Assembly (NCBI GenBank): GCA_028281465.1
Contig: JANQJV010000153.1
Span: 1 to 53,684, forward strand
Reading direction: 5' to 3'
DNA: 53,684 nt
Source: Azospirillaceae bacterium
GTDB taxonomy: Bacteria; Pseudomonadota; Alphaproteobacteria; Azospirillales; Azospirillaceae
This document shows, one piece after another, positions 1-53,684 of this stretch; positions within the stretch are counted from its first letter, which is position 1; every line of letters starts with the position of its first letter. The position numbers and the translations under genes are program-made. Under the pieces are notes generated by a model. That model searched no databases. It worked only from the letters and a program-made list of their open reading frames with translations, and was not told where the DNA came from.

Positions 1-418
1 GCTCCCGGGGTCACTGTCGGCTCGGCCCGTTACCCCGGCACGGCGACAGAAACACCGATCACCGGCGGCCGGACGTGGAGCCGGGGACGTCCAAGCCGCA
101 CGGCCGTGCACACGAGGCCGGCGAGGACGCCGGCGCTCCCGGGGTCACTGTCGGCCCCGGCCCGTCACCCCGGCACGGCGACAGAAACACCGATCACCGG
201 CGGCCGGACGTGGAGCCGGGGACGTCCAAGCCGCGCGGCCGTGCACACGAGGCCGGCGAGGACGCCGGCGCTCCCGGGGTCACTGTCGGCTCGGCCCGTT
301 ACCCCGGCACGGCGACAGAAACACCGATCACCGGCGGCCGGACGTGGAGCCGGGGACGTCCAAGCCGTGCGGCCGTGCACACGAGGCCGGCGAGGACGCC
401 GGCGCTCCCGGGGTCACT
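1..418. repeat. 134-bp tandem repeat, three copies and a partial fourth
   Basis: The block starting gctcccggggtcact recurs at 1, 135, 270 and 404, giving a period of 134-135 bp. The copies differ at only a few positions: around 20-32 of each unit, and at the base after aagccg. Each unit holds an internal inverted repeat, ggacgt...acgtcc, and is very G+C rich. All frames are fairly open, as expected in GC-rich DNA, and none gives a recognisable protein, so I read it as non-coding. The array is cut by the left edge, so the copy number is a minimum. Confidence 0.9.
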
Positions 419-640
419 CCCTTGGTAGGGGCGGGGTTTCGCCGCGGTCGCGGGCGGCGAGCCAGGTGCGCCAGGCAGGGGTGTGGTAGGGCCATTTCGG
501 TTGCCATACGAAGGACACCCAAGACCCACGAAGCGCACGAAGCGACCATGCCGTTGGGGGAAGTCGTGCTTTCGCCGTCAACCGCCGTGCCCGCGATGGG
601 ATGCCTTGAGACGGTCCATCTCCCCACTCCTTCATTCCGC
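419..640. other. gene-free stretch between repeat array and promoter
   Basis: No supported gene. The reading frame of the downstream DapA-family gene stays open through here, but the peptide is low-complexity and unlike that family. The first family-like residues (MRFQGIYTPVVTP) start at 719, after a good promoter. Confidence 0.5.
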
Positions 641-689
641 TTGCAACGGGCATGGGTATGGCGTAGTATTGTGCACTCAATGTATACAA
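641..689 (+). promoter_or_regulatory. promoter and overlapping palindromic operator of the catabolic operon
   Basis: A sigma-70-like promoter is visible: ttgcaa at 641-646, a 17-nt spacer, then tagtat at 664-669. It overlaps an imperfect inverted repeat, ttgtgcac (669-676), tcaat, gtatacaa (682-689), in which six of eight arm positions match. The position at the expected transcription start is that of a repressor site. TTGTATAC-type half sites are typical of GntR-family regulators (family knowledge). No regulator gene is in the window, so the identity of the protein is inference. Confidence 0.55.
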
Positions 690-718
690 CACCGCGTCCA
701 CCTCCCGGATTTCTACCC

Positions 719-1648
719 ATGCGGTTCCAGGGCATCTACACGCCGGTGGTCACGCCGCTCCGGCCCGATCATGCGATCGATAGGGACCGGTTCGCCGCCG
801 TCCTCGAACACCTGATTGCGGCGGGGGTGCACGGCCTCATCGTGGCTGGCACGACCGGCGAATACTATGCCCACACCGCCGACGAGCGGGTCGCCCTCAT
901 GGGCAGGGCGAAGGACGTCATCAACGGCCGGCTGCCCTTGATCGTCGGCACCGGGGCCATGCGCACCGAAGACTCGATACACTTTGCCGAGTGCGCCAAG
1001 GCGGCCGGGGCGGATGCGATCCTGGTCACCACGCCGCCCTATGCGGTGCCGACCGGGCGCGAGAACGCGCTGCACGCGCTCGCCATCGACCGCGCCGTGA
1101 ACCTGCCGGTGATGCTGTACAATTACCCCGGCCGTATGGCCGCCCACATGGACGAAGCCTTTCTGGACCGGGTCGGGCGCAGCCCGAATTTCTGCGCCAT
1201 CAAGGAATCCTCCGGCGACATCAACCGGCTGCATCTGCTGGCGCGCGACTATCCGCACATCCAGCTGTGTTGCGGCATGGACGACCAGGCCCTGGAGTTC
1301 TTCGCCTGGGGCGCGCGTGCGTGGGTCTGCGCCGGCTCCAACTTCGCCCCCGAGGCCCATATCGCCCTGTGGTCGGCCTGCGTCGAACGCGGCGACTTTG
1401 CCACCGGCCGGCGCCTCATGAAGGCCATGCTGCCGCTCATGCGCGTGCTGGAACAGGGTGGCCAGTTCATCCAATGCATCAAGCACGGCATGGCCCTGCG
1501 CGGCCTGCCGGTCGGCCCGCCGCGCCGCCCTCTGCAGCCGCTGAACAAAGAGGAAAAACGGCAGTTGGCCGAGACCGTCACGGTCATGGACAAGGCGCTG
1601 GCCGCACTCACGCGCGAACACGCGTTCGGAGCCGGGGAGGCCCCTTGA
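719..1648 (+). CDS. DapA-family lyase/aldolase (dihydrodipicolinate synthase / N-acetylneuraminate lyase superfamily)
   Basis: A 309-residue TIM-barrel class I aldolase, the usual length for the family. The N-terminal IYTPVVTPL, the GTTGEYY segment (substrate carboxylate site), the YNYPGR motif with its catalytic tyrosine and the IKESSGD motif with the Schiff-base lysine are all present. The start at 719 is chosen because the family homology begins at once with MRFQG and it lies 30 bp below the operator. The gene overlaps the next by TGATG. DapA itself is unlikely, because the downstream aldehyde dehydrogenase and FAD oxidoreductase point to catabolism. A 2-keto-3-deoxy-acid aldolase or a pyrroline/keto-acid deaminase, as in hydroxyproline breakdown, are both possible. 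The substrate cannot be told from sequence. Confidence 0.88.
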   Translation: MRFQGIYTPVVTPLRPDHAIDRDRFAAVLEHLIAAGVHGLIVAGTTGEYYAHTADERVALMGRAKDVINGRLPLIVGTGAMRTEDSIHFAECAKAAGADAILVTTPPYAVPTGRENALHALAIDRAVNLPVMLYNYPGRMAAHMDEAFLDRVGRSPNFCAIKESSGDINRLHLLARDYPHIQLCCGMDDQALEFFAWGARAWVCAGSNFAPEAHIALWSACVERGDFATGRRLMKAMLPLMRVLEQGGQFIQCIKHGMALRGLPVGPPRRPLQPLNKEEKRQLAETVTVMDKALAALTREHAFGAGEAP

Positions 1649-3156
1649 TGAGCGATGCGCTGACCCGCGATGAGTGCGCCGGCATCGCCGCCGGATTGAC
1701 CCTGCCGCGCACCGCCTTCATCGACGGCGCGTTCCGTCCGGCCTTGTCCGGCGCCACCTTTCCCACCATCAACCCGGCCACCGGCAAGACCCTGGCCCAG
1801 GTGTCGGCCTGTGCCGCCGAGGATGTGGATGTCGCTGTGGCCAAGGCGCGCCAGGCGTTCGAGGACGGCCGCTGGTCGCGCCGGCACCCGGCCGAGCGCA
1901 AGCGTATTTTGATCCACCTGGCCAAGCTGATCGAGCGCAACCGCCATGAATTGGCGGTGATGGAAAGCCTGGACTCCGGCAAGCCGATCCGCGATTGCCT
2001 GGCCATCGACCTGCCCGAGACCGTCAACACGCTGAAATGGCACGCCGAGGCCATCGACAAGCTGTATGACCAAGCGGCACCGGTGGGCGAAGACGCCCTG
2101 GCGGTGATCGCGCGCGAGCCGATCGGCGTGGTCGGTCTGGTGTTGCCGTGGAACTTCCCGCTGCTGATGCTGGCCTGGAAGCTCGGGCCGGCCCTGGCCG
2201 CCGGCAATGCGGTGATCGTCAAGCCGGCGGAACAGACGGCGTTGACGGCGTTGCGCGTGGCCGAGCTGGCGCTGGCTGCCGGCGTGCCGCGCGGTGTGCT
2301 CAATGTGCTGCCCGGCGACGGCCCGTCGGTGGGCGAACCGCTCGGCCGCCATGCCGGCGTCGACATGGTGTCGTTCACCGGCTCGACGGAAACCGGCCGG
2401 CGGTTCCTGCACTATGCCGCGGACTCCAACCTGAAGCGGATCAGCCTGGAATGCGGCGGCAAGAATCCGGCGGTCGTGCTGGAGGATGCGGAGGACCTGG
2501 ACCTGGTGGCCGAACACCTGGTCACGGCCGCGTTCTGGAACATGGGCGAGAACTGCTCGGCGGCGTCGCGCCTGATCGTGCACGAGGCCGTCAAGGCTCC
2601 CCTGCTGGAGCGGGTGTTGGCACGCGCCCGCGACTGGCGCACCGGCGATCCGCTCGATCCGGCCCATCACCTGGGGCCGCTGATCGACCGCGATCATGCC
2701 GCGAAGGTGGGCGCTTACCTGAACGGCAAACCGGCGCACGCCCGGGTCTTGCTGGGTGGCGAGGCCTGGGACACCTATGTGCCGCCGACCATTGTGGACG
2801 GCGTCAGGCCGGGGGATGCACTGGGCTGCGAGGAGGTGTTCGGCCCGGTGCTGTCCGTGATCACGGTGGCGTCGGCCGACGAGGCGATCGCGGTTGCCAA
2901 CCAGACGGCGTATGGGCTGGCGGCGTCGGTGTTCTCGGCCAACGCCAAGCGGGCGCTGCGGGCGGCCCGCGCCATCCGCGCCGGCACGGTGACGGTCAAT
3001 TGCTACGGTGAAGGCGACATCACCACGCCCTTCGGCGGGTTCAAGCAGTCCGGCTTCTGGGGCCGCGACAACGGGTTGCACGCCCATGACCAGTACACGC
3101 AGATGAAGACGATCTGGATCGATCTGACCGACCGCACCGGCGAGGCGGTGGATTGA
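1648..3156 (+). CDS. aldehyde dehydrogenase, PuuC-like
   Basis: A 502-residue NAD(P)+-dependent aldehyde dehydrogenase. It shows the VLPWNFPL motif, VKPAEQT, the nucleotide-binding FTGSTETG, the general-base glutamate in LECGGKNP, the catalytic cysteine in GENCSAAS, and the C-terminal EEVFGPVL and PFGGFKQSG. The overall pattern, including the EAIDKLY and CYGEGDITTPFGG segments, is closest in my recollection to gamma-glutamyl-gamma-aminobutyraldehyde dehydrogenase PuuC of putrescine breakdown. It starts inside the stop codon of the DapA-family gene and its own stop overlaps the next gene, so the three are translationally coupled. It probably oxidises the aldehyde released by one of its neighbours. 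The substrate is inferred only. Confidence 0.92.
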   Translation: MSDALTRDECAGIAAGLTLPRTAFIDGAFRPALSGATFPTINPATGKTLAQVSACAAEDVDVAVAKARQAFEDGRWSRRHPAERKRILIHLAKLIERNRHELAVMESLDSGKPIRDCLAIDLPETVNTLKWHAEAIDKLYDQAAPVGEDALAVIAREPIGVVGLVLPWNFPLLMLAWKLGPALAAGNAVIVKPAEQTALTALRVAELALAAGVPRGVLNVLPGDGPSVGEPLGRHAGVDMVSFTGSTETGRRFLHYAADSNLKRISLECGGKNPAVVLEDAEDLDLVAEHLVTAAFWNMGENCSAASRLIVHEAVKAPLLERVLARARDWRTGDPLDPAHHLGPLIDRDHAAKVGAYLNGKPAHARVLLGGEAWDTYVPPTIVDGVRPGDALGCEEVFGPVLSVITVASADEAIAVANQTAYGLAASVFSANAKRALRAARAIRAGTVTVNCYGEGDITTPFGGFKQSGFWGRDNGLHAHDQYTQMKTIWIDLTDRTGEAVD

Positions 3157-4508
3157 ACGCGCCTGCCGCGACACGGCGGGTGCGCCGGCTGCCGGTCGAC
3201 CCCGGGCCGGCGGGCTGGAACGCTTTGCTCGACCCGCCCGACCCGCCGACCCCGCTCGACGGCGACCGTAGGGCCGACTGGCTGGTGATCGGCGGCGGCT
3301 TTGCCGGTCTGGCGGCGGCGCGCCGTCTGACCCAACTGCGCGGCGGTGACCGCATCGTGCTGCTGGAGGCGTCGCGGATCGGCGACGGGCCGGCCGGGCG
3401 CAACTCCGGCTTCATGATCGACCTGCCGCACGACCTGTCTTCGGACGACTACGGCGGCGGCCTCCCCGGCGACCAGGCCCAGACGGCGTCGAACCGCGCC
3501 GCCATCGCCTTTGCCGGCGCGGCGGCCGCGGACTACGACCTGCCCGCAGAGGCGTTCGAGCGCTGGGGCAAAGTCAACGCCGCGGCCACGGAGCGAGGCC
3601 TGGCGCACAACCGCCGCTATGCCGGCCACCTTGCCGCCATGGGCGAGGCGCACGAGGTCCTGGATGCCCAAGCCATGCGCGCCCTGACCGGGACCGAGTA
3701 CTACGTCGGCGGGCTGTACACGCCGGGAACCGTGTTGCTGCAGCCGGCGCTGTTCGTGCGCGGCGTGGCGGCGGGTTTGGCGCGCGCCGGTGTCGCCGTG
3801 TTCGAGCAAAGCCCGGTGCTGGCCCTGGAGCGGGACGGGGCGGCCGTGCGGGCCCGGACGCCGGCGGGGGCGGTGACGGCGCCGCGGGTGGTGCTGGCGG
3901 TCAACGGCCACGCCGAGAGCTTCGGGTTTTTTGCCCGCCGGCTGATGCATGTGTTCACCTATGCGTCCATGACGCGGCGGCTGTCGGCCGAAGAGGTGGC
4001 CGGTCTGGGTGGCCAGGCGCGCTGGGGCGCCACGCCGGCCGACCCCATGGGCACCACGGTGCGCCGCGTTTCCGGCCGCGGCGGCGACCGATTGGTGGTG
4101 CGCAATCGGTTCACTTATGACCCGGGCCTGGAGGTGTCGGCCGGTCGGTTGGCCGCGGTGGCGCGCACCCACGACGCCAGCTTCGCCGCCCGGTTTCCCA
4201 AACTGGCCGGGATCGCCATGGACTACCGCTGGGGTGGTCGGTTGTGCCTGTCCTGGAACGGCGTGCCGGCCTTCGGGGAAGTCGACACCGGCGTGTTCGC
4301 CGCCTGCTGCCAGAACGGGCTGGGCACCACCAAAGGCACCCTGGCCGGCATCGCCGCCGCCGAACTGGCCGCCGACGCACCGTCCGACCTCGTCACCGCC
4401 CATCAGGCCAGCCCGGTGCCAAGCCGTCTGCCGCCCGAACCCCTCGCCTGGATCGGCGCCAACGCCACCTTGCGCCTGCGCGAATGGAAAGCCGGCCGGG
4501 AGTTGTAG
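3153..4508 (+). CDS. FAD-dependent oxidoreductase, DAO/PuuB-OrdL type
   Basis: About 451 residues with an N-terminal dinucleotide fold (DWLVIGGGFAGLAAARRL), the LLEASRIG strand end and the GPAGRNSGFM segment typical of D-amino-acid oxidase-like amine oxidases. The C-terminal MDYRWGGRLCLSWNGVP and GLGTTKGTLAG fit the FAD-binding part. The start shown is a TTG that overlaps the upstream TGA; a GTG at 3180 is an alternative and would remove nine residues. Clustered with a PuuC-like dehydrogenase, it probably oxidises a secondary amine or an amino acid, releasing an aldehyde or imine. It ends 25 bp before tRNA-Tyr, which is convergent. Confidence 0.87.
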   Translation: MNAPAATRRVRRLPVDPGPAGWNALLDPPDPPTPLDGDRRADWLVIGGGFAGLAAARRLTQLRGGDRIVLLEASRIGDGPAGRNSGFMIDLPHDLSSDDYGGGLPGDQAQTASNRAAIAFAGAAAADYDLPAEAFERWGKVNAAATERGLAHNRRYAGHLAAMGEAHEVLDAQAMRALTGTEYYVGGLYTPGTVLLQPALFVRGVAAGLARAGVAVFEQSPVLALERDGAAVRARTPAGAVTAPRVVLAVNGHAESFGFFARRLMHVFTYASMTRRLSAEEVAGLGGQARWGATPADPMGTTVRRVSGRGGDRLVVRNRFTYDPGLEVSAGRLAAVARTHDASFAARFPKLAGIAMDYRWGGRLCLSWNGVPAFGEVDTGVFAACCQNGLGTTKGTLAGIAAAELAADAPSDLVTAHQASPVPSRLPPEPLAWIGANATLRLREWKAGREL

Positions 4509-4533
4509 GTCGTTGGGTTCGCTGCCAAGCCAC

Positions 4534-4619
4534 TGGTGGAAGGGGTAGGATTCGAACCTACGTACGCATACGCGGGCAGATTTACAGTCTGCTGCCTTTA
4601 ACCACTCGGCCACCCTTCC
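4534..4619 (-). tRNA. tRNA-Tyr (GTA)
   Basis: Reading the minus strand from 4619 gives a 7-bp acceptor stem (ggaaggg / cccttcc), a D arm, the anticodon arm cagact-GTA-aatctg, a long class II variable arm as expected of bacterial tRNA-Tyr, and a T arm, gtagg-ttcgaat-cctac. CCA is encoded at 4534-4536. The 3' end faces the catabolic operon at lower coordinates. Confidence 0.96.
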
Positions 4620-4686
4620 AGATGGTCCCATGCCGAAATGAGCGGCGTTGGTATCGCGTGTGGCACCTTTGTGTCAAGGGTGGAAT

Positions 4687-6855
4687 TCAGGGCGTGGTCC
4701 ACGGCCGGTTGCCCCGGGCGGTGCCGACGCTGCGCACGGTCACGGCTCCATCATCGTGTAGAACCAGGGCGTGGGCGCCATGCCGTTGCAGCGCCCGGCG
4801 GTCGATCACCAGGGGGGCCGGGCACCGCCAGGCGTGCAGTGGCGTCACCACCACGTCGGCCGATCGGCAGTCTTCGGCCAAGGCCTCGAGCCGGCGTACG
4901 ACCGATACCGTGACCGGGCCTCGCCGGATCAGGCACGCTTGCGGATCGCACGACAGTCGGCCGTCGGTGCTGATCCCATGGTCCGGCCATCGCTGCGGTG
5001 CCATGCCGCGGCCATGGCGTTGCTGCCAGATTTCGGCGGCAAAGGAGTCCGGGGCGGCGGAGTAGCTGAGGCCCCCGTCGGCGGTGCGCACGGCCATCAG
5101 GTGGCCATCGCCGGTGATCAGTAGGTCGGGCGTGCGCACCGTCGCCATGGTTGCAAAGCCGGCGACCACGGCGATGAGCCCCCACCAGCGCCAGGCGCGC
5201 TGCCAGAGTGCCACCCAGAGACCGCCCAGGACGATCAAACCCAGCCCCGCCGAGGGCAACACGGGCGTGATCCAAGTCGACCCAGGCCAGGCAGCCACGG
5301 CGTCGGCAATGCCGATCAGGCCCGACACCCCCCAATTCATGGCTTGCACGGCGAAGCTGCCGGCGCCGAAGGGCATCAAGATCAGGGCCAAAAGGGCCCA
5401 GGGCATGATCCAATAGGCCGTCAAGGGCACCGCCAGCATGTTGGCGAAGAGTCCATAGAGGGCGACCTGCTGGAAGTGGAACATCGCGAAGGGCAAGGTG
5501 GCCACGGTGGCTACGAAGGACGTCACCAACAGCCCGACGGCATAGAGTGGCACGGCGAACCCGGCCCAGCCGGCATTCCGACGCCAATTCTGGATGAACG
5601 GATCAAGCCGTTCATAGACGGCAATCAGAGCCACCACCGCGCCGAACGACATTTGGAAGCTTGGACCCAGCATGGCCTCCGGTTCCACGGCCAGGACGAC
5701 CACGCTGGCCCAGGCGACCGTGCGCATGCTGAACGGGTTGCGGTCGATCAGGATGGCAAGCATGACGAGTGCGGTCATCAAGACCGAGCGTTGCGTCGGC
5801 ACGGGTGCGCCGACCAGGACCATGTAGGCCATGGCGGCGAGCAGCCCGATCACGGCGGCCCATTTCTTGATCGGGTAGAACAGCACCAAGGCCGGGATGG
5901 CGGCCATCGCTGCGCGGCTGACGAAGAAACACAGCCCGGCGATGAGGGCAATATGCAGGCCTGAGATGGCAAGCAGATGGGCGAGGCCGGCGGCCCGAAA
6001 ATCCTCGAGGACGGACTCGTCGATGCCGGAGCGGTCTCCGGTCAGCAGCGCTGTCGTCACCGCACTGGCGGGTGGCGCGGCGACGGTGTCGACCTGACCA
6101 GCGATGGCTTGGCGGGCCGCCGTCGCCTGCCGGCCGATCCATGCGAAAAGCCCAGCCTCTGCCGGTGCGACGACCTGCGGCGGTGCCCGGGCGAAGCCGA
6201 CGGCACCCAAGCGTTCGAAAAATGCCCGTCGCTGGAAATCATAGGCCCCGGGGGCAGCCGGTGGGGCCGGCGGGTAGAGGCCGGCGCGCACGCGCACCAG
6301 GCTGCCCGGTGGTGGCAGCCAGTCCGCCGAGCGCAGGCTCAGCCGGACCCGGGCCGGTGTTTTGGCCGCCGGCACGCCATCGATTGCCACCTGGGTCAGC
6401 ACCATGCGCGGGGACCGCCGTGCCGTCTCCAAGCTGGCGACTCGGCCGGTGACGTGGGCCTGCCAGCGTGGCCCGTCAAGGACCGGTGCGGTCACCCACC
6501 AGGTTCTGAGTTGGGCCGCACCGAAACCCACGACACCCAAGGCAAGACCGACCGCGGCCCACCGGCGCAGCCAGCCGGTTTCGGTCTGACGTGTGAACCA
6601 AAGCGCCGGGATTGCGGCGAGCGGTGTGACCCAGGCCGCTGGTTCGATGCGCAGGGCGAAATAGGCGGCGATGCCAAGACCCAGGGCCACGGGGAGCCAC
6701 AGGACCAGGCGTGTGGCTTCGGCATCAAGGTGGTCGTCCAAGATCGCCAGTATCCGCCGGCTGCCTCCGGCGGCGGTTGCATCCGTTCCGCTGTCTTGCG
6801 TCCCGCCCGTCACACCATCCCCATCCGTCGGTGCGCCGTCGCCGTGCGCCCACAT
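4687..6855 (-). CDS. comEC: ComEC/Rec2-family DNA-uptake channel protein
   Basis: A 722-residue polytopic membrane protein. The N-terminal segment has transmembrane helices and a DUF4131-like soluble region. The competence domain hallmark AGLAHLLAISGLHIALIAG is clear at about residues 285-305, followed by many hydrophobic helices. The C-terminus has only a short soluble tail with paired cysteines and VVVTPLHAWRC; the HxHxDH metallo-beta-lactamase motif of longer ComEC proteins is absent, as is common in Alphaproteobacteria. The family forms the inner-membrane channel that imports single-stranded DNA. The start ATG lies 76 bp from divergent gltX; no clear ribosome site is seen. Natural competence itself is not shown by this gene alone. 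Confidence 0.93.
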   Translation of the reverse strand: MWAHGDGAPTDGDGVTGGTQDSGTDATAAGGSRRILAILDDHLDAEATRLVLWLPVALGLGIAAYFALRIEPAAWVTPLAAIPALWFTRQTETGWLRRWAAVGLALGVVGFGAAQLRTWWVTAPVLDGPRWQAHVTGRVASLETARRSPRMVLTQVAIDGVPAAKTPARVRLSLRSADWLPPPGSLVRVRAGLYPPAPPAAPGAYDFQRRAFFERLGAVGFARAPPQVVAPAEAGLFAWIGRQATAARQAIAGQVDTVAAPPASAVTTALLTGDRSGIDESVLEDFRAAGLAHLLAISGLHIALIAGLCFFVSRAAMAAIPALVLFYPIKKWAAVIGLLAAMAYMVLVGAPVPTQRSVLMTALVMLAILIDRNPFSMRTVAWASVVVLAVEPEAMLGPSFQMSFGAVVALIAVYERLDPFIQNWRRNAGWAGFAVPLYAVGLLVTSFVATVATLPFAMFHFQQVALYGLFANMLAVPLTAYWIMPWALLALILMPFGAGSFAVQAMNWGVSGLIGIADAVAAWPGSTWITPVLPSAGLGLIVLGGLWVALWQRAWRWWGLIAVVAGFATMATVRTPDLLITGDGHLMAVRTADGGLSYSAAPDSFAAEIWQQRHGRGMAPQRWPDHGISTDGRLSCDPQACLIRRGPVTVSVVRRLEALAEDCRSADVVVTPLHAWRCPAPLVIDRRALQRHGAHALVLHDDGAVTVRSVGTARGNRPWTTP

Positions 6856-6931
6856 TGACAGTGCCGGGCCGTTTGACTAACCCATCCGGGATCCACGACC
6901 CTGTGCCCGCCGCACTCCGATCAGGCCAACA

Positions 6932-8338
6932 ATGACTGTCGTCACCCGATTTGCTCCGTCACCCACCGGTTTTCTCCACATCGGCGGGGCACGGACGGCC
7001 TTGTACAATTGGTTGTTCGCCAGGCGCCATGGTGGTCGTTTCTTGCTGCGCATCGAAGATACCGACCGGGCCCGGTCGTCGGAAGCGGCGGTCCAGGCCA
7101 TTTTGGACGGTCTGCGTTGGCTGGGCTTGACCTGGGACGGTGACGCCACCTCGCAGTGGGCACGGGCGACGCGGCATGCCGCCGTGGTCGAGGACATGTT
7201 GGCGCGGGGCATGGCCTATCGCTGTTATGCTTCCCAGGCCGAACTGACGGCCATGCGCGAGGAGCAGAAGGCGAGCGGCCAGCCCATGCGCTATGACGGA
7301 CGGTGGCGCGACCGCGATCCGTCCGAGGCGCCGGCCGGCATTCCTCCGGTGATCCGTTTGAAGGCTCCCCAGGCCGGTGAGACCGTCATCGCCGATGCGG
7401 TCCAGGGGGAGGTTCGGGTGCGCAACGATCAGATGGATGATCTGGTTCTCCTGCGGGCCGACGGCTCACCCACCTATATGCTCGCGGTCGTGGTGGACGA
7501 CCATGATATGGGCGTAACCCATGTCATCCGTGGCGACGATCACCTGACCAATGCCTTCCGCCAAACGCAAATCTACCGCGTTATGGGATGGGACACGCCG
7601 GCCTTCGCGCATGTGCCGCTGATCCATGGACCGGACGGAGCGAAACTGTCCAAGCGGCACGGCGCTCTCGGTGTGGAGGCGTATCGCGACATGGGCTACG
7701 TGCCGGAAGCCTTGCGCAACTATTTGCTGCGCCTCGGCTGGGGGCACGGCAATGAGGAGATCATCGACACAGCGCGCGCTGTCGAGCTGTTCACTTTGGA
7801 GGCGATCGGCCGGTCGGCTGCGCGTTTTGATTTCGCCAAGCTGGAGAACCTGAACGGGCACTATCTGCGGGCGACGTCCGACGATCGGCTGACCGATCTG
7901 GTGTTGCAACGCCTGGCGGCCGATGCATCGGCACCGGTGCCGGACGTCTGGCGTGCCCGAGTCCAGGCTGCCATGCCCAGTCTGAAACCGCGGGCCAAGA
8001 CCTTGGTGGAACTGGCCGAGAACGCGCGGTTTCTGGTCTTGTCCCGTCCGTTGCCCCTGACCGACAAAGCCAGGTCGGTGCTCGACGGTGACGGCACCGC
8101 GGTGTTGGCGGCGCTGGTCGACCAGCTCGGCAGGCTCGCGACCTGGGACGCGCCAGCGATCGAAACCGAAGCACGGAGGTTGGCCGAGGCGCGTGGCGTG
8201 AAACTTGGTCAGGTGGCCCAGCCGATGCGAGCGGCTTTGAGTGGTGCCACCGTCTCACCGCCGATCTTCGAGGTTGCTACGATCCTTGGCGCCGACGAGA
8301 CGATGGGTCGGTTGCGTGACCAGTTGCCGGCGGTGTGA
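6932..8338 (+). CDS. gltX: glutamate--tRNA ligase
   Basis: A 468-residue class I aminoacyl-tRNA synthetase. The HIGH-type motif is [13 protein letters not shown] at residues 7-19 and the KMSKS-type motif is KLSKRHG at about residue 235. The fold continues with a complete alpha-helical anticodon-binding half, so it is a full enzyme, not the truncated GluQ form. It attaches glutamate to tRNA-Glu, and possibly to tRNA-Gln where the organism uses the GatCAB route. It is transcribed alone; a terminator-like hairpin lies about 275 bp downstream. Confidence 0.97.
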
Positions 8339-8613
8339 GGCGAGCGCCCGAGGTCTTACCCCCTCTAGACGAGTTACCGGGTAGGCGGTCGCCTGTTCAA
8401 ATCGTTGGGCGGCCCTGCGGGCCAAGAGTCGGGGGCGACGGGTGGGTGGTCCGTGGCGTCACTGGGACCCGTCGACGCGTAGCGGGTTCCTTCGCCATCG
8501 TTCTGGGGGCGGGGCCGTGCCGTCCGGTTGCGCGGGTTTGCTGCGGCAATCGCTTGGAACCTTGACCGATCTGCCGTAGACACTGGTCCAAGGACGGTGT
8601 GGTTGCCGCGCGG
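8339..8613. other. gene-free stretch after gltX
   Basis: No supported gene or RNA is seen here. A T-arm-like ttcaaatc at 8396-8403 lacks a matching stem and is not a tRNA. Confidence 0.4.
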
Positions 8614-8632
8614 CTGCCCCAGGGGCAGTTTT
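8614..8632 (+). terminator. intrinsic terminator-like hairpin
   Basis: ctgcccc (8614-8620) and ggggcag (8622-8628) form a stem that is followed by four Ts. It is oriented to end transcripts from gltX and lies 33 bp before the next start codon. Confidence 0.55.
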
Positions 8633-8664
8633 CGCGGACTGGCCACGGATGACCAGGCGAGATC

Positions 8665-9048
8665 ATGCAAAGCGCCTCCGGCGACGCGTTACACTTGCTG
8701 AAATGCTATAACTCGCTGCGGACCGAGCGGCGTGCAACGTTGATTGCCGATTTCCAAGAAGCACTGGCGTTGTCACCGCCCCAAATCGGCGTGGTCGAGG
8801 TCCGTCTCATAGGTCCCTGGGCGGCCGACGCCTGGGACGCCTGCAGCGAGATCGACCTGTTGGTTCTCACCGATCGACCGGGCGTTTTTCTGGATACCGA
8901 AACATTGCCGTATGCCCAGTTGGTCGACGTCTTGTGCATGACGGTGTCTGATTACCGCCGCTTCCGTGCCGATGGTCATACGTTCCAGGGCCGTGACGGG
9001 GCTGATGCGGTCGTGTTGTGGCCCATGGAAGGACACTCCGACCGATGA
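8665..9048 (+). CDS. small protein of unknown function, possibly a degenerate nucleotidyltransferase fold
   Basis: 127 residues. The N-terminal helix-rich part (LLKCYNSLRTERRATLI) precedes VVEVRLIGPWAADAWDACSEIDLLVLTD, which resembles the GSxxxGxxxxxSDIDLLV core of MNT-like nucleotidyltransferases. Here the glycine-serine is replaced by Gly-Pro and one of the two acidic metal ligands is Glu (SEID), so activity is doubtful. No further catalytic acidic residue is obvious. The ribosome site is weak (aggcgag). It sits alone between gltX and the FAH-family gene, flanked by hairpins. The fold assignment is my inference from a single motif. Confidence 0.55.
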   Translation: MQSASGDALHLLKCYNSLRTERRATLIADFQEALALSPPQIGVVEVRLIGPWAADAWDACSEIDLLVLTDRPGVFLDTETLPYAQLVDVLCMTVSDYRRFRADGHTFQGRDGADAVVLWPMEGHSDR

Positions 9049-9121
9049 CATGCCGGCCCATCGGTCTGTCTCGGCGGGCGTGCCGGTGACGAGGTGCTGG
9101 GCAAACCTGCCGCTTTGGGCA

Positions 9122-9171
9122 GTCCCCAGGATGATTGGGGGACGCGGGACCCCTGTGACCGGTGTCCCGCG
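9122..9171. terminator. two adjacent hairpins between convergent genes
   Basis: gtcccc...ggggac (9122-9142) is followed immediately by cgcgggac (9143-9150) and gtcccgcg (9164-9171), the second with an 8-bp perfect stem. They lie between the stops of two convergent genes, so a bidirectional terminator is the natural reading, although no T-tract is present on either strand. Confidence 0.45.
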
Positions 9172-9223
9172 CCGTTGGCCGGAGGCCTGGGCGCATCGTC
9201 CCGCCGGCCAGCCGGTCGTCAGC

Positions 9224-10072
9224 TCAGCCGTCGAATGCCCTAACGTCCTGCCGCTGGATGCCGAGGCCATCAATTCCCAACGACATCACGTCGCCGGGTT
9301 TGAGGTAGATCGGTGGCGTCTGGCCCATGCCCACGCCCGGTGGTGTGCCGGTCGTGATCAGGTCGCCGGGCAGCAGGGTGAATAGCTGACTGATGTAATG
9401 GATCAGGAACGCCACGCCATAGACCATGGTTGCAGTACTACCGTTTTGATAGCGGTGGCCATTGACCTCCAGCCACATGGGCAGCGCTTGCGGGTTGGCG
9501 ACCTCGTCCCGGGTGACCAGCCAAGGGCCGAACGGGCAGAATGTGTCAGCGCTCTTGCCCTTGAGCCACTGGCCGTGGCGGTGCAGTTGCCAGGCGCGTT
9601 CGGAAATGTCGTTGACAACGCAATAGCCGGCGACATGGGCGAGGGCATCGGCTTCGCTGACGTGGCTGGCTCGGCTGCCGATGACAACGCCGAGCTCGAC
9701 CTCCCAATCGGTGTGCTCCGACGCTTTTGGGATCACGACGTCGTCGTTCGGTCCGATGATACTGGCCGTTGCCTTGCTGAAAAGGATGGGCTCGGGCGGC
9801 ACCGTCGCGCCGGTCTCGGCGGCGTGGTCGGAATAGTTTAGGCCTACGGCTATTATATTGCGAACCAAACCGACGGGTGGGCCGAGCCGGGTCTCGGCCG
9901 GCACGGCCGGCAGCGTGGTCGGATCGATGCTGCGCAGGCGTGCCAGAAAGGCGTCGCCCAATGCATCGCCCGCCCAATCGGCGACCAGGGACGACAGGTC
10001 GCGCAATGTGCCGCTGGTGTCGACGACCCCGGGGCGTTCCTGCCCGGGGTCACCGAAACGGACCAGTTTCAT
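9224..10072 (-). CDS. fumarylacetoacetate hydrolase (FAH) family protein
   Basis: 282 residues. The N-terminal MKLVRFGDPGQERPGVVD is the short beta domain of the family. The catalytic core shows VGLNYSDHAAETG, PILFSKATASIIGPND, DWEVELGVVIG (metal-binding acidic residues), GYCVVNDISER and LITTGTPPGVGMG. The start is fixed by a strong aggagg site a few bases before the ATG at 10072; the longer open frame upstream is not needed. Members hydrolyse or decarboxylate 2,4-diketo acids. Beside a UxaA-family dehydratase and a TRAP transporter, a 2,4-diketo-3-deoxy-sugar-acid hydrolase is plausible but unproven. Confidence 0.93.
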   Translation of the reverse strand: MKLVRFGDPGQERPGVVDTSGTLRDLSSLVADWAGDALGDAFLARLRSIDPTTLPAVPAETRLGPPVGLVRNIIAVGLNYSDHAAETGATVPPEPILFSKATASIIGPNDDVVIPKASEHTDWEVELGVVIGSRASHVSEADALAHVAGYCVVNDISERAWQLHRHGQWLKGKSADTFCPFGPWLVTRDEVANPQALPMWLEVNGHRYQNGSTATMVYGVAFLIHYISQLFTLLPGDLITTGTPPGVGMGQTPPIYLKPGDVMSLGIDGLGIQRQDVRAFDG

Positions 10073-10278
10073 GGGTTTCCTCCTACGAGTGGGACCTGAC
10101 GGGGGGCCACCGGTCGGGCGGCACCCCGCCCGGTGCATGACGGCGGATACTGTCGAAAGCGGCGTGGGACGTCCACGGCCCGGAAGCATTAACTCGACGG
10201 TTAGTCTTCCCAAGCAGGGGCGGGTCTGCCTAGACTGGCGACCCCCGGTGGCTGGTGCCCTGGAACCGGAGTCCTGCT
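10073..10278. promoter_or_regulatory. divergent control region of the sugar-acid genes
   Basis: 206 bp separate the FAH-family gene from the UxaA-family gene. A short inverted repeat, taac-tcgacg-gtta (10190-10203), lies inside and could be part of an operator. No convincing -35/-10 pair was found. Confidence 0.3.
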
Positions 10279-11811
10279 ATGAGTCATAGGCAACCCGAAA
10301 CGCCACGGACGGTCCGTCTGCATGCCGATGACCCGGTCCTGGTCGCGATCGACCGTATCATGCCGGGGACCGTGGTGGACGGGGTCAAGGCCCTGGCGGC
10401 AATTCCCAAAGGGCACAAAATGGCGCGGGTGGCCATCGCGGACGGAGCGCCGGTGCGGAAATTTGGCCAGATCATCGGTTTTGCGTCGCGGCCGATCGCG
10501 CCGGGAGAGCATGTTCACGAGACCAACTGCGCCATGCGTGACTTTGCGCGCGACTACAGGTTTGCAGAGGCGGCCGCTCCCGAGGCATTGGCGGCGGCGG
10601 CGGATCGGCGCGACTTCCAAGGTTTCCGGCGGCGCGGGGGTAAGGTTGGCACCCGCAATTATCTGGGGATTCTGACCTCGGTGAATTGCTCCGCTTCAGT
10701 GGCGCGCTTTATCGCAGACGAAGCGAACCGATCTGGCCTGTTGCGCGACTACCCAAATGTGGATGGCGTGGTTGCCTTCGTTCATGGCACCGGCTGTGGC
10801 ATGGCGGCCGATGGCGAGGCGTATGATCTGTTGCAGCGAACCCAGTGGGGGTATGCCGCGCATCCCAACTTTGCCGGTGTGCTCATGGTTGGCTTGGGCT
10901 GCGAGGTGTTCCAGTTGGCTCGCTTCAAACAGGCCTATGGTTTGGTGGACGACGACCGTTTTCGAAGTTTCACCATCCAGGAGGAGGGGGGCACGCGGCG
11001 GACGGTGGCGCGCGGCGTGGCGGCGCTGGCCGACATGTTGCCCACGGCCAATGCAGCGGTGCGGGAAGCGGTCCCGGCGTCCGAACTCGTGGTCGCGTTG
11101 CAGTGCGGCGGGTCGGATGGCTACTCCGGGATCACGGCGAATCCGGCCCTGGGGGCGGCGGCGGACCTGCTGGTGGCACAAGGCGGGACGGTTGTTCTGG
11201 CCGAAACGCCGGAAATCTATGGGGCCGAGCATCTCTTGACCCGGCGTGCGGAAAGCCGCGCCGTGGGCGAGAAACTCGTCGAGCGCATCCGGTGGTGGGA
11301 AAACTACACGCACCGCAATGGTGGGGAAATGAACAACAATCCGAGCCCCGGCAACAAGGCGGGCGGGCTGACCACCATTTTGGAGAAGTCACTCGGTGCC
11401 GCCGCCAAAGGCGGGTCAACGACGCTGCGTGGCGTCTATGAATACGCCGAACCGATCGATCGGCGCGGCTTCGTGTTTATGGATTCACCCGGGTATGATC
11501 CGTGTTCGGTGACCGGGCAGGTGGCTTCCGGCTGCACGGTGGTCTGCTTTACCACCGGGCGTGGCTCTGCCTTCGGTTACAAGCCGGCCCCATCGATCAA
11601 GCTGGCCACCAATACCGATACCTACGAACGCATGCGCGAGGACATGGATATCAATTGCGGCGACGTGCTCGACGGTGTGTCGATTGCCGAGAAGGGTCGG
11701 GAGATTTTCGAGGAGGTGCTCTCCGTCGCCTCGGGCAAGCGCAGCCGGTCGGAGCAACTCGGTTACGGCGACAACGAGTTCATTCCGTGGCAAATCGGTG
11801 CCGTGATGTGA
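10279..11811 (+). CDS. UxaA-family altronate/galactarate-type dehydratase
   Basis: 510 residues, a full-length two-domain enzyme. An N-terminal SAF domain (about residues 10-95, with VDGVKALAAIPKGHKMA) is followed by the large dehydratase domain with RNYLGILTSVNCSASVA, HGTGCGM, GLGCEV, LQCGGSDGYSGITANPA and NNNPSPGNKAGGLTTI. Conserved cysteines and the GGSD/NPSPGN loops are those of the Fe2+-dependent UxaA/GarD family. It dehydrates a sugar acid to a 2-keto-3-deoxy acid; which sugar acid is not visible. It is followed 4 bp later by TRAP transporter genes in the same direction, so uptake and breakdown are probably one operon. Confidence 0.92.
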   Translation: MSHRQPETPRTVRLHADDPVLVAIDRIMPGTVVDGVKALAAIPKGHKMARVAIADGAPVRKFGQIIGFASRPIAPGEHVHETNCAMRDFARDYRFAEAAAPEALAAAADRRDFQGFRRRGGKVGTRNYLGILTSVNCSASVARFIADEANRSGLLRDYPNVDGVVAFVHGTGCGMAADGEAYDLLQRTQWGYAAHPNFAGVLMVGLGCEVFQLARFKQAYGLVDDDRFRSFTIQEEGGTRRTVARGVAALADMLPTANAAVREAVPASELVVALQCGGSDGYSGITANPALGAAADLLVAQGGTVVLAETPEIYGAEHLLTRRAESRAVGEKLVERIRWWENYTHRNGGEMNNNPSPGNKAGGLTTILEKSLGAAAKGGSTTLRGVYEYAEPIDRRGFVFMDSPGYDPCSVTGQVASGCTVVCFTTGRGSAFGYKPAPSIKLATNTDTYERMREDMDINCGDVLDGVSIAEKGREIFEEVLSVASGKRSRSEQLGYGDNEFIPWQIGAVM

Positions 11812-11815
11812 TGGT

Positions 11816-12379
11816 ATGATTATGACTGATTCATCCCAAGACGCCCCGACCCAGTCAACCGCGGAGGAACCGGTCGACCTGTCGGACCTGCATCCCAGCG
11901 ACAGCATTGTCTTCGTCGTGTTCTGGGCCCTGGCCGTCGTGGTGTTCCTGCAATTCTTCACCCGCTATGTGCTCAATGCATCGCTGGGATGGACCGAAGA
12001 AATCGCGCGCTATCTGCTCATCGCCGTGTGTTTCGTCGGGTCCGTGATGGCGTTGCGCAAGCAGAACCACATCGCCGTGGAGATTCTGTACCGCTGGATG
12101 CCCATGGGCGTGCGCCGCGTGCTGTCCACCACCGTTGACCTGATTGGTGCGGTGTTCTTCTGCATGCTCGCTTGGGTGGCCGCGAAGCTGGCGCTGCGCA
12201 CGCGGCAGTGGATGGTGTCCATCGATCTGCCGAAATCCATCGTTTATTGGCTGGTATCGGCCGCCTGCGTGGCCATGGCCGTGCTCGCCGTACGCATCGC
12301 CTGGCGGCATTGGCGCAGGGGGCGCAGCCGGTTGTCCCACCCTGAGCCGACCTATGGTTCGCGGCCTTCTCTGGAATGA
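11816..12379 (+). CDS. TRAP transporter small membrane subunit (DctQ family)
   Basis: 187 residues with four hydrophobic helices and the family pattern: FFTRYVLNASLGWTEEIARYL at about residues 40-60, MALRKQNHIAVEI and a C-terminal basic tail. The start is an ATG 5 bp after the upstream stop; a second in-frame ATG at 11822 is possible. It pairs with the large subunit downstream to form a sodium-driven importer. The N-terminal extension of about 25 acidic residues is unusual but not exceptional. Confidence 0.9.
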   Translation: MIMTDSSQDAPTQSTAEEPVDLSDLHPSDSIVFVVFWALAVVVFLQFFTRYVLNASLGWTEEIARYLLIAVCFVGSVMALRKQNHIAVEILYRWMPMGVRRVLSTTVDLIGAVFFCMLAWVAAKLALRTRQWMVSIDLPKSIVYWLVSAACVAMAVLAVRIAWRHWRRGRSRLSHPEPTYGSRPSLE

Positions 12380-12385
12380 CCCTCC

Positions 12386-13666
12386 ATGCTTCTCGCTTTG
12401 CTGTTCGTGGCTTTGTTCGCGCAGATTCTGATCGGCGTTCCGGTGGGCATCGCGTTGGCATCGTCTTCGCTGCTCTATGTCCTGTTGTCAGGCACGGTAC
12501 CGGACTTGGTGGTGGTCCACCGCATGGTCAACGGTGTCGATTCGTTTCCGCTCTTGGCCGTGCCTTTCTTCATTCTCGCCGGAAATCTGATGAATTCGTC
12601 CGGCATCACCAACCGAATCTTCGATTTCGCCAAGGCTTTGGTGGGATGGATGCGTGGCGGGTTGGGCCACGTCAATATTGGGGCATCCATGATCTTTGCC
12701 GGCATGTCGGGGGCGGCGGTGGCCGATGCCGGCGGTCTGGGCAGCATTGAGATCAAGGCCATGCGCGATGCCGGTTATGAAGACGGTTTCGCGGTCGGCG
12801 TGACGGCGGCCTCCTCGACCATCGGGCCAATCATTCCGCCATCCCTGCCCATGGTGATTTATGGTGTGTTGTCGGGGGCGTCGATCGGACAGTTGTTCGC
12901 CGCCGGCTTTCTGCCCGGTCTGGCCATGGCGGTGGCGCTCATGGTCATGGTAGCGTACTATGCCCATGTACGTGGCTATCCGCGCGATCGATCGTTCGCT
13001 TTCGGATATCTGGGGCGTACGTTCCTGCGAGCATTCCTGTCGCTTCTGACCCCGGTCATCATTGTCGGAGGGATTTTGTTCGGTGTCTTCACGCCGACGG
13101 AAGCGGCCATTGCCGCCTCGGCGTATGCCTTGTTTTTGGGCGCGGTGGTGTACCGCACGCTCACCTGGCGGCGCTTCCTGCGCGTGTCGTTCGACACCAT
13201 CGAGACGACGGCGGTGATCCTTTTCATCGTTGCCGGGGCTGCTATTTTCGCCTGGATTCTCACCTCGAACCGGGTCACCGAGCACTTTGCCGCCCTGGTC
13301 CTGGGCGTTTCGGACAGCCAGATCGTCGTGTTGCTGTTGATCAACATGATTCTGTTCGTGGTCGGCTGCTTCATGGAGACCATTGCGGCGATCACAATCC
13401 TGGTACCAGTACTCCTGCCCGTGGTTTTGCAAGTGGGAGTCGATCCTGTACATTTCGGTGTCATTATGGTGTTGAACCTGATGATCGGGTTGTTGACGCC
13501 TCCGGTCGGCATGGTTTTATACGTCTTGTCGCGCGTTTCAAAGGTGCCATTCGAGCGTTGTGTTGTTGCGACGGCGCCATTTCTCATTCCGTTATTGACA
13601 GTATTGTTTTTGGTCACCTTCGTGCCAGCCGTTTCGCTTTGGCTGCCGACCCTGATTTACCGGTAA
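12386..13666 (+). CDS. TRAP transporter large membrane subunit (DctM family)
   Basis: 426 residues, about 12 hydrophobic segments. Characteristic segments are PFFILAGNLMNSSGIT, GASMIFAGMSGAAVADAGG, IPPSLPMVIYG and LTPPVGMVLYV. It starts 7 bp after the small subunit. The substrate is likely the sugar acid used by the upstream dehydratase. No DctP periplasmic binding protein gene follows; the next several hundred bases are gene-free, so the binding protein must be encoded elsewhere or be absent. Confidence 0.95.
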   Translation: MLLALLFVALFAQILIGVPVGIALASSSLLYVLLSGTVPDLVVVHRMVNGVDSFPLLAVPFFILAGNLMNSSGITNRIFDFAKALVGWMRGGLGHVNIGASMIFAGMSGAAVADAGGLGSIEIKAMRDAGYEDGFAVGVTAASSTIGPIIPPSLPMVIYGVLSGASIGQLFAAGFLPGLAMAVALMVMVAYYAHVRGYPRDRSFAFGYLGRTFLRAFLSLLTPVIIVGGILFGVFTPTEAAIAASAYALFLGAVVYRTLTWRRFLRVSFDTIETTAVILFIVAGAAIFAWILTSNRVTEHFAALVLGVSDSQIVVLLLINMILFVVGCFMETIAAITILVPVLLPVVLQVGVDPVHFGVIMVLNLMIGLLTPPVGMVLYVLSRVSKVPFERCVVATAPFLIPLLTVLFLVTFVPAVSLWLPTLIYR

Positions 13667-14142
13667 GCGGAGGCCACACCGAATTCTTATCGACGGCGGA
13701 TCGGTGCAGCCTGATTTGATACCGGAAACACCGACAGCGGTGGCAGGCCTGACCGGGCCAACGCCCTGGCGCTCTCGAGACGGCGCTGCCGTTGGATGAG
13801 ACGCGTCGGACAGCAGGGGCGCCATACGATCTGCATCGTGGTGTCGAGCATCCTGAAGTCTTCTCACTGGTTGGGGAGCGGTCGATGCACGACCATTGGG
13901 AAGCCCATAGGGTGAAGGATGCCATCTCTGCGTTGTTCCGTCAGCGCATCGGCTCTGATATGTTAGCCGAGAGGGATGTGCCTCTCCTCTGCCCCGTCAC
14001 GGGATAGTTGGACTCGCAGATTGCGAAGCGTATTGCCGTTCGCAATGGCCACAGGGAACCACGGGCGGTCATATGCGGCAATTTCAGATTGGAATCAGCT
14101 TTGCACAGATATGCGCGTCGTCATTGAAGGGAGTGAAATACC
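13667..14142. other. gene-free stretch after the TRAP operon
   Basis: No frame on either strand gives a recognisable protein. I see no hairpin followed by a T-tract and no tRNA-like fold. Confidence 0.4.
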
Positions 14143-14325
14143 ATGACGGATGCGTTTTATTCCAAGTCAACCGCATCGCTGATCGATTTCCAAGTGGTGC
14201 GCCAGTTTGCTCGCCTGTTGCGCCTGCAGGCCCGTATTTTGGAGAACGAGGGCCAAGCGGAGGAAGCGGCGGCCCTGCGTGCACGGGCCTCGCACAGCGA
14301 GCGCTCGGTGATGGTCGTGAATTGA
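14143..14325 (+). CDS. small protein of unknown function (60 residues)
   Basis: The start is preceded at good distance by gaagggag, and the frame ends 3 bp before a strong hairpin. The peptide is MTDAFYSKSTASLIDFQVVR at the start, then a charged helix, ARLLRLQARILENEGQAEEA, probably amphipathic. I do not recognise the family. Reasons to accept it: ribosome site, compact gene-hairpin arrangement, helix-like composition. Reason to doubt: small size with no known homolog. Confidence 0.55.
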   Translation: MTDAFYSKSTASLIDFQVVRQFARLLRLQARILENEGQAEEAAALRARASHSERSVMVVN

Positions 14326-14327
14326 CC

Positions 14328-14354
14328 CTACCGGCGCAGTGTTTGCGCCGGTAG
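14328..14354. terminator. hairpin between convergent genes
   Basis: ctaccggcgca (14328-14338) and tgcgccggtag (14344-14354) form a perfect 11-bp stem with a 5-nt loop. It lies between the small gene ending at 14325 and lpdA ending at 14386 on the other strand. There is no T-tract, so termination may need other help. Confidence 0.6.
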
Positions 14355-14385
14355 CCCCACCTCGTCCGGTGATGGACGGTGGCTA

Positions 14386-15792
14386 TCACATGTGCAACGG
14401 ACGGCCGTCGACGGCCAGAGCAGCTTCTCGTACGATCTCGCTGAGCGTCGGGTGGGCGTGTGACGTCCGGGCGACATCTTCGGCCGAGGCGCCGAACTCC
14501 ATGGCCAACCCGAGCTCGGCAATCATGTGTCCGGCATCAGCGCCGACGATATGGCCCCCCAACAGCCGGTCAGTTTTGGCGTCGGCTAGCAGTTTGACAA
14601 AACCGTCGGTGGCGTTCATGGCTCGAGCCCGGCCATTGGCGGTATAGGGAAATTTGCCAACCCGATAGGCGACACCGGCCTCTTTGAGCTGCTCTTCGGT
14701 TTTGCCAACCTGCGCCACTTCGGGGGTGGTGTACACGACACCCGGGATAGCATCGTAGTTGATGTGGCCGGATTGGCCGGCGATGATCTCGGCGACGACG
14801 GCACCCTCATCCTCGGCCTTGTGGGCCAGCATTGGACCGTCGATGACGTCGCCGATGGCATAGATGCTGGGGACGCTGGTGCGGAAGTGGCTGTCGGTTT
14901 TGATGCGGCGCCGTTCGGTCAACGCCACGCCGGTTGCTTCCAGACCGAGGTTATCGGTGTAAGGACGTCGGCCGATGGCAACCAACACCACGTCTGCGTC
15001 CAAGGTTTGGGTGTCGCCGCCGGCGGCCGGTTCCATGGTCAGCGTGACGCCCGAATCCGTGCTTGTCGCGGCGGTGACTTTGGTTTGCAGTTTGAACGTC
15101 ATCCCTTGCTTTGTGAGGATGCGTTGCATTTGTTTGGCGACGTCACCGTCCATGCCGGCCAAAATGCGATCGAGGAACTCGACGACGGTGACCTGGGCTC
15201 CCAGCCGGCGCCAGACCGACCCCATTTCCAGGCCGATGTAGCCACCGCCGATCACGACCAGCCGCTTCGGGATTGTCTCCAATGCCAGCGAGCCGGTGGA
15301 GGAAACAATGCGCTTTTCGTCGATGGCCACGCCCGGCAGCGGCATGACGTCGGAGCCAGTTGCGACAATAATGGATTTGGCTGTCACGGTCTGACTGCCA
15401 TCCGGACCGTCGATGGCGATGCTCGTCGGGCTGGTCAGGCGACCATGTCCCTTGAGCCAGTCAATTTTGTTTTTTCGGAACAGATATTCAACGCCCTGGG
15501 TATTGGCTTTCACGACCTGCGTCTTGTGCGCCATCAGTGCCGGTAGATCAACGCGCGCTTCGCCGACGACGACGCCAAAGGCCGACAGGTGATGTTTGGC
15601 TTCTTCGAATTTTTCGGAGCTCTGCAGCAGGGCTTTAGAGGGAATACAGCCGACGTTGAGACAAGTACCACCCAGGGTCGGGCGTTTCTCGATGCAGGCG
15701 GTTTTCAGGCCGAGCTGGGCTGCGCGGATGGCAGCAACATAGCCCCCCGGTCCCGCTCCGATCACCACGACGTCATAGCTTTGCTCAGACAT
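14386..15792 (-). CDS. lpdA: dihydrolipoyl dehydrogenase
   Basis: 468 residues, the full E3 flavoprotein. It has the FAD-binding VVVIGAGPGGYVAAI, the redox-active disulfide in GGTCLNVGCIPSKALL, the NAD-binding VVIGGGYIGLEMGSV, the second FAD motif IYAIGDVIDGPMLAHKAEDE and the C-terminal catalytic His-Glu pair in HAHPTLSE. An aaggag site precedes the ATG. It reoxidises dihydrolipoamide in pyruvate or 2-oxoglutarate dehydrogenase complexes. It stands alone here, without E1 or E2 genes, so the complex it serves is not shown. Confidence 0.97.
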   Translation of the reverse strand: MSEQSYDVVVIGAGPGGYVAAIRAAQLGLKTACIEKRPTLGGTCLNVGCIPSKALLQSSEKFEEAKHHLSAFGVVVGEARVDLPALMAHKTQVVKANTQGVEYLFRKNKIDWLKGHGRLTSPTSIAIDGPDGSQTVTAKSIIVATGSDVMPLPGVAIDEKRIVSSTGSLALETIPKRLVVIGGGYIGLEMGSVWRRLGAQVTVVEFLDRILAGMDGDVAKQMQRILTKQGMTFKLQTKVTAATSTDSGVTLTMEPAAGGDTQTLDADVVLVAIGRRPYTDNLGLEATGVALTERRRIKTDSHFRTSVPSIYAIGDVIDGPMLAHKAEDEGAVVAEIIAGQSGHINYDAIPGVVYTTPEVAQVGKTEEQLKEAGVAYRVGKFPYTANGRARAMNATDGFVKLLADAKTDRLLGGHIVGADAGHMIAELGLAMEFGASAEDVARTSHAHPTLSEIVREAALAVDGRPLHM

Positions 15793-16091
15793 GGTACTCC
15801 TTGCCTCCGCGCTCCGGCTGGGGTGCCGGCACTGCCTGAATGACCTCCACGCCGGGGGTCCCTAGCCCTACTCCAGCATGCGTTATGGCGCTTTTGGGGC
15901 GATGCTGACAACCGTCGGCGTTGGGGGGGACAAGCATCGGCCGGTCTCACTCTGGCCGGTTCAGACAGGCGCCGCCATCCTTCTGCTCGCAAGTCCAGTG
16001 CGCATGTGGGGTCAGCCGATGCAAGCCAAAAGGCTCAGTCCGGCCGCGGCACGTCAGTCCGATGGTGATTGGGGAGGGGGTCCAGACAGGA
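15793..16091. other. intergenic region upstream of lpdA
   Basis: About 300 bp between two minus-strand genes. No supported gene; it presumably holds the lpdA promoter, but no clear -35/-10 was seen. Confidence 0.4.
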
Positions 16092-16475
16092 TTACCGCGT
16101 CTGAGTGCCGTCGATCAGGTGGACAATCCCCGCGGGGTTCACGACCCAGAACCCGTCGAAACCGTGTGGCAGCTCTTCGACCCCGTCGCAACGCGGGATG
16201 CCGCTGTCTTCAAGGTAGCGGGCCGCGGCATCGGTATCCGGAGTCTCCAGGTCAAGCCAGATCTCTGCCTGGCTCAGATGCGGCACCGGATCCAAGAACA
16301 GGCGCATGGCGCCGAGCTCGAACACTTCGCTGTCGCCGTGTCGGCCAAGGTGCGGTAATCGGATGATGTCCCGATAAAAGCGCACGGTTGCATCGAACTG
16401 GTGCGACGGAATCTTCATGGCCAGGTTATGCCCGGCCGTCAAGCTGGGCGCGGTATCGGCAGTCATGGCGGCCAT
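16092..16475 (-). CDS. VOC-superfamily (glyoxalase/bleomycin-resistance-like) protein
   Basis: 127 residues. The segment FYRDIIRLPHLGRHGDSEVFELG, with RLFLDPVPHLSQAEIWLDLETPD and FWVVNPAGIVHLID, is the paired beta-alpha-beta-beta-beta fold of this superfamily. The metal ligands are partly recognisable (His in SHQF, Glu in AEIWLDLE). The start at 16475 is favoured by an aagggggt site; a longer start at 16508 is possible. The substrate is unknown. It is followed by lpdA in the same direction but at about 300 bp, so probably not co-transcribed. Confidence 0.75.
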   Translation of the reverse strand: MAAMTADTAPSLTAGHNLAMKIPSHQFDATVRFYRDIIRLPHLGRHGDSEVFELGAMRLFLDPVPHLSQAEIWLDLETPDTDAAARYLEDSGIPRCDGVEELPHGFDGFWVVNPAGIVHLIDGTQTR

Positions 16476-16686
16476 GTCTAACCCCCTTCGCTTCAAAACG
16501 GTGTGCATTAGCGGTTTACACGCTAGTTTGCAGCCGGGAGGCTTGCCTGAGCAAGGGATGCCTCAACTCGGGTGTGACGGTGGTCCCGATGCCGAGGGTT
16601 GATGCCGCCCAGAATCTAAGACTGCAGACCCTATACCCTTGGCTCCCTCAGACGGCACGAAGGCACTCGAAAGCTTGGGTCGACCG

Positions 16687-16884
16687 ATGGTGAATTGCGG
16701 CAAATGCGACGTCATACCTGAGTCGGTGAGCCCTGAGTCGGTGAGCGGAACGGTCGACCTCTCCATTTGGCCGCCCCGGCGGGCATTCGTCGCAGAAGCT
16801 TGCCCGTGTGTTGGTCGCAGAGGGGAGTGACCTGGGGGGGCCGGTCGCCCATGGCCGGCCCGGCTCGAATGCGATGCCGATCGC
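16687..16884 (+). pseudogene. frameshifted N-terminal domain of the EAL-domain gene
   Basis: Frame 1 from the ATG at 16687 reads MVNCGKCDVIPESV...LSIWPP and then meets TGA at 16828. If one C is removed from the CCCC at 16774-16777, the reading becomes WPPGGHSSQKLARVLVAEG; if one G is added to the seven-G run at 16834-16840, it returns to the frame of the EAL gene as ARLECDADRLTERL. The composite Cys-x-x-Cys, WPP-GH, helix order resembles the N-terminal region I recall in some alphaproteobacterial EAL proteins. Both sites are homopolymers, so either sequence error or real decay is possible. Confidence 0.5.
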
Positions 16885-17763
16885 TTGACGGAGCGTCTTG
16901 CCCATCTGTGTCAATCTCTCAGTCCCCAGGAGCGTTCGGATATCCGGGTGGTCATGGTTCCTGCGGGGCAATCGCCAGGACTGGACGATTTTCCAAATGT
17001 GACGTCGTTAGAGCAACTCGACCGTCGCCTTCGGTCGGCATGGCTCGTGTCTCTTCTGACTGAGCGGCGCCTCACCTCCCATTTTCAGCCCATCTTTGCG
17101 CCGGCGGATCGCGAGCGACCTGTTGCTTACGAAGCCCTGGCGCGTGGCATGGATATTGACGGGGCGCTGATTTCCGGTGGTCGTCTGGTTCAAGCGGCGG
17201 ATGATGCCGGACTGCGTTTCCAGTTCGATTTGGCGGCACGCCTCTCTGCGGTTGAACGCTTCGTTGGCTTGGGAGTCGGCGCTAAGCTGTTTGTCAGTTT
17301 CTCGCCCACCGCCATCTATGATCCGGCATTTTGTTTACGGACCACCATCGCCCGAATCAAAAAACTGGGGCTCCAGCCGGAACAGGTGGTTTTTGAGTCG
17401 GTCGAATCGGAGAGACAGGTCACGGTGGATCATCGACGGGCCATCCTGGCCCATTACCGTCGTATGGGTTTCCAGGTTGCCCTGGACGATTTCGGGTCTG
17501 GCTACAACAATCTGGACATCTTGGAACAATTGCGCCCGGATCTCGTCAAGATCGACATGGGACTGAGTCGCAACATCGACAGCTCCGGATTCAAGTCGAC
17601 CATCGTTGCTGATCTCATTGCCCTTTGCCGCCGTTTCAGCATTCGGACCTTGGGCGAGGGTGTCGAAACCGAGGCGGAGCTGGCGTGGCTGATCAAGGCC
17701 GGCGTCGATTTGGTGCAAGGTTATCTGCTCGGTCGTCCGGACCCTGGGCCAAGGCCGGGTTAG
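16885..17763 (+). CDS. EAL-domain protein (cyclic-di-GMP phosphodiesterase family)
   Basis: 292 residues from a TTG start, the only start codon in the intact part of the frame. The EAL domain begins at about residue 55 (TSHFQPIF) with the signature YEALAR, then FESVES, ALDDFGSGYNN, VKIDMGL, LGEGVET and VQGYLLGRP. The position normally occupied by the metal-binding asparagine in the second motif is serine here (LFVSFSPTAIYDP), which may weaken hydrolysis of cyclic-di-GMP. Coding homology appears to extend upstream of the TTG through two frameshifts, so the native protein is probably longer. It could be a regulator or a decayed enzyme. Confidence 0.8.
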   Translation: MTERLAHLCQSLSPQERSDIRVVMVPAGQSPGLDDFPNVTSLEQLDRRLRSAWLVSLLTERRLTSHFQPIFAPADRERPVAYEALARGMDIDGALISGGRLVQAADDAGLRFQFDLAARLSAVERFVGLGVGAKLFVSFSPTAIYDPAFCLRTTIARIKKLGLQPEQVVFESVESERQVTVDHRRAILAHYRRMGFQVALDDFGSGYNNLDILEQLRPDLVKIDMGLSRNIDSSGFKSTIVADLIALCRRFSIRTLGEGVETEAELAWLIKAGVDLVQGYLLGRPDPGPRPG

Positions 17764-17869
17764 GCACGCGAGGCGACGTGAAAACACTCGGGCGAATCCT
17801 GAGGTGCCGCCCGGCCGCCTCGCTTGGTCCTTCCGCGCTCCCATCCCTTGTGTTCTATGCGCGCATCCG

Positions 17870-18373
17870 TCAAAACGCGCTGGGGCGCTGTTCACGTTCC
17901 GTGTTGGGCAATGGCGGACCTGCTGGTGGTGCCGCTTCGGCGTCTTCGTCGGGGTCCAGCTCCTCTTGGGAGCGATTTTGGACCGTGGAGCCGCGGACGG
18001 TCTGCTCCACGCACCGCGGTGTGCACGCGTATAGCGTGTTCGTGGTCGGTGTTCGGACCGTCAAGGTTCCTGTGGTCAGGTCTGACACCCGGATGGAACG
18101 CTCCAGGAGCGGGCGACCGTCCGGATCCAGGATGATCAGGTTGGTTTTGCCGGCCTGACGCCCGATCACGAAAACGATGTCGATGCCGGCCACGGCAACA
18201 TCGGCAATGGCCGGGTTGCCGATAAAGACACTGCCCAATGATCCGCTGACCGTGAGCCACGTAGCGCTGTCGACCTCAAGGATCAGGGGGTCAGCGGTCG
18301 TGTCGGCCCGACCGGTTATTCCCGCCAGACAGACTGTGGCGACTGCGGCCAGGCGACACGCCGTCTTCAGCAT
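17870..18373 (-). CDS. exported protein with a CpaC-type pilus assembly N-terminal domain
   Basis: 167 residues with a signal peptide (MLKTACRLAAVATVCLAG) and one domain at about residues 30-105: LILEVDSATWLTVSGSLGSV, IADVAVAGIDIVFVIGRQAG and NLIILDPDGRPL. This is the N-terminal domain that precedes the secretin ring in CpaC/RcpA of Tad pili. The secretin domain is absent; instead there is a proline-rich acidic tail of about 45 residues containing two cysteines. The start has an aaggaga site. It is divergent from the TadD-like gene. It may be a periplasmic partner of the pilus secretin. Confidence 0.78.
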   Translation of the reverse strand: MLKTACRLAAVATVCLAGITGRADTTADPLILEVDSATWLTVSGSLGSVFIGNPAIADVAVAGIDIVFVIGRQAGKTNLIILDPDGRPLLERSIRVSDLTTGTLTVRTPTTNTLYACTPRCVEQTVRGSTVQNRSQEELDPDEDAEAAPPAGPPLPNTEREQRPSAF

Positions 18374-18489
18374 GGTCGTCTCCTTTGGCATGGCGAGCGA
18401 TCCATCCGCCCGGGCTTCGGCCCCTATACCGCGCATGATCCGCTGTGCACAATCGGGCCCGACACCGATCAGACCGAAAGTCCCTTGGA

Positions 18490-19548
18490 ATGCTTCCACG
18501 CCTGTTCGGCCGTTGTCGGCCGCGTGACCGTATGTTGACAATGGTGATGCCGGTTCTGGCCGTGCTCGGCACCGGGTGCGCTTTGCCGACCGACGACCGC
18601 AGCGACGCTGTTCTGACGGCGACCTTGGATGCTGCCAGCCGTGCGGAACGAGCCGGGGACTTCGCCACGGTGGCGGCTCGTCTGGAGGCGGTCTATCGCG
18701 TGCAGCCGAGTGTGGAGGTGGCACGGCGGTTGTCGCGTGCGTTGCGCCGGGCCGGTCGTCCGGTGGCGGCTCGATCGGTTGTGACGGAGGGCATCGACCG
18801 ATTCGGCGACTCCGCCGAGCTGCTCCTGGAACTGGGGCGGGTTGAACTCGCCGATGGCCGACCGACCGAGGCTGAAGCTGCGCTGCAACGGGCACTGGCA
18901 TTGGAGTCTGACCTTTGGCAAGTCCACGCCGTGTTGGGAATCACCTTCGACCGCAGCGGTCGGTATACCGAGGCCGCGCGACATTACGAGCAGGCCCTCG
19001 CGCTATCTCCGGATAATCCTTTGGTGTTGAACAACTACGGCTTGTCCCGGGCGTTGGCGGGCGACCTCCAGGGTGGGCTGGCGTTGTTGAACCGCGCCGT
19101 TCGGGCCGGGGCCGGAGCACAGGTGGAGCACAATCTGGCGCTGCTTGACACGCTCCGGGCCGGTTCCGTTCCGTCGCGCGGCCAGACCATCCAGCACCCC
19201 GCCGTATCGGCTGACCAACCGGGACTCAGCGCCAAAGACGGCGCGTCCATCGCGGTACGGGGGAACGGGGAAGAAACCGAGATGATGCCCGCTGCTAGAT
19301 CGGCTGTGCCGTCGGCCGGGGACTCTGAGATCGCGCCGCCCATGACCGATCCCGCATCTGCCAAACCGGTGACGGGTGATGATTTCGAACCTGAGCGGCG
19401 ATACTACGTCGTGCGCCATGGCGGACGACTCGCCGATGTGGCGCGCGTGACTGGCCTTGATGCCGAGGTCTTGGCAATCCTCAACCCACACCTGACGGCT
19501 CAGGCTTTGCAGCCCGGTACAAGGGTCCGTCTGCCGCCGGCCTTGTGA
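18490..19548 (+). CDS. TadD-like TPR lipoprotein with C-terminal LysM domain
   Basis: 352 residues. A basic n-region and hydrophobic stretch end in the lipobox VLGTGC, so it is probably a lipoprotein. At about residues 35-215 there are tetratricopeptide-like repeats (LLELGRVELADGRPTEAEAA, then AVLGITFDRSGRYTEAARHY and LNNYGLSRALAGDLQGGLAL). After a low-complexity linker comes a LysM-like end, YYVVRHGGRLADVARVTGLD with LQPGTRVRLPP. TadD is the pilotin-like lipoprotein of Tad systems; the LysM addition suggests a peptidoglycan contact. A start at ATG 18532 would give a shorter signal peptide. Confidence 0.78.
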   Translation: MLPRLFGRCRPRDRMLTMVMPVLAVLGTGCALPTDDRSDAVLTATLDAASRAERAGDFATVAARLEAVYRVQPSVEVARRLSRALRRAGRPVAARSVVTEGIDRFGDSAELLLELGRVELADGRPTEAEAALQRALALESDLWQVHAVLGITFDRSGRYTEAARHYEQALALSPDNPLVLNNYGLSRALAGDLQGGLALLNRAVRAGAGAQVEHNLALLDTLRAGSVPSRGQTIQHPAVSADQPGLSAKDGASIAVRGNGEETEMMPAARSAVPSAGDSEIAPPMTDPASAKPVTGDDFEPERRYYVVRHGGRLADVARVTGLDAEVLAILNPHLTAQALQPGTRVRLPPAL

Positions 19549-20061
19549 GCGATTCGCTCGCAACCTGAGTCGGACGATCGCCGGCACGCATGCAAGGTCA
19601 TTCTAGGGCAAAATAGTGCGGCCGACTGCCGCACCTCGTTATTCGTCATGAGCTCATGACACGGCCAAAAGCTTGCCAGAGCGACTCTTTCTCGAGAAGT
19701 TTACCAAAGTAATTTCTTGAATTCAAAGTGAATGCCGTAATCTGTCACATGATTCAATTATGAAAAAAATGCAAAACTGAACCAATTCAATGGCTTAGCG
19801 CGTGGCCGTGGAATGCATGCCAATTGCTTCAAGAAAACGGCCGAAATTCCGACGACAATTGCAGATTGGTCGGCTGATATACGTCACCAACCTGAACAAA
19901 ATCGCCTTTTTGTTGGTTAAGGATTGGTTACTGTTAGGCTTTTTAGATCAATGGGGAAGTTCATTTTGTTTGACACTGTCGTTGAGTGTGCGTATCTCGA
20001 AAGTGCTTCGGCAATATCTATCGTCCACTTCGAGAAAACCTCGGATTAAGGAGAGATCACT
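19549..20061 (+). promoter_or_regulatory. AT-rich leader and promoter of the Flp pilin gene
   Basis: From about 19670 the sequence is strikingly AT-rich compared with the rest of the window. A near-consensus promoter is visible: ttgaca (19970-19975), a 17-nt spacer and tatctc (19993-19998), about 60 bp upstream of the pilin start. A palindrome, ttgaattcaa (19717-19726), lies further up. An open frame at 19802-20077 crosses the promoter and I do not accept it as a gene. Confidence 0.5.
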
Positions 20062-20265
20062 ATGCAAGCGCTTTTGACCGCCATTGAGTACCTTTCCGTC
20101 ATTGCCAGCAACCGTCGTGGCACCTCGACCGTTGAGTATGCCCTCGTCACTGCTGGCGTCGGCGTGGCGCTGCTCGCTGCCATCCAGGCTTTCGCGCCGC
20201 AACTACTGGCTCTTTTCAACACGTTAGGTGCTGCGCTGAATGCAACCACGATGCCGAACGGCTGA
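20062..20265 (+). CDS. flp: Flp/Fap-type type IVb pilin
   Basis: 67 residues. A leader is followed by the prepilin peptidase site, RRG/TSTVEYALV, with glutamate at +5 and the adjacent tyrosine that define Flp pilins, then a hydrophobic helix (VTAGVGVALLAAIQAFAP). An aaggaga ribosome site precedes the ATG. It is the major subunit of the Tad pilus. It heads the cluster and is separated from the peptidase gene by a hairpin, which would favour more pilin mRNA than downstream mRNA. Confidence 0.93.
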   Translation: MQALLTAIEYLSVIASNRRGTSTVEYALVTAGVGVALLAAIQAFAPQLLALFNTLGAALNATTMPNG

Positions 20266-20289
20266 TCGTGGCGTTCTCGAAGGGGGATG

Positions 20290-20310
20290 GGCGGTGCCAC
20301 TGGTGCCGCC
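20290..20310 (+). other. hairpin between pilin and peptidase genes
   Basis: ggcggtgcc and ggtgccgcc can pair as nine base pairs, including two G-U pairs, with a 3-nt loop. No T-tract follows. Likely roles are partial termination or 3'-end stabilisation of the pilin transcript. Confidence 0.4.
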
Positions 20311-20376
20311 AATCCTTCCTGCCCCCCGGGCTGGCGGCACGCCGTGTCATTGGTCTCTTCGATCGGGATCTGGTCC

Positions 20377-20937
20377 ATGGATATGTTTATTATTCTGCCA
20401 ATGATCTTCCTTGGAGTGTTTTTGACTCTGATGATAGCTATTGCGATTTGGGATATATGGAAGTTTGAGATACCAAATACAGTATCTATTTTATTGTTTT
20501 CATGTGGTTTATTGGCAATTTTGATGCAAAATGACATTGACTTATTGCTTGCTCGGTTGGGTATCGTTTTGTTGGTCTTCGGCGTCTCGGCAGGGCTTTT
20601 CTTTTTGGGAGTTTGGGGCGGCGGGGACGCCAAGGTGGTTCCGGCCACCGTTATCTGGCTTCCGGCCGACACCCTGATCCTTTATGTCGCCTGCTTCAGT
20701 GTCGCCGGCGGTGTCTTGGCGCTCGGCATGGTGCTGGCGTCGCGTTTGCGGTCGCTGGCGCACACATCGGCGACGGTCCGCGGCGGCACCGAGCGGCGAT
20801 CGGTTTCCGATCCGCATCGGATCGGTGTGCCGTATGGCGTGGCGTTGGCGATCGGCGGTCTGTGTTGCATCGACGCTGCTGCCGAAACGGCGGGGCTGCC
20901 CATGCCACTCCAGTCGGTCCTTATAGGTTGGATGTAA
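20377..20937 (+). CDS. cpaA: prepilin peptidase, TadV/CpaA type
   Basis: About 186 residues, an A24-family aspartic peptidase of the short form that lacks the methylase domain. The two catalytic aspartates are in IWDIWKFEIPN and in the GxGD-type motif GGGDAK. Several hydrophobic helices surround them. The start at 20377 (MDMFIILPMIF) puts a membrane segment first; the frame stays open further upstream. The first 200 bp are AT-rich and unlike the second half, which uses the GC-rich codons of the neighbours. It cleaves the Flp prepilin and probably the TadE-type proteins. Confidence 0.87.
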   Translation: MDMFIILPMIFLGVFLTLMIAIAIWDIWKFEIPNTVSILLFSCGLLAILMQNDIDLLLARLGIVLLVFGVSAGLFFLGVWGGGDAKVVPATVIWLPADTLILYVACFSVAGGVLALGMVLASRLRSLAHTSATVRGGTERRSVSDPHRIGVPYGVALAIGGLCCIDAAAETAGLPMPLQSVLIGWM

Positions 20938-20976
20938 TCGCCCGATGACCTGGGGCGGCACCGAAAGGGGAACACC

Positions 20977-22581
20977 ATGATCCGGGTCATTTTGCTAGGC
21001 ATTGCCTTGGTTCTGGCCGTTTTTGCGGGATTGTTGGTCAATCAGGCGATGCAGGTCGGCCGGTCTGGGGTTCCGGAACCGATGCCACGGCCGGCGACCG
21101 AAGCGAAACCGGCCGATGTCGAGGTCCTGGTCGTCGATCGCAATCTGTCAATCGCTGATATCGTGACGGTCGAGCACTTGCGTTGGCAGGCGTGGCCAGC
21201 AATCCAGCTCAATCCGAATTTCATCACCCGTCAGGCTCGCCCGGATGCATTGGAAACCCTGGCCGGGTCAGGGGCTCGGCAGGCATTGGTCGCTGGTGAG
21301 CCGGTGACTGACGGTAAACTCGTTCGTCCCGGCAGCGGTGGCTTCCTGGCCGCCGTGGTACGGCGTGGCTATCGGGCGGTCACGGTGCGCGTCGACGTGG
21401 CCTCGGGAATCGCCGGCCTGGTTCAGCCGGCCGATCGCATCGATGTGGTCCTGACACATCGACCAGCGGAGGTCGGTGACGGTGGCACGGCGGATGGGGC
21501 AGGTATGGTGAATGCTGCCGAGACCGTGCTCGAAGACCTTCGGGTTTTGGCGATCGACCGCGACATCACGACCGAGGAGGGCCGGGCCAAGACGCCGAAG
21601 ACGGTGACCATCGAGGTCACGCCGGAACAAGCCGAAACCTTGGCCCTCGCCACCGCCATGGGAGACCTCACTTTGTCGCTGCGGAGCGCATTCGGCAGCG
21701 ATGCGCAGGACGGCACCGAACGCCGCTTCGCGTTCACCCGCGATATCGACGTCAGCTCGCTGGTACGGGCCGGCCGGACCCGCCGACCACCGCGGTATCT
21801 GGTGGTGGCGAATGATCTCCCGGCAGGACACCTTTTGTCCGAGATCGACCTGACCTGGGCAGACAGCTTGGCCGGCGTACCGGAAGACCGAGACCTGTTC
21901 ATCGAAGCACCGGAGCTGCGCCGATCACTGCGCGGCGCCCTCCTGCTCACGTCGCTCGCCGCCGGTGAGATGGTACGGCCGTCCCACATCATGCGGCCCG
22001 GCGACGTGGGGTTTGCCGCCAAGGCAATCGGGCCAGGCATGCGTGCCGTCAGCATCAAAGTTGAGGCCCATACCGCTGTGAACGGTTTCATCGGGCCGGG
22101 CGACCGGGTGGACGTGATTCTGACCGACATGATCAACGACGACACCAACGCCTTTCTGGTCAATCAGCGCTTCTACGGCGAGACGGTGGTGGCTGATGTC
22201 CGTGTCTTGTCCATGCAGACGTTTCTGATCGAGGACACCGCCGGCGAAACACCTGAGGTCAAGAATAGCGCTACGGCGACTCTGGAGGTGACACCGAAGC
22301 AGGCCGAGATGGTCGCCTTGGCCGCGGATATGGGCGGCCTAACCTTGAGCTTGCGCGCTGAGTTGACGGACGGTTTGACGCCCGTAGCCTTCGGCGGTGG
22401 GACGTCCGATGTCGACCCGGCGCCATCCTATTTGTTTGATCTGGAGGTTGGTGCGGGTCTGCAGCAACTGGTGATCCAAACCGCAACCGCCAACGCCATG
22501 CGGCGGCAGCGGCGCCAACCGGTCGATCGGATCGTCGTGTATCGCGGTGGCGTTGCACAGACGGTGAAAATCTACCGGTGA
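20977..22581 (+). CDS. cpaB: double-length CpaB/RcpC pilus assembly protein
   Basis: 534 residues, about twice the usual CpaB length. An N-terminal membrane anchor (ILLGIALVLAVFAGLLVNQA) is followed by two copies of the SAF-RcpC unit. In copy one, VEVLVVDRNLSIADIVTVE, GYRAVTVRVDVASGIAGLVQ and TVTIEVTPEQAETLALATAM can be seen. In copy two, YLVVANDLPAGHLLSE, GMRAVSIKVEAHTAVNGFIG and TATLEVTPKQAEMVALAADM. The copies align end to end at about residues 45-255 and 270-500. CpaB is a periplasmic partner of the CpaC secretin. The ribosome site is aagggg. Confidence 0.9.
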   Translation: MIRVILLGIALVLAVFAGLLVNQAMQVGRSGVPEPMPRPATEAKPADVEVLVVDRNLSIADIVTVEHLRWQAWPAIQLNPNFITRQARPDALETLAGSGARQALVAGEPVTDGKLVRPGSGGFLAAVVRRGYRAVTVRVDVASGIAGLVQPADRIDVVLTHRPAEVGDGGTADGAGMVNAAETVLEDLRVLAIDRDITTEEGRAKTPKTVTIEVTPEQAETLALATAMGDLTLSLRSAFGSDAQDGTERRFAFTRDIDVSSLVRAGRTRRPPRYLVVANDLPAGHLLSEIDLTWADSLAGVPEDRDLFIEAPELRRSLRGALLLTSLAAGEMVRPSHIMRPGDVGFAAKAIGPGMRAVSIKVEAHTAVNGFIGPGDRVDVILTDMINDDTNAFLVNQRFYGETVVADVRVLSMQTFLIEDTAGETPEVKNSATATLEVTPKQAEMVALAADMGGLTLSLRAELTDGLTPVAFGGGTSDVDPAPSYLFDLEVGAGLQQLVIQTATANAMRRQRRQPVDRIVVYRGGVAQTVKIYR

Positions 22582-22594
22582 GACGGAGGCTGCC

Positions 22595-23152
22595 TTGTTC
22601 GACCGGCTGAAAGGCACATGGACTTGGGCACGGCGTGCCGTTGGACGGATCGTCTGGTGCCGCCGCGGGACGAGTGCTTTCGAGTTCGCCCTGACCTATC
22701 CGGCGATGATGCTGATGCTATTGACCTTAACCGAAACGGCCTTCGTCTATTTCCGTGCCGTCTTGTTGGAAGGGGCCGTGCGCGAAACCGGTCGTCTGGT
22801 GCGCACGGGCCAGGCGCAGGCGGCCGATGATCCGGTCGGCGTGTTCACCGCCGCGTTGTGCACAGAGATCGGTTGGCTGATTCCGTGCGATCAGCTCAAC
22901 TACTCGGTCACCGCAGGCGCCGATTTCAGGACACTGGTGCTGAATGATCTGTTCGATCCCAGTGGCAAGCCAATCAATACCGGCTTTGACGCCGGAGCGT
23001 CCAACCAAGCGGTCGTTGTGCGCGTCTCGCACCTATGGGGGTTCCTCAATCCACATCTTGCTCTGATCTTGGGCACTGGCGATTCCAGAGAGATGGAAAT
23101 TTCCTCCACCACGGTTTTCAAGAACGAACCGTTTCCGCCGGCGGCGTTATGA
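22595..23152 (+). CDS. tadE: TadE-family minor pilin (first copy)
   Basis: 185 residues starting at TTG, which is fixed by an acggagg site 5 bp upstream. An N-terminal basic region is followed by RRGTSAFEFALTYPAMMLML, a type IV pilin-like motif with glutamate at +5 after the cleavage glycine, and one hydrophobic helix. The rest is a soluble domain with two cysteines (CTEIGWLIPC). It is a pseudopilin of the Tad machine, lying 13 bp after cpaB. Confidence 0.87.
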   Translation: MFDRLKGTWTWARRAVGRIVWCRRGTSAFEFALTYPAMMLMLLTLTETAFVYFRAVLLEGAVRETGRLVRTGQAQAADDPVGVFTAALCTEIGWLIPCDQLNYSVTAGADFRTLVLNDLFDPSGKPINTGFDAGASNQAVVVRVSHLWGFLNPHLALILGTGDSREMEISSTTVFKNEPFPPAAL

Positions 23153-23185
23153 CCGCGCCGGGCGAGACAGCCAAGGAGCTGCGAT

Positions 23186-23752
23186 ATGGCAAACCAAATT
23201 GCCGTGCTGATGCAGCCGCTGTGCCGGCGGGTTTGGGGGCATCGGGCTGGCGTCGTAAGCACTGAGTTTGCACTGATCACACCCGTCCTGATCCTGTTGT
23301 GGTCGGGGCTGATCGAGGTGTCGCACATGATGATGGTCAGCAGCCGGGTGGTCGCCGCCTCGCAGACCGCCGCCGATCTGCTTGCGCGCGACACCTGTGT
23401 CACGACGCTGGAGATGAATGATCTGTTTGCGGCCCTAGATCTGATCATGACACCGTATCCCAGCGTTGATGCCGCCTACGACGTGGCCAGCGTGGTGTTC
23501 GACGGTGGCAGCGGGGCGCCCTATGTCGCATGGCGCGAGAACTTTCGCGGGGCGGTCGGCGCCGAGGACGATTTCGTTGCTGGCACCGTGAACGGGTTGG
23601 GCCAGGCAGGCGAAAGCGTGATCGTGTCCATGGTGCGCTTCACCTATCGGCCGATCTTCACCTCGATCCTGGATGCTCCGATCGATTTCTCCGAACGCGC
23701 CGTCTATCGGCCGCGTAAGGCGCGGCAGATTCAACGCGACACCTGTGTGTGA
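23186..23752 (+). CDS. TadE/TadF-family minor pilin (second copy)
   Basis: 188 residues with the prepilin-like motif RAGVVSTEFALITPVLILLW near the N-terminus, glutamate at +5, and a single hydrophobic helix. The soluble part contains LLARDTCVTT and ends in a cysteine. It is homologous in layout to the preceding gene, and most likely acts with it as TadE and TadF act in other Tad systems. It lies 33 bp downstream with an aaggag site. Confidence 0.85.
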   Translation: MANQIAVLMQPLCRRVWGHRAGVVSTEFALITPVLILLWSGLIEVSHMMMVSSRVVAASQTAADLLARDTCVTTLEMNDLFAALDLIMTPYPSVDAAYDVASVVFDGGSGAPYVAWRENFRGAVGAEDDFVAGTVNGLGQAGESVIVSMVRFTYRPIFTSILDAPIDFSERAVYRPRKARQIQRDTCV

Positions 23753-23759
23753 GGGGAGC

Positions 23760-25235
23760 ATGAGCCATCACACCCGACCGGTCCGTTTCCGGGGCAGCCT
23801 GCTGGCCCGACGCCTGCGCCGCGATACCCGCGGTGTTGTGGCCGTCTTCGTTGCGCTGGCCCTGACGCCGATCCTCATCCTCAGTGGGCTGGCCGTTGAT
23901 TTTGCCCAATTGTACACCGCGCGAACCCGCCTTGGGCACGCCATTGAGGCTGCCGGCTTGGCGGTCGGCTCGACCCAGGATGGCAGCGTGGAGCTGCAAG
24001 ACCGTCTGGAAGCTTTCTTTGCCGCCAACTACCCGAGCGAAGCGCTGGGCACGCCGTACGGTCTGTCGATGCAACCGGTGAACAATGTATTCACGGTGAC
24101 GGCGTCGGTGGATGTGCCGACCACCTTCCTGCGCGTTGCCGGCTACGAGCGCCTGACCGCCACCGTGAGCACCGAAATCGTCCGTGAGACCAAGGGGCTT
24201 GAGGTCGTCCTGGTGTTGGACAACACTGGGTCCATGGCCGGTAGCAACAAGATTGGATCCCTGCGCAACGCGGCCAAGGAGTTGGTGCGCATCCTGTTCG
24301 GCAGCGAGGAATTTCCCGAGTTGTTACGGGTTGCGCTGGTGCCTTACGTGACGACGGTCAACATCGGCACCAACAATGCCGATTTAGTGATCGGTGACGA
24401 CACATTCGACTTCGAGGGGGCAGGCTGGAAGGGCTGTGTGATGGCACGCCCCTATCCCCATGACGTGCGCGACACGTCGGTGACCGAGGGCGGCCCTTGG
24501 ATGGCATACCTGTGGCCGCCGGAGCCGGAAAACTGCCCGGGCCACAGCCGCACCATCGATGAAGTGCCGAGAGCGACCTCCGGTCCGAACAAGAGCTGTG
24601 CCCGTCCGATCCTGCCGCTCACCAACGACCGTAACCGTCTGGTCAGCGAGATTGAAGCCATGGAACCGTGGAACAACGGCGGTACCATGACCTCGGTTGG
24701 TCTAGCTTGGGGTTTGCGGGTTGTTTCGCCGGAAGCGCCGTTCACCGATGCGCTACCCTATGACACTGAGGACTGGAACAAGGCCATCGTCGTCTTGACG
24801 GATGGCCACAACCAGCTTTGGCGCGAAGGTCGGAACCGGGAAAGATCGAACAGTGTCAGTTCTGCCGAGCCGTATTGCTTAGAGAACGGTGGGCCAGCAA
24901 CCAACTTCAACGCCTACGGCTATCCTTTGTCCAGCGGCCGGCTCGGCACCGTCGAGGTGGTGCGCGAGGATCTGGTCGATCAAATTGAAGCCCGTTACTC
25001 TGCGGCTGAATCGGAATTGAACGCTCGGACGGCAGAGGTTTGCAATAACATTAAGAGTAACGGAATCTACCTCTATACGATCACCTTTAAGGTTCGCAAC
25101 AAGAAGATGAGGAATCTCTTCCGTGATTGCGCCAGTGATGAGGCAAAACACTTCGACTCACCGACTGATGAGGATCTGGAAGATGCTTTCGTGGCCATCG
25201 CCACGCAGTTGAGCGAGTTGCGTGTGGCCAGGTGA
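23760..25235 (+). CDS. tadG: TadG-like pilus protein with von Willebrand A domain
   Basis: 491 residues. The N-terminal DTRGVVAVFVALALTPIL is the TadG/TadE-like membrane segment. The vWA domain follows from about residue 150 with the MIDAS motif LVLDNTGSM, a conserved threonine in GGTMTSVGLAWG and VVLTDG. The C-terminal half contains EVCNNIKSNGIYLYTI and ends without a second membrane helix. It begins 7 bp after the second TadE gene with a gaggggag site. A role in adhesion or in anchoring the pilus is known for the family; calcium or magnesium binding at the MIDAS site is inferred. Confidence 0.9.
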   Translation: MSHHTRPVRFRGSLLARRLRRDTRGVVAVFVALALTPILILSGLAVDFAQLYTARTRLGHAIEAAGLAVGSTQDGSVELQDRLEAFFAANYPSEALGTPYGLSMQPVNNVFTVTASVDVPTTFLRVAGYERLTATVSTEIVRETKGLEVVLVLDNTGSMAGSNKIGSLRNAAKELVRILFGSEEFPELLRVALVPYVTTVNIGTNNADLVIGDDTFDFEGAGWKGCVMARPYPHDVRDTSVTEGGPWMAYLWPPEPENCPGHSRTIDEVPRATSGPNKSCARPILPLTNDRNRLVSEIEAMEPWNNGGTMTSVGLAWGLRVVSPEAPFTDALPYDTEDWNKAIVVLTDGHNQLWREGRNRERSNSVSSAEPYCLENGGPATNFNAYGYPLSSGRLGTVEVVREDLVDQIEARYSAAESELNARTAEVCNNIKSNGIYLYTITFKVRNKKMRNLFRDCASDEAKHFDSPTDEDLEDAFVAIATQLSELRVAR

Positions 25236-25259
25236 CCGGTTGTTGCGAGGCTGCCTCTC

Positions 25260-25874
25260 TCAAGCAAGTTGCCTTGCGAGCGTGCTCTCAAAGGCGCCGA
25301 GGATGGCGCCGAGGGCGCGTTGATAGCCAGCCACCAGGGCATCCGGTGTCGCACCAGGGAGCGCTTCCCGGCGTGGAACGTCGCTGCGGGCGATCGGGCT
25401 GGGCGTGGCCGCACGCACATCCAGCAGCAGCAGCTGCAGGTGCACCTGTGCGGTCGGGGGCGTTTGTGAGAAATCGCCGTAGAAAGAGACCAATGCTCCT
25501 TCCAACGTGTGGGTGGGGTCGAGTTGGCTCGTCCCTACCACGACCTCGCGGAACAGGCCACTGTCGGCGAACCAGCGCCGGGCGATGTCGGTGATCTGGG
25601 TGGATGGTGGCACGAGGAACTGGTTGTAGAAATCCCGGCGGAGCGTGAGGGGTTCGGTCCGGCTGAGCAGGCTAACGTCGTCATAGCCTGGGCTCGCGCG
25701 GAACCGGCGGACCACCAGCACTGGACCGTCCGCGCGTGCCGGGCGGGCCTGTGGATGAACCACGTCGAGGGTGTAAAACCGGCGCTCGGGAAACGGTTTG
25801 GTCAGCGGATCGGCGCAACCAGTCAGTGCTGCGGCGACCGCCGTGCCGGTCAGCAGGGTCCGTCGGTTCATCAT
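25260..25874 (-). CDS. Mla/Pqi-associated outer-membrane lipoprotein (ABC-transport auxiliary, PqiC-like)
   Basis: 204 residues with a signal peptide and lipobox (LLTGTAVAAALTGC). The mature protein opens with FPERRFYTLDVV and has VLVVRRFRASPGYDD and LRRDFYNQFLVPPSTQITDI, the pattern of the PqiC/YmbA-type auxiliary lipoproteins. The start overlaps the stop of the MCE gene by 4 bp. It is the last gene of the operon and is convergent with tadG, the stops being 24 bp apart. The lipoprotein probably links the MCE protein to the outer membrane. Confidence 0.85.
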   Translation of the reverse strand: MMNRRTLLTGTAVAAALTGCADPLTKPFPERRFYTLDVVHPQARPARADGPVLVVRRFRASPGYDDVSLLSRTEPLTLRRDFYNQFLVPPSTQITDIARRWFADSGLFREVVVGTSQLDPTHTLEGALVSFYGDFSQTPPTAQVHLQLLLLDVRAATPSPIARSDVPRREALPGATPDALVAGYQRALGAILGAFESTLARQLA

Positions 25875-27211
25875 GGGCGGTTCCCATAGTCGATGCGCGG
25901 TGGCGGTGCGCCGAAGGGGATCTGCGCGGGATAGCTGCGGGCACTGGCGCTGAGCTGGCGCAAGTTTTCAGCGATCACGGCCAGATTGTCGAGCACACCG
26001 CTCAGATTGCCTTGTGTCGTCGCGACCACGTCGTTCAGTCGCCGCAGCGCCCGGTTGGTCAGAACCACCGCGTCCGGCAGTCCGATCGTGCTCTGACGGA
26101 GGTGTGCCAAGGCCGCTCCGGTGTCGGCGAAAATCCCGCTCAGGTGGTCGTCGGCCAGGACATCACCGATCGACCGGCTCAGACCTTGGATACCGTGGGC
26201 AGTCTCGCGCAGGCGCAGGAAAACGTCGGGCGCTTCGCGCGCTGCGACGGCGGCGACCGCGCGGATATCGGTCACCGTTGCTACGGCATTTGCCACCAAT
26301 TCATCCAACCGGGCCGGCCCGGCTGAGTGGTTGACCGCCTTCAGCAATGTGTCCACTTCGCCCGTAACCGCCTTGAGATTGGCCAGCATGGCGCGTGTGT
26401 CCTGCAATGCACCGGCCAAGTCCGTCACCGCGAGGGCCGCGCTGACGTTGCCGAGCAGGTGGCGGAAATCGGTACTGGCCAAGCTGAGTTGACCCAGTGC
26501 TCCACGCACGTCGTCCAGCACCGCGGTCAGTGCCGGTCCGCCGATCGTGCCGCGTACCTCGGTGACAAAGCCGCGGAGATCGGTGACCAGCCCGGTTGCC
26601 TGCCGGATCAACTGGTCGGCGTCGTTGGCCAGAACCGCCAACTCAGCATCCCCCAGGTCCTGGAAAACCCCTTCGGCGCTCTCCTGCAGGCGGGTGAGGC
26701 TGCTGCTCGTGGCGGGCAGATAAAGGGTGCGTGGGGCCCAACGGATATCGGGCGGTGGGCTCCGCTCCGGGTCGACATAAGTCACCTCCAAATAGGCGAT
26801 GCCGGTCAATCCGGTGCTGGCCAGACGGACGCGCAGTCCGTCAGCGATCATACGGTCGATCAGGTCGTCGCCGTCCGGTCCGCGCAGCAGCGGGCCGCCC
26901 AACTGGCTTGGGTCCAGGTTGAATTGGACCATGACCAATCGTGCCACCTGGCTGAAGCGCGGGTCGTCCGCCGCCAGTGGATAGGTGTTGGTGACAAAGC
27001 CGATCGCTTCCACCTGGCCGATCGGCACGCCGCGGAATTGGACTGGCGAGCCTTCCTGCAGGCCCTGCACACTCTCGTCGATGTATGTTTCGGCCGGGAT
27101 CGTGTCGCGCAGCAAATGCCCCAACCCCAGGATGCCGACCGCACCGATGAGCAGGAACAGGCCGCCGAGCACGAACAGGCCGACACGAAAGTAAAGCGCG
27201 GTCTGGCTCAT
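25871..27211 (-). CDS. MCE/MlaD-family lipid transport protein
   Basis: 446 residues, longer than a single-domain MlaD. An N-terminal membrane helix (RVGLFVLGGLFLLIGAVGIL) is followed by one MCE domain with GLQEGSPVQFRGVPIGQVE and GLRVRLASTGLTGIAYLEV. The C-terminal 250 residues are a long helical region with repeated hydrophobic spacing, as in MlaD relatives that form a needle or coiled coil across the periplasm. It sits between the ATPase and lipoprotein genes with 4-bp overlaps at both ends. It carries phospholipids between the membranes. Confidence 0.92.
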   Translation of the reverse strand: MSQTALYFRVGLFVLGGLFLLIGAVGILGLGHLLRDTIPAETYIDESVQGLQEGSPVQFRGVPIGQVEAIGFVTNTYPLAADDPRFSQVARLVMVQFNLDPSQLGGPLLRGPDGDDLIDRMIADGLRVRLASTGLTGIAYLEVTYVDPERSPPPDIRWAPRTLYLPATSSSLTRLQESAEGVFQDLGDAELAVLANDADQLIRQATGLVTDLRGFVTEVRGTIGGPALTAVLDDVRGALGQLSLASTDFRHLLGNVSAALAVTDLAGALQDTRAMLANLKAVTGEVDTLLKAVNHSAGPARLDELVANAVATVTDIRAVAAVAAREAPDVFLRLRETAHGIQGLSRSIGDVLADDHLSGIFADTGAALAHLRQSTIGLPDAVVLTNRALRRLNDVVATTQGNLSGVLDNLAVIAENLRQLSASARSYPAQIPFGAPPPRIDYGNRP

Positions 27212-28005
27212 GGTGTTGTTTGCGCCTCAGGCATCTCGCGGTTGAAGAATTGGCGCACCACCGGGTCATCTGCATGGTCGCGCAGATCTTGGGGCCGGCC
27301 TTCAGCCACAATCCCTTTGATCCGCCGGTCCAACATGATAACGCGATCGGTGACCGCAAAGATGCTCGCTAATTCGTGCGTAACGATGACGAAGGTGATG
27401 CGTAGGCTGCGTGCCAGGTCAAGGACCAGGGCATCGAGCGAGGCCGATGTGATCGGGTCGAGACCGGCGGATGGTTCATCGAGGAAGATGATACTCGGAT
27501 CAAGTGACATGGCGCGCGCGATGGCTGCGCGTTTCTGCTGACCGCCCGAAATCTCGTTGGGAAGGCGGTCGGAGAATTCGCCGAGGCCGACCAGTCCAAG
27601 TTTGAGTTCGGCGATGCGATTCATGGCTGGCAAGGGAAGCTGCGTGAACTCCTCCAACGGCAGCCGGACGTTTTCGAGCAGCGTCATGGAGCCGAAGAGC
27701 GCACCCATCTGATACATGACGCCAATGCGTGCCAGGATCGACCGGCGTTCGGCGCCGACCGCGGTGACGATGTCGCGTCCCGCGATTTCGATGGCGCCCC
27801 GGGCTGGCGGATAGAGCCCGATCATGTGCTTCATCAAGGTGCTCTTGCCGCTGCCGGAGCCGCCGAGAATGCCAAACACCTCACCTTCGACGACATGAAA
27901 TGTGACGTGTTTGAGCACGGCGCGACCGGCGTATTCGGCACGCAAGTTGTCGACGCGAATCACCGGCCGGTGCGCGGGGTCGGGGGCGGCCGTGGCCATG
28001 GTCAT
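27208..28005 (-). CDS. MlaF-type ABC transporter ATPase
   Basis: 265 residues. Walker A is GGSGSGKSTLM, the signature is EISGGQQKRAAIARAM, Walker B is SIIFLDEPSAGLDP and the switch histidine is VIVTHELAS. The start at 28005 overlaps the permease stop as ATGA; a longer frame upstream runs into the permease and is not needed. It powers lipid movement through the MlaE-type permease. All motifs are intact. Confidence 0.94.
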   Translation of the reverse strand: MTMATAAPDPAHRPVIRVDNLRAEYAGRAVLKHVTFHVVEGEVFGILGGSGSGKSTLMKHMIGLYPPARGAIEIAGRDIVTAVGAERRSILARIGVMYQMGALFGSMTLLENVRLPLEEFTQLPLPAMNRIAELKLGLVGLGEFSDRLPNEISGGQQKRAAIARAMSLDPSIIFLDEPSAGLDPITSASLDALVLDLARSLRITFVIVTHELASIFAVTDRVIMLDRRIKGIVAEGRPQDLRDHADDPVVRQFFNREMPEAQTTP

Positions 28006-29126
28006 ATCCCCAGAGCGAAGGAGATGGCGGCGAACACACCGTCGGCCAGGATGATCAGGACGATGCCCGACACGACTGCTCCGGTGGTGGCTTCGCCCAC
28101 CGCCCGCGCCCCGCTGCCGGCCGTGAACCCGGCGCGGCATCCGGCCATTGCCACCAGGGCGCCAAACATGATTGCTTTGGTCAGGCCGTTCAGCAGGTCC
28201 TGAAGTCCGACAGCGCCCACCACCTGATTGATGAAGGTGACGGGGGGGAACCCCAGCGACAGGAACACGACCAGACCACCCATCAAGCCAGCCAAATTCA
28301 TGAACATGGCCAGCAGGGGGGTGACCAGCAATGCGGCGATCAAGCGCGGCAACACCAGGAAACGCAGGGGGTCGATGCCCATGGTGGTGAGTGCATTGAT
28401 CTCGTCGTTCACCTTCATGGCGCCGAGTTCGGCGGCGAAGGCGGAGCCGGACCGGCCCGTCAGAACAATCGCTGTCATCATCGGACCGAGTTCTCGGGCG
28501 AGTGACAGCCCGACCACATTGGCCACCAGCAATTCGGCTCCATACCAGCGGAGCTGGATGGCCGATTGCAGCGCCATGATCAGGCCGATGACGAAACCGA
28601 GCAGCATGACCAGGGGTACGGCGCGTACGCCAGCCTCTTCGGCAATGCGTAAGATGTCCCTAAACCGGATGGAGCGCGGATGGCGGGCAGCGTGCGCACT
28701 CGCGAGGGCCAGTTCACCCAGGAATGCGATCTGGGCTGCGAATGCCTGCAGACCGGCGAAAATATCCCGGCCGATCCGTTCGATGCCGGACAAGACCGGA
28801 CCTTGTTCTGCCGGAGGTGGCTCCTCCACCCGGCAGAAGCGCTCATACAGACGTTGCACATCCGCGTTTGCCCCGACCAGCGTAAACCGGCCTTGCTCGG
28901 CCTGATGCCGGCGCAACTCCAAGAGCAGGCTGATGCCCGAGCCGTCGCAGTAGGAAATGGCATGCACATCGGCCACGAGCTGGTTCGGGCGATCCTTGAG
29001 CACGGCCATCGCACGGTCCCACACGGTTCCGACGGTCCAGGCTTCTAGTCGGCCTCGGAAGCGCAGAGTGACAGCGTTGCCGGCCCGGTCGACCGCGAGG
29101 TTGATGGATGGCCCGTCTATGGTCAT
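28002..29126 (-). CDS. MlaE-type permease with N-terminal STAS domain
   Basis: 374 residues from the ATG at 29126 (MTIDGPSINL). Residues 1-100 form a STAS-like domain with VADVHAISYCDGSGISLLLE. The rest is the MlaE permease: VPLVMLLGFVIGLIMALQSA, LARELGPMMTAIVLTGRSGS, EINALTTMGIDPLRFLVLPR and a final GIVLIILADGVFAAISF. In other systems MlaB supplies the STAS part as a separate protein; here it is fused. A TTG at 29201 would lengthen it but would overlap the divergent gene. Confidence 0.93.
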   Translation of the reverse strand: MTIDGPSINLAVDRAGNAVTLRFRGRLEAWTVGTVWDRAMAVLKDRPNQLVADVHAISYCDGSGISLLLELRRHQAEQGRFTLVGANADVQRLYERFCRVEEPPPAEQGPVLSGIERIGRDIFAGLQAFAAQIAFLGELALASAHAARHPRSIRFRDILRIAEEAGVRAVPLVMLLGFVIGLIMALQSAIQLRWYGAELLVANVVGLSLARELGPMMTAIVLTGRSGSAFAAELGAMKVNDEINALTTMGIDPLRFLVLPRLIAALLVTPLLAMFMNLAGLMGGLVVFLSLGFPPVTFINQVVGAVGLQDLLNGLTKAIMFGALVAMAGCRAGFTAGSGARAVGEATTGAVVSGIVLIILADGVFAAISFALGI

Positions 29127-29219
29127 CGTGAAACGCGCGCGTCCATGCGTAATGGTTTCCTTGAACGGTCTTGATTGGGTAGACTGAGCTCCAATGACCA
29201 ATCCCGAAAAGGATTTGCC

Positions 29220-31760
29220 GTGACGCCCTGGTGCCGGTTGGGGCGCACGGCCCGTGGCCGACGCGTTCGATCGCGCCGGCCGACAGCCACCAAACCAATG
29301 GTTCGCGTCATGACATTGCAGAAAAAACCGTCAAGAGCCAGGATTCTGGTTGCGATGGGCCTGGCCGCGTTCGGTGGCCCGACCGTTCGGGCCGTGGCCT
29401 GTGCTGTTCTTTTGTGCCTTGGAGCGATCGCCACCGATGTTCCCGTTTTCGGTGCGGCTGACGCCGAGGCGCAAGCGCGCAGTTCGGTGCTGCGCAGCCA
29501 GTCGCGTGTTATCTCCGGCGCGATCAATCGGCAGATTCGGCGGGCATTTCGGCCGACCCTGCGGGTGCGTAACAGTGCCGGCGACATCAGTGCGATCGCC
29601 GTGGGGGGACAACGCCGTTTCCTCTCTGTCATCTCCGAAGACGGCAGTGTGCGGGTTTGGGATTTGAAGAACGGACGCCAACTGAAGAGCATCGCCGCCC
29701 GGTCCACCGGCCGGCCGATGGCGTCTGACGCTGGCGTTCTTGGAACCGGCCAGCGCACCCGCAGCGTTGATGGCGGCCGCCGTATCGTGATCGTCGGTGG
29801 GGAGCGCGGCGCCATGATTTGGGATGCGCTGAGCGGCCAGACCATCGCGAATTTGCGGGGCCATCGGGGCGGTGTCAATGCGGTGCGCCTGTCGCCCGAC
29901 GGTCGGGTGGCCGCGACCGGCGGTGCGGATGGCACCGTGCGCCTATGGGATACGGCGCGCGGTCGCCAGTCGGCAGAGTTGCGCGGCCACCGCGACGATG
30001 TGACCGCGCTCGCCTTTAGTCCGTCCGGCCATACGTTGGTCAGCGGTGACGATGACGGGACCCTCATCGTGTGGGATACGCGCTCTGGCCGGAGCCTGCG
30101 CACCGTTGACGGGCATCGTGGTGCCGTCACAGCCATCGGATTCGGCCGCGACGACGGCGCGTTTTTCAGCGGTGGCGAAGACGGCGATGTCGAGGCCTGG
30201 ACAGCGAATGGGGATCGGTCGCGGGAGTCCTGGTCGGCTGGACGTGGTGACGTCACCAGTCTCGATGTTGCTCCCAACGGAACGGTCGTCACGGCGACCG
30301 ACAGCGAGCGCGTGACCATTTGGCGTTCCAACGGCCGGCGCTTGCAACGCATCGAGGACGACGACAACGACGTGGTCATGGTGGCATTCACGGCGGATGG
30401 CAAGCGCATCATCACGGGTGGCGAAGATGGTCGCGCCAAGATCTGGGATGTCGACTCCGGTCGGTTTCTGGCGCAGTTGATTTTGACCCGGGACGGTTGG
30501 GCCGTGACCGATGCCAATGGTCGCTTCGACGGCTCGACCGGTGGGGTCGGCAATGTCGACTGGGTTGGCTCTCAGGCAACCCTCAACATCGCTAATTTTT
30601 CCGAACCGTATTACGAACCGGGTCTGTTGGCGAAGACGTTGGAAGCGCCCCAGGCGATCATCACGCAAAACGCGGTCTCGGTCGAAGAGGAGGGCGTGGG
30701 GGTGCCGCCCAGTATCGTCATCCAGTCTTCGGTCGGAACGCGAACCACTCAGCCCGGTGAGGCGCGAGTCACAGTGGTTGCGACCGACGAGGGCGCTGGA
30801 ATCCAGGATGTGCGTCTCTATCAGAACGGCAAATTGGTTGATCCAGCGCGCATTGTCGGCGACAGCACGAGTGGTGATCGCCGGTCGGTGGCCTACGGTG
30901 TCGCGCTGATCGGCGGTCGCAATGGCTTCCGTGCCGTTGCCACGAGCATCGAAGGCATCGAGGGCGAGGGCGCGTCGGTCAACATTGAGGTGCGGGCCGC
31001 TGATCCACAGCCAACGCTGCATCTGGTGGCGATCGGCGTCAACCGATACGCCAATCCACAGCTCAACCTCAATTATGCCGTGGCGGATGCATCAGGTTTC
31101 GTGCAATGGGCCCAGCGTCAAGGCCGTCGGGCATTCCGTGAGGTCAAAGTGTACGAGTTGTTCGACACTGATGCGTCGGCCGATGGAATCACCTCGTTGC
31201 TTGGTCGCTTGCGTAACACGGATCCGGAAGATGTGGTGGTGATCTACATGGCCGGCCATGGTGAGACCTCCGGTGGCAATTGGTACTTCCTGCCGACCGA
31301 GTTTGGCCGCACGCTGACCTTGCAGGCGGTGGCGAGCCAGGGCGTGGCATCCCAGGATTTGCGTGACGCCATCGTCAGAATGGGGGCCCAGAAGGTGTTC
31401 ATGCTGATCGACGCTTGCAAATCCGGTAGCATGCGCCGAGCCTTCGGCGGCGAGGCGGACCGCAAGGATATCCAATCCATGAGCCGGACCGCCGGTATCC
31501 ACGTGATCGCAGCGACGGACAAGAACCAATTGGCGGTGGAGCTGTCCGACCTGGGCCATGGCGCGTTCACGTACACCGTGTTGCAGGCCCTGCAAGGTCA
31601 AGCCGACTTGCAGCCGCGCGACGGCGTGCTCAAGGCCATGGAGGTCTTGAACTACTCGGTGGAAACGGTGCCGGCGATCGCGTTCCAATACTCCGAAATG
31701 GAGCAATTCCCGACCGTCTACAGCCAGGGCGCTGACTTCCAGGTTGCTGCGACGCGGTAA
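29220..31760 (+). CDS. exported WD40 beta-propeller/caspase-like (C14) protease fusion
   Basis: 846 residues from a GTG preceded by aaaagga; ATG at 29298 or 29310 are alternatives. A signal-like hydrophobic stretch (VACAVLLCLGAIATDVPVFG) ends in AEAQA. Residues about 125-420 hold seven WD40-type blades, for example SEDGSVRVWDLKNGR, GGADGTVRLWDTARG and GGEDGRAKIWDVDSG. A linker and an Ig-like segment (VTVVATDEGAGIQDVRLYQNG) follow. The caspase fold begins at LHLVAIGVNRYANPQ; the catalytic pair is His680 in YMAGHGE and Cys733 in LIDACKSG. Caspase-like proteases of bacteria cleave after basic residues in most studied cases. The target is unknown. The gene diverges from the Mla operon. Confidence 0.9.
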   Translation: MTPWCRLGRTARGRRVRSRRPTATKPMVRVMTLQKKPSRARILVAMGLAAFGGPTVRAVACAVLLCLGAIATDVPVFGAADAEAQARSSVLRSQSRVISGAINRQIRRAFRPTLRVRNSAGDISAIAVGGQRRFLSVISEDGSVRVWDLKNGRQLKSIAARSTGRPMASDAGVLGTGQRTRSVDGGRRIVIVGGERGAMIWDALSGQTIANLRGHRGGVNAVRLSPDGRVAATGGADGTVRLWDTARGRQSAELRGHRDDVTALAFSPSGHTLVSGDDDGTLIVWDTRSGRSLRTVDGHRGAVTAIGFGRDDGAFFSGGEDGDVEAWTANGDRSRESWSAGRGDVTSLDVAPNGTVVTATDSERVTIWRSNGRRLQRIEDDDNDVVMVAFTADGKRIITGGEDGRAKIWDVDSGRFLAQLILTRDGWAVTDANGRFDGSTGGVGNVDWVGSQATLNIANFSEPYYEPGLLAKTLEAPQAIITQNAVSVEEEGVGVPPSIVIQSSVGTRTTQPGEARVTVVATDEGAGIQDVRLYQNGKLVDPARIVGDSTSGDRRSVAYGVALIGGRNGFRAVATSIEGIEGEGASVNIEVRAADPQPTLHLVAIGVNRYANPQLNLNYAVADASGFVQWAQRQGRRAFREVKVYELFDTDASADGITSLLGRLRNTDPEDVVVIYMAGHGETSGGNWYFLPTEFGRTLTLQAVASQGVASQDLRDAIVRMGAQKVFMLIDACKSGSMRRAFGGEADRKDIQSMSRTAGIHVIAATDKNQLAVELSDLGHGAFTYTVLQALQGQADLQPRDGVLKAMEVLNYSVETVPAIAFQYSEMEQFPTVYSQGADFQVAATR

Positions 31761-31803
31761 CTGGTTGCGTGCCTATCGTCAGAGGACAGGCAGAGCGGCA
31801 ATC

Positions 31804-31830
31804 CCCTCTCCCACCCAAGGTGGGAGAGGG
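31804..31830 (+). terminator. long hairpin after the WD40-caspase gene
   Basis: ccctctcccacc (31804-31815) and ggtgggagaggg (31819-31830) form a perfect 12-bp stem with a 3-nt loop, 44 bp after the stop codon. I recognise it as a form common in proteobacterial intergenic regions. It lacks a T-tract and may be a repeat element as well as a terminator. Confidence 0.5.
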
Positions 31831-32004
31831 TGACGGTGGTGGCGCTGTGCCGATGTCAAATCGTCGCTGATGCGGAAACACCGTCACGCGGACGTCCTCG
31901 ACCGGAGAGGAGAGGTTCGTTGTCCTGCAGGGGTCGGTTTTCGATCCACACGTTGAGCGCGATCACCAGCGAGGTGCCTATCGACGACGCTGTCTGTTCG
32001 CCGG

Positions 32005-32880
32005 TTAAAGCGGCGGGATCTGGTCGCGCAGCGTGGGCCAGGCGTCCTCCCAGCAGCAGTCGTGATCGGCACCGTGGACCGGCACCACGGATTCCAGCCC
32101 GCGTTGCATCCGGCCGGCAAAGCTGCGCACGACGTGTCCCGGTACGATGTCATCATCGGAGCCGACGAAATGGCGTTGCGGCACCGATTGCAACCTTTCG
32201 GCATAGCGAATCGGATTCAGTGATCCGTCCAAAGGGGTGACCCGGTGATGACGCACCCAGGCATCCAAGTCGAGGGGCGATGCCACGGTTCCAAAGGCAC
32301 GCACGTCCTGACGCTGTGCTGCCAGAAGTGCGGCGACGACCCCGCCGCCCGAATAGCCGATGAGGACCAGGCCGGCGGCACCCGTCTCCCGTTTGGCGAC
32401 GTCGAGCGCCCTTCCCGTGGCGGCAATGACCTCTGGCGCAAAGCGGTGTGATGACCAGTAGGTGACGTCGCAGCGTCGCCACGTGTTGGCCATGGTGTAT
32501 TGGCACGGTCGAGCCAAGTAGAGCACCGGCGTATGTGGGTCGAGGGCGGCGAGCCGGAGTGCGGTCGGATTGACTGGCGTCGGATCCTCCGTCGGCCGCT
32601 TACGCCGAAAGGCCAAGCCGTCCCCTTCAAGATAGACCGTCAAGAAGGGGGCCGTTTCAGTCTTGTCCACGGTTTCAGGCTGGCGCCAATAGCCGGACAG
32701 CACGAACGGCCCGGTGTCGAAAACGATGGGGGTCAAACCACCACCACGGGCTACCGAATCGGCTGTGGCCAAGCGTGAGTCCAAGGAGCCAGCACAGGCC
32801 GGCAAGAGGAGCGCGACGCCCAGGACGAGGCTGCGCAGGACCGCAGGTTGGGCGCAATGACGTCTTGATTGATGCCGCAT
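32005..32880 (-). CDS. alpha/beta-hydrolase-fold lipoprotein
   Basis: 291 residues. A signal peptide ends in a lipobox-like LLLPACAG. The fold shows LTVYLEGDGLAF, VLYLARPCQYTM, the nucleophile elbow LIGYSGGGVVAALL, an acid strand HFVGSDDDIVPGHVV and the catalytic histidine in VHGADHDCCW. Esterase or lipase activity in the periplasm is likely. Two cysteine pairs (PCQY...RRC, DCC) could form disulfides. It starts 1 bp after the stop of the HD-GYP gene, so it is in the same operon. The substrate is unknown. Confidence 0.82.
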   Translation of the reverse strand: MRHQSRRHCAQPAVLRSLVLGVALLLPACAGSLDSRLATADSVARGGGLTPIVFDTGPFVLSGYWRQPETVDKTETAPFLTVYLEGDGLAFRRKRPTEDPTPVNPTALRLAALDPHTPVLYLARPCQYTMANTWRRCDVTYWSSHRFAPEVIAATGRALDVAKRETGAAGLVLIGYSGGGVVAALLAAQRQDVRAFGTVASPLDLDAWVRHHRVTPLDGSLNPIRYAERLQSVPQRHFVGSDDDIVPGHVVRSFAGRMQRGLESVVPVHGADHDCCWEDAWPTLRDQIPPL

Positions 32881-34496
32881 TACGAAAGCCAGGTTGATCC
32901 GGTATCGCGCAACGCCACGAAATCATCGAACCGATCCAGCATGGCGTCCACCATGTCCGGGTCAAAATGGCGTCCGCGTTCATTCCGGATCAGATCATAC
33001 ACCATTTCCGGCGGCCATGCCTTTTTGTAGGGGCGGTGGTGCGACACCGCATCGAACACGTCGACCAGGCCGGTGATGCGGCTGACAATATGGATGTCTT
33101 GACCGCGCAGCCCCTGCGGATAGCCGCTGCCGTCCCAGTGTTCGTGGTGTTCCAGGCAGACACGGGCGGCCACGACCAGGACGGGCCGCGTCGATGATTT
33201 GAGAATGTTGTGGCCAATGGTCGTGTGGGCCTTGACCCACTTGTATTCTTCGGGCGTCAGGGGCCCCGGTTTGTTCAGAATCGCGTCGGGGATGCCGATC
33301 TTGCCAAGGTCGTGCATCGGCGCCACGAGGCGAACCATCTCGATCTGGTCGTCCGGCAAGCCGATGAGCTGTGCCAGCAGGGCGGCGCCACGTCCGACCC
33401 GGCCGGTGTGCTGGCTGGTTTCCGATGATCGGGTTTCGACCGCATCGCTTAGCGCTTGGATCAGCTCCGCCTGCCCGTCGGTCAGTTCGCGGGCGAGGAA
33501 GATGTTGTCATAGGCGACCGCGAGATTGGTGGCCAAAACGCGCAAGAGGCGCTGCTGTACGTCATCCAGCGGTCGGGCCGCGCTCAAATAGATCAGGTTC
33601 TCCCGGCCGCCACGGGTGACGAACAGGGAGGCGAATGTCCGATCGCGGATGACGGCTGGCTCGCCATTTGCGGCCCCGTCGCGCAAAAGATCGTACAACC
33701 CGGCCGGTAGGGCGTCGTCCGGTGCATGACCGACCAGGCTGCGATACGCGTCGGTTGCCGCCACGACGCGTAAGCCACCTTCGTAACGAGTCGCGGCGAA
33801 CCCCGTCGGAGCATCCAGAACACCGGCTGGAATACCGCCTTGACTAAGCGAGATCAGCGCACTGGCGTGGTCGAGGATGCCGGTGGCGAACCGGCGCAGC
33901 GACGAATGTGGAGCGAACAGATTGCCGGTGGCGCCTATGATGTGTTCCAGCCCACGGCGGCTGTTGTCCAGACTGCGCAAGTCCCGATAGGCGCGCAGAG
34001 CGGACCGGACGGATGTTGCCAGCTTTTGCGCCGTCAGCTCAGATTTCTCGCGGTAGTCGTTGATATCATAGTCTTCAACGACCTGAGTCTCCGGAGCCAA
34101 TCCGGGCTGACCGGTGCGCAGGATGATGCGGACGAAAGCGTTGCGCAGATCCTCACGGACGTGGCGGATGACCTGCAGGCCTTCGTGGTCCGTCTCCATG
34201 ACCACGTCCAGTATCAAAACCGCAGCGTCGGGATTGTCGCGCAACAGGCGACGGGTCTCCGCGCCGGAGAAAGCGCTGAGGAAATGCAGTTTCCGCCCGT
34301 CAAAGGAGAAGTCACGCAACAGCATGCGCGAGACGACATGCACGTCCTCGTCATCGTCGGAGATGATCACTTTCCAGGCGGCATGCTCGGTGTTTGGTGC
34401 ATCGGGACCCAGCCCGAAGTGGGTATGCTCCGACGGTACAGCGAATTTCAGGGGTTGGCTGCGGCTAAATCGCCGAACTGGGATCGGGGCCGTCAT
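32880..34496 (-). CDS. response regulator with HD-GYP cyclic-di-GMP phosphodiesterase domain
   Basis: 538 residues. A receiver domain at about residues 40-165 has the acidic pocket IISDDDED, the phosphoacceptor in LILDVVME and LRTGQPG. A DUF3369-like sensor segment follows to about 335. The HD-GYP domain has QHTGRVG, MHDLGKIGIPD, the key HHEHWDGSGYPQGLRG and VDVFDAVSHHRPYKKAW. All metal-ligand histidines and the GYP signature are present, so it is likely to be active. Its start overlaps the stop of the sensor kinase by 4 bp, making the two a translationally coupled pair. Confidence 0.93.
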   Translation of the reverse strand: MTAPIPVRRFSRSQPLKFAVPSEHTHFGLGPDAPNTEHAAWKVIISDDDEDVHVVSRMLLRDFSFDGRKLHFLSAFSGAETRRLLRDNPDAAVLILDVVMETDHEGLQVIRHVREDLRNAFVRIILRTGQPGLAPETQVVEDYDINDYREKSELTAQKLATSVRSALRAYRDLRSLDNSRRGLEHIIGATGNLFAPHSSLRRFATGILDHASALISLSQGGIPAGVLDAPTGFAATRYEGGLRVVAATDAYRSLVGHAPDDALPAGLYDLLRDGAANGEPAVIRDRTFASLFVTRGGRENLIYLSAARPLDDVQQRLLRVLATNLAVAYDNIFLARELTDGQAELIQALSDAVETRSSETSQHTGRVGRGAALLAQLIGLPDDQIEMVRLVAPMHDLGKIGIPDAILNKPGPLTPEEYKWVKAHTTIGHNILKSSTRPVLVVAARVCLEHHEHWDGSGYPQGLRGQDIHIVSRITGLVDVFDAVSHHRPYKKAWPPEMVYDLIRNERGRHFDPDMVDAMLDRFDDFVALRDTGSTWLS

Positions 34497-37381
34497 GGTC
34501 GTCCCTCATGCCGGCAAGGGAAGGCGATCCGGATGTGGACACCCTGGTCCGGCTCCGACTCGCAGGTGATCCGGCCACCCAGGGTCTTCGTCACGAGTGA
34601 GTAGACAATATGCATGCCCAGGCCGCTGCCGCCCTGACCCCGGCGGGTCGTGTAGAAGGGTTCGTATACCCGATCCACCGCGTCCGGTGCCAGGCCACGT
34701 CCGTTGTCCTTGTAGCCGAGCACCAGCATATCCGTTTCCATGGTTGCGGTAATGTCGATTCGACCACCGTTCCTGCCATCGAAGCCATGGATCAAGGAGT
34801 TGTCGATGAGGTTGGTCAAAATCTGTGACAAGGCCCCAGGGAAACTGTCGATTTCCAGATCGGTCGGGCAGGAGACCGCGACGGTATGGTCTGTCCTCTT
34901 CAACTTTGGACGCAGGCTAATCAGTATCTCCTGGATATAGCCAAAGAGATTGAACAGTCTCTTACGCTCGCTGGTTTGATCGACTGCCAATTGCTTGAAG
35001 CTGCGCACTAACTCTGCGGCGCGTTGCAGGTTGGCGAGCAACGTCGCCGTGGAATCGGCGGCGGTGCCCAAGTAGTCCTCGAAATCACCTTGGGTCACAT
35101 TCTCGGCATCGTACAAGGCCTGCATGCGACGCGTACAATCGTCGAGATGCGACGCGACGCCGACGCCAAGGCCGACGGGTGTGTTGATTTCGTGTGCAAC
35201 GCCGGCGACCAGCCGTCCCAGGGCCGCCATCTGTTCGGCGCGAATCAGATCCCGTTCGGTCCGGCGCCGTTCCGTCACATCAACCAGAATGCCGACGAAA
35301 TGGGTGGCGTTGCCGTAATGATCCCGCAGCACCCGGCCGACGTCGTGACACCATAGCCAGGTGCCGTTGCCGTGGCGCATCCGGTACTCGGTGCGATATT
35401 CGCTGTTTTCGCCGCGCAGATGCCGGTTCAACATCTCTTCCATATCTGGACGGTCGGCCGGGTGGATGAGGTCGCGGAAGCTTCGACCCTGCGCAGAGAG
35501 ATCGTCTTCGTCGATGCCGAAGATATTGCTGAATTCTGAGGACCAGCCGCGTTGCCCGGTGGCCAGGTCTTGGCTCCAGATTCCGGCACGCGTAATTCGC
35601 AGGGCCAGTTTGAGCCGGATATCGCTCTCCCGTAAGGCCAGCTCGGTCAGCTTCTGGTGCGTGATGTCGAGCGCCACGGTCAAGGTATGGGTGAGGCATC
35701 CGGCGTCGTCGAACAGCGGCTGCTTGGTTGCCAGCAGCCAACGACGTTTTCCATCGGCGAAGATGTTCTCGTCTTCGAAGAAATCGAGCCCTTTACCCGT
35801 GCGCAGCACTTCCACATCCTTGTCGAGCCAACGGCGGCTGTGTTCGTGGCCCACCAGATCCATGGGGTCGCGGCCGACCACATCGGCCGAGGTGACGCCG
35901 AGCAGCTCGGCCTGATACGTATTCATGAAGACATAACGGAGGGACCGGTCCTTGACGTTGACGATCGCTGGGATGGCATCGATTGTCGCGCGCAGGAGGC
36001 GCCGGTTGGCGTCGCGCTCCTCTTCGATCCGCCGACGGTCGGATATGTCGTAGTGCCAAAGGCAAACTGACGGTTGACCGAAGTAACGGATGGGCGCGAT
36101 ATCCACCAGGCACCACCAGGTCGTGCCGTCGCGCCGCCGGCGTGGCATTTCCATCCGCACCGGCGCACCGCGACCGACGATTGCTTCGGTGATGCGCACG
36201 TGATCTTCCGTCGCTGCAAAGCTCTCGGCGACGAAGTGGTGGGTCATGTCTTCGTGCGGCCCAAAGCCGTGCATCTCCGAGAGCCGCCGGTTCCAGAACC
36301 GGCGCGTGCGTCCGTCTGCGCTGGCGATGGTCAGGCCGACCGGACTGTGGTCGAGGATCTCGCGTAGTTGCCGTTCGTTGTCCTGGACCGCCATTTCAGC
36401 ACGGCGACGTTCGGTAATATCCAGATAAGTGAGCACGTAGCCGGTTTCGGATCGCCCGTGGCACTGAACCTCCAGGACGCGGCCATTGGGCCGAGTGATC
36501 TCGTTCGTCGACAACGCATCGCGCAGCATCACGGCTTGGCGCTGGGCAGCCAGGTCAGCCGGATCGCCTGGGCCGTAGTCGCCCCGTTCGGCGAGAAACC
36601 GGATGAGATCAGGCATGCGTGGCATGCGGGCCAGTTCCGCCTCCGTCAACTGCCACATGTCGAGGAAGCGTTGGTTGTAGACGGTTACGTGCAGATCGTC
36701 GCCGAACATGACAATGCCGTTCGGCATGGTTTGCAGAGCCACCGCCAATCGCGCCGCATCGTGCGATGTCGATGGCAGCGCGTCGTCTGGTGCCGTGGGC
36801 GTGGGCGGGCGAGCCGCTGTGATGTCGGCAACGGTGCCGCGGTAACCGCACACTCTGCCGTTGGCGAACGAGACCGATTGACCCGTGAAGCGCAGCACCC
36901 GGTGTCGGCCGTCGGTGCCATCGACCACGACGGTGGTGTCGATGGCCCCCTTGCCGTCCCGCGGTGGCCAGGGCGCCACATCCCGCTGGCAAGTGGGGGG
37001 AGGCAGGTGCCATGGCATCGGGCCCGTTATGTCCGCCCATGGCAAACCCAAACGGGTGAGCACGCGCTCCGACAGCCAGGTCACACGCAGGCCGGCATCC
37101 GCCTCCCAATAGCCGTCGGCTACGGTTTCCGCCAGCGTTTGCACCTGCTTGCGGGCGGTCCGCGCGGTCTGAACGGCGAGCCAGATGGCTGCGATCGCCA
37201 CAAAGAACGAAGAGTGGTCGAGGCTGTCGAATGTTGTATAAGCCTTGCGAGGTGCCGCCAGCACCAGGGCCAAAATGAGAGCCGCTGCGGCCGCGAGCCC
37301 CAGGACGAACGAAGCCGAAACACCGGCAGACGGCCGGCTGGCGGGGGGCTTGTGCTGCGTCACGTCCCGTCGACCCCTCAT
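34493..37381 (-). CDS. multi-PAS sensor histidine kinase
   Basis: 962 residues from the ATG at 37381 (a GTG at 37426 is an alternative). Two N-terminal hydrophobic segments anchor it. Four or five PAS/PAC units follow, with VADITAA, YVLTYLDITERRRAE, LWHYDISDRRRIEEE, TVALDITHQKLTE and VGILVDVTERRRTE ending successive units. The dimerisation domain has AALGRLVAGVAHEINTPVGL with the phospho-histidine; the ATPase has LIDNSLIHGF, DNGRGLAPDAV and GGSGLGMHIV. It probably phosphorylates the HD-GYP regulator encoded next to it and so sets cyclic-di-GMP breakdown. The signal is unknown. Confidence 0.94.
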   Translation of the reverse strand: MRGRRDVTQHKPPASRPSAGVSASFVLGLAAAAALILALVLAAPRKAYTTFDSLDHSSFFVAIAAIWLAVQTARTARKQVQTLAETVADGYWEADAGLRVTWLSERVLTRLGLPWADITGPMPWHLPPPTCQRDVAPWPPRDGKGAIDTTVVVDGTDGRHRVLRFTGQSVSFANGRVCGYRGTVADITAARPPTPTAPDDALPSTSHDAARLAVALQTMPNGIVMFGDDLHVTVYNQRFLDMWQLTEAELARMPRMPDLIRFLAERGDYGPGDPADLAAQRQAVMLRDALSTNEITRPNGRVLEVQCHGRSETGYVLTYLDITERRRAEMAVQDNERQLREILDHSPVGLTIASADGRTRRFWNRRLSEMHGFGPHEDMTHHFVAESFAATEDHVRITEAIVGRGAPVRMEMPRRRRDGTTWWCLVDIAPIRYFGQPSVCLWHYDISDRRRIEEERDANRRLLRATIDAIPAIVNVKDRSLRYVFMNTYQAELLGVTSADVVGRDPMDLVGHEHSRRWLDKDVEVLRTGKGLDFFEDENIFADGKRRWLLATKQPLFDDAGCLTHTLTVALDITHQKLTELALRESDIRLKLALRITRAGIWSQDLATGQRGWSSEFSNIFGIDEDDLSAQGRSFRDLIHPADRPDMEEMLNRHLRGENSEYRTEYRMRHGNGTWLWCHDVGRVLRDHYGNATHFVGILVDVTERRRTERDLIRAEQMAALGRLVAGVAHEINTPVGLGVGVASHLDDCTRRMQALYDAENVTQGDFEDYLGTAADSTATLLANLQRAAELVRSFKQLAVDQTSERKRLFNLFGYIQEILISLRPKLKRTDHTVAVSCPTDLEIDSFPGALSQILTNLIDNSLIHGFDGRNGGRIDITATMETDMLVLGYKDNGRGLAPDAVDRVYEPFYTTRRGQGGSGLGMHIVYSLVTKTLGGRITCESEPDQGVHIRIAFPCRHEGRP

Positions 37382-37426
37382 GCTGAGACAGTGATATGTG
37401 GCCAACGCGACTCCTCTGTTGGACAC

Positions 37427-37612
37427 TTCTGCAAGATCATAAAGGAAAACAGCCCGGCAGACTGATTACAATGCGATGGATTGTCCAGGATCGAGATGCG
37501 ATTTCCTGATCGGGTGTGTCACTTTGGGGAACGGTTTGGCATGGGTTTCGTTGATACGTCCGTGCACCTTTTTGCGGTGCAAAAGAAACCGCATACATGG
37601 GGGGCCAACACC
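37427..37612 (+). promoter_or_regulatory. structured leader of the PLP-enzyme gene
   Basis: Two mutually exclusive stems overlap: tgcacc (37563-37568) with ggtgca (37576-37581), or tgcggt (37573-37578) with accgca (37588-37593). Just below, acatgg (37595-37600) pairs with ccatgt (37611-37616), which buries the start codon of a short ORF at 37613 and its gggggg ribosome site. The set looks like a regulatory leader. It does not match the SAM-II riboswitch form that I remember. Confidence 0.4.
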
Positions 37613-37663
37613 ATGTCCACCGAGCAATTGCCATCGTCCATGGCCAGGCTTGCCGCGGCATGA
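37613..37663 (+). CDS. candidate 16-residue coupled upstream ORF
   Basis: ATG, 15 codons and TGA encode MSTEQLPSSMARLAAA. A run of G residues lies upstream at ribosome-site distance, and the stop overlaps the ATG of the PLP-enzyme gene as ATGA. It is probably a leader peptide that couples translation; no amino-acid bias typical of attenuation is seen. Confidence 0.35.
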   Translation: MSTEQLPSSMARLAAA

Positions 37664-38853
37664 CCGTCCGATCCTCCTCCTCCTCCTCCTCCCCCGCCGA
37701 CGGCGGCGCTGCGCTTGAGACCATCGCTGTGCAGGCCCTCGATTATTGGGACAAGGCCACCGGGGCCCTGGTGCCGCCGATCCAGCCCGGTACGACGTTC
37801 CGACGCGATGCTGACGGCGGTACGGCCCGCTTTGGACGTGTTTATGCCCGTGACGAAAACCCGGGGTACGCCCCGGCGGAGGCCGTGCTCGCCGAGCTGG
37901 AAGGCGGCGCGGCAGCCATGCTGTTTGCGTCCGGCATGGCGGCTGCGGTCACACCATTCCTCACCTTGCGGCCGGGTGATCATGTCGTGGCGCAGACGGT
38001 GATGTATTGGTCGCTGCGCAAATGGCTGCTCTCGTTTGGCGCGCAATGGGGCATTTCTGTGGATTTCGCCGAGACCGGTGACATGGAGGCGCTCCGTGCG
38101 GTCGTTCGCCCTGGACATACGAGGTTGGTTTGGGTCGAGACGCCAGCCAACCCGTTGTGGACGATCGTTGATATCGCGGCGGCGGCCGCCATCGCCCATG
38201 AGGCCGGCGCCCGCCTCGTCGTCGACAGCACGGTGGCGACACCGGTCCTAACCAGGCCGTTGATGCTCGGCGCTGACTTGGTCATGCATTCCGCGACCAA
38301 GTATCTCAACGGGCATGGCGACGTCGTGGCGGGCGTCTTGGTCACCGCCGAAGCCGATGCCTTCTGGCAGGAGTTGCGCCGGTTGCGTGTCGAGCATGGT
38401 GGTATCCTGGGTTCGTTCGAGGCCTGGTTGTTGCTGCGGGGTTTGCGGACCTTGTTTTTGCGGGTGCGCCAAAGCTGCGCTTCGGCCATGGTGGTGGCAA
38501 AACATCTAGCTAGCCATGCCCAAGTTGCCACCGTGCTCTATCCCGGATTGACCGATCACGTTGGCCATGCCGTGGCTGCGCGCCAGATGCGCGATGGGTT
38601 CGGCGGCATGTTGTCGGTTCGGATGCGCGGCGGGTCGGCGCATGCCGCGGCGACTGCGGCCCGCACTCGCGTGTTCAAATGTGCCACCTCCTTGGGTGGA
38701 ATCGAGAGTCTGATCGAACATCGTGCCCGCATCGAAGGCCCGAATACCCCGGTTCCCGACGATCTTTTACGTCTGTCTGTTGGGTTGGAGGCGACGCCGG
38801 ACTTATTGGCGGATTTGGATCAGGCCATGGCCCCCGCGGCGTCGCTGAGCTGA
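37660..38853 (+). CDS. cystathionine gamma-synthase/lyase-family PLP enzyme
   Basis: 397 residues. After a serine-rich start comes a fold type I enzyme of the Cys/Met metabolism family: LVPPIQPGTTFRR, YARDENPGYAPAEAVLAELE, MLFASGMAAAVTPFL, LVWVETPANPLWTIVDI, VVDSTVATPV, and the PLP-lysine motif MHSATKYLNGHGD. The end GIESLIEHRARIEGPN and LLRLSVGLEATPDLLADL is typical. Cystathionine gamma-synthase, O-acetylhomoserine sulfhydrylase or methionine gamma-lyase are all possible. The serine run comes from a (tcc)7 triplet array at 37672-37692. Confidence 0.92.
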   Translation: MTVRSSSSSSSPADGGAALETIAVQALDYWDKATGALVPPIQPGTTFRRDADGGTARFGRVYARDENPGYAPAEAVLAELEGGAAAMLFASGMAAAVTPFLTLRPGDHVVAQTVMYWSLRKWLLSFGAQWGISVDFAETGDMEALRAVVRPGHTRLVWVETPANPLWTIVDIAAAAAIAHEAGARLVVDSTVATPVLTRPLMLGADLVMHSATKYLNGHGDVVAGVLVTAEADAFWQELRRLRVEHGGILGSFEAWLLLRGLRTLFLRVRQSCASAMVVAKHLASHAQVATVLYPGLTDHVGHAVAARQMRDGFGGMLSVRMRGGSAHAAATAARTRVFKCATSLGGIESLIEHRARIEGPNTPVPDDLLRLSVGLEATPDLLADLDQAMAPAASLS

Positions 38854-38894
38854 GGGCGCTGGCCGGTGGACGCGGGGTCCAGACCTGGCCGGTG

Positions 38895-39134
38895 TCAGGC
38901 GCAGGCAACGGCGTCCTGCGTGGCCAAGGTCTTGGGGCGGCGTCCACGCCGGCGTGCGATCGGAAAATGCACCAACTCGCCGTTGCGGCCACCGGCTTCA
39001 GCATGCAGCTCGTGGACACAGCGCTCGAGAATGTCGCGTTCCCGTTTGTCTTCGCGATCGGTGACTTCCATCAGGCTTAGTTTGTTTTCGACCAAATCAA
39101 TCAACGTCTCGATGCATTGTTTCGACAGACTCAT
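38895..39134 (-). CDS. small conserved-looking hypothetical protein
   Basis: 79 residues: MSLSKQCIETLIDLVENKLS at the start, then a charged helix with DREDKRERDILERCVHELHA and a basic C-terminal end with RRRGRRPKT. I recall related short alphaproteobacterial proteins beginning MSLSKQC, but give no family name. A ggagagg ribosome site supports the start. It is convergent with the PLP-enzyme gene. Confidence 0.65.
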   Translation of the reverse strand: MSLSKQCIETLIDLVENKLSLMEVTDREDKRERDILERCVHELHAEAGGRNGELVHFPIARRRGRRPKTLATQDAVACA

Positions 39135-39444
39135 GGTTCCTCTCCAGCTTTCTGGCGGATTTTCTGCCGGCCGTGGCGCCCACTGGGCCCAGCGGCCGGA
39201 TCGGTTTTCACCTGAACCGGAGCGGTCGAGGCGCGGGCGATCCGGTGCCGCACGGTTCTGCCAGCACAGCGAAGCAAACCTCGAGCCAAGTCGGAGAGAG
39301 TCATAAACAACTGATTCTCTTCAATGAAGCTGGCGCGATCGGGCCGCTAGGCGGGGGCTGGAGGGGGGCGATCGGAAAATTCTGCCGGGGTTGCTTGCGG
39401 CAAGATTTGCCCAGCATCGAGGATGTGGAAGATTTTTCCGGGCA
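39135..39444. other. gene-free stretch
   Basis: Open frames exist on both strands, but none has a plausible ribosome site or a recognised domain. Confidence 0.35.
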
Positions 39445-39528
39445 ACGGGTTAATGAAACGGAAATACGCCTCCGCCGGCAGCAAGCCACTTGTCGTTTGC
39501 TGCCGGCGGCGTGGCGCGGTTAACCCGT
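39445..39528. repeat. 84-bp nested inverted repeat
   Basis: Three pairs of arms are nested: acgggttaa (39445-39453) with ttaacccgt (39520-39528); cgcc (39467-39470) with ggcg (39513-39516); and a perfect 13-bp pair, ccgccggcagcaa (39472-39484) with ttgctgccggcgg (39497-39509), around a 12-nt loop. It could be a structured RNA, a REP/MITE-like element or a terminator. Confidence 0.6.
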
Positions 39529-39665
39529 CCGAGAATCGGGCCGAATGGCAGGGAGCCGGGCGCCATATCAGGTGCCCTTTGCGGCGAAATGGGGGACGGG
39601 CGAGTCGGTAACCCAGGCGTGGAACGGCATCACCCTGGCCGTCTTGAGGAACAAAGGGCAGTGCC

Positions 39666-39869
39666 GTGGTTTTCACCATCGCGATGGTGGGTATGATGGG
39701 GGCCGCCAACCTCTGTTGCACTCGACGGGACTGGGCCTACGAGCCCTTGCTGGCGGTGGCGATCCACTCTCTCGCCATCGCCATGGTGATCACCCGGGTG
39801 CGCGCGTGGTTGGCGGCCAGGCTGTCACCGGACCAACGACCCGTGTCGCCCGATGGCGGCAACCTTTGA
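39666..39869 (+). CDS. possible small two-helix membrane protein
   Basis: 67 residues from a GTG preceded by aaaggg. Hydrophobic segments VFTIAMVGMMGAANLC and LLAVAIHSLAIAMVI flank a short loop, and a basic tail (RVRAWLAARL) follows. No family is recognised. The hydrophobic pattern is the only support, so it may be spurious. Confidence 0.33.
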   Translation: MVFTIAMVGMMGAANLCCTRRDWAYEPLLAVAIHSLAIAMVITRVRAWLAARLSPDQRPVSPDGGNL

Positions 39870-40045
39870 CGGATCAGCCACGGGGCTGGCGAAGTGCGAC
39901 AGGCCCGCCATATGGAATAGGGAATTGTCTGAAGACCGCCGGTCGCCGGTTGTGCCGCCGCGGCCACGCATTTATGAATTGTTCATGGAAGGGGGCCGAT
40001 GCTATTGGGCAAAGCCGCTGACGGCTGCACGCAGGGAGATCGCGT

Positions 40046-40459
40046 ATGAGCTTGAACGACATGGGCCTGTTCAAGATGATCGCCCGGCGTCTGGACTATT
40101 TCGGCCAGCGTCAGACGGTCTTGGCCCAAAATGTGGCCAATGCCAATACGCCGGACTACCGCCCCCGTGACCTTGAACCCTTCGATTTTCGCATGGCCCT
40201 GCGTGACACACGCAGTTTCCGACCGACGACGACGCACGAGGCTCACCTTTCCGGGACTGTGCGTGGACAAGGTCCGGCTGGTGTGAGCGAGGATCGGCAT
40301 CCGTACGAAACCAAGCCGGACGGAAACGCTGTCATTCTGGAAGAACAGATTCTTAAGGTCTCCCAGACCGCCATGGACCATGGCGTCGTCAGCGGCTTGT
40401 ATCGGAAACAGATGAACATGCTGCGAAGTGCGCTGGGCGGTGGTGGTGGTCGGTCGTAA
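40046..40459 (+). CDS. flgB: flagellar basal-body rod protein FlgB
   Basis: 137 residues, the expected length. The N-terminal motif RQTVLAQNVANANTPDYRPRD is the rod-protein signature. The C-terminal LEEQILKVSQTAMDHGVVSG and the final helix (LYRKQMNMLRSAL) are those of FlgB. A gggag site precedes the ATG. It is the first of a flagellar run (flgB, flgC, fliE, fliQ, fliR, flhB). FlgB is a proximal rod subunit exported by the flagellar type III system. Confidence 0.95.
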   Translation: MSLNDMGLFKMIARRLDYFGQRQTVLAQNVANANTPDYRPRDLEPFDFRMALRDTRSFRPTTTHEAHLSGTVRGQGPAGVSEDRHPYETKPDGNAVILEEQILKVSQTAMDHGVVSGLYRKQMNMLRSALGGGGGRS

Positions 40460-40488
40460 GTCGGCACGGATCGAAGGAGCAAACGGCC

Positions 40489-40899
40489 ATGGATGTTGAT
40501 GCGGTCACCGCCATTTCCGCCTCGGGCATGCGGGCGCAGGGAACACGAATCCGCGTCATTGCGGAGAACATCGCCAATTCCGAAACCACCGGCCTGACCC
40601 CGGGAGATTTGCCGTATCGGCGCAAAGTGATCACATTCAAGAACGTGTTGGACCGGGAGCTGGGTGTGGACACGGTTCGGGTTCACGAGATCGGTCTGGA
40701 CGATGGCGATTTCGGCCGGCGCTATGATCCCAACCATCCGAGCGCCGACGCCGACGGGTATGTGATGATGCCCAACGTGAACCGGATGGTCGAAATGGCC
40801 GACTTGCGAGAAGCCCAACGGAGCTACGAGGCCAATGTGTCGGTGATCGAGAATGCAAGGCGCATGGTGTCGCGCACGGTTGACTTGTTGCGCCGGTGA
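40489..40899 (+). CDS. flgC: flagellar basal-body rod protein FlgC
   Basis: 136 residues. It begins with a helix (AVTAISASGMRAQGTRIRVI) followed by the rod signature AENIANSETTGLTPG, and ends with DADGYVMMPNVNRMVEMADL and SYEANVSVIENARRMVSRTV, as in FlgC. It starts 29 bp after flgB with an aaggag site. It forms the proximal rod together with FlgB and FlgF. Confidence 0.95.
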   Translation: MDVDAVTAISASGMRAQGTRIRVIAENIANSETTGLTPGDLPYRRKVITFKNVLDRELGVDTVRVHEIGLDDGDFGRRYDPNHPSADADGYVMMPNVNRMVEMADLREAQRSYEANVSVIENARRMVSRTVDLLRR

Positions 40900-40947
40900 G
40901 CCTGAAGGCCTGGTGGACGGTTTGGGGCGTGTTTTGGGAGTAGTGCC

Positions 40948-41253
40948 ATGGTGACAACAGTAAACAACGCGATTGCCGCCTATTCCAGCGCCGCGGGCCA
41001 AGCTGCGGCATCTGGTTTAGAGCCGCGTGACGGTGGTCCCTCGTTTGCTGAGTTGATGCAAGAGGCTGGCAAATCCGCCGTCGATACGTTGCGTACCGGC
41101 GAAGCCATGAGTGCCAAGGCCGTAGTCGGGGAAGCCAACATCACCGACGTGGTCAATGCGGTCAACAACGCAGAAGTAACGCTGCAGACCGTCACCACGG
41201 TGCGCGACCGTGTGGTGAGCGCGTATCAGGAAATCCTGCGTATGCCGATCTGA
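40948..41253 (+). CDS. fliE: flagellar hook-basal body protein FliE
   Basis: 101 residues. The end, VVNAVNNAEVTLQTVTTVRD followed by RVVSAYQEILRMPI, is the well-conserved FliE C-terminus. The middle SFAELMQEAGKSAVDTLRTG also fits. FliE joins the MS ring to the rod. It lies 48 bp after flgC. Confidence 0.95.
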   Translation: MVTTVNNAIAAYSSAAGQAAASGLEPRDGGPSFAELMQEAGKSAVDTLRTGEAMSAKAVVGEANITDVVNAVNNAEVTLQTVTTVRDRVVSAYQEILRMPI

Positions 41254-41330
41254 TGGGGTGGCGGACGTCGTCATCCCAACATGGGTGTGGGCGATTGATT
41301 GCTCGGCCAGGGGCCGGACGGGCAGAAGCC

Positions 41331-41603
41331 ATGAATGAAGCCGATGTCATTGAGATCTGCCGGCGGGCCATCGTGACTCTCCTGGTTGTGGCCGGGCCGA
41401 TCATGGCGCTGACATTGGCGGTCGGCCTGGTGATTTCGGTGTTCCAATCGGTCACCCAGATTCAAGAGATGACGCTCACCTTCGTGCCCAAGATGATATT
41501 GGTATTTACGGCAGCCATTTTTTTGATGCCTTATATGCTGTCTCATCTGATTTCTTTTATGCAAGGGATCGCCGATTTGATGATCGGGCTTGGGACGGGG
41601 TAG
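41331..41603 (+). CDS. fliQ: flagellar export apparatus protein FliQ
   Basis: 90 residues with two hydrophobic helices: AIVTLLVVAGPIMALTLAVG and PKMILVFTAAIFLMPYML, joined by the conserved VFQSVTQIQEMTLTFVP. This is the usual size and pattern. The start at 41331 is chosen over the longer open frame because family homology begins at NEADVIEICRRA. FliP, usual partner of FliQ and FliR, is not in the window. Confidence 0.95.
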   Translation: MNEADVIEICRRAIVTLLVVAGPIMALTLAVGLVISVFQSVTQIQEMTLTFVPKMILVFTAAIFLMPYMLSHLISFMQGIADLMIGLGTG

Positions 41604-41610
41604 TATCCCC

Positions 41611-42387
41611 ATGCCTGAGGTGCTGTTGGACCAGATCATTGCTGGCACATTATTTCAGTGGCTTTTGGTTTTCGTTCGAATTGGGGTGGCTTTCATTAAT
41701 CTTCCCTCGATCGGCGAATTCTTCGTACCGACCCAGGTGCGTTTGGCTTTGGCCCTCATCATCAGCGCCATTACCGTTCCGGTCGTGGCGGATGTTCTGC
41801 CGTCGCAGCCGGATAATGTTCCGGCCTTGGCATTGTTGATTCTCAGTGAGGCGCTCTATGGAGCCTTTCTGGGCAATTTTGCCCGGCTTCTGATGAGTGC
41901 GCTCGAAGTTGCTGGCATGGTGATTGCCATGCAATCGGCACTCGGCAATGCATCGATCTTCAATCCCGCCCTCTCGGCCCAGAGTTCATTGCCCGGCGCG
42001 CTGTTGGGTTGGATGGGCCTGATGATGATTTTCGTCACAAATCTGCACCATATGCTGATCTTGTCGGTCGTGGAAAGCTATGCCGTGTTCCGCCCGGGCA
42101 GCGCACCTCCTTGGGGTGATTTTGCTGAGTTTGTCACCTTGCTGGTTGCGAGCGGGTTTAGGGTCGGCGTTCAGATGGCGGCACCGTTCATCGCGGTTGG
42201 CTTGATGGTCAACCTGGCTATGGGGCTGATCGCCCGTCTGGCGCCGCAGATTCAGGTGTTCTTCGTCTTCATGTCGTTGCAGGTGGCCGTCGGGCTGTTC
42301 CTGCTGTCCTTGACCCTGGGCAGCATGGTGCTTTTCTGGTTGCGCTATTTCGAAGGGACCGTGGTTCAGATGCTTCGTCCGGTGTAA
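41611..42387 (+). CDS. fliR: flagellar export apparatus protein FliR
   Basis: 258 residues with several membrane helices. FFVPTQVRLALALIISAITV, ALYGAFLGNFARLLMSALEV and MVIAMQSALGNASIFNP are the FliR hallmarks. It starts 7 bp after fliQ. It forms the export gate with FliP, FliQ and FlhB. Confidence 0.95.
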   Translation: MPEVLLDQIIAGTLFQWLLVFVRIGVAFINLPSIGEFFVPTQVRLALALIISAITVPVVADVLPSQPDNVPALALLILSEALYGAFLGNFARLLMSALEVAGMVIAMQSALGNASIFNPALSAQSSLPGALLGWMGLMMIFVTNLHHMLILSVVESYAVFRPGSAPPWGDFAEFVTLLVASGFRVGVQMAAPFIAVGLMVNLAMGLIARLAPQIQVFFVFMSLQVAVGLFLLSLTLGSMVLFWLRYFEGTVVQMLRPV

Positions 42388-42520
42388 ACCACTGCCTTGG
42401 CAACGATGGATGGGTTGGCGCGGGGTTGGTTTTGGCTCCACACCTGTGGCGACGGGAGGCGGCTGCGCTTGGTTGCCAGAGACACCGCATTGGCGTGGGG
42501 TTCCGCGCGGGAGATAATGA

Positions 42521-43597
42521 ATGTCAGAAGAACAAGATAAAGAATCCAAAACAGAAGAGCCAACGGAGAAAAAGAAGGACAAAGCTAAGGAAGAAGGGCA
42601 ATTTGCCCGGAGTCAAGAAATCAATAGTGTATTTTCCATTTTTGGTGGTTTGCTGATGGTTGGTTGGATTCTGCCGTTTGTGTTAAGTGATATCGATGTT
42701 CGAATGGGCTATTACATTAGGAATTCATTTCAGTTAACTGTGGATCAAGCGGACGTGCAGGATGTGTTGGGTCATCTGATTATGGACCTGATTGGTATTC
42801 TGTCGATTCCATTGGCGGTTTTCGTCATCCTCGGGATTCTTGCCGGTGGTCTGCAATCCGGCTTCAACGTCAGCTTCAAGTCCCTGGAGCCAAATCTCAA
42901 TAAGATCAATCCGATCAATGGGTTCAAGAAGTACCTCAATGGGGGCAAGCAACTGGTTGAATTGGCGAAAGGTGTCGGCAAGGTTGTCGTAGTCGGCACG
43001 GCTGCCTATTTCGTGCTGTATCCCATGATGGCGAACATTGATTTGTTTGCTGGCATGGGTATTGTTTCCATGATCCGCGAACTACAGGACCTGGCGTTCA
43101 ATCTGTTTTTGGTTGTCCTTATTATTTTTATATTCGTGGCAATTGCCGATTATACTTATCAGGCGCACGAGCATAATGAAAAGCTAAAAATGACCAAACA
43201 GGAGGTTAAAGACGAACACAAACAATCAGAAGGAGATCCACAGGTCAAGGCACGGCTGCGCCAATTGCGCGTCGAGAAGGCACGGCAACGCATGATGGCC
43301 AATGTTCCGAAGGCCGATGTTGTGGTGACCAACCCCACCCACTTCGCGGTGGCGCTGAAATACAATCCAAGTGAAATGGGAGCCCCGGTCGTCGTGGCGA
43401 AGGGGGCAGACTTCATTGCCCAGAAAATTCGCGAGATCGCTGAAGCGAACCGTGTGCCGATCGTGCGCAACCCACCCCTGGCGCGGACCTTGTTCGAGAC
43501 TGTTGAGATCGACCAGGAAATCCCTGCCGAACACTATCGAGCGGTCGCTGAAATCATTAGCTTCGTGTTCCGGTTGAAGGGACGGACGTCGGCCTGA
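42521..43597 (+). CDS. flhB: flagellar export switch protein FlhB
   Basis: 358 residues. A hydrophilic charged start (SEEQDKESKTEEPTEKKKDK) precedes four membrane helices, then the cytoplasmic domain with the autocleavage motif NPTH in VVTNPTHFAVALKY, and a normal C-terminal end. It switches export specificity from hook to filament substrates. The first 700 bp are AT-richer than fliR and cckA, with many ATT, AAT and AAA codons. It follows fliR by 133 bp. Confidence 0.95.
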   Translation: MSEEQDKESKTEEPTEKKKDKAKEEGQFARSQEINSVFSIFGGLLMVGWILPFVLSDIDVRMGYYIRNSFQLTVDQADVQDVLGHLIMDLIGILSIPLAVFVILGILAGGLQSGFNVSFKSLEPNLNKINPINGFKKYLNGGKQLVELAKGVGKVVVVGTAAYFVLYPMMANIDLFAGMGIVSMIRELQDLAFNLFLVVLIIFIFVAIADYTYQAHEHNEKLKMTKQEVKDEHKQSEGDPQVKARLRQLRVEKARQRMMANVPKADVVVTNPTHFAVALKYNPSEMGAPVVVAKGADFIAQKIREIAEANRVPIVRNPPLARTLFETVEIDQEIPAEHYRAVAEIISFVFRLKGRTSA

Positions 43598-43664
43598 GGG
43601 ACTGCGCGCCATCGCCTGGTGGAGTTGGCGCGCGGGTGGAACGCGCCGATCGTGGGAGAGGGCC

Positions 43665-46238
43665 ATGGCGAATAGCATGACCGAGGACGTGCCCGAAGCG
43701 CCGGCCGATGCCGCCGCCCCTGTTGGGATGCGCCGTGGTTGGCATTTCTGGGGGGGGATGACTGCGCTCGTGTGTTGCCTGAGCGGTTCGGCCATGGTCG
43801 GTGCCGTGGTGGCGGATGGTCGGCGTGTCCCGTTGCCGACCGAGGTGGCCATCGTTGGTGTCGTCCTTTTGGGAGCTGGTTTCTGTTTCCTCTTCATCTG
43901 TCTTCGTCGTCTGCGGGCCATGGGCCGGGCTGGCGTGCTGCTGATAGAAGCAATCGACAGGGTTGACTGCGGGCATCTGATCTATGACGCCTGCGGTCGG
44001 GTCATTTTCGTTAATCGCGCTTTCGCCGATCTCTTGGACATTGGTGCCGGCCCAGACGCTTCGCCGGTGCAGTGGCTGGACCAACGGTTTGGCGATGACC
44101 CGAGCTACCAACATCTGCGCCGCATGGGTGGCACCGGTGGCATGATGTCGGCCGATCTGAACAACACATCGGCGGGGCGCGGCCGGCGTTGGTTGCGTGT
44201 CACCCTTCAGACACTGACCGCCCAATCCGGCATCATGCATTGGATGATCGAAGATGTGACGGAACGGCATGTGGTTTTGGATTCGTTTCGTAGTGATCAG
44301 GCACAACTCCGCGATTTCAACGATCATGCCCCGGTGGGCTTTTTCTCGGTTGACCAAGACGGGCGTTTCCTGTTTGCCAATGCCACGCTCGCCGGTTGGC
44401 TGGGGGTGGAGGCCCGCGATCTGCTGGACCGGTTTCGGCTCCATGACGTTCTGGCCGAGGTTCCTGCCGGCGCCATGCCGCACGACCTGTTCCCCGATCA
44501 GGGGACGGTCCAGCGCGGGGAGTTGACGCTGCAGGGCCAGCAGGGACGGCGATTTCAGGTGTTAGCGATGCAGACCGTCGTGGCGGAGGGGGCGGCTGTG
44601 GGCGGCGGAATAGCGCTGCGCACGCGTGGCATGATGCATGATCTGACGCCAGAACGGGAATGGCAGGAAGCACTACGTGTTTCCGAACAGCGCTTCCAGA
44701 AGTTCTTTGAAGTCGCTCCGATTGGCATAGCTCTGGTCGATCAGTCCGGCCGCTTCGTGGAATGCAACCGGGCCCTGTCGGAAATGCTGGAGTTGGATGC
44801 GAACTCGCTCCTGAACCGGCCGATTGCCGATCTGATCGACGAATCGAGCCGGGCTGAGGCGGCGTCTCGCCTGGCGGAAGCCATGGCCGGCACCGCCGCA
44901 GTGCCGTCCCTGGAAGTCCGTCTACACGGCGGCCGTAATCTGGTGGTGCAGTTGTTCGCGCGCCGGCTCGGGTTTGGTGGTGAGGCGGGCGAAGCTGGGC
45001 TGATTCTCCACTTTCTCGACATGACCGAGCGCAAGAACCTCGAACTGCAGTTCGCGCAGTCACAGAAGATGCAGGCCGTCGGTCAATTGGCCGGAGGGAT
45101 CGCTCATGATTTCAACAATCTGCTGACGGCGATGGTTGGTTTCTGCGATCTGCTGCTCTTGCGGCACAAACCTGGTGATCAATCTTTCGCTGATATCATG
45201 CAGATCAAGCAAAATACCAATCGGGCCGCAAATCTGGTGCGCCAACTCCTGGCGTTTTCCCGACAGCAGACATTGCAGACCAGGGTTTTGGACATCACCG
45301 ACGTTCTATCCGAAATAACCCATCTGCTGCGTCGTTTGATTGGTGAGCATATTGACTTGCGCGTGCTGCACGGACGTGATTTGGGGTTGGTGCGGGTCGA
45401 CCAGGGGCAATTGGAACAGGTGATCATCAATTTGGCCGTGAACGCGCGTGATGCCATGCCCGAGGGTGGACAGTTGACTCTCTGCACGCGCAATTGGACG
45501 GTTGGTCGGCCGGTTACGCTGCGTCAGGAAGTGGTGCCGATTGGGGACTATGTGGTGATCGATGTCATTGACACCGGAATCGGTATCCCGACCGAGTACC
45601 TTGAACGGATTTTCGAACCGTTCTTTTCCACTAAGGAGGTGGGGTCTGGCACAGGGCTCGGCCTTTCGACGGTCTATGGCATCGTGCGCCAGACCGGCGG
45701 ATATGTGTTGGTCGAAAGCAAGGTCGATGATGGGACGCGGGTTTCAGTGGTGCTGCCGCACCACAGGGGGAGCCTTGACCCGGCGACCGCAGCACCGCCA
45801 GTGCCGGAGTTCCGGGACTGGCCAGTACCCGACCTGACCGGGTCTGAGACTGTCATGATTGTCGAAGACGAGGATGCGGTGCGCGTCTTCGGGGCACGGG
45901 CATTGCGCAACAAGGGGTATCGGGTGCTCGAAGCCAAAACCGGTCGCTCCGCTTTGGCCCAGATGGAGGCGACGGAACATCCCATCGACTTGTTGATCAC
46001 CGATATCGTCATGCCCGAGATGGATGGCCCCAGCTTGATTCGAGCGGTGCGCCAGACCTGGCCGGAGCTGAAGGTGATCTGCATTTCCGGTTATGCTGAG
46101 GACCGTTTCCGCGAGCATCTTCGCGACCAGCCCGGCGTTGCGTATCTGGCCAAGCCATTCAGCCTAAAACAATTGGCAAGCAAAGTGAAAGAAGTGCTGT
46201 GCAGCAACCCCAGTCGCGACATGCCGGTGTTGCAATGA
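43665..46238 (+). CDS. cckA: hybrid sensor histidine kinase CckA
   Basis: 857 residues. Two membrane helices at about residues 28-90 are followed by PAS units (including [20 protein letters not shown] and [20 protein letters not shown]). The kinase core has [20 protein letters not shown] with the phospho-histidine, [21 protein letters not shown] and [17 protein letters not shown]-terminal receiver has VEDEDAV, the acceptor in [13 protein letters not shown] and [11 protein letters not shown]. CckA controls CtrA through ChpT in Alphaproteobacteria, linking cell cycle and motility. Its place between flagellar genes and recA is typical of several Rhodospirillales. Confidence 0.93.
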
Positions 46239-46275
46239 TTTCGGCATCTCCGAATTCTGGCACCGGCGCTTGGCC

Positions 46276-46293
46276 CAGCCCTGACGAGGGCTG
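46276..46293. terminator. hairpin between cckA and recA
   Basis: cagccct (46276-46282) and agggctg (46287-46293) form a 7-bp stem with a 4-nt loop, 38 bp after the cckA stop. The bases after it on the plus strand are A-rich, so it is not a classic intrinsic terminator in that direction. Confidence 0.4.
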
Positions 46294-46307
46294 AAACAAA
46301 AAGAGAA

Positions 46308-46342
46308 CATTGGCTTGCCAATGGGAACGAAATGTGTACACT
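46308..46342 (+). promoter_or_regulatory. recA promoter with overlapping perfect palindrome
   Basis: cattggc-tt-gccaatg (46308-46323) is a perfect 7-bp-arm palindrome. Its right half overlaps a -35-like ttgcca (46315-46320), followed 16 nt later by tacact (46337-46342). The position fits an SOS repressor site. The alphaproteobacterial LexA site GTTC-N7-GTTC is not present; two gaac words flank the palindrome at 46305-46308 and 46325-46328 with 16 bases between. Confidence 0.5.
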
Positions 46343-46404
46343 CCGTGCCGTGGTGTCCGGTTGCGCGGCAACCCGCCCTGTGACAGAACAAGAGGGAGTG
46401 ACAG

Positions 46405-47487
<1,083 letters not shown>

Positions 47488-47621
47488 CCATCGGCCGCGC
47501 CGACGATCCTTGGGTGGGCGGAGCCGGTGGACGGCCTTATCGCGATGGTGCATCAGGCGGTCGCCGACGGCGCGGGCGGATGACGGTAGCTTAGCCGAAC
47601 GGGTCAGGAAGCTTCCGGTTC

Positions 47622-47924
47622 TTGGCAGGACTGGGCAAGGCTGAGCGGATCGTCATGGCGGAGGTGGCCGCCTTGGGCATCGAGATTGATGTGAACGACA
47701 GTGCATTCTTAAGGGATGTATTTGAACGCGGCGCGGCAAAGGGCAAGATCGATGGCAAAGCGGAAGGTCTTTTCCCGCTACTCGAGCGTTGCCTCGGTCG
47801 TCCAGTGCCGCCCGGCCGGCGCAAACAGGTCATGGCTGGGACGTTGGATCGGTGCGGTGCTTGGCTCTCCGTCGTGCTCGAGGCGGACAGCCTGGAGGGG
47901 GTTTTCACTGGATCGCGGCATTGA
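47622..47924 (+). pseudogene. C-terminal remnant of an Rpn/YhgA-type nuclease gene
   Basis: 100 residues: MAGLGKAERIVMAEVAALGI, then FLRDVFERGAAKGKIDGKAE and LLERCLGR...WLSVVLEADSLEGVF. This matches in order the tail of PD-(D/E)XK proteins of the Rpn/transposase family (family knowledge), where a basic-acid repeat is followed by a DUF4351-like end. The nuclease domain is missing: the 130 bp between recA and this frame do not encode it. It is therefore a leftover rather than a working gene. Confidence 0.5.
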
Positions 47925-48402
47925 TCGCCAGCAGTGACCGAATCCGCTTCGATACTGGAACCGCTCGCCGTTTCGGCTATCGGGTGTTGCACCGTCCGGA
48001 GTTCGCAGGACATCCCGACAGGGCATGGCCGGGCTCCGTATCGATCATGCCCTTGGGGGTGGTGGCACCACTCTGTGCGACACTTGATATCGGCGGTCCA
48101 AACTAAGGAGCGACGGTTGAGACGGCACGTTTCGGTGAGCTGACTCTGGGCTGGCTGGACTGGGGCCGTGCTGGTGACCGATCCCCCACCGGGGTCGTCT
48201 AGCCCGGGGGCGGACCTCCTGAATTGGCGCCGACCTGGAACATATCGTCCATTCGGGACGCGCGATGTTGCATCGCACAAAGTCGGCATCAAGATGCTGG
48301 ACCTGGGCCGTTGGACATGACACCCTAAAACTTGGGAATCGAGCAATACAGGTCGCTGGTGCTTTCCCGGTCCTGCGATAGGGTTTTTGTGCGGAGCAAA
48401 AG
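47925..48402. other. gene-free stretch before the DUF3422 gene
   Basis: No supported gene is seen on either strand. The stretch probably holds decayed sequence together with the upstream nuclease remnant. Confidence 0.4.
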
Positions 48403-49713
48403 ATGGCGGTCAAACTGCCGGCGGATCATCCGCAGCGGATTTTGCTCAATGATGAGGTCCATGCTCGGCCATCGGAGGCGCTGGGCTTACCCGCCCGTGT
48501 GTCCTATTTGGTGCTTTTCACCGACTGGCCGCTACGCGACGACGATTGGCGGCCGGTCAGCGATCTGGCTCGCCGTTTCGAGATTTTCCCCCCCGGACAT
48601 GGTGGCAACCACTTCAGTGCCGATTTCGGCCGGTTTAGCATGAAGTGGGAACGGCACACCGAATTCACCCGGTACACGTTCTTCGTGTCCGGGGTTGGCG
48701 ACGACCCGTTCGGTGATCCGGCGCTCAGCATGGTGCCGGGAGCCTGGCTGGCTGATCTGCCGGGCCAGCTTCTCGTGGCGGCCCATGCGGCGATCGTGCC
48801 CATGTCCGATCCCACTGAGCATCCGGACCATGACGCGATTTCACGCCGGTCGTTCGCCGGCAACATGCTGGTCGGTGCCAGTGTGGCCGGCGGCAAGGCC
48901 ACCGCGTTCACCGACTTCCGTGTCCATGGCGACGGCTTCAGCCGCTTCCTGGTCCTGGAGAAGGAGTTGACGCCATGGCAGCGCGGCCGGTTGGCGCAGC
49001 GTCTGCTGGAGATCGAGACCTATCGCATGATGGCGTTGCTGGCGCTGCCCGTGACGCGCAGCCTGACGCCGGCGCTGACCGGCTGGGAACGGGAACTGGT
49101 CCAAATCACATCGGCGATGACGACGGCGACGGAGGAGGACGAACAATCGCTGCTCGACCGTTTGACCAGTCTCGAGGCCGCGATCGAAAGCCGTCACGCG
49201 GATACGCACTATCGGTTCGGTGCGGCGGCGGCTTATCACGAACTGGTGCAGCGCCGCATCGGCGAGTTGCGCGAACAACGCCTCCTGGGATTGCAGACGT
49301 TTCAGGAATTCACCGTGCGGCGCCTGGCGCCGGCCATGAATACCTGCCTGGCGGTGGCCCAACGCCAGGAGTCCCTGTCCAGGCGCGTGGCGCGGGCCAC
49401 CCAACTGCTGACCACCCGGGTCGAAGTGACGCGGGAGCGCCAAAGCCAGGCACTCTTGGAGACCATGAACCGGCGGGCCAAACTGCAATTGCGCTTGCAG
49501 GAAACGGTGGAAGGGCTGTCGGTGGTGGCGATCTCCTATTATGTGCTCGGTATCCTCGGCTATGGTTTGAAGGGGATCGAGGCAGCCGGCGTGCCGGTCG
49601 ATGCGACTCTGATCGTCGGCATCAGTGTTCCGGTCGTTCTGTTTCTCCTTGCCCGCGCGGTCGCTCGGCTGCGCAGGTTTGCCACCCGTGCCGAACGTGG
49701 GACCGCCGATTGA
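48403..49713 (+). CDS. DUF3422-family membrane-anchored protein
   Basis: 436 residues. The N-terminal DHPQRILLNDEVHARPSEAL is the recognisable start of the DUF3422 family. A long alpha-helical central region contains RYRFGAAAAYH-like and RRIGELREQRLLGLQTFQEF segments. Two C-terminal helices (LSVVAISYYVLGILGYGLKG and LIVGISVPVVLFLLARAVAR) anchor it in the membrane. The function of the family is unknown. A ggag site precedes the ATG. It is about 100 bp upstream of crtI, in the same direction. Confidence 0.87.
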   Translation: MAVKLPADHPQRILLNDEVHARPSEALGLPARVSYLVLFTDWPLRDDDWRPVSDLARRFEIFPPGHGGNHFSADFGRFSMKWERHTEFTRYTFFVSGVGDDPFGDPALSMVPGAWLADLPGQLLVAAHAAIVPMSDPTEHPDHDAISRRSFAGNMLVGASVAGGKATAFTDFRVHGDGFSRFLVLEKELTPWQRGRLAQRLLEIETYRMMALLALPVTRSLTPALTGWERELVQITSAMTTATEEDEQSLLDRLTSLEAAIESRHADTHYRFGAAAAYHELVQRRIGELREQRLLGLQTFQEFTVRRLAPAMNTCLAVAQRQESLSRRVARATQLLTTRVEVTRERQSQALLETMNRRAKLQLRLQETVEGLSVVAISYYVLGILGYGLKGIEAAGVPVDATLIVGISVPVVLFLLARAVARLRRFATRAERGTAD

Positions 49714-49815
49714 TCGCGCTGCTGGTCTGAATCAGCCTGGTCATGACGTCTGTCCTGCAGTGCGCGCTTTTTGTCTCTGGTTGTCCCCCCATCGACCCGA
49801 TATACAGGACGAACC

Positions 49816-51360
49816 ATGCTGTCCCCGGATGTTCCCGCCTCTCCCGTTTCGGCACCCATCGGGCAAACGTGCCAAAGGCCCCACGCCGTTGTGATCGGCG
49901 GTGGTTTCGGTGGTTTGGCGGCTGCGGTGCGTCTCGGTGCCCGCGGCTACCGTGTGACCGTTCTCGAGAAATTAGATGCACCCGGGGGCCGGGCCTATGT
50001 GCACCGATTGGATGGTTTCACCTTCGACGGTGGGCCGACACTGGTGACCGTGCCGTTCCTGTTCGAAGAGCTATGGTCCCTCTGCGGCCGCCACTTCAAA
50101 GATGAAATCGATTTGAGGCCACTGACGCCGTTCTACAAGATCCGGTTCCACGATGGCACGGAGTTTCCCTATTACGGCGATCCGGATGCCATGCGCGCCG
50201 AGGTGGCCCGTCTTTCGCCCGGCGACGTCAAAGGATATGAGCGGTTCCTGAAAGAGGCGGAGACCGCTTATCGCATTGGTTTCGAACAGCTTGGCCACGT
50301 GCCGTTCACCTCGTTCTTCAAGACCGCTTGGGCCTTGCCGGGCCTGATCCGCCTGCGTGGTCATCGCAGCGTTCACGCCCATGTTGCCAGTCACATCCGC
50401 GATCCGCGCCTGCGGTTCGTCTTCAGCTTCCATCCGCTGTTCGTCGGCGGCAATCCATTCAAGGTCACCTGCGTCTACAGCCTGATCTCCTATCTGGAGC
50501 GGGAATACGGCGTGCACTACCCGATCGGGGGAATCGGTAGCCTGATCAACGGTCTGGTGTCGCTGATCGAAGGACAGGGCAATCGCGTACGCACCAACGC
50601 GCAGGTTGAGCGCATTTTGCTCGATGGCCGGCGAGCGGTCGGCGTTCGCCTGACCTCGGGCGAAGACGTACCCGCCGACGTGGTCGTCTCCAATGCCGAT
50701 TCGGCTTGGACCTATCGACACCTGGTGCCGGCGGAGGCGCGCCGCACCTGGACCGACCGTCGGCTCGAGCGGGCCCGCTATTCCATGAGCGTCCTGCTTT
50801 GGTATTTCGGCACGAATCGGCGCTACGACGACGTCGGGCACCATACGATCATGTTGGGACCGCGGTACCGCGGCCTGGTCGATGATCTGTTCGTGAAGAA
50901 AATCCTGCCGGACGACTTCAGCCTGTATTTGCACCGGCCCACCGCCACCGATCCGAGCATGGCACCGGATGGGTGCGACGCTTTCTACGTTTTGGCTCCG
51001 GCGCCGCATTTGGAAAGTGGAATCGATTGGCGCGAAGCGGCGGAGCCGTACCGACGCAAGGTGGCCCGGCACCTGTCTGAGACGGTTTTACCCGATCTGG
51101 AAGATCACGTCGTGACCCAACGTCTGGTCACACCGCAGGATTTCCAGGATCGGCTGTTGTCGTTCCGTGGGGCCGGCTTCGGCCTGGAACCGATTTTTAC
51201 GCAAAGTGCATGGTTCAGACCCAGAAACCAGAGCGAGGACATTGATCGCCTGTATCTCGTGGGCGCCGGAACCCATCCCGGCGCCGGCATCCCGGGCGTC
51301 ATTTCCTCCGCCAAAGTTCTTGATACGGTGGTGCCCGATGCAAAAGCAGTTCTTACCTGA
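49816..51360 (+). CDS. crtI: phytoene desaturase
   Basis: 514 residues. The FAD-binding motif is HAVVIGGGFGGLAAAVRL, followed by VTVLEKLDAPGGRAY and FTFDGGPTLVTVP, the CrtI pattern. The C-terminal end RLYLVGAGTHPGAGIPGVIS is the second FAD signature. The ATG at 49816 is preceded by acagga. It introduces double bonds into phytoene to give neurosporene or lycopene. It overlaps crtB by 23 bp, so the two are coupled. Confidence 0.96.
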   Translation: MLSPDVPASPVSAPIGQTCQRPHAVVIGGGFGGLAAAVRLGARGYRVTVLEKLDAPGGRAYVHRLDGFTFDGGPTLVTVPFLFEELWSLCGRHFKDEIDLRPLTPFYKIRFHDGTEFPYYGDPDAMRAEVARLSPGDVKGYERFLKEAETAYRIGFEQLGHVPFTSFFKTAWALPGLIRLRGHRSVHAHVASHIRDPRLRFVFSFHPLFVGGNPFKVTCVYSLISYLEREYGVHYPIGGIGSLINGLVSLIEGQGNRVRTNAQVERILLDGRRAVGVRLTSGEDVPADVVVSNADSAWTYRHLVPAEARRTWTDRRLERARYSMSVLLWYFGTNRRYDDVGHHTIMLGPRYRGLVDDLFVKKILPDDFSLYLHRPTATDPSMAPDGCDAFYVLAPAPHLESGIDWREAAEPYRRKVARHLSETVLPDLEDHVVTQRLVTPQDFQDRLLSFRGAGFGLEPIFTQSAWFRPRNQSEDIDRLYLVGAGTHPGAGIPGVISSAKVLDTVVPDAKAVLT

Positions 51361-52423
51361 CACTTTTCGCGCTTCGGTCTATGATCATCGGCTTTGCCGG
51401 GGTTTGATCCGGCAAGGTTCGAAATCGTTTTTTGCGGCGTCGCTGTTGTTGCCGACTCGTGTGCGCACGCCGGCGTATGCGCTTTACGCGTTCTGTCGGC
51501 TCGCCGATGATGCGGTCGATTTCGGGGCTGATCGACGGATGGCGGTGGCACGTTTGCATGACCGGCTCGACCGGGTCTATGCAGGACGACCGTTGTCGGC
51601 ACCGGTGGACCAAGCGTTCGCGGAAACCGTCGCCCAGCATGGCATTCCGCGGGCCCTGCCGGAGGCTTTGTTCGACGGCTTTGCCTGGGATGCCGAGGAT
51701 CGTCGCTACGACACGCTGTCCTCGGTGTATGCCTATGCAGCCCGGGTGGCCGGCACGGTTGGCGCCATGATGACCATGATCATGGGGCGTCGATCGCCGG
51801 ATGTGGTCGCCCGCGCCTGCGATCTCGGTGTGGCCATGCAGCTCACCAACATCGCTCGGGATGTCGGCGAGGACGCGCAGGCCGGGCGCCTGTATCTGCC
51901 GCGCCAGTGGATGTTGGAGGTCGGCCTCGACCCGGATGCCTGGTTGCTGAGGCCCGAGCCCTGCGACGCTCTAGCCACCGTGGTGTGCCGTCTGCTGCGC
52001 GCTGCCGACGATCTCTACACCCGGGCCGGTCAGGGCATTGCCGGGTTGCCGCTGGGCTGCCGTCCGGCCATCAATGCTGCCCGGCGGATCTATCGCGAGA
52101 TCGGCTGTGAGGTGGCGCGGCACGGCTACGACTCGGTGTCGCGTCGGGCGGTGGTTTCGACCAAGCGTAAACTCGCCCTGGCGCTTTCGGCCGTTGCGGG
52201 CATGCCGCTGTCCGGCAACGGGTGGGCTTATCCGTGTTTGGATGAGACGCGTTTTCTTGTCGATGCCGTGGTTGCCGCCGAGCCGTCCGTGAACCACGTC
52301 CATCGGGGTGCTGAGAAGCGCGCCATGGATGAACAGGTCGGCTGGGTCATCGATCTGTTTGCCCGACTGGAGCAGCGGGATCGGGATGGTTTGGCAGCGC
52401 GGGCGAATGGTTTCGCGGTTTAG
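51338..52423 (+). CDS. crtB: phytoene synthase
   Basis: 361 residues. The two aspartate-rich motifs are YAFCRLADDAVDFG and MQLTNIARDVGEDAQAGRLY, and GRLYLPRQWM follows, as in all trans-isoprenyl diphosphate synthases of this type. It joins two geranylgeranyl diphosphates to make phytoene, the first carotenoid step. The start lies inside the crtI end. Confidence 0.96.
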   Translation: MQKQFLPDTFRASVYDHRLCRGLIRQGSKSFFAASLLLPTRVRTPAYALYAFCRLADDAVDFGADRRMAVARLHDRLDRVYAGRPLSAPVDQAFAETVAQHGIPRALPEALFDGFAWDAEDRRYDTLSSVYAYAARVAGTVGAMMTMIMGRRSPDVVARACDLGVAMQLTNIARDVGEDAQAGRLYLPRQWMLEVGLDPDAWLLRPEPCDALATVVCRLLRAADDLYTRAGQGIAGLPLGCRPAINAARRIYREIGCEVARHGYDSVSRRAVVSTKRKLALALSAVAGMPLSGNGWAYPCLDETRFLVDAVVAAEPSVNHVHRGAEKRAMDEQVGWVIDLFARLEQRDRDGLAARANGFAV

Positions 52424-52495
52424 GTCGACGCCAACCGGCCTTGGGCCCGAAACCGTTGCGTTTGTGTTTGCGGAAGCCAGCAACGGAGAGCAGCG

Positions 52496-52864
52496 ATGCG
52501 GTATTGGGTCGGGGCGATCCTGTTTTTGTGTGGTGCATGGTTCGTTTGGTCGGGGCTACAGCGTCGACGCCAGGTGATGGCGGCGAAGGCCGCGGCTGCC
52601 GATGGCTCCGGGGCACCCCTGCCGGTGTTGAGCCCCGGTATGGCGATCATCGGCGACGTGGTGCCACCGCTCGTTTGCATCGTACTGGCCATCGTCGGGG
52701 CGAAGGTTACGTTCGCCTATTTTGTTGTCGATGCTGGACGATTCTTTTCGTTGTTCGATTTGGGCGGCCTTTTGTTCCTTATGGCGTCTTACGGTCTCTG
52801 GATGATCCTGCGCGCCAAGCACCGCCCGTTCGCCGAACCGACGTCATTCAATCTAAAATCCTGA
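52496..52864 (+). CDS. small membrane protein of unknown function
   Basis: 122 residues with three hydrophobic segments: YWVGAILFLCGAWFVWSGL, VVPPLVCIVLAIVGAKVTFA and LGGLLFLMASYGLWMIL. A cggagag site precedes the ATG. It lies between crtB and tspO in the same direction, so it is probably part of the carotenoid operon. I do not recognise a family. Confidence 0.72.
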   Translation: MRYWVGAILFLCGAWFVWSGLQRRRQVMAAKAAAADGSGAPLPVLSPGMAIIGDVVPPLVCIVLAIVGAKVTFAYFVVDAGRFFSLFDLGGLLFLMASYGLWMILRAKHRPFAEPTSFNLKS

Positions 52865-52930
52865 GCTGGCAGCGGAGGCCGCACTGGCTGCCGTGGGGCA
52901 GCCGTGCGGCAGACGTGGGGAGGTCACACC

Positions 52931-53425
52931 ATGGACACAGGGTCTTACCTGGCACTGTTGGGTTTCATTGCCGCCAACACGGTGGCGGCATCCAGCGGTG
53001 CATTCTTCCGCCCGGACCAATGGTACGCGGCGCTGACCAAACCCTCGTGGACGCCGCCGAATTGGTTGTTTCCACCGGCATGGATGGTGCTCTATGCGGT
53101 CATCGCTTATGCCGGCTGGCGCGTATGGTACCTGGCTGGTTTTGACGGCGCCTTGTTGGCCCTGGTCTTCTATGCCATCCAACTGGTCTTAAACGGCATG
53201 TGGTCTTGGCTCTTCTTCGGCCTCCGGCGTCCCGACCTGGCCTTCATTGAGGTGGTGTTTCTTTGGTTGTCAGTCGTCGGCATGATCGTGACCTTCCATC
53301 CGATCGACCCGCTATCCTCCTCTCTTATGATCGTGTATCTTGCATGGGTCAGCTTTGCGGCCGCGCTCAATTTTGCCGTCTGGCGTCTGAACGCCGAGAC
53401 GTTGCGCGCAGCGCGGGCGACATGA
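52931..53425 (+). CDS. tspO: TspO/MBR-family tryptophan-rich sensory protein
   Basis: 164 residues with five helices. TKPSWTPPNWLFPPAWMVLY is the family core, followed by FYAIQLVLNGMWSWLFFGLR and a tryptophan-rich end (LNFAVWRLN). The start at 52931 is favoured by ggggagg. TspO binds tetrapyrroles and represses photosynthesis genes in Rhodobacter. The order crtI-crtB-tspO matches that seen in Rhodobacter photosynthesis clusters. Confidence 0.95.
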   Translation: MDTGSYLALLGFIAANTVAASSGAFFRPDQWYAALTKPSWTPPNWLFPPAWMVLYAVIAYAGWRVWYLAGFDGALLALVFYAIQLVLNGMWSWLFFGLRRPDLAFIEVVFLWLSVVGMIVTFHPIDPLSSSLMIVYLAWVSFAAALNFAVWRLNAETLRAARAT

Positions 53426-53582
53426 CGCCCGGGACAGGCCGGTGCGCTCTGGAGTCGCTGTGGCGGAAGGGGGGCGCCCCCCGTGGCCGACACGACGGTC
53501 TGGTTCAAGACCCCGCTCGTGTTTGGCCCTGAGGTGCGATTGATCGGCGACCGGGCCTTTCGGTTAGGGCGTGGAGGCTGCC

Positions 53583-53684
53583 GTGAGCGGGTCCGTCTTT
53601 CTGATTGAGCTCGTTCTCGTGTTCGGCTTGGTCCTCGGCTTCGCCGTTTGGCAGCTTCTCCCGGTCCCGGCGGATTTCCCGCCG
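53583..53684 (+). CDS. start of a membrane-anchored protein, cut by the window edge
   Basis: A GTG preceded by a good ggagg site opens a frame that runs off the end: MSGSVFLIELVLVFGLVLGF, then AVWQLLPVPADFPP. It has one N-terminal membrane helix and then a short proline-rich part. I do not name it from 34 residues. Confidence 0.5.
   Translation, partial: MSGSVFLIELVLVFGLVLGFAVWQLLPVPADFPP

What the first reader, a model, noticed from the sequence alone, without database searches (positions are those of the whole stretch)
29220..31760. Secreted WD40 propeller fused to a caspase-like protease
Seen directly: signal-like N-terminus, seven WD40-type blades, an Ig-like linker, and a C14 fold with His680 (YMAGHGE) and Cys733 (LIDACKSG). 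WD40 propellers often act as docking or sensing platforms in caspase-type systems (family knowledge). Here the protein appears to be exported and to sit on its own, beside a lipid-transport operon and with no neighbouring toxin, pore or nucleotide-signal gene. An exported orthocaspase with its own propeller suggests envelope surveillance or protein processing. This is the strongest candidate in the window for an undescribed system.
Basis: partly seen in the sequence, partly recalled or inferred. Interest (0 to 1): 0.72.

Follow-up and report, generated by a model that had tools for sequence, protein, structure and literature searches.

The report
Exported propeller-caspase linked to outer-membrane autotransporters
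The gene encodes a caspase-like protease exported to the bacterial envelope and carrying its own seven-bladed WD40 propeller, and across two groups of bacteria it almost always occurs with, and usually sits next to, a particular kind of outer-membrane surface-display protein, which suggests a two-part surface-protein processing system that I could not find described.

Summary
Window 29220(or 29310)-31760(+) encodes a signal peptide, seven WD40 blades, an Ig-like domain and a C14 caspase with intact His-Cys dyad. All 29 homologs examined keep the dyad and the Asp before the Cys; nearly all have a signal-peptide-like N-terminus.

The Mla operon is not a conserved neighbour, and the gene is not solitary in family terms. 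In 17 of 27 genomes an autotransporter beta-barrel lies within 5 kb of this caspase (0.16 expected). In 82 Azospirillaceae genomes the partner-type barrel scores above 100 bits in exactly the 10 genomes that carry the caspase, and in none of the other 72. The barrel is predicted to be a 12-stranded translocator with a plug helix (closest to EstA, AaaA, NalP, EspP) and carries variable passengers. A third gene, a lipoprotein alpha/beta hydrolase, recurs; the window has it at 32005-32880. The window lacks a linked barrel, but its genome has three partner-type barrels on other contigs.

Most likely: an envelope Arg/Lys-type orthocaspase dedicated to a surface-displayed autotransporter, possibly as its maturation or release protease. 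The link is well supported; the cleavage step is inferred. I would call it a new variant of a known kind (WD40-caspase).

The parts
29220..31760 (+). WD40-orthocaspase gene (start at GTG 29220; ATG 29298, 29310 or 29355 are alternatives)
   Evidence: full-length homologs
29310..29477 (+). signal peptide, probable SPase I end ADAEAQA|RSS (counted from ATG 29310)
   Evidence: hydropathy peak; A-x-A-Q end conserved in 8 of 8 close homologs; signal-like N-termini in the wider set
29490..29579 (+). conserved segment after the signal peptide (AIxxNxRQxFRPxF type), candidate docking segment
   Evidence: mean pairwise identity 0.34 against 0.285 for the propeller and 0.19 for the signal region
29583..30485 (+). 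seven-bladed WD40 propeller
30486..30704 (+). conserved post-propeller linker (GRFDGS...PYYEPGLLAK)
   Evidence: mean pairwise identity 0.43, as conserved as the caspase domain
30705..30989 (+). Ig-like (Big_7-type) domain
   Evidence: (sub-threshold)
31026..31724 (+). Peptidase C14 caspase domain; His codon 31257-31259, Cys codon 31416-31418
32005..32880 (-). lipoprotein alpha/beta hydrolase with lipobox-like Cys (LPAC) and conserved Ser-Asp-His-type residues; recurring neighbour of the caspase and of the partner barrel

Best explanation
It is an exported, catalytically competent orthocaspase that works in the cell envelope together with one subfamily of autotransporter (type V) outer-membrane barrels and, usually, a lipoprotein alpha/beta hydrolase. 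Most likely the propeller and the conserved N-terminal segment dock the enzyme on the barrel or its passenger. The caspase, with the acidic residue typical of Arg/Lys-specific orthocaspases before its Cys, then cleaves the passenger or the passenger/barrel junction to mature or release the surface domain. Shown by computation: export signal, architecture, intact dyad, genomic adjacency and co-occurrence with the barrel, barrel identity. Inferred: physical docking, Arg/Lys specificity, the barrel as substrate, and release as the outcome. In the window's own genome the partner would be one of three unlinked partner-type barrels (contigs C172, C376, C28).
For: Adjacency: PF03797 barrel within 5 kb of the caspase in 17 of 27 genomes against 0.16 expected; in six of these it is the genome's only autotransporter domain. 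Gene order and orientation vary (divergent, co-directional either way, convergent), so this is not simple inherited synteny. Co-occurrence: the A3 barrel profile scores >100 bits in exactly the 10 caspase-bearing Azospirillaceae of 82, next best 63.8 bits; counting only the five genomes that did not supply A3, 5 of 5 against 0 of 72, p = 5e-8. In the second class 15 of 18 caspase genomes have it, p = 5e-7; genomes outside A3 alone, p = 0.005. Two genomes with a lone caspase (G130, G253) carry a barrel+hydrolase pair elsewhere. Barrel fold: 12 strands plus plug helix, best PDB matches EstA, AaaA, NalP, EspP. Passengers vary: choice-of-anchor L, NIDO, others. Dyad and Asp-x-Cys kept in 29 of 29. 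An Arg at the start of the pre-barrel region is invariant in the 15 aligned barrels.
Against: The window itself has no linked barrel. No cleavage was shown. The invariant Arg lies inside the predicted plug helix (residue 67 of helix 48-86) and may be a structural plug residue paired with the invariant barrel aspartates. In a folded autotransporter that site lies in or beyond the pore, so a periplasmic protease would have to act before or during translocation. Genomes are related, so the p-values are not for independent events.
Confidence: 0.5

Rival explanations
1. The barrel serves the caspase: the protease is anchored at, or passed through, the outer membrane by the barrel via its conserved N-terminal segment (a split or two-partner autotransporter), and it acts outside the cell on other proteins.
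For: The segment right after the signal peptide is more conserved than the propeller. In L106 a 115-aa secreted protein carries a similar segment (iE 0.005). By eye it resembles the helix in front of the barrel, and several partner barrels have very short passengers of their own.
Against: A profile of the segment does not find the barrel helices beyond chance (iE about 30). Other partner barrels carry full passengers (NIDO, choice-of-anchor L).
Confidence: 0.2
2. Stand-alone envelope surveillance protease tied to the Mla lipid-transport operon.
For: Exported, propeller-bearing, next to an Mla-type operon in this window.
Against: No Mla gene recurs beside any of the other homologs; barrel and hydrolase do.
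Confidence: 0.07
3. Competition or defence module: the autotransporter displays a variable effector, and the caspase activates it or degrades foreign material.
For: Variable passengers on a conserved barrel and patchy distribution within genera; caspase homologs take part in prokaryotic conflict systems (PMC7159879, PMC8195603).
Against: No immunity gene, nucleotide signal or NTPase recurs beside it; the PADLOC caspase match is weak (38 bits); passengers look adhesin-like rather than toxic.
Confidence: 0.1
4. An ordinary exported orthocaspase with general envelope protein turnover; the barrel link reflects shared lifestyle, not function.
For: Nine C14 domains in this genome alone; WD40 is the commonest partner domain of prokaryotic caspases (PMC3501461).
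Against: Adjacency about 100-fold above expectation with shuffled gene orders, and exact co-occurrence within genera.
Confidence: 0.1

Closest known systems
WD40-containing prokaryotic metacaspases/orthocaspases (Asplund-Samuelsson et al. 2012, PMC3501461; cyanobacterial orthocaspases, PMC8283722)
   Same: C14 domain with His-Cys dyad joined to WD40 repeats; WD40 is the commonest accessory domain in both surveys.
   Different: Here export, N-terminal propeller, conserved post-propeller linker, Ig domain and C-terminal caspase form one fixed architecture linked to a type V barrel; the 2012 paper's text, which analyses operons, has no occurrence of 'autotransporter'.
Classical type Va autotransporters processed in trans or in cis (NalP, EspP, EstA, AaaA)
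   Same: The partner barrel has the 12-stranded fold and plug helix.
   Different: Known passenger processing is autocatalytic or by serine/aspartate-type proteases (own knowledge); no linked caspase. A review of autotransporters does not contain the word caspase.
EACC1-associated caspase (NF047832)
   Same: Best NCBIfam match of the caspase domain.
   Different: 61 bits against a cut-off of 140; cytoplasmic conflict-system context not present.
Apaf-1 type WD40 platforms
   Same: WD40 propeller in a caspase-related protein (phmmer hits 3sfz, 3shf).
   Different: Apaf-1 is a separate cytosolic activator with an NTPase; here propeller and protease are one exported chain without NTPase.

Membership tests
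Peptidase C14 / orthocaspase | C14 (p20) domain over curated cut-off | tested here: met
   47.7 bits vs 21.4
Peptidase C14 / orthocaspase | catalytic His-Cys dyad with Asp before Cys | tested here: met
   29 of 29 homologs
Peptidase C14 / orthocaspase | cleavage after Arg/Lys | not testable with these tools
   inferred from the DxC acid and from the Arg-P1 preference reported for orthocaspases (PMC8283722)
WD40-metacaspase | WD40 repeats in the same chain as C14 | tested here: met
Exported protein | N-terminal signal peptide | tested here: met
   hydropathy plus family-wide A-x-A end; no dedicated predictor was available
EACC1-associated caspase (NF047832) | score over curated cut-off | tested here: not met
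   61.2 vs 140 bits
Caspase-type anti-phage defence systems (PADLOC) | defence caspase with its partner genes | tested here: not met
   weak caspase match only, no partner genes
Mla-linked envelope surveillance system | conserved association with Mla genes | tested here: not met
   no Mla gene recurs in the other loci
Type Va autotransporter (the partner protein, not the window gene) | 12-stranded C-terminal barrel with plug helix, signal peptide, terminal aromatic | tested here: met
   PF03797 over cut-off, AF2 12 strands plus helix 48-86, Foldseek to EstA/AaaA/NalP/EspP
Two-partner or caspase-processed autotransporter system | physical interaction or cleavage between caspase and barrel | not testable with these tools
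   only genomic linkage and co-occurrence

The most novel reading that the evidence does not exclude
A dedicated caspase-autotransporter system: an exported WD40-orthocaspase, a specific type V barrel with interchangeable passengers and a lipoprotein hydrolase together mature, display or release surface proteins, so that a caspase-fold protease has a constitutive extracytoplasmic secretion role unrelated to cell death or cytoplasmic defence.
Probability: 0.45. Interest if true: 0.78.

Novelty: new variant of a known kind. Interest (0 to 1): 0.64.

Why it matters
Functions of bacterial caspase homologs are mostly guessed from cell-death analogies. A catalytically intact, exported family tied to one identifiable outer-membrane partner gives a concrete substrate candidate and makes the question testable in harmless soil and water bacteria. 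It would add a caspase-fold protease to type V secretion.

Tried and rejected
1) Homology between the caspase's N-terminal segment and the helix in front of the partner barrel, suggested by eye (NxRQxLRP versus SNRVATILRP): a profile built from 14 caspase segments (two of which were mis-anchored) did not hit the barrels beyond chance (iE about 30); not claimed. 2) The invariant Arg of the barrels as a proven cleavage site: it lies within the predicted plug helix; kept as a lead only. 3) Mla association: not conserved. 4) PDB relatives by sequence profile of the linker-Ig-caspase part: none at E 0.01. 5) Foldseek of the full-length model: the top 50 are all WD40 proteins, so it gave no separate caspase match. 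7) Hydrolase as an exclusive marker: it also occurs in many genomes without the caspase (23 of 72 Azospirillaceae), so it is a looser associate than the barrel. 8) A first align_proteins call failed on a wrong coordinate.

Full report
WHAT IS THERE. The ORF at 29175-31760(+) is open over 861 codons. The best-supported starts are GTG 29220, with AAAAGGA six bases upstream, and ATG 29298 or 29310. Order of parts: signal peptide ending AEAQA, a conserved segment of about 30 residues, seven WD40 blades, a conserved linker (GRFDGS...YYEPGLLAK), an Ig-like domain (Big_7, sub-threshold) and a C14 domain (47.7 bits, cut-off 21.4). AlphaFold2 on 8 family sequences gives pLDDT 80.5. Foldseek matches the propeller to a 7-bladed design with TM 0.90.

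THE FAMILY. Full-length homologs with 41-53% identity exist in Azospirillaceae; the named ones are Azospirillum sp. RU38E (L032) and two Rhodospirillales MAGs (L030, L031). More distant ones, of about 800-900 residues, occur in a second class of Pseudomonadota and scattered elsewhere. The family name Azospirillaceae for the window is likewise inferred from the named relatives. His, Cys and the Asp two before the Cys are present in 29 of 29. In contrast, about a quarter of alphaproteobacterial metacaspases lack the dyad (PMC3501461). Signal-peptide-like N-termini recur throughout.

NEIGHBOURS. I fetched 29 homologous loci and clustered their genes. The Mla operon of the window does not recur. 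Two genes do. First, a secreted protein with a C-terminal autotransporter barrel (PF03797 over cut-off). Its predicted structure is 12 strands with a preceding helix 48-86, and its closest solved structures are EstA, AaaA, NalP and EspP. Its passengers vary: choice-of-anchor L, nidogen-like, or short Ser-rich stretches. Second, a lipoprotein-type alpha/beta hydrolase with a conserved G-x-S-G-G-G, an Asp and a His, present in the window at 32005-32880.

STATISTICS. Across 27 genomes a PF03797 barrel lies within 5 kb of the caspase in 17, against 0.16 expected from the number of such barrels per genome. Two further genomes (G089, G091) also have adjacent barrels by profile. Gene order and orientation differ between loci: barrel-hydrolase-caspase, caspase-barrel-hydrolase, divergent, convergent. 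A profile of the partner barrels (A3) scores above 100 bits in exactly the ten Azospirillaceae genomes with the caspase and in none of the 72 without it (next best 63.8 bits). Because five of those ten supplied the profile, the clean test is 5 of 5 against 0 of 72, p = 5e-8. In the second class the overlap is 15 of 18 and 18 (p = 5e-7), or 5 of 8 against 3 of 30 among genomes not used for the profile (p = 0.005). The presence is patchy inside three genera, which argues against mere shared ancestry, but genomes are not independent and the p-values should be read as strong indications only. G130 and G253, whose caspases stand alone, carry a barrel+hydrolase pair elsewhere.

THE WINDOW'S OWN CASE. 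The window has caspase plus hydrolase, 244 bases apart and convergent. Its genome has seven autotransporter domains, three of them partner-type and on other contigs: C172 (992 aa), C376 (1019 aa) and C28 (589 aa). The C28 protein is the best match of the G020 partner barrel (E 1e-27).

MECHANISM. Shown by computation: export signal, catalytic competence by sequence, genomic coupling to a surface-display barrel. Inferred: that the barrel protein is the substrate or the docking site. Orthocaspases prefer Arg at P1 (modelled for a Nostoc enzyme, PMC8283722). The 15 aligned partner barrels have one invariant Arg just before the barrel domain, also seen in the three window-genome barrels, but it sits in the predicted plug helix and may be structural. 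The alternative that the barrel carries the caspase outward is not excluded; my test of helix homology was negative.

NOVELTY. WD40-caspase fusions are known (PMC3501461, PMC8283722, PMC5756287). I found no paper in the held library linking caspase homologs with autotransporters; subscription papers are not held, so absence is weak evidence. I therefore rate it a new variant of a known kind, with a plausible case for a new system.

Noticed in passing
genome G000 contigs C211, C426, C68, C213, C217 (three), C364, C15: The genome holds nine C14 caspase domains, three of them within 6 kb on C217 and one in a 3187-aa open frame.
   Followed up: no
window 28002-29201 (-): STAS (MlaB-like) domain fused to the MlaE permease in one protein, heading an operon with ATPase, MlaD and auxiliary lipoprotein genes.
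   Followed up: no
L106 6833-7177: A 115-aa secreted protein directly upstream of the caspase carries a segment like the caspase's conserved N-terminal segment followed by disordered sequence.
   Followed up: partly
A3 column R67; L074 10295-11413: Single invariant Arg outside the barrel domain in 15 partner barrels, inside the predicted plug helix; candidate cut site or structural plug residue.
   Followed up: partly
L089 1987-3807: A second exported caspase-like protein (607 aa) lies between the hydrolase and the WD40-caspase.
   Followed up: no
L129 4457-6389, L130 169-2345, L132 4657-6845, L133 5110-7103, L137 4370-6419: Partner-type barrel and hydrolase form pairs away from any WD40-caspase; in G225 and G111 the caspase was not detected at all.
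   Followed up: partly
L106 10647-12425 and L111 5485-7176: Partner barrels with a passenger of unknown family that looks Rossmann/ThuA-like by eye; no Pfam match beyond the barrel.
   Followed up: no
L083, L084, L085, L086: A conserved 289-296 aa exported protein follows the caspase in all four members of one genus.
   Followed up: no
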